A DNA stretch of 37,148 nt from a virus: positions 1-37,148 of IMG/VR virus record IMGVR_UViG_3300034023_000155, one strand, 5' to 3'. Both the position numbers and the translations under genes were made by a program. The notes beneath the pieces were generated by a model. The model did not search any database. It saw only the letters and a list, made by a program, of their open reading frames with translations, and had not been told where the DNA came from. This document shows positions 1 to 37,148 of the stretch, piece after piece. Numbering within the stretch: the stretch's first letter is position 1; the number at the start of each line of letters is the position of its first letter.

Positions 1-33
1 ACTAGGAACAGTCTGAACATTTAATGTTGCCAT
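1..33 (-). CDS. Partial gene start, unknown (fibre region)
   Basis: The first 11 codons of a leftward gene (MATLNVQTVPS) run off the left edge. A strong G-rich Shine-Dalgarno sequence lies just upstream of the ATG (complement of 31-33). It occupies the slot that MAGINV... (36302-36538) holds after the second copy of the upstream gene, yet its sequence differs. This is probably an alternative small fibre-associated gene. Too short to identify. Confidence 0.5.
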   Translation of the reverse strand, partial: MATLNVQTVPS

Positions 34-41
34 AAGCCCCC

Positions 42-530
42 CTAAACTTTAATGATTGCGTCTGAACGCACAATGAATAGCAAGAAAATAATGTTGTCTT
101 CAGCCGGGGTTGCACCTGTGGCGACAAAACTTATTTTAATGCGCCCTGAAAAGCCTGCGCCGTTTACGCTGTCAATGGCAAGGCTTGGGTCGCTTGCAAC
201 GGCAAGCCATGATGTATCATCAATCAATAAAGTAAATGAACCAGCCAAATCATTACGGTTGGCTATGGTTAATGGTATGGCTGTGGGTGTTGGTGTGTAA
301 TCGCCAATGTCAAATGAAAGCCCATAACGGGAATCTTGCACATTGGTTAAGGTTCTGCGGATAATTTGCGCGTCTATGGTTGCGCCAGTTAAACTAACAG
401 GGGAAACACCATCTTCGGCTGTTAGCGTTAAATTCCAAAAGGTCTTTTGTTGATAGACTAATTCGCCTGTGATACATGGGTTGTCAAACCCACTAACTTG
501 GGTAATGCTGTTTTTGTTAAATACTGCCAT
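42..530 (-). CDS. Tail-fibre-locus protein, copy 1
   Basis: A 162-residue protein without recognised catalytic motifs. It is rich in Thr, Ser, Ile and Asp, as in beta-structured fibre or baseplate parts. It is nearly identical to the product of 36548-37036, with about 13 differences by eye clustered at residues 93-102 and 136-145. It lies immediately downstream of a collar-domain fibre gene and upstream of more fibre genes, so a role in the host-contacting fibre complex is inferred from position. The ATG is preceded by AGGGGAAAAAC. No function can be assigned from sequence alone. Confidence 0.75.
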   Translation of the reverse strand: MAVFNKNSITQVSGFDNPCITGELVYQQKTFWNLTLTAEDGVSPVSLTGATIDAQIIRRTLTNVQDSRYGLSFDIGDYTPTPTAIPLTIANRNDLAGSFTLLIDDTSWLAVASDPSLAIDSVNGAGFSGRIKISFVATGATPAEDNIIFLLFIVRSDAIIKV

Positions 531-551
531 GTTTTTCCCCTACTAGGTAAT

Positions 552-581
552 GACGCGCCGATGCCCTCACCGAACGCGGTC
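552..581 (-). promoter_or_regulatory. Leader hairpin before fibre gene copy 1
   Basis: On the minus strand this folds into a hairpin of about 12 pairs with two small bulges: GAC/GTC, then GCGT/GCGC, then CGGTG/CATCG closing an AGGG loop. It sits about 20 bases upstream of the start codon and near the predicted transcript 5' end. The same hairpin is at 37058-37088 with one extra base in a bulge. A role in mRNA stability or translation control is inferred. Confidence 0.5.
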
Positions 582-583
582 TT

Positions 584-612
584 ATTTTATCTTATAGGTT
601 AAAACATTGTAA
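584..612 (-). promoter_or_regulatory. Candidate promoter of fibre operon
   Basis: On the minus strand TTACAA is followed after 17 bases by TAAAAT. The -10 is a 5/6 match to consensus but the -35 is weak. The start would fall near 577, placing the leader hairpin at the very 5' end. The same arrangement recurs at 37091-37119. Confidence 0.35.
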
Positions 613-634
613 CTTATATATTATAAAAATAAAA

Positions 635-1228
635 CTAGGATTTCATAATCCAACACAAAGCATAGTAAGGCGGCAAGTTTGCATTAGTGCCGCTTGAACC
701 TGTTGTGCTTATTGATGTGCCAACAGCAATCCCTGTGGTTGCTGATAAAGTATTATAAACATTATCTGAATAATCAACATATTTATGCCCCATATAGCCG
801 CCCGGAATGTTCTCATTAAATCCAATAAACGGATGGACATGACCGGGGTCAGTTACGGTTGATGTTGCCGTATGCGTATGGCTTACAACATTGGCATCTG
901 CGCTACCACCATTTGCACCAACGGCATAAGTTGAACCTGCACCAACAATAAATCTATTACGCAAATCAGGTGTTCCATTTGCGCCATTACACAAAAACCA
1001 TCCAGTTGGAATTGTTGCAACTGAACCCGACCACATAATAATTCCACCTGACGGAACGGAATAAATGGCTTGCGCTACATCTAAGTTTGTTCTTGCCGCA
1101 CTTGCTGTTGTAGCGTTTGTGCCGCCATTGGCAATTGGAACAGCATTTACCAATCCATCTGCGGCATCTAACAAACCTGCCGATGTTAAATTGTTTGCTA
1201 ACTGCGATAAATTATATGCCTGTGTCAT
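635..1228 (-). CDS. Tail fibre protein with phage tail collar domain
   Basis: A 197-residue protein. The middle (about residues 58-95) carries the collar-domain pattern: GGIIMWSGS, then PTGWFLCNG, then TPDLRNRFIVGAG. It is followed by His-rich SHTHT and DPGHVHPF stretches typical of fibre tips. The N-terminal part (NLTSAGLLDAADGLVNAVPIANGGT) resembles the linker repeats of phage fibres. The start overlaps the stop of the tip protein gene (TAATG), so translation is probably coupled. Likely a short fibre or adhesin at the tail tip; receptor unknown. Confidence 0.8.
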   Translation of the reverse strand: MTQAYNLSQLANNLTSAGLLDAADGLVNAVPIANGGTNATTASAARTNLDVAQAIYSVPSGGIIMWSGSVATIPTGWFLCNGANGTPDLRNRFIVGAGSTYAVGANGGSADANVVSHTHTATSTVTDPGHVHPFIGFNENIPGGYMGHKYVDYSDNVYNTLSATTGIAVGTSISTTGSSGTNANLPPYYALCWIMKS

Positions 1229-4200
1229 TATGCCGCCCCGATTCTTGCAAAGGTTTGTTGATTAAGTAAAGTAAAATTATTTGTGAATGCCGTTGTTAAA
1301 TTATATGCAATTGCTGTCGCTGTGTAATCTTTTCCGCTACCCTTAGTCAATAATACACCATTGGCATAAATTTCCATTGCCAATGGATTATTTTCAAAAG
1401 TATAAGTTAAAGCCCCGTTAATTGAATAAGCAACAGAATTTGTTATGTTTGAACATGGAATGCCCAAATTATTAGATGAAAATTGAATTATATCTACAAT
1501 TCCATTAACAGGTGAAGGAAAGCCATCTAAAACATTTGATGCCAAATTATAATCCACTTCATTAAATTGACTTCCATTTACATAAAGTTGTTCAAATCCA
1601 TTGTTTATTAAAAATTGCGTTGGTGTGTAAGTATTAACATTCGTAAATGTTTCAGTCCATCGGCTAAATGGTGCATAAGATGAACCTGCCGCACGATAAC
1701 GATAAATTGCATTTGTAACAGTTGCGCCACTAATTGTTCCAGTAAATGTAATCACTTTGGTTGCATAATTTATGGTGCTAACTGTAAAAGTTGTTGGCGT
1801 TCCAGTATTTGAAAAAGTAAGCAAATCGCCTGCAACAATTTTTTGATATGGTAAATCATTATAAGTAATTGAATTTGTCGTGCTTGATGCAATAGATATA
1901 TCTAAAGGCTCATAAAATGCTGTTGTTGATACGGCTCGCATATTTAAAACAACAATAATTTCACCTACGAAACAAGCATTTGTTAAGACAACCGTTGATG
2001 TTGTTTCAGTATATTCAGTTGTGTTAACTAAAACGCCATTCCTAAATACTAAAACTTGCCCAACAATATGCGTAACACTAAAACTTGTTTGTCCTGCCGT
2101 TGCCGTAAATACAGTTTCAGTAAAAAAGAATTCATCTTGTTCAGTAAATCCAACAACGCGCCCATAAATATCAATAGTTAGATTTGCAGGTGTGAAAGAT
2201 TTTGAATAAACACCATTGCCAAAATTTAAAAATTTGTTTAATGAAACAACCATTGTGCCATTGGTATTATTTGAAACGCTTAATAATCCATCCGCGCTAC
2301 TAATACTTGATGTGCCAATTTTTGTTAATTGACCTGACCTTGCATCTAAATCAATAATGTTTAAACCATCTTCTAACGCGCCCCAAAGCGTTGCATCATA
2401 AACAGTTGTTTCGGTTGGAACAAACGCGCCACCAATACCTTGATAAGCCGCGTTATCAACAGAAAAGCCACATTTTCTATTTTGCCTATTTATAAATAAA
2501 AGGTAATTTGCCGTTCCAAAAGAATTTGGGGTTGCTTCATACCAAATATAATCAGACGCAACCAAACTTGGATTTGCTGAAGGAACATTTAACAATCCAT
2601 AATAAGTTTTTCCGCGTGGGTTTAAACTAAAGCCAGCACCAGTAATGCTAGTGGCATAAGCAACGGCAACATACCTATCAACAAATTGATAAGTTAATGG
2701 TCGCCAATCTACTTTAACGCTTGCAAGACTAAAATTTGAACTGGCAATACTATTTACCATGCGACTAAAAAAATACCAATTCCCTGCATTTATATTTATT
2801 AAAGAAACAGGCGGCATTGTTTCATTTAATCCATAAGGATTTCCGTTTGCTTTTATTTCAGTTGTTCCTGCTAATATCAATTGTTGTGAAGTTGGATATT
2901 GATAGGCTGAATACCAAATTTCAGCATATTGGGTAAGCCCTGCACTTGATGATGTTGCAGTAACTAAAATGTATGGTATTGCTTCAGTATTTCCTGAAGT
3001 TAAAACATCGGGGGCAGGAACAATTCCAAATGTAATTGGTGAACCAAGACCGGTATTAGGCGATGGTTGAAATTCGGTAATGTTTACATCATCATAAACA
3101 GCACCATTAAATTCACTTAAACTTAATCCTGCTGTAACTTGTCCGCTATCGCTAAATTTTTGAACAACCTTGGTAATTCTAAATTGTTTTGCTACCCAAC
3201 CATAATTAGAATTTGTTACGGTAACAATGTCGCCAGCATCAAGTTGCAATCCTGTGTAATCAATTTCAACCTGCATTTGTAAATCTTCACGCGCCGCTTC
3301 TAAAAAGCGATTAGCAGTATATTGTGCCTGCACATTATTATTGCAAAGTAATAAACTTACAGATTGTTTGTTTACAGGTTCATTAGGAAACAACAACGAT
3401 GGATTAACAGACGCTAAATCAAAAGTTGCTGTGTTAAAAGTATCTTGATTTGAACCGTCAGGAAATTTAACTTCAATGATATTAAATGAATTTGCTAAAT
3501 CAATTGGCGTTACAGATATGGCTGAAACCATATTGCTGTCGTTTATATCCATAACAATAGTGTTAGTTGGCTTCTGAACTATAACGCCCCATAACGATGT
3601 TATTTCAGAATAACGAACTAAACAATCGCAACAATCAGCCATGTTTTGAATGTTTACCATTATTTTCTGATTGGTGTCTAAAGTGCCATTAAATTTAAAT
3701 CTTGGTTGCGTTGTTGTTATGCCATCATAATTAACATAAGTAAACGCTTGGTTAGAATAAGTATTTAAAGCAGTCATGCTTGCTGTATCAATGTTTGCAA
3801 GCGGTATTGCCGCACCATATCTTTCGCTAGTTAAATAATCTTTAATGCAATCACCTGCTGAATTGCGTGGGTTGTTTATTTTAAAGCGTGTTTGATTTAA
3901 TCCGACCAAATTCCTTGATTGACTAAATTTAATATGAATGATTGCAAATGCACAATTGTTCATTGTTTTTGATGAATCCCAAGTGTAAACAAGACCGTCT
4001 GTTTGCATTATGCTTATTGCACTTGATGTGCTATTTGTTGGCGTATATGAACCATTGCGATATAGCCAAATATCCATATAGCCATCAACATCTTGTGTTA
4101 ATTCTGTGCTTTCATCAAGCAATCCAACCACTTTGTAAGTTTCGCCTGCTGTTGTGCTAAATACACATTTTTTACCGCCAAAATAAACATCGCCAAAAGT

Positions 4201-4530
4201 AAACACATCGGGCGTGTTTCCATTTTCGCTATTGGTAACTTCACATAATGCCAACACATAATAAATGTCTTGATTATCATTTGAAATTGACATATCAATA
4301 ACAATGCCACCCATATAAGATGAACCATAAACTACGGGCAATTTATTATCCCCGGCAGGTGCTAACTGTTGTCTATTGCCGGGATTTGGTTGTTCTTGAC
4401 TGCCAACATTTGGCATAAGAAGTTTTGAAATAATAGCAGAAGCAATCATGTTGATTACAAAGCCAGCAACAGCCGCCGCCGTGCTACCTGCGGCAAAAAT
4501 TTCTAGCCCAACAACAAGCATTGTTCCCAT
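1228..4530 (-). CDS. Tail tip / host-specificity protein, lambda J-like
   Basis: The largest protein of the window (1100 residues). It has a hydrophobic N-terminal segment (about residues 5-38), then the NKLPVVYGSSYMGG region typical of central tail hub/J proteins. The middle is hub-like (LQLDAGDIVTVTN, around residues 430-450). The long C-terminal half is Thr/Asn-rich and fibre-like. It lies downstream of tape measure and three minor tail genes, as in lambda-type tails. It would form the central tip that contacts the receptor. The assignment rests on position, size and N-terminal resemblance; the C-terminal half is probably fast-evolving. Confidence 0.8.
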   Translation of the reverse strand: MGTMLVVGLEIFAAGSTAAAVAGFVINMIASAIISKLLMPNVGSQEQPNPGNRQQLAPAGDNKLPVVYGSSYMGGIVIDMSISNDNQDIYYVLALCEVTNSENGNTPDVFTFGDVYFGGKKCVFSTTAGETYKVVGLLDESTELTQDVDGYMDIWLYRNGSYTPTNSTSSAISIMQTDGLVYTWDSSKTMNNCAFAIIHIKFSQSRNLVGLNQTRFKINNPRNSAGDCIKDYLTSERYGAAIPLANIDTASMTALNTYSNQAFTYVNYDGITTTQPRFKFNGTLDTNQKIMVNIQNMADCCDCLVRYSEITSLWGVIVQKPTNTIVMDINDSNMVSAISVTPIDLANSFNIIEVKFPDGSNQDTFNTATFDLASVNPSLLFPNEPVNKQSVSLLLCNNNVQAQYTANRFLEAAREDLQMQVEIDYTGLQLDAGDIVTVTNSNYGWVAKQFRITKVVQKFSDSGQVTAGLSLSEFNGAVYDDVNITEFQPSPNTGLGSPITFGIVPAPDVLTSGNTEAIPYILVTATSSSAGLTQYAEIWYSAYQYPTSQQLILAGTTEIKANGNPYGLNETMPPVSLININAGNWYFFSRMVNSIASSNFSLASVKVDWRPLTYQFVDRYVAVAYATSITGAGFSLNPRGKTYYGLLNVPSANPSLVASDYIWYEATPNSFGTANYLLFINRQNRKCGFSVDNAAYQGIGGAFVPTETTVYDATLWGALEDGLNIIDLDARSGQLTKIGTSSISSADGLLSVSNNTNGTMVVSLNKFLNFGNGVYSKSFTPANLTIDIYGRVVGFTEQDEFFFTETVFTATAGQTSFSVTHIVGQVLVFRNGVLVNTTEYTETTSTVVLTNACFVGEIIVVLNMRAVSTTAFYEPLDISIASSTTNSITYNDLPYQKIVAGDLLTFSNTGTPTTFTVSTINYATKVITFTGTISGATVTNAIYRYRAAGSSYAPFSRWTETFTNVNTYTPTQFLINNGFEQLYVNGSQFNEVDYNLASNVLDGFPSPVNGIVDIIQFSSNNLGIPCSNITNSVAYSINGALTYTFENNPLAMEIYANGVLLTKGSGKDYTATAIAYNLTTAFTNNFTLLNQQTFARIGAA

Positions 4531-4540
4531 GATTTAATCC

Positions 4541-4990
4541 CTAGATTGCTTTTGTAAATACTTTTTCTATCAATGAATAACCTAAAAATTCAAACAAACT
4601 TGAATTGTCAGAATGAACTTTTGTTGAATATCTAACCATATTTACACCTAATGATTTAAGATATTCTTCAGCAAATTTAAACATTTTAATTCCTGTTCGC
4701 CCTTTGCGATATTCAGGCTTTAAATAATAAATGTCTTCTGAAGCCAATAAACAATCTTGATAATGCAAATTTATATCAATAAAAAATATAATATAGCCAA
4801 CAATAACATCATCATCTTTGCATAAAATAACGCGGCACTTACCATTCTTTTCATTTGCCTTGTATATGTCATAGCAAGGATTTAATTTGTAATTTTTAGT
4901 TACTGACAATTCCTGATAATGGTCATCAAGTAAAGTTAAAACTTCATCAAAACATTCTGATACTTTTGCTGTCGTGTATTGTATTGTCAT
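4541..4990 (-). CDS. GNAT-family N-acetyltransferase
   Basis: A 149-residue protein starting MTIQYTT; an earlier in-frame start would lie inside the preceding gene. GNAT signature: a central beta-strand/acidic region (VGYIIFFID...EDIYYLKPEYRKGRTGIKMF) with the R-K-G-R-T-G acetyl-CoA loop, then SLGV..VRYSTKV and an FEFLGYSLIEKVF C-terminus. It would transfer acetyl groups from acetyl-CoA to an unknown amine. It sits between tail genes, one base after its upstream neighbour, without a clear Shine-Dalgarno sequence. It looks AT-richer than its flanks, consistent with an acquired gene. The target may be a virion or host protein. Confidence 0.75.
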   Translation of the reverse strand: MTIQYTTAKVSECFDEVLTLLDDHYQELSVTKNYKLNPCYDIYKANEKNGKCRVILCKDDDVIVGYIIFFIDINLHYQDCLLASEDIYYLKPEYRKGRTGIKMFKFAEEYLKSLGVNMVRYSTKVHSDNSSLFEFLGYSLIEKVFTKAI

Positions 4991-4991
4991 T

Positions 4992-5618
4992 TTATGTTTT
5001 ATAAGCGTTAGGGTCTTTATCTTTGCCAAAAAAGTAATTGATAGTTTGAATAAAACTAACACGATTCATTGATGTATCGGCTGAATCAAAAAATTGCCAT
5101 GAATTATTATTGGTGTATCGCCCTGCTGTTCTGTTTTGCAGAATAATTTGTATGCTTGCGGCACTAACATTTATCATGCCAACAAACATTCTGATTTCTT
5201 CCATCCATTGTTCGCTAACAGAAAAAGCATTTATATAACCAGTAAAGAATTTGTAAAGCCCACCTGTTCCGCCAGTTGAAATCAATTCATTATCGGTATT
5301 GAAAAATCCATGCCACATTTCAATTTTAGAACCTTTTAAATTTTGTCCTAATACCCAACCAAGCAATGCTGTATCTAAACCAACAAGCGTCAAAGATGTT
5401 TCGTTAGCGGTTGATTTAATATCGCGTTGAACTTCGCCGACTTTTACCAATGCAGATAATCCGCTAAAAGGATTTGCATCAACGGCAGAAACGGTAATTG
5501 GAAATGGCGCGGTAGAAAATAAATAAGTCGTTGTAATTCCAGCAACCACCGTTGTAACGCGCACAAAGTCCGCTAGGCGAATGTTATTTGTATTCTGAAC
5601 TGGTGCTATTGATTCCAT
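4992..5618 (-). CDS. Minor tail protein (hub/baseplate region)
   Basis: A 208-residue protein between tape measure and tip protein. Its C-terminal half has a pattern recurrent in phage minor tail proteins: GWVLGQNLKGSKIEMW, FFTGYIN, ILQNRTAGRYTNNNSW and then a QTINYFFGK end. By gene order it corresponds to the lambda L/M or DUF2163-like position and probably attaches the tip to the tube. It overlaps the upstream gene by one base. The exact family is not certain. Confidence 0.6.
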   Translation of the reverse strand: MESIAPVQNTNNIRLADFVRVTTVVAGITTTYLFSTAPFPITVSAVDANPFSGLSALVKVGEVQRDIKSTANETSLTLVGLDTALLGWVLGQNLKGSKIEMWHGFFNTDNELISTGGTGGLYKFFTGYINAFSVSEQWMEEIRMFVGMINVSAASIQIILQNRTAGRYTNNNSWQFFDSADTSMNRVSFIQTINYFFGKDKDPNAYKT

Positions 5619-6301
5619 TATAAAACCGCTTCAAACGCTTTAAATGAACCCGACCAAGATATAAAACTGTCATTGGTCATTGGAACTAATGTATAAGTTG
5701 GATAATCGCGCAAAATGACACAAAATGTAATCCCAGTATATGAATTACCACCTAAAGCAATGGTTGTTCCATATTGACCTATTACGCATGGTGATAAACC
5801 TGTTAATGGTGTAATTAAATTCCTATGAACTGGAATAATTACTGTATCGCCAACGCCACGCAATACATCTTCTGTTGCAATATAGGCATAACGACCAACT
5901 TGGCAAAAATCGCCTGTTCTAACAACATAAGTTGTGCTTGGAACTGCTGGCAAATCAGTTAATACCAATGCTTTATTTGTGCTATCGGCTTGCCAATTGC
6001 ACGCGCTTATTTGTGCGCCAGTAAATTCACCTTGATAAGCAATATAATTAACCCAACCTGTTGTTCCAAAATTTAAGTATTGTTCAACTGCTTTATCTGC
6101 TTCACGCAACGCGCTTAACAATTGTCTATTTTTACTATAAAGCAAATATGCCATTGGCTTAATTTCAAAACCAAAAGGCTGAACAGTTAAAATTTCGGAT
6201 GTGCTAATGCGCTGATTGCGTGAAACCATTTGCCCAATAAATCTTTGGTCATTTATCCCAACTGATTCAGCAACAGATAATATCGTGTTTAAATTAGCCA
6301 T
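5618..6301 (-). CDS. Minor tail protein
   Basis: A 227-residue protein directly after the tape measure gene. The beta-rich sequence contains QPFGFEIKPMAYLLY, GQISACNWQ-like and ILRDYPTYTLVP segments, and it ends with a SWSGSFKAFEAV tail. No catalytic motif was seen. Gene order (tape measure, this gene, hub protein, tip) supports a distal tail role, matching minor tail proteins that follow tape measure in HK97/lambda-like phages. Its overlap with the next gene implies translational coupling. Confidence 0.55.
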   Translation of the reverse strand: MANLNTILSVAESVGINDQRFIGQMVSRNQRISTSEILTVQPFGFEIKPMAYLLYSKNRQLLSALREADKAVEQYLNFGTTGWVNYIAYQGEFTGAQISACNWQADSTNKALVLTDLPAVPSTTYVVRTGDFCQVGRYAYIATEDVLRGVGDTVIIPVHRNLITPLTGLSPCVIGQYGTTIALGGNSYTGITFCVILRDYPTYTLVPMTNDSFISWSGSFKAFEAVL

Positions 6302-6307
6302 TTTATT

Positions 6308-8422
6308 TTACCTTGATTGTGGCATTCCGCGCGATGCAGACTGATTAGCGGCAAATATAGCATTCTTGTTTTTAGTAATAAACTGAATACCGCTTTGCGT
6401 ATCAATCGCACTCATGTTTTGTATTACCGTGCCATTATAAACTGTTTGTGGTTGACCGCCCATCATTGATGATAATTGATTGTTTGGAATGATTGTGCCT
6501 GCTGTGCGCGGAACAAATAATTCTGCGCCGCGTTCGCCAACAATAGATGGAACGCCAACTGGCGGTTCGCCACCATCGGCAAAAAATCCACCAAGCAACC
6601 CTGCGCCATTATTGAAATCAGTTGAACTGCTAAACAATCCAAAACCACCACCGCCACCACCGCCAAGCAAACCAAATAAACCACTCATTTGTGATTGCAT
6701 TGAAAAGCGCAATAAGTCTTTAATCATACTGCCAATTAAATTGCCAAATGAAAGTTTGCCGGTTTCAACAAATCTATCCATAGCCGATGTCATACTATTG
6801 GTCATGTTATTAAATACTTGTGCGCCAATAGCCGCGCTGTCTTGGGCGCGTTCAGTAAAGTTGTTGTATGCTTTATCCCATCCTGCTTGGAAAGTATTTT
6901 GCGCCCTTGCGTTGGCTTCTTCTGCTTCAATGTTATTCATTGCCGCAATAGCAAAATCATAAATCTGTTCGTCAGTTAGCAAGCCTTCTTTTTTCTTATC
7001 CAAGATGGCTTGTTGCAAATCATAATAACGCAATGCCAACTGAACTTGGGTATCGCTTTGACCTGCCATTGCTTTAGTTAGATTCAATCGTTCGGTAGCA
7101 ATTTCAAGATTTTTAGTTTCTAGTTTGTTTGCTTCACGCGCATCTTGTTTAAGTTTGCCTTTTGCTAATTCAGCATCCATTGATGCCTTCTGATAATTCA
7201 ATTCTGCAAGGGCTAAGTCTTTTGCCGTTGCCGCATCTATCATGCGCTTTTTCAAGGCTTCATCTTTTACCTTGTCATAAGCCCCACCTTTTTCAAATTC
7301 TAAATTAAGTTTTTGAACTTCGGTTAGGGTCTTGCCCATGTGTTCTGTTTCAGATTTAGTTAAAACTAATTTGCGTTCTAAATCTTCGTTTTGCTTTTTA
7401 ACTTGGTCTGCTAACTTTTCATTATCTTTAATTTTTTGCCTGTCGGCTTCTGCTTGTTTTGCTTCTTTAGCCGCAATCATTTTAGCAAGCCTAGCAATTT
7501 CTGCTTGACGGGCTTTTTCTGCTTCTGCCAATTCGTCTTTTGATTTAAATGGGCTAGTGCGTTGTTGCAATTTTAATGTGCCGGTATATTCTTCAAACCC
7601 ATCATCTTTAATTGGTTGAATTAAATCGCTTGAACCGCCAAATACATCGGTTAAAGTTTTTTTACCTTTGCCGCCATCTGCTTTATATTTATCTAAAACA
7701 GAACCGTCTTCAAACAACCCTGCTAATTCTTTCCTTGCCGCAACAAGCATTTGAACAAATCGTTCAGCACCTTGCGCCCATGCTTTAAACGCGCCGCCTA
7801 ATTCAACCGCAAAACCTGCTTTCATGTTCATAAAAATGCGGTCTAATATATCAAACGCATCCCCAGCATTTTTAAACGCTGTCGCTGTTCCTTCAAACGC
7901 GCCCTTTGTTTTTTCCAAGTCGGCGTTCATGCCTTTAATGTCAATGCCTTTAATTGCTTTACCAAACAATTCCATTGCCATCGCATTGCGTGTCATTGGA
8001 TTTTCTATTTGGGCAAGACTGTTTAAGGTTTTCCTAAACAATTCATCGGGGCTTAATTTTTTGATGTCAGATATTGAAACGCCAAGTTTGGCAAATGTTT
8101 CTTCGGCTTTCTTATTGCCTGTGCCGGCTTCGTCTAGTTTGTTGGCTAATGATGAAAATAGTTTGCCTACATTTTCGGCTTCACCACCATTAAGGGTTAA
8201 GGCTGTGGATAATTCCAAGACTGTTTCAACAGCCACTTCATTGGCTTTGGCAACATCATTGATTTGGTCGGCAAATTTTAAAGCAGTAAGCCCAACCGCA
8301 CTTAATGACGCGCCAGCAACCGTGGCAAATTGTTTCAAGGCATTATTAGCGATGCCCAAGTTTTTATTGAACTCCGCTGTATCAAGTCCTAAAACTACGC
8401 CTAACCTTGAAATAATTGACAT
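6308..8422 (-). CDS. Tail tape measure protein
   Basis: A 704-residue protein. The start (SIISRLGVVLGLDTAEFNKNLGIA) is typical of lambda-family tape measure proteins. Residues about 300-480 are a long charged helical region with coiled-coil character (KEAKQAEADRQKIKDNEKL and similar). Near the C-terminus are a Gly-rich stretch (about residues 577-600) and FADGGEPPVGVPSIVGERG, the common tape-measure end motif. It sets tail length. At roughly 0.15 nm per residue a tail near 100 nm is expected, so a siphovirus morphology is inferred. Confidence 0.92.
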   Translation of the reverse strand: MSIISRLGVVLGLDTAEFNKNLGIANNALKQFATVAGASLSAVGLTALKFADQINDVAKANEVAVETVLELSTALTLNGGEAENVGKLFSSLANKLDEAGTGNKKAEETFAKLGVSISDIKKLSPDELFRKTLNSLAQIENPMTRNAMAMELFGKAIKGIDIKGMNADLEKTKGAFEGTATAFKNAGDAFDILDRIFMNMKAGFAVELGGAFKAWAQGAERFVQMLVAARKELAGLFEDGSVLDKYKADGGKGKKTLTDVFGGSSDLIQPIKDDGFEEYTGTLKLQQRTSPFKSKDELAEAEKARQAEIARLAKMIAAKEAKQAEADRQKIKDNEKLADQVKKQNEDLERKLVLTKSETEHMGKTLTEVQKLNLEFEKGGAYDKVKDEALKKRMIDAATAKDLALAELNYQKASMDAELAKGKLKQDAREANKLETKNLEIATERLNLTKAMAGQSDTQVQLALRYYDLQQAILDKKKEGLLTDEQIYDFAIAAMNNIEAEEANARAQNTFQAGWDKAYNNFTERAQDSAAIGAQVFNNMTNSMTSAMDRFVETGKLSFGNLIGSMIKDLLRFSMQSQMSGLFGLLGGGGGGGFGLFSSSTDFNNGAGLLGGFFADGGEPPVGVPSIVGERGAELFVPRTAGTIIPNNQLSSMMGGQPQTVYNGTVIQNMSAIDTQSGIQFITKNKNAIFAANQSASRGMPQSR

Positions 8423-8425
8423 TAT

Positions 8426-8758
8426 CTAACCCTTTTCAAACTTACTTAAATCAAACCCTTGCGCCTGTGTCATAAATAATAACAGACTATCGTTTGCAGG
8501 CAATTCTTCATCATCATAAATATAAGCGTAGCAATTACCTAATATAGATTTTACAGTATAAGGTGGCGTGTTAGCACCCCTTAAATAATTAAAAACGCCA
8601 GCGGTTAAACTTGCTGAACTTTGCAACAATCCATGATTACCTATAATTCCATCTGCATACATAACCATGATTTCAGACATAGTTATTTCATCCAATTCGG
8701 CAATACTATCTTGCGTGTGTCCGTTGAAAATCATTGCCGCCTTAACTTGCGTTCGCAA
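8426..8758 (-). CDS. Tail assembly chaperone, distal part (T-like)
   Basis: A 110-residue reading frame directly upstream of tape measure, the usual place of the lambda G/T chaperone pair. It lacks a good ATG at its beginning: the frame opens with TTG, and the first ATG is MIFNGHTQ, eight codons in. It lies in the -1 frame relative to the preceding gene, so it may be made as a fusion by -1 frameshifting near 8770-8776. It has no recognised motif beyond small size and position. Independent initiation at the internal ATG (with AAGG upstream) is the alternative. Confidence 0.6.
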   Translation of the reverse strand: MRTQVKAAMIFNGHTQDSIAELDEITMSEIMVMYADGIIGNHGLLQSSASLTAGVFNYLRGANTPPYTVKSILGNCYAYIYDDEELPANDSLLLFMTQAQGFDLSKFEKG

Positions 8759-8766
8759 CGAACCTA

Positions 8767-9246
8767 TTACTTTTGGCGCGTTTCCTTATAGTCGGTGCTG
8801 ATTGTTTCCCTAATTTTATCTAGGAATTGCAGTTGCACGGCAAACGGAAAATCTTCTTCAATGTCAGCATAAGTTAAATCTTCAAGGCTTGCCCCTGTTT
8901 CCGGGATAAGCAATTTCATATATTCAACAATACCATGCTGAACGCCAGCCTTTGTCCTTGCTGTTTCGCGCATTGAACGACCATCAACAATTACATCATC
9001 ATTGGTAAATTCAACGCCATCGGCTTTGTTGTCTTTAGTGTTACGCAAGTTAGTTGTGATTTCTTGAAAAATCTTTTCAACATCATCTTCGTTTGGTGTT
9101 TTGTAATAAGCAAAGATGGCTTCTATTTCGCCGGCAGTTGGAACGCGAACCTTAAAAGTGTGGTCGCCCAAAACGAATGTGCGTGTAAGAATTGAAAGTT
9201 TGTTTTCTTGATATTTGCTACCTAAAGCATTGCCTAATTTACTCAT
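8767..9246 (-). CDS. Tail assembly chaperone (G-like)
   Basis: A 159-residue acidic protein located between gp10-like and tape measure genes. The N-terminus has FVLGDHTFKVRVPTAGE, a pattern of phage tail chaperones that recalls a small beta domain followed by helices (IEAIFAYYK... to ...FAVQLQFLDKIRETI). It would bind the tape measure and recruit tube protein, and is normally absent from the virion. It ends CAA AAG TAA TAG with the next frame positioned for a -1 shift. Confidence 0.65.
   Translation of the reverse strand: MSKLGNALGSKYQENKLSILTRTFVLGDHTFKVRVPTAGEIEAIFAYYKTPNEDDVEKIFQEITTNLRNTKDNKADGVEFTNDDVIVDGRSMRETARTKAGVQHGIVEYMKLLIPETGASLEDLTYADIEEDFPFAVQLQFLDKIRETISTDYKETRQK
8770..8776 (-). 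promoter_or_regulatory. Possible -1 frameshift site
   Basis: The last codons of the chaperone gene read C CAA AAG followed by TAA TAG. A one-base slip back at AAG to AAA enters the -1 frame, which is open from just upstream (its last stop is about 18 bases back) through the whole 110-codon frame. The A-site part fits a slippery lysine codon; the P-site part (CAA to CCA) is poor. Programmed frameshifting here is common in tailed phages, so this is plausible but not a canonical heptamer. Confidence 0.35.
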
Positions 9247-9800
9247 ATATTTTTCGCCTTATATTGTTCTATCTTTTGTTTTAAAATTTCGCCAAGCCTT
9301 GATATAACTATGCCGGCGTTTGATTCTAATGCTGGTCGCATAAATGGTTGTGCCGCCATTTTAGCCGTTCCAAATTCATTGGCTATTGCACGACCATCAT
9401 AAATTATGCCTTTGCTGGCATAAAACTTTTTGGCTTCTTTTCTTTTCATCCCTACGGTTTGTTTTTTTAACTTCTTAGGAATTGGTTTTGTTGTAACCAT
9501 TGCAATGACTGAATCAGTCTTTGAAACATAAAGCGAACGCTTGTCGTTTCTAGTTGGTCGCCTTGCAAAAATTGACAATGAATTTTTTAAATGAAGTCCT
9601 GTGTGGTCAGGCGAATCGTCATAAGGTGCGTCTTTTTTTGCCGCAGTCAATACGGTTTTCATTGCTTCTTTTGCCGCTGGAATTAGAACTTTTGAACGGG
9701 CTTTTTTATCGCCAATTTCTTCTTCCAATAACCTAAACACTTCAAGCGTTTCGCTTAATCCGTTGATTGCAAACTTGGTTGTGTTTGTGCTTCTTGACAT
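9243..9800 (-). CDS. HK97 gp10-like tail/head-tail completion protein
   Basis: A 185-residue basic protein. The N-terminal part (FAINGLSETLEVFRLLEEE) and the C-terminal EFGTAKMAAQPFMRPALES motif (about residues 143-161) match the HK97 gp10 family of tail completion proteins. The middle is Lys-rich. It lies after the tail tube genes, rather than before them as in HK97 itself. It overlaps the next gene by four bases. Confidence 0.75.
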   Translation of the reverse strand: MSRSTNTTKFAINGLSETLEVFRLLEEEIGDKKARSKVLIPAAKEAMKTVLTAAKKDAPYDDSPDHTGLHLKNSLSIFARRPTRNDKRSLYVSKTDSVIAMVTTKPIPKKLKKQTVGMKRKEAKKFYASKGIIYDGRAIANEFGTAKMAAQPFMRPALESNAGIVISRLGEILKQKIEQYKAKNI

Positions 9801-10024
9801 TATCTAACCTTAATGAAGCCTTGGTAAATCGCATCGTTTAAATCTTTAACATACGCAACCACTTCTTGTGGCGACATTTTATCGGCATGGTGTTTTGCAA
9901 TTTCATGCACCAAGTTTATCCCGGTAACGCGCTGTTCAGAAAAGCCAAACCAATCTTTTTTATCGCTTGCCATTTTCATAACAAGGAAACCAAGCAAATC
10001 ACTATTTGAATTTATTTCTGTCAT
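9800..10024 (-). CDS. Small hypothetical protein in tail module
   Basis: A 74-residue, mostly helical protein (LLGFLVMKMASDKKDW, then LVHEIAKHHADKMSPQEVVAYVKDLNDAIYQ). No known motif. It is preceded by AAAGGATAAGAT and a terminator-like hairpin, and its stop region overlaps the gp10-like start. Its place between tube proteins and gp10 suggests a tail assembly or structural role, but this is only positional. Confidence 0.6.
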   Translation of the reverse strand: MTEINSNSDLLGFLVMKMASDKKDWFGFSEQRVTGINLVHEIAKHHADKMSPQEVVAYVKDLNDAIYQGFIKVR

Positions 10025-10039
10025 ATCTTATCCTTTAAA

Positions 10040-10065
10040 AGCCCTGCAAGTTTCCAAGCAGGGCT
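10040..10065 (-). terminator. Hairpin after tail tube genes
   Basis: A perfect 8-bp stem (AGCCCTGC / GCAGGGCT) with a 10-base loop, followed on the minus strand by TTT and then the AAAGGATAAG ribosome site of the next gene. The T run is short, so it probably acts as a partial terminator or 3' stabiliser that keeps tube protein mRNA abundant relative to downstream genes. Confidence 0.6.
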
Positions 10066-10072
10066 TACATCA

Positions 10073-10591
10073 TTATGAATTTGACCAACCGAATTGATTG
10101 CCGCGTGGGTGAATAGTAAATAAACACTTGGCTTCAGCACCTACCGCTGAATCAATTTGGAAGTTGCCTACACGCGCATTGAAAGCATAAGCAACGGTGT
10201 TTGTGCCATCATAAGCAGAAACAACAAATGTCCTGTCAACCGTGCCATTGTATGAATCGGCGCGTATTTGTAGCAATGCCGCGTCAGATGGATTCCAAGC
10301 GGCTGTAATAGACATTGAAGTTGGTGCGTTTTGAACTGGAATTTTATCCCCTTGGCGACTGCCTGCAACGCCGAATGAAGCAACTGCATCATCCGCGCCG
10401 AATGCTGGAACATTTTCAACCGGAACTGCCATGCCAGCCGCGCCTGTGCCACCTGCCGCTGTGCCAACTATTGTTGCCACTTGTGCTGTCCATATAGCCA
10501 AGTTTGCTGTTGTGAATGGTGTTGGCGTTGCCGCTGATTGCATCCACAATGCGGCTGAAAAGCCGGGTAAAACTTTGTTTGGTAATGCCAT
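10073..10591 (-). CDS. Major tail tube protein paralogue 2
   Basis: A 172-residue protein sharing its N-terminus (MALPNKVLPGFSA), its core (VPVENVPAFGADDAVASFG, SRQGDKIPVQNAPTSMSIT, AAWNPSD) and its C-terminus (RVGNFQIDSAVGAEAKC, IHPRGNQFGWSN) with its upstream neighbour at 10607-11101. Family pattern and position (after the tail terminator, before the chaperones) fit a tube-forming protein. It differs mostly at residues 25-55, where it carries an Ala/Gly/Thr-rich insert, and near 130. It is followed by a hairpin terminator, as expected for an abundant product. Confidence 0.75.
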   Translation of the reverse strand: MALPNKVLPGFSAALWMQSAATPTPFTTANLAIWTAQVATIVGTAAGGTGAAGMAVPVENVPAFGADDAVASFGVAGSRQGDKIPVQNAPTSMSITAAWNPSDAALLQIRADSYNGTVDRTFVVSAYDGTNTVAYAFNARVGNFQIDSAVGAEAKCLFTIHPRGNQFGWSNS

Positions 10592-10606
10592 GTTATATCC
10601 CCTTAA

Positions 10607-11101
10607 TTAAGCGTTGTTAGACCAGCCAAATTGGTTGCCACGCGGATGGATGGTAAACATACATTTCGCTTCAGCACCAACGGCAGAATCAATTTGGAAA
10701 TTACCTACGCGACCATTGAACGCATAGTAAACAATGTTTGTGCCATCTGTTGCGGCAATAACAAAGGTGCGGTCAATCGTGCCATTGTAAGAATCACCAC
10801 GGATTAACAATAATTGTGAATCAGATGGATTCCATGCCGCAGTAATTGACATGGATGTTGGCGCGTTTTGCACCGGTATTTTGTCGCCTTGGCGTGAACC
10901 AGCAACACCAAATGAAGCAACAGCGTCATCTGCACCAAACGCAGGAATGTTTTCTACTGGAACAGCGTTGCCTGAAATTGCGATTGGTGAAACGCTTGCC
11001 ACTAATGAAAGTTGCGATACTGTCAACGGTGTTGGTGTTGATGTTGGTTGCATATATAGGGTTGCACTAAAACCCGGTAAAACTTTATTTGGTAATGCCA
11101 T
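10607..11101 (-). CDS. Major tail tube protein paralogue 1
   Basis: A 164-residue tandem paralogue of the next gene, separated by only 15 bases. It has the same conserved blocks, including the PVQNAPTSMSIT and GNFQIDSAVGAEAKC segments. One copy may be the main tube subunit and the other a minor or decorating variant, or they may form a heteromeric tube; sequence does not decide which. The ATG is preceded by AAAAGGAATTTTAATC. Confidence 0.75.
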   Translation of the reverse strand: MALPNKVLPGFSATLYMQPTSTPTPLTVSQLSLVASVSPIAISGNAVPVENIPAFGADDAVASFGVAGSRQGDKIPVQNAPTSMSITAAWNPSDSQLLLIRGDSYNGTIDRTFVIAATDGTNIVYYAFNGRVGNFQIDSAVGAEAKCMFTIHPRGNQFGWSNNA

Positions 11102-11141
11102 GATTAAAATTCCTTTTAAATAGTTAAAAATTTCTGTCTTA

Positions 11142-11567
11142 TTATGCTGGAATGTCTAATGTGCAATCCAAAAATACATTAAACAAATCAATTTCATCAT
11201 CATATCCATGATACAACATTGTTACATCCGCTTTGGATATATTAAATCCATGCGTTGTGCCAAACATCCCTGAATAACCGTGTAATGATTGAAGCAATGT
11301 GTTTGTTAAAGCCAATCCGTCTGCCATTCCAGTTTGTAAATTAGAAGTGAAAATGCTTATTTGGAATGTCGGTCTATCAATACCCTTGTTGGTCTGATAG
11401 CCTGTATAGACATCTTGATGAACATTCCTTAACTGCCATGTTACAAACTTTGGTTGTGTTGCAAAATTCCTGTTGAACAATGAATACACGGGAACAGGTG
11501 AAAATATACTTGTCAACTGTTCTTGAATTGCTTGTGCATATTGCGTTATGTTGTTTTGTGCTGTCAT
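11142..11567 (-). CDS. Tail terminator / completion protein (DUF3168-like)
   Basis: A 141-residue protein beginning with a helix (ITQYAQAIQEQLTSIF), then SPVPVYSLF and a strand-rich middle (FVTWQLRNVH, RPTFQISIFT). This order is characteristic of DUF3168-type tail completion proteins. It sits between the head-tail joining gene and the tube genes, the usual place of the tail terminator. It would cap the tube and connect it to the head. Confidence 0.65.
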   Translation of the reverse strand: MTAQNNITQYAQAIQEQLTSIFSPVPVYSLFNRNFATQPKFVTWQLRNVHQDVYTGYQTNKGIDRPTFQISIFTSNLQTGMADGLALTNTLLQSLHGYSGMFGTTHGFNISKADVTMLYHGYDDEIDLFNVFLDCTLDIPA

Positions 11568-11568
11568 C

Positions 11569-11913
11569 TTATACCTTTGTCGCCGGGTCTGAACGGTAGC
11601 ACATAACAGTTACGGACATTCTGTCATTTGCTTCAATAGCATCCGTAACGCGCCAATCTTGACCATTCCATGTGAATGAATAAAGATTTTGGTTAATAAC
11701 CACATCGCGCACCCAAGGCGTGTAATTAAATTTGAACTGAATCAAATCAGAATAAACACGATACTTTTCCAAGATTGCAACCGAATTTCTTACGGATGAA
11801 ACCAAGGGTCGGCTTGTAAACTTTTTTGTTATTACAGTATTGCCTGAACCATAACTGTCAATCGCAAATGTTAGTGTGTTTACATCTACATTTTCAAATC
11901 GTGCGATGCCCAT
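11569..11913 (-). CDS. Head-tail adaptor / head closure protein
   Basis: A 114-residue beta-rich protein (VNTLTFAIDSYG, VRDVVINQNLYSFTWNGQDWRVTDAIEANDRMSV split over its C-terminal half). The W-R-V-T-D followed by a hydrophobic strand resembles phage head-closure/stopper proteins of the Phage_H_T_join kind. Gene order (connector, this, tail terminator) supports the call. No motif identifies it on its own. Confidence 0.6.
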   Translation of the reverse strand: MGIARFENVDVNTLTFAIDSYGSGNTVITKKFTSRPLVSSVRNSVAILEKYRVYSDLIQFKFNYTPWVRDVVINQNLYSFTWNGQDWRVTDAIEANDRMSVTVMCYRSDPATKV

Positions 11914-11922
11914 GTTAAACCT

Positions 11923-12573
11923 TTACATTACCAATGGTTTATAAGGGCGCAATAAAGCATCAACGCCAAATGGTATTTTTTGCAACATAGTTGATGTTGT
12001 ATCACTTCTGTTGTTGTATAAGTGTGTTAATAACAACAAGCCAGCCTGCTTAATCACCGGGTATTGCGACAATATACTTGGGCTTACAGTATATTCAACA
12101 ACGATTGGCGATGTTCTAAATGTGCTTATATTAGATGGAATGCCACCGTTTAAAATCACTTTGTTGCCAGTTGCGTCATAGTAATAAGATGAAGCCGCTA
12201 ATGTTTCAAGAATGCTTGGCGTGTCTGCATTGTAAAACTTCACACTATTGATAACAGTTGCGTTTTGCGACACTTCGGGCAAATCTAAAAACATTGGCGT
12301 GTTGTATTGTGAACTAATTCCGTAATAGGTGCGAAAAGTAATTGGAAAAATAGGCATTCCCAAATAGTCTTCAATGTGCATACGAACTGCGTATTCTAAA
12401 CTTTGCAAATAAGCATCTTGCGATTCATCTTGAAATAAATTTAATTGATTAGTTATTTCATCAAGTGTTAGCCAACTTGTGTTTAAGGCACGGTTAATCT
12501 GTTCAATTTTGTCGTAATTGAACGGATTGCGCGTTGCCGCATAAGCAGTTTGTCCGTATGTTGTATCACTCAT
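11923..12573 (-). CDS. Head-tail connector (gp6-like)
   Basis: A 216-residue protein with LTLDEITNQLNLF, an acidic DESQDAYLQSLEYAVRMHIEDYLG helix pair, then a beta region and the C-terminal IKQAGLLLLTHLYNNRSDT helix. This is the familiar arrangement of HK97 gp6/phiE125 gp8-type adaptors, which form a ring under the portal. It starts three bases after the second capsid gene ends. Confidence rests on the helix signature and the position. Confidence 0.8.
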   Translation of the reverse strand: MSDTTYGQTAYAATRNPFNYDKIEQINRALNTSWLTLDEITNQLNLFQDESQDAYLQSLEYAVRMHIEDYLGMPIFPITFRTYYGISSQYNTPMFLDLPEVSQNATVINSVKFYNADTPSILETLAASSYYYDATGNKVILNGGIPSNISTFRTSPIVVEYTVSPSILSQYPVIKQAGLLLLTHLYNNRSDTTSTMLQKIPFGVDALLRPYKPLVM

Positions 12574-12575
12574 TT

Positions 12576-13625
12576 TTACACGCCTTTTAAGAACACGCCT
12601 GCAAATGGGTCGCGCACACTACTAGCCATGCGGCGTTCGCAATAAAGAACTACTGTGCCGGGCTGTGTTTGGTCAAAGCGTTGAATTGACATTTCTTCGC
12701 CATCAACGATAGTCAAGAACCTATCCCAGTTTGCCAATACTAATGGGATTGCACCAACAGCAGGGGCGGCAAGATAAGGGTTAGGGATAACAGGGAAGCC
12801 AAACATAAAGCCAACTGCCGCACCTTCTTCATTACCTGCTTCAATAAACATTGGCGAACCACCTGTTGAACTTTTTAATTTGCGTAAAGACGCAATCAAA
12901 GTTGGGTGAATGTGCCATGCCGTTGTTGGCAATGACCAGTATTGTGCTGGCAACGCGCTTGCGATGTTGGCAATAGTGTCATAAGTTGGCGTTGTAACGC
13001 TACCTTCAACCGTTAAGATTGTGTGTAACCCGTTTGTAATGGCTGTGCCGCTTGTGCCATAAGCCGCCGCGGATGTGCTTGTTGTGTAATTTACAAAACC
13101 ACGCAAACCGTCTGTGCCGCCTGAAGTTAATGTTGTTGAACCTGCTTGGTCATCATTGATTGCGATTGAAGCGGCTTCAACAGCCGAAAATTCTAGCATC
13201 AAATCTTGAACAACTGCTGGTTCTAAATTGTTGATGTCATCTAGCACCGCACTACGAATAGGCAACTGTGCTGATATAACACGCATTGGCAACTGCCAAA
13301 ACGATGTTGCAATGTTTGGTGAACCACTATTGGGGTCAACCGTGTATCCAAATGGGTTTGTCGCGCTTGTAGCGTTACCAGTTTTGGCAACAAATTGTGC
13401 GGCTGAACCTTTGCCAACTATTTGGCGTGAACCTTGACGAAAAGGGTTTGCATAACGCAATGCGGCAAAAGCATCATCAAAATAATACTTACCACCAATG
13501 CCTAAACCACTACCAGTTAATGCCGATGCTTCGTTTACTACTTGGGCTTTTTCGGAAAACTTTACCATTGACTTTCCATCAATCAACGCTTCCTTAATGC
13601 CATTTAAAATCTGTTCAGTCTTCAT
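12576..13625 (-). CDS. Second HK97-fold major capsid protein paralogue
   Basis: A 349-residue protein sharing landmark blocks with the upstream capsid gene: EASALTGSG.GIGG (residues 32-45 here, 109-122 there), LP.QYW, and the terminal DQT.PG.VV followed by R.ASS. It lacks the roughly 75-residue N-terminal coiled segment of the first copy. It may be a minor vertex or mixed-lattice subunit, a capsid of different maturation type, or a relic retained after duplication. All landmark regions look intact and there is no stop or frameshift. It is preceded by a terminator-like hairpin, so its level probably differs from copy 1. Confidence 0.8.
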   Translation of the reverse strand: MKTEQILNGIKEALIDGKSMVKFSEKAQVVNEASALTGSGLGIGGKYYFDDAFAALRYANPFRQGSRQIVGKGSAAQFVAKTGNATSATNPFGYTVDPNSGSPNIATSFWQLPMRVISAQLPIRSAVLDDINNLEPAVVQDLMLEFSAVEAASIAINDDQAGSTTLTSGGTDGLRGFVNYTTSTSAAAYGTSGTAITNGLHTILTVEGSVTTPTYDTIANIASALPAQYWSLPTTAWHIHPTLIASLRKLKSSTGGSPMFIEAGNEEGAAVGFMFGFPVIPNPYLAAPAVGAIPLVLANWDRFLTIVDGEEMSIQRFDQTQPGTVVLYCERRMASSVRDPFAGVFLKGV

Positions 13626-13647
13626 GGTTTTGATTCCTAAAAAATTT

Positions 13648-13675
13648 AAAAAAAGGGGATGGGCTTGCCACCCCC
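13648..13675 (-). terminator. Rho-independent terminator between capsid genes
   Basis: On the minus strand GGGG-TGG ... CCA-CCCC with a one-base bulge and a 5-base loop is followed by seven T residues. It lies between the first capsid gene and the second. This suggests partial termination that would set the ratio of the two capsid proteins. Confidence 0.7.
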
Positions 13676-13689
13676 AATTTTCACCGATG

Positions 13690-15036
13690 TTATGGTTTTG
13701 TTACTGTTGCAGTTGAACGGTAGCGGACTAACGCATTGCAGTCAACTATGGACGATGCCACACGCTTTTCACCGAAAAACACTATACTGCCGGGGGTCGT
13801 TTGGTCGTAGCGGCGCAACACCATGTTTAAACGGTCAACGATTGCAAACGCTTTTGACCAATCACCAAAGTAAATTGGATATAGGCTGTCTGTGCTTGCA
13901 GTTGAAGCGATTGAAGGAACATCAAGGTATTTGTTGACTACAACATCAAAACCAAGCAATGAACCAACAATACCGTCTGTGCGTGATAAACCGTCAATGT
14001 AGATTGGGCGACCATTGTCGTCAACTAAACCGCGGATTGCAGATAACATCAATGGGCTGATAACAAACTTGGCTGTTTCAGTCCAGTATTGTTGTGGCAA
14101 CGCATAGATGAAATTCACAATGTCAACATAAGTTACTTTGTTGGCGATTGTGTTGCCGTTGGTTGTCAATTGGTCGTAAGTTGCAATGCTGTGTAAACCA
14201 GCAGTTGAACCTGTGCCGCTTGTGCCAAATGACGCAGTTGAAGTTTTGCCGCCTGTGTAAGTTGCGTTAGCACCCGGATATTGGTTTAAACCGCGTAAAC
14301 CGTTTGAACCGCCGTATGGTAATGTGGTCGCGCCTTGGTCATTGTTCTGCACCATTGAAAGACCTTCTGACTCCGAAAATGAACTAAGCATGTCTGAAAC
14401 AATGTTTGCTTCCAAACCGTCAATGTCATCTAAAGCCGCTGTTCTAACTGGAAATTGCACATTCAAATCTTGCAAGTTTAATTGCCAAATGTTTGTGTTT
14501 TCAGTTGTTGCCGCAGTATTGTTGACAACAGGATAGCCCCAGCCTTCACCCGGATTGCCAACACGCGCACGGAATTGATAGGTAGAACCGTCAGTTGTTA
14601 CATTACGACCAACACCACGCAAAGGGTTAGCCAAACGCAATGGTGTAAATACAGGGTCATAAGCCGTGCGACCACCGATACCTGCGCCTGAACCTGTTAG
14701 GGCTGACGCTTCTTTCATAAATGCTGTGTGTTCTGCTTCGTCAGCAAACAAAGCAAATTCTTTTTCTATACGGCTGTTGCCTTTATAGAATGTAGATAAT
14801 GCTTCGCGAACGCGTTTATTAACATCTGCACTAATAGATTTTTCAACTTTAATGATAGATGGTGATTTAATATCAGCAACTTTTGCTTCTAAAGCCGCAA
14901 CTTTTTCAGCAAATTCTTGGGTTAGTTTTTCTTCAACAGCGGCAACTTGCGATGCTACTGCTTCGTTTACTTTAGCAATTTCAGCAACATTTTGTGCTTC
15001 AATCGCGTCAAGTTTTTCAATGATTTCTTTTGACAT
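13690..15036 (-). CDS. HK97-fold major capsid protein with N-terminal delta domain
   Basis: A 448-residue protein. Residues 1-55 are a charged coiled-coil (delta/scaffolding-like: EKLDAIEAQNVAEIAKV...), followed by a linker and the capsid body from about residue 110 (EASALTGSGAGIGG). The end has RRYDQTTPGSIVFFGEKR, typical of HK97-type capsids. Protease and portal genes lie directly upstream, and the delta segment is presumably removed by that protease. A leader AAAGGATAAATC precedes the ATG. A shorter paralogue follows. Confidence 0.92.
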   Translation of the reverse strand: MSKEIIEKLDAIEAQNVAEIAKVNEAVASQVAAVEEKLTQEFAEKVAALEAKVADIKSPSIIKVEKSISADVNKRVREALSTFYKGNSRIEKEFALFADEAEHTAFMKEASALTGSGAGIGGRTAYDPVFTPLRLANPLRGVGRNVTTDGSTYQFRARVGNPGEGWGYPVVNNTAATTENTNIWQLNLQDLNVQFPVRTAALDDIDGLEANIVSDMLSSFSESEGLSMVQNNDQGATTLPYGGSNGLRGLNQYPGANATYTGGKTSTASFGTSGTGSTAGLHSIATYDQLTTNGNTIANKVTYVDIVNFIYALPQQYWTETAKFVISPLMLSAIRGLVDDNGRPIYIDGLSRTDGIVGSLLGFDVVVNKYLDVPSIASTASTDSLYPIYFGDWSKAFAIVDRLNMVLRRYDQTTPGSIVFFGEKRVASSIVDCNALVRYRSTATVTKP

Positions 15037-15039
15037 GAT

Positions 15040-15846
15040 TTATCCTTTAATTCTTTGGTTAAGTTTTTTCAACAAATCGCGTTCCGCAAGTGCGGCAAGC
15101 AATTCGCTATTGGCGGCTTCCGCTTCAGAATCACTCCGAACCGTGTCGTTTTTAAGGGTAACTGTTTCGCCAGCATCACGCCGGCTTTCCAATACGCCCT
15201 TAAATACAGAAACGGCAACCGCCGCATTCTGTTTTGAAACCCCTGCATCACGCAAGGCAGATTCCAAATTTCTTGGGTTAATCGTGCCATCTTCTTCAAG
15301 GCATGATTCTAGTTTTCTAATGTTTGCTTCTAGGTTGTTTGGGTTCATTACGATAGACACTTCGCGCAAACCACCTTTGGTTATTTGAAAGTAACCTTCA
15401 TCGGTTGGGCTTCCGTCTGCAAATGGATTGCCTGCTTCATCAACCATTTGATATTCGTCAGCGTATGCGCCAACAGAAACACCGCCAACCATGTTAGGGC
15501 TTTCTTTCATTATAGTATAAAGGTCTTTGCCAACGGTTGTATTTGTAAACAAACGACCTGTGCCGGACATACCTTTGTCGTCAAATTCAAATGAAGTCCA
15601 CTCACCCACCGGCATTGATTCATCATTGTGTTGGAAATACATCGGCAAGGGCTTTCCTGACGCTTCTAAGGCTTTTGCCCATTCAAGGAATGGTTCAGCC
15701 TTATAATTAAATTTACGCCCGTCTGCGCCTTCGCGTGCGCCCCAAGTTGTAAACTGTGCTTCAATCGTTCCGCACATTTCTGCTTCATCGGCACTAACGC
15801 CTAAAGCAACTTCGCTTTCATAATAAAACTTCACATCTTTAGTCAT
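15040..15846 (-). CDS. Prohead maturation protease (S78, HK97 family)
   Basis: A 268-residue protein. The catalytic histidine is seen in PMYFQHN (H73) and the serine in MVGGVSVGA (S124), with the REVSIVMNPNN strand after it; these are S78 hallmarks. The C-terminal part is helical and charged. It cleaves the capsid delta domain and itself during maturation. It ends four bases before the capsid start. Its own start overlaps a small upstream gene by eight bases, suggesting coupling. Confidence 0.9.
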   Translation of the reverse strand: MTKDVKFYYESEVALGVSADEAEMCGTIEAQFTTWGAREGADGRKFNYKAEPFLEWAKALEASGKPLPMYFQHNDESMPVGEWTSFEFDDKGMSGTGRLFTNTTVGKDLYTIMKESPNMVGGVSVGAYADEYQMVDEAGNPFADGSPTDEGYFQITKGGLREVSIVMNPNNLEANIRKLESCLEEDGTINPRNLESALRDAGVSKQNAAVAVSVFKGVLESRRDAGETVTLKNDTVRSDSEAEAANSELLAALAERDLLKKLNQRIKG

Positions 15847-15973
15847 GGATATTAACCCCTTTGTTTTTTACACCGTTTTGATTAAGCGGCAATGTAATGC
15901 GTTTGTCAGCCGCTTGTTTCATTTGAACGGTCAATAATAATAACCTTAATTCCTTCAAATCTTTTTTTGTCAT
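15839..15973 (-). CDS. 44-residue small protein between portal and protease
   Basis: It begins ATG directly after the portal stop codon (TAA ATG) and ends inside the protease start. The protein (MTKKDLKELRLLLLTVQMKQ, then a short polar tail) has one amphipathic helix and no known motif. The junctions on both sides support real translation rather than chance. Its function is unknown; it may be a coupling ORF or a small scaffold-like protein. Confidence 0.55.
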   Translation of the reverse strand: MTKKDLKELRLLLLTVQMKQAADKRITLPLNQNGVKNKGVNIHD

Positions 15974-17383
15974 TTATGCTTTACCTGCTTGACCTGTTTT
16001 GCCAACGCTTGATGTGTTGCCGCCGCCGCCAGTATCTTGTGGGCTTGTGCCGGCAATAGGTGTTGCAGGTTTACTTGTGTCTTTTAATTCATCGCCGCCA
16101 GCCTTGTTTGGCTTGCCAAGATATTCACGCGCTTCATTTGGTGTAAGTAAACCATTGGTAACGCCAGCAACCGCCCAATTCATTTGGTCTAACGGTGCGC
16201 CTTTTAGGAAATCATCGGTTTGAAATTCAATGCAAAGGTTTGGATAACCTTGTAACAAACTTGCTTTCAACTTTTGTTGAATGTTTACCAATAAAGGATA
16301 AACGGCTGTTTTGTAGAATTCATCAATAACTGTTTGTGAATTATTAAACTTGCCTTCATCAATGCCAATCATTTGCGGTGGCACACCAAACAAACCACAA
16401 ATCCGTTTCATGGTTTGCATTTTAAGCGTTGCGGCATCCGCATCTTGCAAGGTTAGCATTTTGATTGATTCGTAAACCATGCCATTATCTAACAACATAG
16501 ATTGACCGGGCTTGCTTAAATCAGTTTGTTTTGAACCCATCATGCTTGACCATGCTTCTTTCAAGCGTGCCGCGATTTCTTTATAGCGTGAATCAGGTAT
16601 GACCTGTTCTGTTCTAAATATGCCTGTGGGTTTCGCACCGTTCTGCATTACAAAGTTGGCGTATAAGTCTATGTCTTGGTCAAGACCAACTAATTCAGTT
16701 GCCAATATGCCTTTGTTAAATGAACCCGAACCTTGCCAAGCCGCATCCATAACATGAAGGATTTGATGTGCCTTCAATGGTTCATCTTTACTAAAGCCAT
16801 AAGTCGGGGTTGATAACCTGTAAGCAGGATAACGGGTTTCAGTTAGTTGCGCTGTGATAAGGGTTGAATCAAGAATATACATTTCAAGCGGCGTTTGCAA
16901 AACTTGGTCTTGGTCTTTGCGCCATAGCAATGTAAATGTTTCACCAGCCAATTCGTGCCACATCATAAACTGATACCAGTATTCGTATTGGCTTTGAAAA
17001 TGATTTGGGTTTTGTAACAAACTAGCAACAGAACGCGCTTTGGCTTTATCACGGGCTGAAACATTGGGATTAGTGCAAGCATCAACCAATGTGCCATCAT
17101 CGCCATAAGCCATAACCTTAATTGGCAACTGTGAAACCGCACGGGCTTTAAGACCAATACAAGACATGATTGTGCTGTTCCGTGATAACACGGACATGTC
17201 AACGGTGCGACCTGCTTCAGTAACGCTTGAAGTCGTTACATATAATAATTGGTATGCGGCAGATGTTGGATAGGAATTGGCGTTGCGTAAGACATTGTTA
17301 CCAAGGGCGGTTTGACCGAAAAGCGTATTGCTTTCCTTGGCATTTGTTTGTGATTTTCTTTTGAATATATCTAGGATTGCCAT
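15974..17383 (-). CDS. Portal protein (HK97 family)
   Basis: A 469-residue protein with the HK97 portal pattern. The N-terminal strand region has SVLSRNSTIMSCIGLKARAVSQLPIKV. The middle has PLEMYIL, QILHVM and ELVGLDQDIDLYANF. The C-terminal part has ICGLFGVPPQMIGIDEG and GLLTPNEAREYLG. A Gly/Thr-rich disordered tail ends the protein. It forms the 12-subunit DNA entry ring and docks the terminase. It follows a candidate promoter in the 113-base gap after the terminase gene. Confidence 0.93.
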   Translation of the reverse strand: MAILDIFKRKSQTNAKESNTLFGQTALGNNVLRNANSYPTSAAYQLLYVTTSSVTEAGRTVDMSVLSRNSTIMSCIGLKARAVSQLPIKVMAYGDDGTLVDACTNPNVSARDKAKARSVASLLQNPNHFQSQYEYWYQFMMWHELAGETFTLLWRKDQDQVLQTPLEMYILDSTLITAQLTETRYPAYRLSTPTYGFSKDEPLKAHQILHVMDAAWQGSGSFNKGILATELVGLDQDIDLYANFVMQNGAKPTGIFRTEQVIPDSRYKEIAARLKEAWSSMMGSKQTDLSKPGQSMLLDNGMVYESIKMLTLQDADAATLKMQTMKRICGLFGVPPQMIGIDEGKFNNSQTVIDEFYKTAVYPLLVNIQQKLKASLLQGYPNLCIEFQTDDFLKGAPLDQMNWAVAGVTNGLLTPNEAREYLGKPNKAGGDELKDTSKPATPIAGTSPQDTGGGGNTSSVGKTGQAGKA

Positions 17384-17460
17384 GCTAATTCCTTAAATGC
17401 TTGCGCATAAATAATTATATCTTATATTATAGGAACTAGTATGTAACACTATTTTACCCT

Positions 17461-17489
17461 ATATTAAATAATAATCACATTATATGCAA
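17461..17489 (-). promoter_or_regulatory. Candidate promoter of portal-capsid operon
   Basis: On the minus strand TTGCAT is followed after exactly 17 bases by TAATAT, the same architecture as the early promoters at 25.1-26.4 kb. It lies in the only AT-rich intergenic gap between terminase and portal. Expression of structural genes would start here. Other -10-like stretches are nearby, so the true start needs mapping. Confidence 0.5.
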
Positions 17490-17496
17490 TATGTTT

Positions 17497-19152
17497 TTAA
17501 AAACTTCTGAAACCAAAGTTTGATGAAATTGGGTGGTCTAATGCACAATGAATAGCAATAATTAAAGCAATTACCCCGTCAACCTTTGCCGACTTGTCTG
17601 CTTCATTTTTACGAACCTTGATGTTGCCATTTACATCCACATAACATTCGCTGTTAGAAATTTGCCATCCCAAGAACGGATTGCCACTATGTCTTATGGC
17701 TTTTGACATGATAAGTTTTTCAGTATGTTTGGAAGGATTGCTTAACACCGCCATGCCTTGTCCAACCTTTTTAACTGGAATGCCTGTTTCATTTAACCTT
17801 GCAATTAAACTTGCCGCGTTGTAAGCATCATACCCAACTTCTTTTACATCATATAGTTGCGCTTGCTTCTTAATGTAATCTGAAATTTCCCTGTCATCCA
17901 TTACATTGCCTTCGGTAATCTGCAAAATGCCTGACCGAACGGCTTGGTCAAATATATCCCGATAGTGTGTTGGCACTAAAGCCAGTCCATCTTCAGGCAG
18001 GAAAAATTTGAAGTCAGCATAATAGTCTGTTTCGCTGTAACGCTTTAAAGTGCAGACCGCGTTTAAGTCGCGTGTGGCGGCAAGGTCAAAGCCAATGTAA
18101 ACCGATTCGGGTTCGGGCTTATCTTCACCAACGCTTTCATCCCAAAACTGTCTGTCAATCCATGCGGTGTTTGCAGACACCCAAACATTAAGCGTCTTGC
18201 ATAAGAACTCATTTAATGCGGCAGGCTTTAACTTAGCCTGTTCGCATCGTTCTGCAATGGCTTCTTGGTATATGCTAATGCCGTGCATAGGGTTAGCCTT
18301 TGCCCATGTTGTTGGGTCGCGCCAATCATCTTGTTGGTCAAGCCCATACAACAGACCAAACCAGCGTGGGTTGTCTGCCGCATCGCCATGCAACATAGAT
18401 TCAAACATTTGCAAATCTTCATAAAACTTGGTGTCTTTAGTAAACGATGCCGTTGTTATATAGATTCGCAATGGGTTGCGGCGTGCCACCATACCTGAAT
18501 GCAAAACTTCTATGCTGTTCCTGTCAACAATGGCGGCGGCTTCATCTACCAAACAACAGGATGGGTTTTTTCCATCGCCTGATTTTTTGTTGTCGCGCGA
18601 TAAGGCTTTGAACATTGATTGCAAGTCGCCTGTCTTTTTAATTTCATACTTGCTTACATCAAACACATTCTTAACTTCGGTGGGCATATTATCAACAAAG
18701 CCCTTGGCGGCATCAAACACAATGGTTGCCTGTTCCCTGTTGGTCGCCAATGTAAACACTTCCGCACCTGCTTCGCCAAACTGTAATTCATAAAGGCTTA
18801 TGCCTGCGGTGAATGTTGACTTGCCTGCCTTGCGTGGAATGAAAATAATAACATCCGTTACCATCCGCTTTTCATGGTCTTTCTTACTACGGAAACCATA
18901 GATGGCGCAAAGTGCAAAGATTTGGAAAGGTTCTAAGATTAAGGGTTTGCCAGCATCCGCGCCCTTGGTGTGTTTAAGCGTGCTAAAGAATTTCAACACA
19001 TGGTCAACATGGTCGGCAACAAATTCATATTCCCAATGCTTGTCTTCTAACTGGTCAAGGAATCTTTGGCAAGCCAGTTTGACATTATTGCAAACAAGGA
19101 TGTTGCCCTTGACCACATCTATTGCATAGAAAATCCCATCTTCTAATTTCAT
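17497..19152 (-). CDS. terL: Terminase large subunit
   Basis: A 551-residue Terminase_1-type motor. Walker A is IPRKAGKS (residues 105-112) and Walker B is CCLVDEAA (199-206), followed by the ITTASF coupling motif. The nuclease domain has IGFDLAATRDLNAV (D356 region), GYDAYNA and a terminal DGVIALIIAI. It cuts and pumps DNA into the prohead through the portal. ATGA overlap with the small subunit gene. This family usually belongs to cos-type, HK97-like phages. Confidence 0.95.
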   Translation of the reverse strand: MKLEDGIFYAIDVVKGNILVCNNVKLACQRFLDQLEDKHWEYEFVADHVDHVLKFFSTLKHTKGADAGKPLILEPFQIFALCAIYGFRSKKDHEKRMVTDVIIFIPRKAGKSTFTAGISLYELQFGEAGAEVFTLATNREQATIVFDAAKGFVDNMPTEVKNVFDVSKYEIKKTGDLQSMFKALSRDNKKSGDGKNPSCCLVDEAAAIVDRNSIEVLHSGMVARRNPLRIYITTASFTKDTKFYEDLQMFESMLHGDAADNPRWFGLLYGLDQQDDWRDPTTWAKANPMHGISIYQEAIAERCEQAKLKPAALNEFLCKTLNVWVSANTAWIDRQFWDESVGEDKPEPESVYIGFDLAATRDLNAVCTLKRYSETDYYADFKFFLPEDGLALVPTHYRDIFDQAVRSGILQITEGNVMDDREISDYIKKQAQLYDVKEVGYDAYNAASLIARLNETGIPVKKVGQGMAVLSNPSKHTEKLIMSKAIRHSGNPFLGWQISNSECYVDVNGNIKVRKNEADKSAKVDGVIALIIAIHCALDHPISSNFGFRSF

Positions 19153-19616
19153 TTTTTGGTTACTTTAACGCCAGCCAATAAATCATTATAAGAACCTGTG
19201 TGGGTCGTTGTTTTGTTTAGTCTGCCTTTAGGTGTCAAACCTAATTCATTCATTAACACTACAATCTTGCTTAGTGTTTCTTTCATAATTGAAAAGTAAA
19301 TGTTCGCGCCCTTGGTAACGCCACCATTAAATTCGGTAATCAGACCTTCACGCGCCACACCTTTCTTCGCTTCAACATACATGGAAATTTGGTCAGCCAA
19401 CATTGCCAGCAAATGTTTGTCTTGGTCAGCGTCTATGCCGTAAATGTCATACATGAAGTCTGAAGTTTCTTTGATGAACTTGCTTGCGTTCCACGCATCG
19501 GGGTTTTCCAACCAGTCGGCTTGGGGAATCCTTGCGCGGATTTTTTCAGGCAAGACAACTTCCTTGTCATTTGACCGAACAATGCGTAAGTTTGATGGTA
19601 ATGTTTTCTTTGTCAT
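19149..19616 (-). CDS. terS: Terminase small subunit (P27 family)
   Basis: A 155-residue protein starting MTKKTLP, preceded by AAAGGAAAAGAC. An upstream in-frame extension is possible but would consume the noncoding gap. The C-terminal half (HLLAMLADQISMY, ... GLTPKGRLN) fits P27-type small terminases. It recognises packaging DNA and delivers it to the large subunit. The recognised site is likely in the noncoding stretch just upstream. Confidence 0.85.
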   Translation of the reverse strand: MTKKTLPSNLRIVRSNDKEVVLPEKIRARIPQADWLENPDAWNASKFIKETSDFMYDIYGIDADQDKHLLAMLADQISMYVEAKKGVAREGLITEFNGGVTKGANIYFSIMKETLSKIVVLMNELGLTPKGRLNKTTTHTGSYNDLLAGVKVTKK

Positions 19617-19727
19617 GTCTTTTCCTTTTGCGTTTAGGGAATTCCCTGAAACTACCCCCGTTTTCAAAATCGTTTTGCGAACGATTGTGTTCCCGTTTGC
19701 TAGTAGGGCATCCCCAAAATGTTTAAG
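19617..19727. other. Candidate packaging (cos) region upstream of terS
   Basis: A 111-base gene-free stretch in an otherwise gapless leftward operon. It holds a perfect 12-bp palindrome, AGGGAATTCCCT (19636-19647), an inverted repeat AATCGTT-N5-AACGATT (19668-19686), and several G runs on the minus strand. HK97-type phages keep cos directly upstream of terS with an HNH gene nearby, as here. The inverted repeat could instead be a weak terminator for the HTH gene. Confidence 0.4.
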
Positions 19728-20162
19728 TTATTCATTTACAGCGCGTTTTTCGGCGTTATGCGACATGAAACCAAGGTGAACCTTACCTGCCCTTGGAATG
19801 ATGTTTGTATAGCCTAATTTCACCATTAAACCGATGTCCATGTCAGGCAACTGAACTGTTGGTTCTTCAATCGGTTCTTCTATGTTCTTACTTGGGTCGC
19901 GGTATTTCCACACATAAGGCTGGTCGCTTATCGTTGTGTAGCCACATGACCATTGCCCATTATACTTAGCAACCCGTTCATGCTTGGCTATATATCCACC
20001 TTCCACTAGGTTAAGCAAATGGATGTTGATGCCTTGGCATGGTATGTCCAATCGTTCCGCTATCTGTCTAATAGTTAATATGTCGTAATGACAAATATCC
20101 ATGATGGCTTGTCGTGTGTGTGTTGACTTTTCTATTCTTACCTTACTGCGTGGCTTACTCAT
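19728..20162 (-). CDS. Winged-helix DNA-binding protein
   Basis: A 144-residue protein. A helix-turn-helix is visible at residues 18-52 (RQAIMDICHYDILTIRQIAERLDIPCQGIN... then LNLVEGGYIAKHERV, the wing). The C-terminal half is acidic/Pro-rich and then basic. It lies between HNH and TerS genes, where small regulators or packaging helpers are found. It could regulate late genes or recognise the packaging site; sequence does not decide. Confidence 0.6.
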   Translation of the reverse strand: MSKPRSKVRIEKSTHTRQAIMDICHYDILTIRQIAERLDIPCQGINIHLLNLVEGGYIAKHERVAKYNGQWSCGYTTISDQPYVWKYRDPSKNIEEPIEEPTVQLPDMDIGLMVKLGYTNIIPRAGKVHLGFMSHNAEKRAVNE

Positions 20163-20165
20163 GTC

Positions 20166-20579
20166 TTATCCCACTATTCTATTGTAATCAGCATCCGTGT
20201 AGGTATGCACCCCTTCAGGTGTGTAATACAAGTATTGCCCGTGCGCTTCCATCTGTGTCTTTAGTGTGTGGCATGGCTGGCACAATGATTGAAATAGGTT
20301 GCGCCTAAACTTCACATCGTTCTGCCTGTGTGGAAACACATGGTCTATGTGTTCAGCCTGCACCACCTTACCTGCACATAAGCATCCAGCACATAATGGC
20401 TTTTGGCTTAACTGTGCCACCCGTTGTTTCTTCCATGCGGCTGTTGAATATAGTTTGCTGTTCGCCTTACCCTTATCCGTTATGCCGCCACCATGTTTAA
20501 CGCAGAATGTTGACCTGCTTGTTTTAGGTTCATGGCATCCCAATTCCCTACATTCTTTGTTTAACGGTGCATAAGGCAT
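20166..20579 (-). CDS. HNH endonuclease
   Basis: A 137-residue protein. The sequence shows Y44-S-T-A-A-W-K-K before the domain, C63-x2-C66, the EHIDH core (76-80), N94-L and C100-x2-CH (100-104). This is a complete zinc-structured beta-beta-alpha HNH fold. HNH proteins next to terminase genes are needed for cos cleavage in several phages, which fits this location two genes upstream of terS. It has no intron or intein features, so a packaging role is more likely than homing. Confidence 0.85.
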   Translation of the reverse strand: MPYAPLNKECRELGCHEPKTSRSTFCVKHGGGITDKGKANSKLYSTAAWKKQRVAQLSQKPLCAGCLCAGKVVQAEHIDHVFPHRQNDVKFRRNLFQSLCQPCHTLKTQMEAHGQYLYYTPEGVHTYTDADYNRIVG

Positions 20580-20812
20580 TAGTCGTTAATAACAGACTTT
20601 GGCGCAACTACATCCTTAACTGTCTTTGTGCCGCTTTCAACTGGAAACCTTGAAGCCAACTTACCTAATACAACATATTCAGCCGTATCGGGTGTTGCCT
20701 TTTGGAATGCCGCCAATATATCTTTAGGGTCTAAATTGCCGTAACTGGCAACTTCCCTGTCTATGTCGCCATAACTTGCCACTAATGTTTCAACTGCTGT
20801 TTTTACATTCAT
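20579..20812 (-). CDS. Small hypothetical protein
   Basis: A 77-residue protein that overlaps the next gene by one base. It contains two similar short units (VASYGDIDREVASYGNLDP) and a helical C-terminal half (DTAEYVVLGKLASRF) with a basic end. No known motif. Its placement among nuclease genes suggests a small DNA-metabolism accessory or packaging protein, but this is only positional. Confidence 0.5.
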   Translation of the reverse strand: MNVKTAVETLVASYGDIDREVASYGNLDPKDILAAFQKATPDTAEYVVLGKLASRFPVESGTKTVKDVVAPKSVIND

Positions 20813-20855
20813 GTCGTTCCCCTTACTTTCGCTTCGTTGATTGTGTATGTCTGTT

Positions 20856-21146
20856 TCATATTTCGCCCCTTAAAATCTTTGTGGTATGTTCAAGCAATTC
20901 CGTTTCCGTTCCATACTTGGCTTCAAATGCCGTTTTTCCCGAATGGAATGCTACACCGTAACCGCCATTGGTATGATGTAACGGGCATAAAGGTATTGCT
21001 AATAAATAATGCGACTTTTGCCCCATTCCTGCACCATGCCGAATGTGGTGAATATGTGGCATTGTATAACCGAACCCTTCCCTGTGGCAAACTATACATC
21101 CAATCTGACTTAGTTTATCAAAATGTTTCTTTTCCGCAATACTCAT
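20856..21146 (-). CDS. Ref-like zinc HNH-type nuclease
   Basis: A 96-residue protein with C17-x2-C20, an HIHHIRHG block (H31, H33, H34), a PLCPLHH block (C54, H57, H58) and GVAFHSG (H68). This resembles the C-terminal domain of the RecA-dependent nuclease Ref of phage P1 and the DUF968/DUF1364 group. It probably cuts ssDNA or D-loops during recombination. It overlaps its upstream neighbour by 29 bases; its own ATG has GGGGATTAG before it. Confidence 0.7.
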   Translation of the reverse strand: MSIAEKKHFDKLSQIGCIVCHREGFGYTMPHIHHIRHGAGMGQKSHYLLAIPLCPLHHTNGGYGVAFHSGKTAFEAKYGTETELLEHTTKILRGEI

Positions 21147-21663
21147 CTAATCCCCATATCAAATCCGTCAAACTGTTTACTTGGTTTAATTCAGCAATGC
21201 TTAATGCGTAATCACTTGAACGCAAGGTTAGTCTTGAATTTATGACATCGCCTTTTTGTCTAAATTTAGCGACTTCAAAAAATTCTTTTTTATCCATCCA
21301 TCCAGTTACGGTAATTGTTCTTTGTTCCCTATGAACAATGCTAAAAATATACACATCGGTATTGTAATGCTTTTGCGCTTCAAAGATATTTACCAAGTAA
21401 TCTAATTTTGGATGGTAATTTGTTGCGGTTGATTTAATGTCAATTTTGATTCCACTATATTGGATGTCAATGCCGCCGTCAGGTTTGTCTGATATTTGCG
21501 GCAATTCATAACCCAATAAATCCATAATTGCTGATTGGGCAACCATACCAATTAACTGGTCAATCTTTTTACCATCATCAACACCACGCATTCCATAATT
21601 GCAATTCCTAATTAAATACTGACCATGCGCGATTATTTCAGGCTTTATGGGGAAATTAAACAT
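21118..21663 (-). CDS. PD-(D/E)XK-type endonuclease-like protein
   Basis: Start chosen at MFNFPIK, two bases after the upstream stop codon and with AGGA eight bases before; this gives 181 residues. The restriction-fold signature is visible: PDGGIDIQYSGIKIDIKSTA, with acidic residues 62 and 66 and the D75-I-K77 pair. No HNH or GIY residues are seen. It could be a Holliday-junction or restriction-type nuclease in phage recombination or host DNA breakdown. The family is not firmly known. Confidence 0.6.
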   Translation of the reverse strand: MFNFPIKPEIIAHGQYLIRNCNYGMRGVDDGKKIDQLIGMVAQSAIMDLLGYELPQISDKPDGGIDIQYSGIKIDIKSTATNYHPKLDYLVNIFEAQKHYNTDVYIFSIVHREQRTITVTGWMDKKEFFEVAKFRQKGDVINSRLTLRSSDYALSIAELNQVNSLTDLIWGLDEYCGKETF

Positions 21664-21665
21664 AA

Positions 21666-21971
21666 TCAGTCCTGCAACCAAATGTCATGTTCTGCCGCCC
21701 ATCTTTCTACGCGTGCCATAAAATCATTTAATTCAGCCACATTACAATCAGCCGTTGATTTCAATTCGGTTATGACCTTGCCGTTTGATGTTCGGTATTC
21801 ATTATAGCCAAGCCACCTATCCTTAAACATCACTTTCCACCAATGATGATTATGATAAAGCCCATCACTAGCAGGCACATTAGCGGCAATTTCCGTAAAC
21901 AACAAATGCAATCGGTTGTTCTGCGGTAATGACCGTTTAGGTTCTTGACCACATTCTTTACACTTTGCCAT
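21666..21971 (-). CDS. NinB-like recombination protein
   Basis: A 101-residue protein. An N-terminal zinc-ribbon-like CKECG is followed by RSLPQNNRLHLLFTEIA, the conserved start of the NinB family (R-S-L-x-Q-N), then WWKVMFKDRWLG and a helical end (LNDFMARVERWAAEHDIWL). NinB of lambda binds ssDNA and works with recombination functions. Neighbours are nucleases and recombination-type genes. The C-terminus overlaps the next gene region by spacing only (2 bases). Confidence 0.6.
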   Translation of the reverse strand: MAKCKECGQEPKRSLPQNNRLHLLFTEIAANVPASDGLYHNHHWWKVMFKDRWLGYNEYRTSNGKVITELKSTADCNVAELNDFMARVERWAAEHDIWLQD

Positions 21972-22140
21972 CGTTTAACCTTTCAGCCAATTCCTTTGCT
22001 TCCTTTGCGCTATCAAAATACCCGTGGTTAGTGTTCTTGTTTGATAAGCCATATTTAACCGTTCCATCGGCTTTGTAATACTTAGCAATAAACCATTCGC
22101 CCGATTTGATGCAATAGTTGTCTAATTTAAGCCACTTCAT
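21958..22140 (-). CDS. Small hypothetical protein
   Basis: A 60-residue protein whose sequence (LDNYCIKSGEWFIAKYYKADGTVKYGLSNKN...HGYFDSAKEAKELAERLN) looks like a small beta-sheet followed by one amphipathic helix. It overlaps the neighbours on both sides, so it is translated within the replication operon. No function known. Confidence 0.55.
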   Translation of the reverse strand: MKWLKLDNYCIKSGEWFIAKYYKADGTVKYGLSNKNTNHGYFDSAKEAKELAERLNDGKV

Positions 22141-22549
22141 GTGCCATTGCTTCCTGTGCGTATTTCAAACTAATTTCGGGGAAATTCTGTGGGTTGTCAA
22201 TGATGCGTGTTGCCCATGCGCGGTAATTGGTCTTTGGCTTCAGTTTCTTTGCAACAAATGTATTTAATTCTTCTACATGCTTTTTGTTTTCTTCATAATT
22301 AACTGGCGATGGCAATGCAAAGTAAACATCTTCCCTTGGTTTGCATAGGGCAATGATGTCAGCAGGCTGTGGCAACTTGTTTGGGGTGTCTGTCCATACA
22401 TCAAGGGCTTTTGCTACAACGCTAAATTCAAAGCGTTCTAATTTATGCCACCATATACGCAACATTTCCTTTTCGGGTGCGCCTTTGTTGTATATAGCAA
22501 AGACGGCAACAATCATGTCTTTAAATGCCAATTTGTCTGCATCAATCAT
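22127..22549 (-). CDS. Helicase loader/inhibitor-like protein (G39P-like)
   Basis: A 140-residue protein. The opening block (AFKDMIVAVFAIYNKGAPEKEMLRIWWHKLERFEFSVV) has the I-W-W-x2-L and repeated aromatics of the G39P/loader-inhibitor group. The C-terminus is a proline-containing polar tail. In SPP1, G39P delivers the replicative helicase to the origin-bound initiator. Here it would recruit host DnaB to the DnaA-box region upstream. It is two genes from the replication initiator-like gene. The match is by pattern and should be tested by profile search. Confidence 0.55.
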   Translation of the reverse strand: MIDADKLAFKDMIVAVFAIYNKGAPEKEMLRIWWHKLERFEFSVVAKALDVWTDTPNKLPQPADIIALCKPREDVYFALPSPVNYEENKKHVEELNTFVAKKLKPKTNYRAWATRIIDNPQNFPEISLKYAQEAMAHEVA

Positions 22550-23418
22550 TTTTTATCCTTTAATATCATTCCATAATTATTAACAACATTTTTAATAATT
22601 ACATTTTTATTTTTTATTAGTTTGTTTTTTTTAAACGGCGAATAATCAACATGATGATGCCATCTATTAAACTTCCAAACAACTTTAGCAACATCGGGAT
22701 GTAAATCTGCCAACATTTTTGATTTATTTAATGTTCCCTCATTTTTGTAAAATTCTTTTGTATTGCCACCTGACATTCTTTGCGTTGTTACTTTGCCACA
22801 TAAAAAAGCATTAAATTGAATAGTGCAAAACCCATCTTTTAAAACACGCAAACATAAATCCGTATCTTCGTTATATCTTCCACGCCAACGATAGGGAATG
22901 TTATTTTGAATAAGCAAACATGAATAAATGCGTGTGTTTAAAATAAATGGCGCAACTTTGTCAGTTGATTTACAAAATGAATAATAATTAAATCCTGATA
23001 TATAAACATTTTCATATCTATCAACAAAATCTTCAGCCGCTTTAAATGTTGCGCCGCTTCTAACAGGAACTTTTAAATTCCTATTTAATCGGTGAAAATC
23101 ATCTATGTTGTCATCTAAAACCCAATGTCTTTTATGACCGTTTTTTATAGAATGTTCCCATGCAAAATTTCTTGCCGCACCCGGTCCTTTGCTTCTAGTA
23201 AATCCTAAATCATCGCAAGTATTATATTCATCAAGATATTTTTTAGGCAATATCAGAATTTTTGATTTATCAATTACTTTTGCATATTGTTCAAATTCTG
23301 CTTCTTCAACAATAATTGAATAATTAACATTCATTTTTTCCAACGCTTTGCTAGTCAATCTTGTTTCCCATCTTCCTTTTGAAACAATATAGATTGGATA
23401 ATTAGGGTTCATTGACAT
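22546..23418 (-). CDS. TET-associated-type (TAGT/GREB1-like) glycosyltransferase
   Basis: About 290 residues; the start is MSMNPNY (ATG 23418) or MNPNY (23412), with no clear Shine-Dalgarno sequence. The sequence has the TAGT/GREB1 C-terminal landmarks: YPIYIVSKGRW, GPGAARNFAWEHS, HWVLDDNIDDF (DxD-like sugar-nucleotide site), RYNEDTDLCLRVLKDG, and FLCGKVTTQRMSGGNT. In other phages this family is proposed to add sugars to oxidised pyrimidines. No TET/JBP oxygenase is adjacent. It overlaps the 83-residue gene upstream and looks AT-richer than neighbours, suggesting transfer. The substrate is unknown. Confidence 0.8.
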   Translation of the reverse strand: MSMNPNYPIYIVSKGRWETRLTSKALEKMNVNYSIIVEEAEFEQYAKVIDKSKILILPKKYLDEYNTCDDLGFTRSKGPGAARNFAWEHSIKNGHKRHWVLDDNIDDFHRLNRNLKVPVRSGATFKAAEDFVDRYENVYISGFNYYSFCKSTDKVAPFILNTRIYSCLLIQNNIPYRWRGRYNEDTDLCLRVLKDGFCTIQFNAFLCGKVTTQRMSGGNTKEFYKNEGTLNKSKMLADLHPDVAKVVWKFNRWHHHVDYSPFKKNKLIKNKNVIIKNVVNNYGMILKDKK

Positions 23419-23653
23419 ATATTTTTGCCGAATTAACACCACGGGTTAATTTTGGATGCCAAATACTTTTTGTTTTTTCAGTTATTTTTTGGTTTATTAA
23501 ATTGGCAAATTCAAGCATTGATTCTTTACTGTCAAACCTAACGATTATTTTTGCATAAGGTTCTTGTTGTTCTTGAATAAATTCGGGCATATCTTTCCAT
23601 TCGGTAAAAACAGGCGATTCCAAATCATCAAACAAATTATGTGAATCAATCAT
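23402..23653 (-). CDS. Conserved small phage protein
   Basis: An 83-residue protein. It has an acidic start (DDLESPVFTEWKDMPEFIQ), then YAKIIVRFDSKESMLEFANLI and KTKSIWHPKL near the end. From memory this EW..MPEF ... SIW.P pattern recurs in phage genes close to ParB-like or DNA-modification genes, but no function is established. It is directly upstream of the glycosyltransferase, so they may be linked. Confidence 0.5.
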   Translation of the reverse strand: MIDSHNLFDDLESPVFTEWKDMPEFIQEQQEPYAKIIVRFDSKESMLEFANLINQKITEKTKSIWHPKLTRGVNSAKIYVNEP

Positions 23654-23661
23654 ATAGTTTC

Positions 23662-24342
23662 CTAAAATGGGTTCATATCAATAACGGGCTGTTCATCTTG
23701 CCAACGCCCTTGATTTAAGTATGTTGCAGGATTTGGTATAAATTGCCCATCATTCCTGCGCCATTGGTCTGATTCCTTTTGCCATGTAAGTGCAGGCAAT
23801 ACATCATCAATTCGGGCTTTAGTCTTAGACCAGGACTTTGCCGCCGCATCTTTACCAACCTTTTTTGGGTATGCTTGCCAAAATTCTTCAAAGCCATTGT
23901 CTAGCGATTTATCGCGAATAGGTTTACTTGCCTTAACTAAACTAGCCTTACCTATACTAACCTGTGCTTCCACTTTGGCAACATCTTGGAAACATTGTGT
24001 TTCCATAGTGTAAACATTGTTGTCTTTTAACGATAATTTAGCCTTTTCATCAATGTAAACGCTAGGTTTATATCGGTCTTTTTGAATAAGGTTGTGAATC
24101 TTCCAATGCTTAATTACACATACACCACTTTCAAACGGTATGACAAAATTCTTTGCCATCAATATCTTTAAATCATCATCCGCGCAACCAATCATTCGCT
24201 GTATTTTTTTAGCGTTATTTATAAATCCATCATCATCGGCACGCATTGATAAGTGAAAATAAAGCGATTGTGTTGAACATGGCATATCTAAAAAAGCATC
24301 GCTATCAATGATAGTTTTTGCAAACATTCTGCGTTCAGCCAT
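23662..24342 (-). CDS. Replication initiation / replisome-organiser-like protein
   Basis: Start set at MAERRMFAK (226 residues), preceded by GGGGGAAAGAA; earlier in-frame codons lie within a structured leader. The N-terminal 90 residues (FAKTIIDSDAFLDMPCSTQSLYF, RMIGCADDDLKILM, CVIKHWKIHNLIQKDRYKP) fit the winged-helix domain of phage replication initiators. The C-terminal part (FEEFWQAYPKKVGKDAAAK, then NPATYLNQGRW) is DnaD/DnaT-like. It lies next to five DnaA boxes and upstream of a helicase-loader-like gene. A role in origin unwinding and helicase loading is inferred. Confidence 0.8.
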   Translation of the reverse strand: MAERRMFAKTIIDSDAFLDMPCSTQSLYFHLSMRADDDGFINNAKKIQRMIGCADDDLKILMAKNFVIPFESGVCVIKHWKIHNLIQKDRYKPSVYIDEKAKLSLKDNNVYTMETQCFQDVAKVEAQVSIGKASLVKASKPIRDKSLDNGFEEFWQAYPKKVGKDAAAKSWSKTKARIDDVLPALTWQKESDQWRRNDGQFIPNPATYLNQGRWQDEQPVIDMNPF

Positions 24343-24348
24343 TTCTTT

Positions 24349-24441
24349 CCCCCAAAAAAAAGGGGCTACAACTACTAACTCCGATGTTTTAAATCGGTTG
24401 GTGGAACGGTCTAGTAACCGCCAGTTAGTATGTGTAGCCCC
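24349..24441 (-). promoter_or_regulatory. Three-way-junction leader with U8 tract before replication gene
   Basis: Arms 24362-24379 and 24424-24441 pair at 16 of 18 positions. Between them two hairpins fit end to end: CCGAT/ATCGG (24381-24397) and TGGTGG/CCGCCA (24399-24423, with one G-T pair). On the minus strand the arm ends CCCC then eight T residues (24354-24361), then the GGGGG that begins the ribosome site of the 24342 start. This looks like an intrinsic terminator/attenuator. CCCC can alternatively pair with the GGGGG. A role in controlling the replication gene is inferred. Confidence 0.7.
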
Positions 24442-24450
24442 ACTAGATTT

Positions 24451-24468
24451 AATCGCCACCACGCGATT
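24451..24468. promoter_or_regulatory. Hyphenated palindrome, possible operator
   Basis: AATCGC-N6-GCGATT lies between the candidate -10 (24474-24479) and the leader structure, near the predicted transcription start. It could be a binding site for a regulator, possibly the encoded initiator. No protein binder is known. Confidence 0.4.
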
Positions 24469-24473
24469 TGTGA

Positions 24474-24502
24474 ATCTTAATTTATCTAATTTAACTTTGC
24501 AA
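24474..24502 (-). promoter_or_regulatory. Candidate promoter of replication gene
   Basis: On the minus strand TTGCAA is followed after 17 bases by TAAGAT. Transcription would begin near 24467 and produce a leader of about 125 bases containing the three-way junction. The -10 match is 4 of 6. The remaining gene-free DNA up to the DnaA boxes is AT-rich with GCGTTTT-like repeats but holds no other feature I can support. Confidence 0.4.
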
Positions 24503-24628
24503 GCGTTTATTTACAACCCCATTTTAGCCAAAAACACCTGTTTTAGCACTTAAATCATGCCAACCAAGGGGCTTTTTAAGCGTTTTGGCGCGTTTTGTAA
24601 TTTACTTACATAAGTGCATTACCCCCCA

Positions 24629-24723
24629 TGTGGATAACGCGTAAAAAATGTGGATAATTTTTGTGGATAAGTGCTTCAAAACTGTGGATAACTTTTTGCC
24701 GTAAACATAAAAACTGTGGATAA
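24629..24723. promoter_or_regulatory. Cluster of five perfect DnaA boxes, likely replication origin
   Basis: TGTGGATAA (reverse complement TTATCCACA, the strongest E. coli DnaA box) occurs five times in one orientation at 24629, 24649, 24662, 24683 and 24715. The flanks are AT-rich and the replication gene lies just beyond. This is a bacterial-type origin in a phage that has no polymerase. Host DnaA binding, with the phage initiator and loader, is inferred. Confidence 0.8.
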
Positions 24724-24725
24724 CT

Positions 24726-25073
24726 TTACGGGGTTAAATAAGCAGTAATGGCGTTTTTTGCGTCATCAAATCCATAACAAACCACCGACATATACCCAAG
24801 CAAAGTTGCCATCCCCATAAATTCTTTTTGGTTTTCCTGCAACTTGCCGCCCTTAATTTTCATTTCAATGAACATCCCATGCCAACCATTTTTAGGAATC
24901 ATTAGGAACAAATCGGGAACGCCTGCAACGACACCTTCGGCTTTTAACTTGACGGCTGTTCCAATATGTCGTGCGCCGCCGTTTGGAATTGCCCATAAGC
25001 ATTTGGCATATTTTGGGTATTGGTAGCGAAACCAAGTAACGGTTGCGACCTGTTCAGCGTGTTCAGTTGTCAT
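24726..25073 (-). CDS. VRR-NUC domain nuclease
   Basis: A 115-residue minimal VRR-NUC protein. Visible motifs are AIPNGGARH (N31 to R35), GVVAGVPDLF (D54), the MFIEMKIKGGKL core (E70, K72) and Q79/Q82. VRR-NUC enzymes cut structured DNA such as replication forks or flaps. It is the first leftward gene, ending three bases before the outermost DnaA box. Standalone VRR-NUC genes are common in phage replication modules. Confidence 0.9.
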   Translation of the reverse strand: MTTEHAEQVATVTWFRYQYPKYAKCLWAIPNGGARHIGTAVKLKAEGVVAGVPDLFLMIPKNGWHGMFIEMKIKGGKLQENQKEFMGMATLLGYMSVVCYGFDDAKNAITAYLTP

Positions 25074-25122
25074 GCGGTTATTTTACCATTAAAAAATAAA
25101 TGCAAAATAATTCAAAATTTTG

Positions 25123-25151
25123 TTGTATTACAGAAAAAAATAGTTTAATCT
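25123..25151 (+). promoter_or_regulatory. Early promoter P1
   Basis: TTGTAT, 17 bases, TAATCT. It is preceded by an AT-rich block with AATGCAAAATAATT that is repeated before P2. It is followed by GAAAGGTGG, a weak version of the leader seen after P2-P4. Confidence 0.45.
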
Positions 25152-25210
25152 GAAAGGTGGCTTACATTTTTATTAAATAAAAAATAAATGCAAAATAATT
25201 AAAAAAAGTG

Positions 25211-25239
25211 TTGTATTACAATAAAAACAGGTTTAATAT
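25211..25239 (+). promoter_or_regulatory. Early promoter P2
   Basis: TTGTAT, 17 bases, TAATAT, then GCAGTTGTGGTTG. The upstream AATGCAAAATAATT element repeats that of P1. The leader leads into AAAGGAAACT and the start of the 25287 gene. The shared pattern with P3 and P4 supports a real set. Confidence 0.6.
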
Positions 25240-25286
25240 GCAGTTGTGGTTGTTAAACACATAAACGGAAATTAAAGGAAACTATT

Positions 25287-25802
25287 ATGACAACAGTAAT
25301 TGACACATTCTTAGCAAGTTGGAAACAAAAAGCAAAACAACATTATGTTTCAACAACTAATCAATATCTTGAATTAAGAAAAGCCCGTTGGGATTTAATG
25401 AAAAAATATAATTTAGAAACAACGCGCCCAAATCAAGAATTTCCACAAGATTATGTAGATGCAAAAAATGCTTTAAAAGCATTTAAAGATGTTAGGGCTA
25501 AATCAGAATTTGCGTTAATTGAAAGATGTGTATATGCAAACCACGCAGGCAACTTAACAGAAACTTTAGATTCATTCCTTGAAAAATTGTTAGACAAAGA
25601 AGTTGAAATTAAAAAAGTATCATTGATTAAAAGAATTGAAGCAAAAGCAGGTGAAATGGTTGATGCTGATAAATTGTATATTGGTGCAGACGGTAGCATT
25701 AACGGCTATGTGTTAGGCAAAATTAAAGAAGTGAAAGTTGAAACAATCTACGCAGGCGGCTTTAACATTCAATGCTTACATTACAGGGTCTTAGTTAAAT
25801 AA
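25287..25802 (+). CDS. Hypothetical early protein
   Basis: A 171-residue protein. The N-terminal two thirds are helical and charged (SWKQKAKQHYVSTTNQYLELRKARW..., with repeated Lys/Glu). The C-terminal part has a compact beta region (KLYIGADGSINGYVLGKI..., then YAGGFNIQCLHYRVLV). It is the first rightward gene, with strong promoters and a following terminator, so it is probably abundant early. Similar C-terminal segments occur in other phage early genes from memory, but no function is known. Confidence 0.7.
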   Translation: MTTVIDTFLASWKQKAKQHYVSTTNQYLELRKARWDLMKKYNLETTRPNQEFPQDYVDAKNALKAFKDVRAKSEFALIERCVYANHAGNLTETLDSFLEKLLDKEVEIKKVSLIKRIEAKAGEMVDADKLYIGADGSINGYVLGKIKEVKVETIYAGGFNIQCLHYRVLVK

Positions 25803-25808
25803 CAGAAC

Positions 25809-25826
25809 GGGGCGAAAGCCCCTTTT
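25809..25826 (+). terminator. Terminator GGGGC-GAAA-GCCCC-TTTT
   Basis: A 5-bp GC stem with a GAAA (GNRA) loop followed by TTTT, directly after the stop codon of the first early gene. The same stem with a GCAA loop recurs without a T run further down the operon. Confidence 0.75.
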
Positions 25827-25845
25827 GTTTGATTTAAAAAAATGC

Positions 25846-25874
25846 TTGTATTACAACAAAAGTTTATGTAATAT
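25846..25874 (+). promoter_or_regulatory. Early promoter P3
   Basis: TTGTAT, 17 bases, TAATAT, then GTAATTGTGGG. It reads into the 25920 gene. It shares the TTGTATTACA start with P1 and P2. Confidence 0.6.
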
Positions 25875-25919
25875 GTAATTGTGGGATTTATACCCAAAAA
25901 ATTTAAAGGATAAGACAAA

Positions 25920-26327
25920 ATGACATATCAACACAACGATGGCGGCATGGTAGCCGCAGGCTTTAAGAAACCTAAAAAAGATTGCGTGGTTCGCGCCATA
26001 GCGATTGCAAACCAAATGACCTATGCTGAAGCCAATGACCTAATCAACCAAGTTGCAGGCAAGGATGTTGATGCTAGGAACAATGGCGTAAACAAAAAAG
26101 TGTGGAAAGACCTTATGAAACAGTTGGGCTGGACATGGACACCCACTATGTTGGTCGGGTCGGGTTGCAAGGTTCATCTTGATGCCGATGAACTGCCAAT
26201 GGGTAGGTTATTGGTTAGCGTCAGCAAGCATTTAACGGTTATGATTGATGGTGTCATCCATGATGTTTACCCTAATGTGGCACGCGGCGGCAAAAGGGCT
26301 GTTTACGGGTATTACAAAAAAGATTAA
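25920..26327 (+). CDS. Possible papain-like-fold early protein
   Basis: A 135-residue protein. The sequence has HNDGGMVAAGF, then DCVVRAIAIA (C22), LGWTWTPTMLVGSGCKVHL, and LLVSVSKHLTVMIDGVIHDVYP (H104, D110/D115). The Cys...His...Asp order and the SKHLTV-strand context resemble C39/papain-like or transglutaminase-like hydrolases. This is an inference from motif order only. It is preceded by AAAGGATAAGACAAA. An early peptidase or amidase acting on a host target would fit the position. Confidence 0.6.
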   Translation: MTYQHNDGGMVAAGFKKPKKDCVVRAIAIANQMTYAEANDLINQVAGKDVDARNNGVNKKVWKDLMKQLGWTWTPTMLVGSGCKVHLDADELPMGRLLVSVSKHLTVMIDGVIHDVYPNVARGGKRAVYGYYKKD

Positions 26328-26356
26328 AAATAATTGCAAATAATTGCAAAAAACGC

Positions 26357-26385
26357 TTGCTATACAATAAAACCATGTGTAATAT
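26357..26385 (+). promoter_or_regulatory. Early promoter P4 with upstream AATAATTGCA repeats
   Basis: TTGCTA, 17 bases, TAATAT, then GAAGTTGTGGTTGGG. Two direct copies of AATAATTGCAA lie just upstream. It reads into the 26436 gene. The 17-base spacer and TTGTGG downstream box match P2 and P3. Confidence 0.6.
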
Positions 26386-26435
26386 GAAGTTGTGGTTGGG
26401 CAACACACAAACGGAAACTTAAAGGAAACTTAAAA

Positions 26436-26735
26436 ATGGCTACAATCAAACAACGCAGAATCAAAGTTGGCACATCTTATTACGCATCAGGTTACGGTCG
26501 CGGTATCAACACGCGCAATGTGTATTTAATTGATGGCTTCTTTTATGTATATCACCCTGACTATGCAAAAACACAATACACCCCACTTGAAGGCGAATTA
26601 ACTGGTTATATCCCTGTTAATAAAACAGCGCAACGCGTAGGCAACGGTTATGTTGTTAATGAATACTTTACTGCCTGCAAACCAAATCGCACCCCTGATT
26701 ATGAACGCGATAACTTTCATCAACCTGCAATCTAA
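26436..26735 (+). CDS. Hypothetical early protein
   Basis: A 99-residue protein rich in Tyr and basic residues (KQRRIKVGTSYYASGYGRGINTRNVYL, then HPDYAKTQYTPLEGELTGYIP). It appears beta-rich, without a known motif. An early host-modifying or DNA-binding role is possible but unsupported. It is preceded by TTAAAGGAAACTT and followed by a GNRA-type hairpin. Confidence 0.6.
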   Translation: MATIKQRRIKVGTSYYASGYGRGINTRNVYLIDGFFYVYHPDYAKTQYTPLEGELTGYIPVNKTAQRVGNGYVVNEYFTACKPNRTPDYERDNFHQPAI

Positions 26736-26742
26736 ACTAAAC

Positions 26743-26756
26743 GGGGCGCAAGCCCC
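26743..26756 (+). promoter_or_regulatory. GNRA hairpin GGGGC-GCAA-GCCCC
   Basis: A perfect 5-bp stem with a GCAA tetraloop, just after a stop codon and before AAAGGAAACTAAA-ATG of the next gene. There is no T run, so it is more likely an mRNA stabiliser or processing/insulating element than a terminator. Recurs at 27046 and 27296. Confidence 0.6.
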
Positions 26757-26781
26757 AACTTGGAAACTAAAGGAAACTAAA

Positions 26782-27039
26782 ATGACATTACCAATTTATT
26801 ATTCAGTTTATTTAGCGCAAAATCTTGATGCAGGTGAACCGTTTTTTGAATACTTTACTGTATGTTTGGAAATGAAAATTCCAACAGATAAACAAACTGT
26901 TTTGAAAAAAAATACTATCTACAAAAATGTTCATGTGGACTTAACGGGTTTTTTAACAGAATCAGAAGCAAAAATTCAATTAAACTTTTTTAGTGAAAAA
27001 TTTCAATCTTGCGAAAATGATTTTTTTAAAAAACTTTAA
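26782..27039 (+). CDS. Small hypothetical early protein
   Basis: 85 residues from the ATG that follows AAAGGAAACTAAA; longer in-frame starts would run through the upstream gene and hairpin. It begins MTLPIYYSVYLAQNLDAGEPFFEY and ends with a basic FFKKL. It contains several Phe/Tyr and two Cys. No recognised motif. Confidence 0.6.
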   Translation: MTLPIYYSVYLAQNLDAGEPFFEYFTVCLEMKIPTDKQTVLKKNTIYKNVHVDLTGFLTESEAKIQLNFFSEKFQSCENDFFKKL

Positions 27040-27045
27040 TTAACA

Positions 27046-27057
27046 GGGCGCAAGCCC
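27046..27057 (+). promoter_or_regulatory. GNRA hairpin GGGC-GCAA-GCCC
   Basis: A 4-bp version of the GCAA-loop stem between two early genes, followed by the same CCAACTTGGAAACTAAAGGAAACT leader (split over 27058-27080). Confidence 0.5.
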
Positions 27058-27083
27058 CAACTTGGAAACTAAAGGAAACTATT

Positions 27084-27290
27084 ATGAACATTACTAAAAA
27101 TGCTTTAAAAGAATTGTTGGATGATTTGCAAGAAGATTATCGCGCTTATATGGATTCTTCAGTTTCCGTAACTAACGCGCTTGTTGAAAATCCAAATCAT
27201 AGCGATAAAGAATCTATGCTTAAATTTGTGCAAGCAAAGCATAGGGATTATCTAAACTCACGCAAAGCAATTTTGGCTTTAATTGACTAA
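27084..27290 (+). CDS. Small helical hypothetical early protein
   Basis: A 68-residue protein, nearly all helix (ITKNALKELLDDLQEDYRAYMD, then MLKFVQAKHRDYLNSRKAILALI). No motif. The acidic N-terminal helix and basic C-terminus suggest a small binding or inhibitor protein; function unknown. It follows an AAAGGAAACTATT leader. Confidence 0.6.
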   Translation: MNITKNALKELLDDLQEDYRAYMDSSVSVTNALVENPNHSDKESMLKFVQAKHRDYLNSRKAILALID

Positions 27291-27295
27291 TCAAT

Positions 27296-27309
27296 GGGGC
27301 GCAAGCCCC
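27296..27309 (+). promoter_or_regulatory. GNRA hairpin GGGGC-GCAA-GCCCC
   Basis: A perfect repeat of the 26743 hairpin, located between stop and next ribosome site. Lacks a T run. Confidence 0.6.
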
Positions 27310-27333
27310 TGTTGGAATTTAAAGGAAACTAAA

Positions 27334-27630
27334 ATGAAATATATCCGCCCTGTTTTTGACGATGATTATTCAGAAAATACACCCGTCAATCTAAAAGACC
27401 TTATTGAACAGTTTTTAATCAACAGCCACAATTTATCAGATTATGTTGAAGAAACAGATTTGATTGCCGACCAAGTGTTGGTTATTCTTTACGATGCCAA
27501 TGACGATAAGTTGGGTCGTATTCGCGACATTTACAACAAACGCATAAGTGAAGTTGCCTATTTCGTTGATGAAAATTACGATGTTGATGGCTATGCAAAA
27601 TTTATGGTTGACCAAGTAAAGGACTGGTAA
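27334..27630 (+). CDS. Hypothetical acidic early protein
   Basis: 98 residues from the ATG after AAAGGAAACTAAA. It is strongly acidic (FDDDYSENTPVNLKDLIEQF, EETDLIADQVLVIL, DANDDKL), and also has a basic patch near IRDIYNKRIS. Acidic small early proteins can act as DNA mimics, but no fold match is available here. Its stop codon overlaps the next start (TAATG). Confidence 0.6.
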   Translation: MKYIRPVFDDDYSENTPVNLKDLIEQFLINSHNLSDYVEETDLIADQVLVILYDANDDKLGRIRDIYNKRISEVAYFVDENYDVDGYAKFMVDQVKDW

Positions 27631-27755
27631 TGAAAGACTACAAAAACTTAGTTGTAAAATCTGAAACAAACTGGTTGCACATTGCTGTTGAAACCGTTTG
27701 CTTTGTCGGTAGCATGATAGCAATAGGCTTCTTGCTTTGCTTGCTGTCTGCTTAA
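27630..27755 (+). CDS. 41-residue membrane protein
   Basis: It begins TAATG-coupled to the previous gene. Sequence: MKDYKNLVVKSETNWLHIAV, then a hydrophobic segment (VCFVGSMIAIGFLLCLLSA) that would span the inner membrane, ending at the C-terminus. Two cysteines. An unknown early membrane protein, too short to classify. Confidence 0.55.
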   Translation: MKDYKNLVVKSETNWLHIAVETVCFVGSMIAIGFLLCLLSA

Positions 27756-27771
27756 AATTAAAGGATAAGAC

Positions 27772-28296
27772 ATGACCTATGCAAAATTAAGAAAATTGAA
27801 TGTCAATGACAGAACCGAAAAGAAGGGCAACCTAACTTACCTTTCTTGGACTTATGCGATTGATGAACTACTACAAGCCGATGAAACGGCAACATGGGAT
27901 TTTCCCGAACCAAAATACTATGGCGAAACCATGATGGTGTTCTGCAATGTTACCGCCTTTGGCAAGACCATGAAAATGCAACTGCCTGTCATGGATAATC
28001 GCAACAATGCTATTGCCAACCCCGATGCCCGTAAAATTAGCGATGCTACGATGCGATGCCTTGCCAAGTGTTGTGCGTGCTTCGGAATTGGATTGTATAT
28101 TTTCGCTGGTCAAGACCTGCCGCAAATAGATGCTGAAGATTATACTGAAGAACTAATTGCCTGCATTACCTTGGATGAATTGCAAAAAGCCTATCTGCGT
28201 ATTGTGCCAATTTTTAAAACTGACGCTGAATCGCTTGCCGTTATTACTAAGACCAAAGACCTAATGAAAGCCAAACTAACAAAGGATGCCAAATGA
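27772..28296 (+). CDS. Sak3-like single-strand annealing protein
   Basis: A 174-residue protein resembling the DUF1071/Sak3 family: LRKLNVNDRTEKKGNLTYLSWTYAIDELL near the start, then TMMVFCNVTAFGKTMKMQLPVMD and DARKISDATMRCLAKCCACFGIGLYIFAGQDLP. Sak3-type proteins anneal complementary ssDNA. It is followed by a lambda-type exonuclease, the usual phage recombination pair. The leader is AAAGGATAAGAC. The stop overlaps the next gene (ATGA). Confidence 0.8.
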   Translation: MTYAKLRKLNVNDRTEKKGNLTYLSWTYAIDELLQADETATWDFPEPKYYGETMMVFCNVTAFGKTMKMQLPVMDNRNNAIANPDARKISDATMRCLAKCCACFGIGLYIFAGQDLPQIDAEDYTEELIACITLDELQKAYLRIVPIFKTDAESLAVITKTKDLMKAKLTKDAK

Positions 28297-28436
28297 TTAT
28301 CACCAGCCTTTACAAACTAGCACCACCAAGCCCACGCCTTGTGGAATTGCGCGAAAAGAAAGTTGCCGCCTGTAAAAAAATGATGGGCGAAAAATGGTTG
28401 TTTGCCAAACAGGTTCAACGGAAGGATGGCAAATGA
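28293..28436 (+). CDS. 47-residue small protein between annealing protein and exonuclease
   Basis: Begins ATGA-coupled to the annealing protein gene and ends ATGA-coupled to the exonuclease gene. The sequence (YKLAPPSPRLVELREKKVAA, then MMGEKWLFAKQVQRKDGK) is basic and helical. Its place suggests a bridging or regulatory partner; no homologue recognised. Confidence 0.5.
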   Translation: MIITSLYKLAPPSPRLVELREKKVAACKKMMGEKWLFAKQVQRKDGK

Positions 28437-29056
28437 ACGAAATCCAAGGGTCAGATGAATGGTTTGCCGCCCGGTTAGGCAAGGTTAGCGCAAGCCGTCT
28501 TGCCGATGTATTGGCAACCGTTAAAACAGGTGAAGCAACAACGCGCCGCAACTATCGCATGCAACTGGTTTGCGAACGCTTGACGGGGCGCAAAGCCGAA
28601 ACCTATACCAACGCCCACATGGAACGCGGAAATGCGTTAGAACCGCTTGCAAGGGCTTCGTATGAACTAAAAAAAGGTGTCATGGTTGATGAAGTTGGCT
28701 TTGTTCAACATCCAACCATTGAAATGGCAGGTGCAAGCCCCGATGGATTGGTTGATGGCGGCAGTATTGAAATAAAATGCCCAACGCCTGCTAATCACAT
28801 TGAAACCGTATTGCGCGGAACAGCACCAAGCCAATACTTTGCCCAAATGCAATGGCAAATGGCTTGTTTAGGCGATGCTTATAAATTTGTGGATTTTGTG
28901 TCCTATTGCCCCGATGTGGGTGAAGATTTGGAATTGTTTATTGTTCGCGTTCCACGCGATGATGAATGGTTGCAACAAGCGGAAAAGGATGTGATTGCTT
29001 TTCTAAATGAAGTGTCGGAAACATACAGTCAATTAAAATCACTTAAATGGCTGTAA
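28433..29056 (+). CDS. YqaJ / lambda-type 5'-3' exonuclease
   Basis: A 207-residue PD-(D/E)XK exonuclease. Motifs: QGSDEWFAARLGKVSAS at the start, MERGNALEP (E70 region), ASPDGLVDG (D104) and SIEIKCP (E113, K115), then SQYFAQMQWQMACLG. These are the YqaJ core. It would digest one strand from DNA ends for the annealing protein. Overlaps the upstream small gene by four bases. Confidence 0.93.
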   Translation: MNEIQGSDEWFAARLGKVSASRLADVLATVKTGEATTRRNYRMQLVCERLTGRKAETYTNAHMERGNALEPLARASYELKKGVMVDEVGFVQHPTIEMAGASPDGLVDGGSIEIKCPTPANHIETVLRGTAPSQYFAQMQWQMACLGDAYKFVDFVSYCPDVGEDLELFIVRVPRDDEWLQQAEKDVIAFLNEVSETYSQLKSLKWL

Positions 29057-29082
29057 TTATTTAATCAACTAAAGGAACTAAA

Positions 29083-29349
29083 ATGGCAATTACCCATGAA
29101 CTAATCGCCCGTGGCGAAACTTACAAAGACAAAGAAGGCAACGATAAAACGCGCTGGATTCGCTGTGGCGTTGTAATGGACACTAAGTCCGGTGGTCAAG
29201 CAATCCACCTTGAAAGTTTACCAATTAACTTTGATGGCTGGCTAATGATGAAAGAACCTATGCCAAAGGAAAATCAAAAGCCTTATAGCAAATCGGGTTC
29301 GGTTTCTGAAAAACCAATTGAAGATATTGAATCGGATATTCCGTTTTAA
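29083..29349 (+). CDS. SSB-like protein with DIPF tail
   Basis: An 88-residue protein. The core (GETYKDKEGNDKTRWIRCGVVMDTKSGGQAIHLESLP, split) has the strand pattern of a short OB-like module seen in small phage proteins. The C-terminus is acidic and ends DIESDIPF, the same tip by which bacterial SSB recruits partners. It follows the annealing protein and exonuclease. A ssDNA-binding role is inferred; the OB fold is not proven from sequence alone. Confidence 0.7.
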   Translation: MAITHELIARGETYKDKEGNDKTRWIRCGVVMDTKSGGQAIHLESLPINFDGWLMMKEPMPKENQKPYSKSGSVSEKPIEDIESDIPF

Positions 29350-29368
29350 TAATACCGTTCTAACTAAC

Positions 29369-29382
29369 AGCCCTACGGGGCT
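29369..29382 (+). promoter_or_regulatory. UNCG hairpin AGCCC-UACG-GGGCU
   Basis: A 5-bp stem with a C(UACG)G extra-stable tetraloop directly upstream of TTTAAGGAAACTAT-ATG. It is analogous in place to the GNRA hairpins but has a different loop family. Confidence 0.55.
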
Positions 29383-29395
29383 TTAAGGAAACTAT

Positions 29396-29563
29396 ATGTA
29401 TATTACTGACGAACAGTTTGATGAAACCATTGAACGCGCATTTACACGCGGCATGGAATTCCAAAAAGCAAACCAGCGCGACCTTGAAAATGCTTGGTTT
29501 GACATTGGCTATAATGCCGGGATAAAAATTGCTAGACTTAATCAAGAAGAACCAACACTATGA
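29396..29563 (+). CDS. Small hypothetical protein
   Basis: A 55-residue acidic protein (MYITDEQFDETIERAFTRGM, then ENAWFDIGYNAGIKIARL). Two amphipathic helices. It is the first of five overlapping small genes. No motif. Confidence 0.5.
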   Translation: MYITDEQFDETIERAFTRGMEFQKANQRDLENAWFDIGYNAGIKIARLNQEEPTL

Positions 29564-29682
29564 CCAAACTGTGTATGTCATGTCAAAAAATGCCGGCAAT
29601 CAAAAAGGTTGGTTGTCGGGTTTTGTGCAAGAATTGTGTTGATGCTAGAAACAAAGCAATTTTAAAGGCTAAGAAATTATGA
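29560..29682 (+). CDS. Small zinc-ribbon protein
   Basis: 40 residues with C-x2-C (CMSC) and a second C-x2-C (CKNC) plus an isolated cysteine, and a basic C-terminal helix. This fits a single zinc knuckle. ATGA overlaps on both sides. Possible nucleic-acid-binding partner of the recombination module. Confidence 0.5.
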   Translation: MTKLCMSCQKMPAIKKVGCRVLCKNCVDARNKAILKAKKL

Positions 29683-29861
29683 ACGGATGTCATAGCGATT
29701 TAGTGCCTGACCGTTGCCAGCATGAAAAGGTGTTTCATAGCGATGGCAAAACATCATGGGATTATATTTTTACGCGCGACTGCCAATATACTAAACAAGG
29801 ATTTGTTGATGCTGGTTGCGATGGTTGCAAGCAAAGGAACTTAAATGAAAAAACTACTTAA
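29679..29861 (+). CDS. Small Cys/His-rich protein
   Basis: 60 residues with C4/H5, C13/H15, H20, C35 and C47/C50 (CDGC). A zinc-binding small domain is plausible. ATGA-coupled to the upstream gene and overlapping the next by 17 bases. Function unknown. Confidence 0.5.
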   Translation: MNGCHSDLVPDRCQHEKVFHSDGKTSWDYIFTRDCQYTKQGFVDAGCDGCKQRNLNEKTT

Positions 29862-30018
29862 CTATTTAACCGCCAAAGACTATACTTTTATTGATGTATT
29901 GGGTAATTCAATAATTGGTGCGCTTGTTTATAACGGCAGTCTGTGGTGGTTTTTATTGATTATTCCAATGGCTTTAATCAACGCTATTTTAAGAAAATTG
30001 AATTGCAGGATTTTATGA
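29845..30018 (+). CDS. 57-residue membrane protein
   Basis: Starts inside the previous gene after AAAGGAACTTAA. It has a hydrophobic stretch (SLWWFLLIIPMALINAIL) flanked by basic residues and a further helix before it, giving one or two membrane spans. Its ATGA overlaps the next gene. Function unknown. Confidence 0.5.
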   Translation: MKKLLNYLTAKDYTFIDVLGNSIIGALVYNGSLWWFLLIIPMALINAILRKLNCRIL

Positions 30019-30263
30019 GTAAAAACGATATAACTGGCGATGCTATTGTTAGCAAGTTTAGCAACACTTATGCTGACAAATACGATGCCATATTTCGCAA
30101 CAAAGATTTAGCCAAGTGTGCCGGGCAAGCCACCGATGGAACTATGGTCTGTGCTTATAGGGAACAATGCAAACGCTATGTTATGCCTGCAAGTGAACAT
30201 CAAGCATGGTCTGACTTTTGGAAAGGTGGCGATGATTGCGCCAGTTATATATCTATAAAGTAA
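30015..30263 (+). CDS. Small hypothetical protein, last of early operon
   Basis: 82 residues from MSKNDIT (AGGATTTT before the ATG). It contains four Cys (CAGQ, CAYREQC, DDCASY) and several aromatics; KFSNTYADKYDAIFRNKDLAKC recalls a small all-helix domain. Its stop directly abuts the stop of the converging lysis gene. Unknown function. Confidence 0.55.
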   Translation: MSKNDITGDAIVSKFSNTYADKYDAIFRNKDLAKCAGQATDGTMVCAYREQCKRYVMPASEHQAWSDFWKGGDDCASYISIK

Positions 30264-30449
30264 TTATTGGCGTTCTAATTCAAGAATGTATTCGCCAAGT
30301 TTAGCGGCATTGTCTTTAGTTAAACAAATTCCACCATCAATTTGCTTTTGAATCTGAAGTGTTGGCTTTGTCGGTTTCTTCTGCGGCATTTGTTGACACG
30401 CTGTTAAAATGACCAGTAAACCAATCGGCAGGGTTTTTAAGTAATTCAT
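30264..30449 (-). CDS. Outer-membrane spanin lipoprotein (Rz1-like)
   Basis: 61 residues. A basic start, hydrophobic segment and LTAC lipobox (C18) predict a lipoprotein of about 44 residues. The rest is Pro/Lys-rich and then GGICLTKDNAAKLGEYILELE. It starts inside the upstream spanin gene in another frame with AAAGGAACGCG before its ATG. It would fuse outer and inner membranes with its partner at lysis. The call rests on lipobox, size and lysis-cassette context. Confidence 0.7.
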   Translation of the reverse strand: MNYLKTLPIGLLVILTACQQMPQKKPTKPTLQIQKQIDGGICLTKDNAAKLGEYILELERQ

Positions 30450-30543
30450 CGCGTTCCTTTTGCGCTTTTAACTGTTCGCGCTTAACCGCCCACTTAACAA
30501 TAAGTAAAAGCAGGCGGTCTATTATGTCAATTATCTTAAACAT
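30337..30543 (-). CDS. Inner-membrane spanin-like protein (Rz-like)
   Basis: 68 residues beginning directly after the holin stop. A short N-terminal membrane span (IIDRLLLLIVKWAV) is followed by a charged helix (KREQLKAQKERDELLKNP) and a polar tail. It overlaps the o-spanin gene in an embedded arrangement like Rz/Rz1. It is short for Rz, so confidence is moderate. Confidence 0.55.
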   Translation of the reverse strand: MFKIIDIIDRLLLLIVKWAVKREQLKAQKERDELLKNPADWFTGHFNSVSTNAAEETDKANTSDSKAN

Positions 30544-30714
30544 TTACTTCTTATCTTGTGTAAATACACCCAAAACGCCCATTAAGGCTAATCCTGCGCC
30601 CACCAACGCATTTGTTTGTTCAGGTGATAGCGTAACCCCAACCGCAGTTAATAAAGCCGTTAAACCGCGCCATGTTGATGGTTCTTTTAGTCGTTCAAGT
30701 AAATAAGATTTCAT
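30544..30714 (-). CDS. Holin-like membrane protein
   Basis: Start chosen at MKSYLLERLKEPSTW (ATG 30714, GGGGAAGAC upstream), 56 residues. Two hydrophobic stretches (LTALLTAVGVTL and LVGAGLALMGVLGVF) and a basic end. Located between endolysin and spanin genes. Such small KSYL..RLKEPSTWRG proteins are known as phage holins. Holin action is inferred from context. Confidence 0.75.
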   Translation of the reverse strand: MKSYLLERLKEPSTWRGLTALLTAVGVTLSPEQTNALVGAGLALMGVLGVFTQDKK

Positions 30715-31127
30715 AATGTCTTCCCCTTTTGAAAATCTGCTAACGATAATCCGCCTGTGAATTGGCAATGTGCGGTTTCTTTAAATTTGCCAGCCCATGA
30801 ACCAGCCCATTCAAGACCAAGTGATTCAGCAATGCGACCACACTTAGTGAACAGACCAGTATCATTCCAAACACACTTGCCACCAACGATAGGAACAAAA
30901 TCAAAAGCAACCCGATAATTGTGAAAGGATTGCCCAGCCTTTGCGTTGGTAACGATATTGCCTTTAGTCGTGCGCCCTTGTTCATATAAAGCCTTTTGCG
31001 ATTCCATATCGCGGTAAGTGCTAGTAATCAAAACATCAATGCCAGCCGCATCGCATGATGCAATAAACTGTTCGCATAATGTCTTAACCTTTGGATGTAA
31101 GTCTTCAAGTTTACGGCTGTTAATCAT
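30711..31127 (-). CDS. Endolysin, M15 D-Ala-D-Ala / L-Ala-D-Glu peptidase
   Basis: 138 residues of the M15_4 peptidase family. Motifs: STYRDMESQKALYEQGRT, SFHNYRVAFD (zinc ligands H69 and D76), and KETAHCQF (E117 catalytic, H120 zinc ligand). It cuts peptidoglycan peptides at lysis. It ends four bases into the holin gene. There is no signal peptide, so holin-dependent release is expected. Confidence 0.9.
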   Translation of the reverse strand: MINSRKLEDLHPKVKTLCEQFIASCDAAGIDVLITSTYRDMESQKALYEQGRTTKGNIVTNAKAGQSFHNYRVAFDFVPIVGGKCVWNDTGLFTKCGRIAESLGLEWAGSWAGKFKETAHCQFTGGLSLADFQKGKTL

Positions 31128-31396
31128 TTACCACCCCTTTGCTTTTCGCGTTCTTCAATCAATTTAACTGCTACTTGCAAATCGTTAATTTTTGCCATTA
31201 AATCTTCTTTCATTCTTGCACGGTTTTCTGCTGAAATAGGGCTGTCAGTTGGAACGCCTTGCGGTGTTATCAACGCAGGCATTTTAGATTTAATGTCTAT
31301 TACATCCGCTTGCAAATGTGTGATTTGACTTAATAGTCAAGCAATCGCCGAAACCATTACAGGGAACAACATTGATGTAATTTTAGATAAATCCAT
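31124..31396 (-). pseudogene. Membrane-anchored coiled-coil gene with in-frame TGA
   Basis: From ATG 31396 (TAATG-coupled to its neighbour) the frame reads MDLSKITSMLFPVMVSAIA, then TGA (31337-31339), then LLSQITHLQADVIDIK... to QRGGK. The interrupted site is where a membrane helix would carry Trp (TGG to TGA, one change). After the stop the protein is a charged helical domain of about 63 residues. No good start exists after the TGA (a TTG without a ribosome site). The TGA sits in a TTGACT-ATTA-AGTCAA hairpin. Options: pseudogene, sequencing error, read-through. Confidence 0.65.
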
Positions 31397-31626
31397 TATT
31401 TGTCCACCTTGCTGTCTAACTTGTCAAATATACGCACTAGCATTTGCTTAACTTCGGCTATGTCAACCCGATAATCTTCCTTACGAACAAAGTCTTCATG
31501 CACTTCCTTGTTTAACTCTTTCATGTCTTTTTTTAAATCAGTTATGGCATCCCAAATGATTTTTAAAACCCACCCAAATGCCGCACCACATCCTGCAAAT
31601 AACCAATTTAATACTGACTGTTCCAT
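31396..31626 (-). CDS. Small membrane protein with coiled coil (lysis region)
   Basis: 76 residues: an N-terminal membrane segment (LNWLFAGCGAAFGWVLKIIW) then a charged helix (ITDLKKDMKELNKEVHEDFVRKEDYRV...KQMLVRIFDKLDSKV). The form is like second holins or spanin-type membrane anchors in phage lysis cassettes. The next gene overlaps its stop. Function is inferred from location only. Confidence 0.6.
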   Translation of the reverse strand: MEQSVLNWLFAGCGAAFGWVLKIIWDAITDLKKDMKELNKEVHEDFVRKEDYRVDIAEVKQMLVRIFDKLDSKVDK

Positions 31627-31640
31627 AATTCTTTCCTAAA

Positions 31641-32111
31641 TTAAACTGTTTGCCAAACTTCTTGCGGAATTGTTGCCCAATCTAAATCGCCAGCAACGGG
31701 ATAAATTGCATATTGTCTTATTGAATTTCGGTATTGGTCAAACGCCAATTTATTGGCTAAATAAGGATTGCTTAAAGCAGGGTCGCTAACACTTGGAATT
31801 TGTGTCCAATCTGTTTGTTGCAATAAACTAATAGCATTTATTTTATTTTCTTCAGCCGTTGGCGGCAATGGAATTGGTGGAACAATAGATTTATCATAAG
31901 CAATTTGCCAAGCATCTAAAGCGTTATAAGCCCATTGTGGCAATTCTGTAATAGTTTCATTTGGTTTATCGCCAATATATTCTATCCACCCAGCAACATC
32001 TTGCCATTGCAAAGCATGAACATCAAATGGCGTTCCATTCCAAACTAATTCTAAAAAGTTTATTCCATCTTTATAAACTGCGCCATCTTCAACGATAATA
32101 GTTAATCGCAT
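31641..32111 (-). CDS. Tail assembly chaperone-like protein (APC type)
   Basis: 156 residues. The C-terminal half (INAISLLQQTDWTQIPSVSD, LANKLAFDQYRNSIRQYAIYPVAGDLDWATIPQEVW) matches the phage tail assembly chaperone pattern: LL..TDW, Y-R-x-x-[IL]-R, then P....DW...P. The N-terminal half has AVYKDG and ALQWQDVAGWIEY. It lies between fibre and lysis genes. It probably helps fold or attach tail fibres. Confidence 0.7.
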   Translation of the reverse strand: MRLTIIVEDGAVYKDGINFLELVWNGTPFDVHALQWQDVAGWIEYIGDKPNETITELPQWAYNALDAWQIAYDKSIVPPIPLPPTAEENKINAISLLQQTDWTQIPSVSDPALSNPYLANKLAFDQYRNSIRQYAIYPVAGDLDWATIPQEVWQTV

Positions 32112-32120
32112 ATTTATTCC

Positions 32121-32654
32121 TTACAAAAAATTTACATTAACATTGTTATAAACAAACCATGTCATTATTATTTCCCTAGTTTCAGGGGATGGTAAAGTGT
32201 AATGTTCAAACATTCCGTATGGTGGAAATAAAACTAATTTTCCTTTTTCGGGCTTTACCTTTTTATTTAATCTATCAAATACTAATTCACCGCCTTGATT
32301 TACTGTATTTAAAAAAATTATTACAGTTGCATATCTTAATAAACCACAAACCACTTCACCGTCTGAATGTTTGTCGCAAGTTTCATTTGGATTATATCTA
32401 TGGAATTCATAACCACTATCACCTGATTCAAATTGCGGATTAAATAAATCTTGCGCTATATCTTTTTGTATTTTTGAAAAAATACTAAACAATTTTAAAT
32501 CTAATTCAGGATGTTTTTCATCTTCGTTAATTGGAACGGTTTGCCCTGTTCTGTTATATGTTTTCTTTTTTGTGTAATCAATTGTTGGATAAACTTGTTG
32601 TTTAATATATTCAATAGTTTCATCATCAATATAATTTGGAAATTCGTATATCAT
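32121..32654 (-). CDS. 2OG-Fe(II) oxygenase (prolyl-4-hydroxylase-like)
   Basis: 177 residues. The iron site is visible: KHSD (H96, D98) and MFEHYTLP (H151), with 2-oxoglutarate-binding R160 nine residues later, and FLNTVNQGGELVF between them, a P4H-type block. It would hydroxylate a protein or nucleobase using 2-oxoglutarate and O2. Its position between fibre and chaperone-like genes suggests a virion protein target, but a base-modifying role cannot be excluded given the glycosyltransferase elsewhere. Overlaps its neighbour (ATGA). Confidence 0.85.
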   Translation of the reverse strand: MIYEFPNYIDDETIEYIKQQVYPTIDYTKKKTYNRTGQTVPINEDEKHPELDLKLFSIFSKIQKDIAQDLFNPQFESGDSGYEFHRYNPNETCDKHSDGEVVCGLLRYATVIIFLNTVNQGGELVFDRLNKKVKPEKGKLVLFPPYGMFEHYTLPSPETREIIMTWFVYNNVNVNFL

Positions 32655-32965
32655 GCTATTAAATTTTTATTTGCCGTTGCAATTAAAACTTTTGTATTTA
32701 AATCATTATTTTTAACCATTTCATTCCTAAATGATTCAACTGCCGCACCTGTTTCACGATTAACTTTGCTGTTTTCAATCATTAAAATAGGAATCCAAGC
32801 AAAAGAACAATCATTATTATTTGTAATTTCACCTGTTTGTGGATTCATTCCTTGAACTGAAACCCAAAATCGGCAAGCCACTAATTCACCATCTATAATT
32901 GTTCCATCTTCAACGCAAGGTTTTCCACCCATCATTGGGCAGATTATTTTCATATCTTTTGCCAT
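32651..32965 (-). CDS. Cysteine-containing conserved phage protein
   Basis: 104 residues with CPMMGGKPCVEDG (C9, C17), VACRFW (C31) and DCSFAWIPILMIEN (C53), then an NRETGAAVESFRNEMVK helix. Four Cys could bind metal, perhaps a small Fe-S or zinc site. ATGA-coupled upstream of the 2OG oxygenase gene, so a joint function is possible. Function unknown. Confidence 0.6.
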   Translation of the reverse strand: MAKDMKIICPMMGGKPCVEDGTIIDGELVACRFWVSVQGMNPQTGEITNNNDCSFAWIPILMIENSKVNRETGAAVESFRNEMVKNNDLNTKVLIATANKNLIA

Positions 32966-32981
32966 CTTGTTTTATCCTTTT

Positions 32982-35048
32982 TTAATCTTTCGTTGCTATT
33001 ATCGCATCAACATACTGAACCGCCAAATTTATTGCATTACCTGTAAATGCGCCACTTGTATGGCTGTGGGCATCTTGCGTATGGTTGTGGCTTGCGCCTG
33101 TAAATGATGATGCTGTAACTGATGGCGAACCACTTAAACTAGGTGAACCAGTTAAGCCCGGCGTTCCTGAAAGACTTGGTGAACCTGATATACTATGTGT
33201 ATGCGAACCACCACCACCTGTTGCACCTGTTGTTGCAGGTTGTATTGGGTATCTATCATTAAGCGAAACGCGACCTGCAAGGGCTTGGTTTTGCATTGTT
33301 GAATAGGGGTGCGTATGGCTAGGGATTTGTGTTGTTGCTAGTGTGGTTGCGCCACCCGCTAATGTTCCAATTCCAGTTGCCAAAGTGCCAGCCGTTGCCG
33401 CTAATGTTCCAATTCCAGTTGCCAAAGTGCCTGCGCCTACTGTTACGCTTATTGAACCGCCTGCCGTTGTTGCTTGGTTAGTTGCCGTTGCCGCCGCCGT
33501 TGCCGCCACGCTACCTGTAACGGCTTGACTTGCAAATGCTGTGGTAAACGCTACCGAACCACCTGAACTTGCCGTTCCGCTAACAATCCTTAATGCTTTA
33601 TTGTCATGCGTTACTGACTTTGTCCAACCAGTTGGCGCGGCAGTTTGAATGAATAACATTGCCGTTCCACTTGGGAACGCTTGTGGTGCTGTTCCGCTTG
33701 ATGCGGCTGTTAAACGCCCTTTTGCATCTACCGTAATGCTTGCATAAGTATATGAACCTGCGGTAACACCACTTGCTGATAATGTTGTTGAATTACCAAC
33801 CGATGTAACATCGCCAGTTAAATTTGCATTAGTTGTAACTGTTGCGGCATTACCTGTGCATGAACCCGAACTTCCTGTGGTGTTTTGATTAAGCGTTGGA
33901 ATGTCTGCCGCTACAACCGCGCGAAATGTTGGAACGCCTGTTGTGCCATTTGGTGCGGCTAAAACAAAGTTTGCGGTCTTGCTTGCATAAGGGTTTAAGG
34001 TGTCGCCATAACCTGCTGATAAACTAATAACGGGTGCTGTTCCACCGCTTGATGCAACAGGGCTTGTGGCTGTAACGCCTAACACGCCGCTATTGGTAAT
34101 GCTAGTGCTTGCATTTGTTTGTGTTACGGTAATGCCTGTTGATGCTGTAATGCGTTGCGTTACAGTTACACGAATTTGAATAACACCACCGCCAACGCTT
34201 CCGCCATTAACAACGGCGGCAACGGTAACGATTAAACCGCTTGTTGGAAAAGTTGTTGTAAAGCCACCCGTTACGGCTGAATTGTAATAAAGAATATCGC
34301 CGTCAGCAAAAGCCGATGTGTTTACATTACGCAATTCACCAAATGTTTGAATATATCCAAATCCATTTAGCGCAATGTTTTCAGCCGCCACACCAACAAT
34401 GTATTGCCCATTTGTTACGCCTGTTGCAGGTGCGCCCGTTAAAACGCCACTAGCACCAACAGAACCAGTAAACATAATCACTTGACCTTTAGTGATTGCG
34501 GCTGTGGCTTTAATGTATATGTAAGTATCTTCACCAATATGCTGAATGATATTACCGCCTGACATACCATAGGCAAGCGAATTAAAAGTGTTATCCCAAC
34601 CTAATTGCCCTGCGGTTAAAGATGTTGCATAAGCAGTATTAAAGGTAATGTAATCAGGGTCAGTTATTGAATTAACACCTGTAACATTGCCACTATCATC
34701 AACAACAACAACGGAATTTTGAATTATTTTGCCTGTTGTTCCATCATATCGTGTAATGGCATTATCAGTTGAACTTGTGCCACCAACAACATCGCCTGTG
34801 CCTGCGCCTGTTGCATTAACCCATGCTGTGCCGTTATAAGATAGACTTTGACCGTTTGTTGGTGAAGATATAGTTACATCGCCAAGGGCTGACAATACGC
34901 CAGCCCCGACTTGAACAATGGATGTTCCGTTATTGATGTAAACTTTCTTATCCGCCATGTTTACACCTAATTCACCCGAAACTAATTCGGATGTGTTAGG
35001 CACTTTGCTTGCGGTGTTACTGCGTTTTGGTTTTATCGTATTAGCCAT
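32982..35048 (-). CDS. Long tail fibre with collar-type tip
   Basis: 688 residues. The N-terminus (ANTIKPKRSNTASKVPNTSELVSGELGVN, split) matches the start of other fibre subunits here (ANTIRIKRR). The middle is Thr/Ser/Gly-rich with fibre-type strands. A collar-type block GTAMLFIQTAAPTGWTKS is near residue 470. Then come internal repeats and SHTHPYS / GSHTHSIS / SHNHTQDAHSHTS His clusters. It is likely the receptor-binding long fibre. Low-complexity repeats make this gene a likely site of variation. Confidence 0.85.
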   Translation of the reverse strand: MANTIKPKRSNTASKVPNTSELVSGELGVNMADKKVYINNGTSIVQVGAGVLSALGDVTISSPTNGQSLSYNGTAWVNATGAGTGDVVGGTSSTDNAITRYDGTTGKIIQNSVVVVDDSGNVTGVNSITDPDYITFNTAYATSLTAGQLGWDNTFNSLAYGMSGGNIIQHIGEDTYIYIKATAAITKGQVIMFTGSVGASGVLTGAPATGVTNGQYIVGVAAENIALNGFGYIQTFGELRNVNTSAFADGDILYYNSAVTGGFTTTFPTSGLIVTVAAVVNGGSVGGGVIQIRVTVTQRITASTGITVTQTNASTSITNSGVLGVTATSPVASSGGTAPVISLSAGYGDTLNPYASKTANFVLAAPNGTTGVPTFRAVVAADIPTLNQNTTGSSGSCTGNAATVTTNANLTGDVTSVGNSTTLSASGVTAGSYTYASITVDAKGRLTAASSGTAPQAFPSGTAMLFIQTAAPTGWTKSVTHDNKALRIVSGTASSGGSVAFTTAFASQAVTGSVAATAAATATNQATTAGGSISVTVGAGTLATGIGTLAATAGTLATGIGTLAGGATTLATTQIPSHTHPYSTMQNQALAGRVSLNDRYPIQPATTGATGGGGSHTHSISGSPSLSGTPGLTGSPSLSGSPSVTASSFTGASHNHTQDAHSHTSGAFTGNAINLAVQYVDAIIATKD
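33358..33431. repeat. Tandem 32-bp direct repeats in fibre gene
   Basis: Two identical 32-base units (33358-33389 and 33400-33431) spaced 42 bases, coding the in-frame GTLATGIGTLA peptide repeat. They could allow copy-number change by recombination without frame loss (42 = 14 codons). Confidence 0.7.
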
Positions 35049-35088
35049 TTGGCATCCCTTTATTTGCTATATAGCAGGGTTAAAAAAA

Positions 35089-36288
35089 TTAGAATGTGCC
35101 GCCGTCAATAGTAATGCCATCAAAGGTGGTTAGGTTAATAATTGAACCGCCTGTGATTGCAACATTGCTTGCCGCTTGCGTGGACATAGTGCCAAGACCA
35201 CTAACTTGCGTGTTAGCAATCGCAATGGCTTGTGCTGATAACGCGGTTAATTGACCTTGTGCATTTACGGTTGCTGATAATGTGTTGCTTGCAGAACCAA
35301 ATGCGCCTGCGGTAACGGATGTATTGGTAATGCTAAATTCACCACCTGTTAGCGTTAAACCTGTGCCTGCGGTGTATGTTCCTGCGCCACTAAACTGAAC
35401 AAATGGGATTGGTGTTGTGCCTAGCGTGCCGCCTGCGCTTGCAGTTGTTACCCAACCTGTGTCCGCTTGCGTTGTGCCATCTTCAATAAATGTAAACGCA
35501 TTTGGCACTTCAGCCCAAGCATCCATATCTAATGAACGCGACCATGTGCTTGCCGCAACTATATAAATACCGTTGTTTTGTGGCAATGTTTGGTTTTTAA
35601 CCAACACCCTGTCGCCTACAATAACAGCCACGCCATCAATAGTTTGTGTGCCTGACAAGGTAATGTTTGCAGTTGTAGCCGCAACGCATGATGCTTTAGG
35701 GTCTAAACCTTGGGCAACGCTGTCCACATATTGTTTAGTTGCCGCGTCTTGTGCTGATATGGGGTCGGCAAGACCTGTAATTTTATAACCACCAAAACCA
35801 TAGTCAGCCGTTGGCGCGGTTAAATCATTGATGTTTGCTGAAGTTGCCGCAGTAACAAGACCTTTAGCATTAACAGTTGTTTTTAAGAATGTGCCAACAT
35901 TGCTATTAACTGTTGCAAGCGTTAAGGCTTGACTATAATTAGCCGTGCCATCAAATGTGCCTGAAGCAGTTGCATCGCCTGTTAAAGCGATTGTGCGTGC
36001 TGTTTGCAAGGCTGTTGCTGTGCCTGCATTGCCACTTATTGAACCTGTAATGGTGTTGCTAAATGTTTTAGTGCCGCCAACGGTTTGTGTTGTTGATGTA
36101 TCAACAAATGCGCCATTACCTGCAATGGCAATAATGCTAGTTGCTGAACCGCCGCTACCGCCTGTGCCTGTTCCATAGTAAAGGATGTTCGTTGCTTCGT
36201 TAAACGCTAATTCCGCGTTTTCCAATGTTGTTGGTGCGCCTGCGCCACCACTACTTGCCCTGCGTTTGATTCGTATTGTATTTGCCAT
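35089..36288 (-). CDS. Tail fibre protein
   Basis: 399 residues. N-terminus ANTIRIKRRASSGGAGAP, LENAELAFNEATNILYYG, then fibre segments (GGTKTFSNTITGSISGNAGTAT, LTGDATASGTFDG) and GLADPISAQDAATKQYVD, the widespread phage fibre linker. It ends ...ITIDGGTF. Next to other fibre parts; likely a subunit or an upstream segment of the same fibre. Receptor unknown. Confidence 0.8.
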   Translation of the reverse strand: MANTIRIKRRASSGGAGAPTTLENAELAFNEATNILYYGTGTGGSGGSATSIIAIAGNGAFVDTSTTQTVGGTKTFSNTITGSISGNAGTATALQTARTIALTGDATASGTFDGTANYSQALTLATVNSNVGTFLKTTVNAKGLVTAATSANINDLTAPTADYGFGGYKITGLADPISAQDAATKQYVDSVAQGLDPKASCVAATTANITLSGTQTIDGVAVIVGDRVLVKNQTLPQNNGIYIVAASTWSRSLDMDAWAEVPNAFTFIEDGTTQADTGWVTTASAGGTLGTTPIPFVQFSGAGTYTAGTGLTLTGGEFSITNTSVTAGAFGSASNTLSATVNAQGQLTALSAQAIAIANTQVSGLGTMSTQAASNVAITGGSIINLTTFDGITIDGGTF

Positions 36289-36301
36289 GATAATTCCTTA
36301 A

Positions 36302-36538
36302 TTAAAAATTGCCGCCATCGCTTATTTCAGTTTGATTAACATTATTCCATTCGCCTGAACCAAACATTACTACATCACGATACTGAATGTTTGACATAAC
36401 TACGGGATAACCCCCAATAAAATCCCCACCATCGCGCCCTGATACACCACGATTTATTTGAACAATTTGCGTTGGTGTAGGTATAACTTCAAGATTGATG
36501 TTATTTTGATTTTCAATATTTACATTTATTCCTGCCAT
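36302..36538 (-). CDS. Small fibre-locus protein
   Basis: 78 residues (INVNIENQNNINLEVIP... RGVSGRDGGDFIGG... QTEISDGGNF). It ends DGGNF, like the DGGTF end of the following fibre gene, so it looks like a short fibre module with the same terminal signature. Preceded by AAGGGGATAAT. Replaced by a different start (MATLNV) after copy 1 at the left edge. Confidence 0.65.
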   Translation of the reverse strand: MAGINVNIENQNNINLEVIPTPTQIVQINRGVSGRDGGDFIGGYPVVMSNIQYRDVVMFGSGEWNNVNQTEISDGGNF

Positions 36539-36547
36539 ATTATCCCC

Positions 36548-37036
36548 TTAGACTTTAATAATTGCGTCTGAACGCACAATAAATAATAAGAAAATAATAC
36601 TATCATCGGCAGGTGTGCCGCCATTTGCAGGAAAACTTATTTTAATGCGCCCTGAAAAGCCTGCGCCGTTTACGCTATCAATAGCAAGGCTAGGGTCGCT
36701 TGCAACAGCAAGCCATGATGTGTCATCAATTATTAAAGTAAATGAACCTGTGGCATCCACGCGGTTTGCTATGGTTAGCGGTATGGCTGTTGGTGTGGGT
36801 GTGTAATCGCCAATATCAAATGAAAGACCGTAACGGGAATCTTGCACATTGGTTAGGGTTCTGCGGATAATTTGCGCGTTTATAGTTGCGCCTAATAAAC
36901 TAACAGGTGAAACACCATCTTCGGCTGTTAGCGTTAAATTCCAATAAGTTTTTTGCTGATAGACTAATTCGCCTGTGATACATGGGTTGTCAAACCCACT
37001 AACTTGGTTAATGCTGTTTTTGTTAAATACTGCCAT
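36548..37036 (-). CDS. Tail-fibre-locus protein, copy 2
   Basis: 162 residues, the second allele or paralogue of the 42-530 gene; it shares about 92% of residues by eye count. Changes are concentrated near residues 93-102 and 136-145, consistent with surface loops under selection. Conserved leader and ATG context. Function unknown, fibre-associated by location. Confidence 0.75.
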   Translation of the reverse strand: MAVFNKNSINQVSGFDNPCITGELVYQQKTYWNLTLTAEDGVSPVSLLGATINAQIIRRTLTNVQDSRYGLSFDIGDYTPTPTAIPLTIANRVDATGSFTLIIDDTSWLAVASDPSLAIDSVNGAGFSGRIKISFPANGGTPADDSIIFLLFIVRSDAIIKV

Positions 37037-37057
37037 GTTTTTCCCCTACAAGGTAAT

Positions 37058-37088
37058 GACGCGCCGATGCCCTCACCGAAACGCGGTC
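37058..37088 (-). promoter_or_regulatory. Leader hairpin, copy 2
   Basis: Same stem and AGGG loop as 552-581, with one extra T in an internal bulge. Confidence 0.5.
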
Positions 37089-37090
37089 TT

Positions 37091-37119
37091 ATTTTATCTT
37101 ATAGGTTAAAACATTGTAA
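37091..37119 (-). promoter_or_regulatory. Candidate fibre promoter, copy 2
   Basis: TTACAA, 17 bases, TAAAAT on the minus strand, identical to 584-612. Confidence 0.35.
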
Positions 37120-37148
37120 CTTATATATTATAAAAATAAAACTAGGAT

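Follow-up and report, generated by a model that had tools for sequence, protein, structure and literature searches.

A putatively exchangeable DnaA-box module and a candidate regulatory leader RNA in the replication region of an uncultivated freshwater phage

Introduction

In phage lambda the iterons lie inside the initiator gene, the arrangement that we propose here for an uncultivated phage, and the composite origins of plasmids such as P1 (oriR) and pSC101 join iterons for the plasmid's own initiator to boxes for host DnaA, as also appears to be the case in this phage. In rep, the initiator gene of Lactococcus phage Tuc2009, the repeats occupy the linker that follows the DNA-binding domain, and the record of this gene carries the annotation 'contains origin of replication'. 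Few leader RNAs of phages are known to us, and we know of no lambda counterpart of the one described below. Host DnaA also acts close to the replication promoters of lambda, where it footprints two sites by the pO promoter and stimulates transcription at ori-lambda (PMC3985674).

The phage considered here is of freshwater type and is represented by a 37,148-bp IMG/VR record with a mean GC content of 39.5%, analyzed over its whole length (the window). Its nearest named relative is Methylophilaceae phage P19250A (TerL 77%, portal 73%, VRR-NUC 63%), from which we infer that the host is likely a betaproteobacterium, and probably a Gram-negative member of the Methylophilaceae. No tRNA was found with ARAGORN. 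The contig ends (17–641 and 36522–37148) form a direct repeat of about 627 bp, with 89% identity between the copies and a 162-aa ORF inside; the divergence marks it as a duplication and not as an overlap left by assembly.

The replication region resembles each of the described systems in part. With Tuc2009 it shares a homologous initiator N-terminus (Rep is 47.8% identical over residues 1–153, 153 aa) and the placement of repeats in the linker, but upstream it has in addition an array of DnaA boxes and a leader RNA with pseudoknots, its iterons are spaced by 11 bp whereas the strongest repeat of the Tuc2009 rep gene has a lag of 15, and the probable host is Gram-negative. With lambda it shares DnaA sites near replication promoters (PMC3985674), and its loader-like protein has lambda P as its best fold match, although the initiator N-termini are unrelated and lambda has two box-like sites rather than one array of five perfect boxes. 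It departs from P1 oriR and pSC101 in that some 610 bp separate the array from the iterons, and in that the array is missing in many relatives and can face either way. P19250A has a related initiator C-terminus and a related loader-like protein, but neither a DnaA-box array nor a match to the leader RNA model was found in it.

Results

A cluster of five perfect DnaA boxes

Five exact copies of the DnaA box TTATCCACA are present on the minus strand (TGTGGATAA on the plus strand) at positions 24629–24637, 24649–24657, 24662–24670, 24683–24691 and 24715–24723, with start spacings of 20, 13, 21 and 32. The whole window contains six exact matches, the sixth being isolated from the array at 8204–8212, against 0.37 expected from shuffles, none of which reached six; the box-cluster score is 10, compared with a maximum of 6 among 60 shuffled 37-kb sequences. 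The first-pass annotation had described five boxes in one orientation at these positions and spacings, and this description is confirmed, with a count far above chance.

The array is situated between a gene for a VRR-NUC domain nuclease (24726–25073, minus strand; PF08774, E 2e-11) and a leftward operon headed by a DnaD-like initiator. The alignment of relatives defines a larger module (24510–24735, minus strand) in which the boxes are accompanied by conserved downstream blocks: GG-TAA immediately after the last box, CAAAACGCTTAAAAA at 24573–24587, GGCATG, and AAAACAG followed at a short distance by TTTTTGGC. Rfam searched at a relaxed threshold placed SQ2397 over the array region, but at 19.8 bits, where the gathering score is 100, this match was taken as chance.

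The boxes had also been said to be flanked by AT-rich DNA, which is incorrect: the flanks are 38–41% GC, equal to the genome mean, and no AT-rich unwinding element of the kind expected at an oriC lies directly beside the boxes. The only AT-rich parts hereabouts are the array itself (32.6% GC) and a divergent intergenic region 350 bp away (25074–25286, 21.6% GC), and the weakest duplex within 24.4–25.3 kb is at 25.08–25.24 kb, past the VRR-NUC gene. This intergenic region holds a duplicated 63-nt promoter-like unit on the plus strand (25090–25152 and 25178–25240; 84% identical, spacing 88), and units resembling it are also present ahead of 25920 and 26436. There is no match to the IHF consensus WATCAANNNNTTR within 15.45–25.36 kb, a consensus that may differ from that of the actual host, and near the array there is a single trio-like TAA and no DnaA-trio repeat. 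The cumulative GC skew, suggested earlier as a check on the origin, does have its minimum near 24.9 kb, but skew tracks gene strand and the turning point is explained by the change in gene strand; it was therefore rejected as independent evidence for an origin.

Conservation of the array among relatives

The initiator, the nuclease, a box-pair pattern and RNA motifs served as queries for gathering relatives, and duplicates were merged. Twelve phages, namely the phage of the window and L004, L007, L008, L085, L088, L089, L103, L044, L294, L468 and L472, have four or five boxes on one strand, with offsets that recur from phage to phage. The offsets are 0, 32, 43, 65 and 76 in L004, L007, L008, L085, L088, L468 and L472; 0, 32, 43, 55 and 66 in L103; and 0, 32, 43, 66 and 86 in L044 and L294, while L089 has four boxes. 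The window is the only carrier with five perfect boxes, its relatives having TTATGCACA, TCATCCACA, TAATGCACA and ATATCCACA at identical or neighboring box sites (the affinity order of TTAT boxes was taken from PMC5835720). A conserved block of about 200 bp extends past the boxes, and in L044 and L294 the entire array block has the opposite orientation with respect to the initiator.

Within five relatives of equal spacing, which are kin, the box core ATxCACA is invariant (30/30) compared with 26/40 for the spacers (p=1.5e-4). Most of the array-carrying relatives are close kin, so that conservation partly reflects shared ancestry. These comparisons nevertheless indicate that the array is under selection, and because the box core and the offsets are conserved while the spacers drift, it is likely that host DnaA binds it. 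That the boxes are selected sites of host type adjoining the replication operon, as the annotation supposed, is thus supported.

The array is not shared by all related phages

The annotation went further in regarding the phage origin as built from the five boxes, a proposal that fares poorly against the distribution of the array. In 11 relatives of 33–38 kb (near genome length) there are no two copies of TTATNCACA near each other anywhere, and several of these genomes have the same initiator family as the window. L005 encodes a 96%-identical initiator and has the same leader RNA, yet lacks the array, and its nuclease gene runs directly into the promoter. An oriC would be expected to accompany the same replication genes, and the array does not do so in L005 or in the 11 long relatives; together with P19250A, these genomes indicate that related phages replicate without it. 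The array is also kept alongside initiators with differing N-termini, these being DnaD-like, DUF1376 (L088, PF07120) or Lin1244_N (L103, PF14297), and it therefore does not consist of binding sites for one phage initiator; the possibility that the boxes are iterons of the DnaD-like initiator was rejected because array and initiator type are uncoupled. Given its absence from L005 and the 11 relatives, its inversion in two others and its tolerance of initiator-domain swaps, we conclude that the array is probably not the origin itself.

A candidate origin within the initiator gene

The initiator predicted by the annotation at 23662–24342 (minus strand, 226 aa) is upheld as a DnaD-like protein by its match to PHROG 8489 (E 2e-77). 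We prefer the ATG at 24342, located after the leader RNA, over an upstream GTG at 24462. Its predicted structure is too poor for a structure search (mean pLDDT 58.6).

The linker of this gene contains five tandem 11-bp iterons (23965–24019, minus strand), identified by repeat analysis and lying between the N-terminal domain and a conserved C-terminal segment, with TAGG/GGTTA-rich repeats coming next. As 11 is not a multiple of three, repetition in the protein does not explain the repeat. In the window alone the repeat is not significant against synonymous-codon shuffles, and the case rests on the relatives: a lag of 11 at gene position ~322 is the best lag in 13 of 14 DnaD-like relatives, and it beats all 40 synonymous-codon shuffles in 11 of the 14. 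L105, which has a DUF1376 initiator, carries a different 11-bp repeat in the linker. The core origin is therefore likely, on these repeat patterns, to be the iterons within the initiator gene, in the style of lambda and Tuc2009.

The helicase-loader-like protein

A loader-like protein had likewise been suggested at 22127–22549 (minus strand, 140 aa), and its predicted fold and profile matches are in keeping with the suggestion. The AlphaFold model (mean pLDDT 81.8, pTM 0.48) has as its best VIA match 9oa1_Y, lambda P with DnaB (Z 7.6, 2.1 Å, 68 residues), the next best being at Z 5.0, although helical domains can reach such Z values by chance. Foldseek places lambda P at E 0.18 and returns nothing below E 0.001, and the top profile match is the 'replisome organizer' of PDB entry 1no1 (E 0.02), which we take to be SPP1 G39P. 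Each of these matches is weak alone, but together they are supportive of a role as a loader.

Like the initiator, the loader-like protein swaps its N-terminal domain while keeping its C-terminal part (L044:1774–2235, L117:6256–6684, L106:6259–6687). The operon also includes a TET-associated glycosyltransferase (22546–23442, minus strand; PF20691), which suggests that the phage DNA is modified.

A predicted structured leader RNA ahead of the initiator

Folding and covariation predict a structured leader RNA of about 115 nt at 24354–24469 (minus strand), comprising helices P1, P2, P3, P3a and P3b and two pseudoknots. The 3′ end of P2 is followed by U8 (24354–24361), which is predicted from the sequence to be an intrinsic-type terminator, and 11 nt separate the U-run from the initiator ATG. 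A sigma-70-like promoter, TTGCAA-17-TAAGAT (24474–24502, minus strand), reads in the direction of the RNA and the initiator. Neither this promoter nor the branched terminator was flagged in simple scans for such elements, because the hexamers match at 8/12 positions and side helices interrupt the stem.

Several observations argue that the structure is conserved. The minus-strand segment 24354–24469 has a folding z of −5.2 relative to shuffles, and an alignment of 14 sequences contains both-side changes in 25 of 38 pairs, with covariation that was reached by 0/500 shuffles. The covariance model found many relatives outside its training set (e.g. L006, L090, L095, L105, L106, L109, L117 and L123), and in a model-based alignment of 28 sequences 93.8% of cells pair. 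Pseudoknot 1, which is absent from the covariance model, is 96.4% paired with 32 double-change cells, and pseudoknot 2 covaries (CTAGT/ACTAG, GAGTA/TACTC, GGGTA/TACCC). The RNA is found in dozens of related phage contigs. Rfam 15 at its gathering threshold yields no match for it in the window and eight relatives, and no description of it was found in the literature, of which the coverage was partial.

The RNA keeps a largely constant place in the operon. Most relatives have a similar TTGNNN-17-TA..T element about 6 nt before it, and the ATG of the first gene is usually 12–18 nt past the end of the RNA model. That gene is usually an initiator of the DnaD-like, DUF1376, Lin1244_N or PHROG-16167 type, and occasionally a methylase or other gene. 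At the same operon position there are other structured RNAs (L089:3620–3780, L085:5590–5750, L033:4860–4990, L046:4280–4381 and L011:4870–4990), in each of which the 5′ loop is complementary to sequence farther along and a U-run is present; these are possibly variants of the same regulator.

The leader RNA probably controls the initiator. When the growing transcript is folded, the strands of the pseudoknots are initially able to pair in an alternative nested fold, which the terminator displaces later, and this modeled order of folding makes an attenuator or switch plausible; alternatively, the RNA is predicted to be a terminated small RNA. We consider the chances balanced that it is the first of a new family of cis-regulatory RNAs by which phages gate replication, possibly as a switch or timer for read-through into the initiator. 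The family would extend across a large group of phages with differing initiators, in some of them beside a mobile DnaA-box module.

Discussion

The reading that we favor, to which we give about an even chance, is that the array is an optional, exchangeable DnaA module on a replication region whose core origin lies elsewhere, with an accessory role in initiation or its control. Host DnaA would assemble in an ordered complex on the five boxes, all of which face the same way, the phage initiator would bind the 11-bp iterons inside its own gene in the manner of lambda O or Tuc2009, and the lambda P/G39P-like protein would deliver host DnaB. From about 610 bp away, DnaA would aid initiation through strand opening, helicase recruitment, or an action on the promoter of the leader RNA and initiator, for which the lambda sites near pO are a precedent, and the terminator of the leader RNA would probably gate the amount of initiator made. 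Some observations speak against this reading. A distance of 610 bp is long for a composite origin, and a strict geometric partnership sits poorly with the two relatives in which the block is flipped; in addition, there is no strongly AT-rich unwinding element abutting the array, and in unrelated contigs the neighbors of arrays are more often terminase genes than replication genes.

Two other readings also give the array a part in the initiation or expression of replication, and we consider both unlikely. The array could itself be a DnaA-dependent, oriC-like origin, used for the first rounds before phage initiator is made. The clustering of boxes beyond chance would fit this, as would the conserved block of about 200 bp past the boxes with a G-rich stretch and TAA directly after the last box, the retention of the array when the initiator changes, and the ability of such an origin to work in either orientation (L044, L294). 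It is opposed by near-complete relatives and L005, the latter with the same initiator, in which the array is missing, by flanks that are not AT-rich, by the presence of one trio-like TAA only, and by the lack of an IHF consensus near the array. Array-bound DnaA could instead control transcription, repressing or blocking read-through from the VRR-NUC gene and activating or repressing the RNA-initiator promoter. The array is 127–220 bp upstream of this promoter, within reach of leftward transcripts, and DnaA-stimulated transcription at ori-lambda and the DnaA sites by pO are in keeping with such a role, but these distances are long for direct activation, the unit of promoter, RNA and initiator is common without any array, and two carriers, L044 and L294, have the array in the opposite orientation.

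The first-pass annotation had offered DnaA titration to block host initiation as its alternative. The array would then act as a decoy or datA-like element that titrates or inactivates host DnaA. Five perfect high-affinity boxes in the window would suit a decoy, as would the five- to ten-box arrays of many unrelated phages, which are not tied to replication genes. As the main role, though, titration is disfavored, and we regard it as very unlikely: mismatched boxes are kept at fixed positions in relatives, which a decoy would not need, and datA needs an IHF site, of which no consensus match is nearby. Five boxes per genome are few, moreover, against the roughly 200 DnaA molecules per origin of E. 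coli (PMC5835720), so that any effect would have to await the accumulation of many phage copies.

The array alone is not exceptional, since DnaA-box arrays occur in many unrelated contigs. Arrays of at least five boxes are present in 37 of the 120 contigs listed for one spacing pattern, most of them unrelated to the window phage. A general helical-phase rule for phage arrays was considered by comparing 32-nt box pairs (at least 120 stretches) with 27-nt pairs (112), and it was not shown (37/120 among the matches listed for 32 nt versus 23/112 for 27 nt, p=0.10). Replication genes were not found beside the arrays in unrelated contigs, where terminase large subunits are far commoner among the neighbors and dominate; five- to ten-box arrays are close to terminase large subunit genes in L198, L219, L228, L247, L268, L296, L311 and others. 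No survey of DnaA-box arrays across phages was found in the literature, as far as it was covered, and such arrays are widespread in uncultivated phages and little described in the part of the literature searched.

These comparisons correct the tempting shortcut that a cluster of DnaA boxes is an origin. The replication region appears instead to be composed of separately exchangeable modules, these being an iteron origin, a DnaA block that comes and goes and can be flipped, and a structured RNA that is tied to the promoter of the operon rather than to one gene. If this is true, nature would have provided in the DnaA block an add-on that couples phage initiation to the host's replication starter, and the RNA would be a new and widespread regulator of phage replication.
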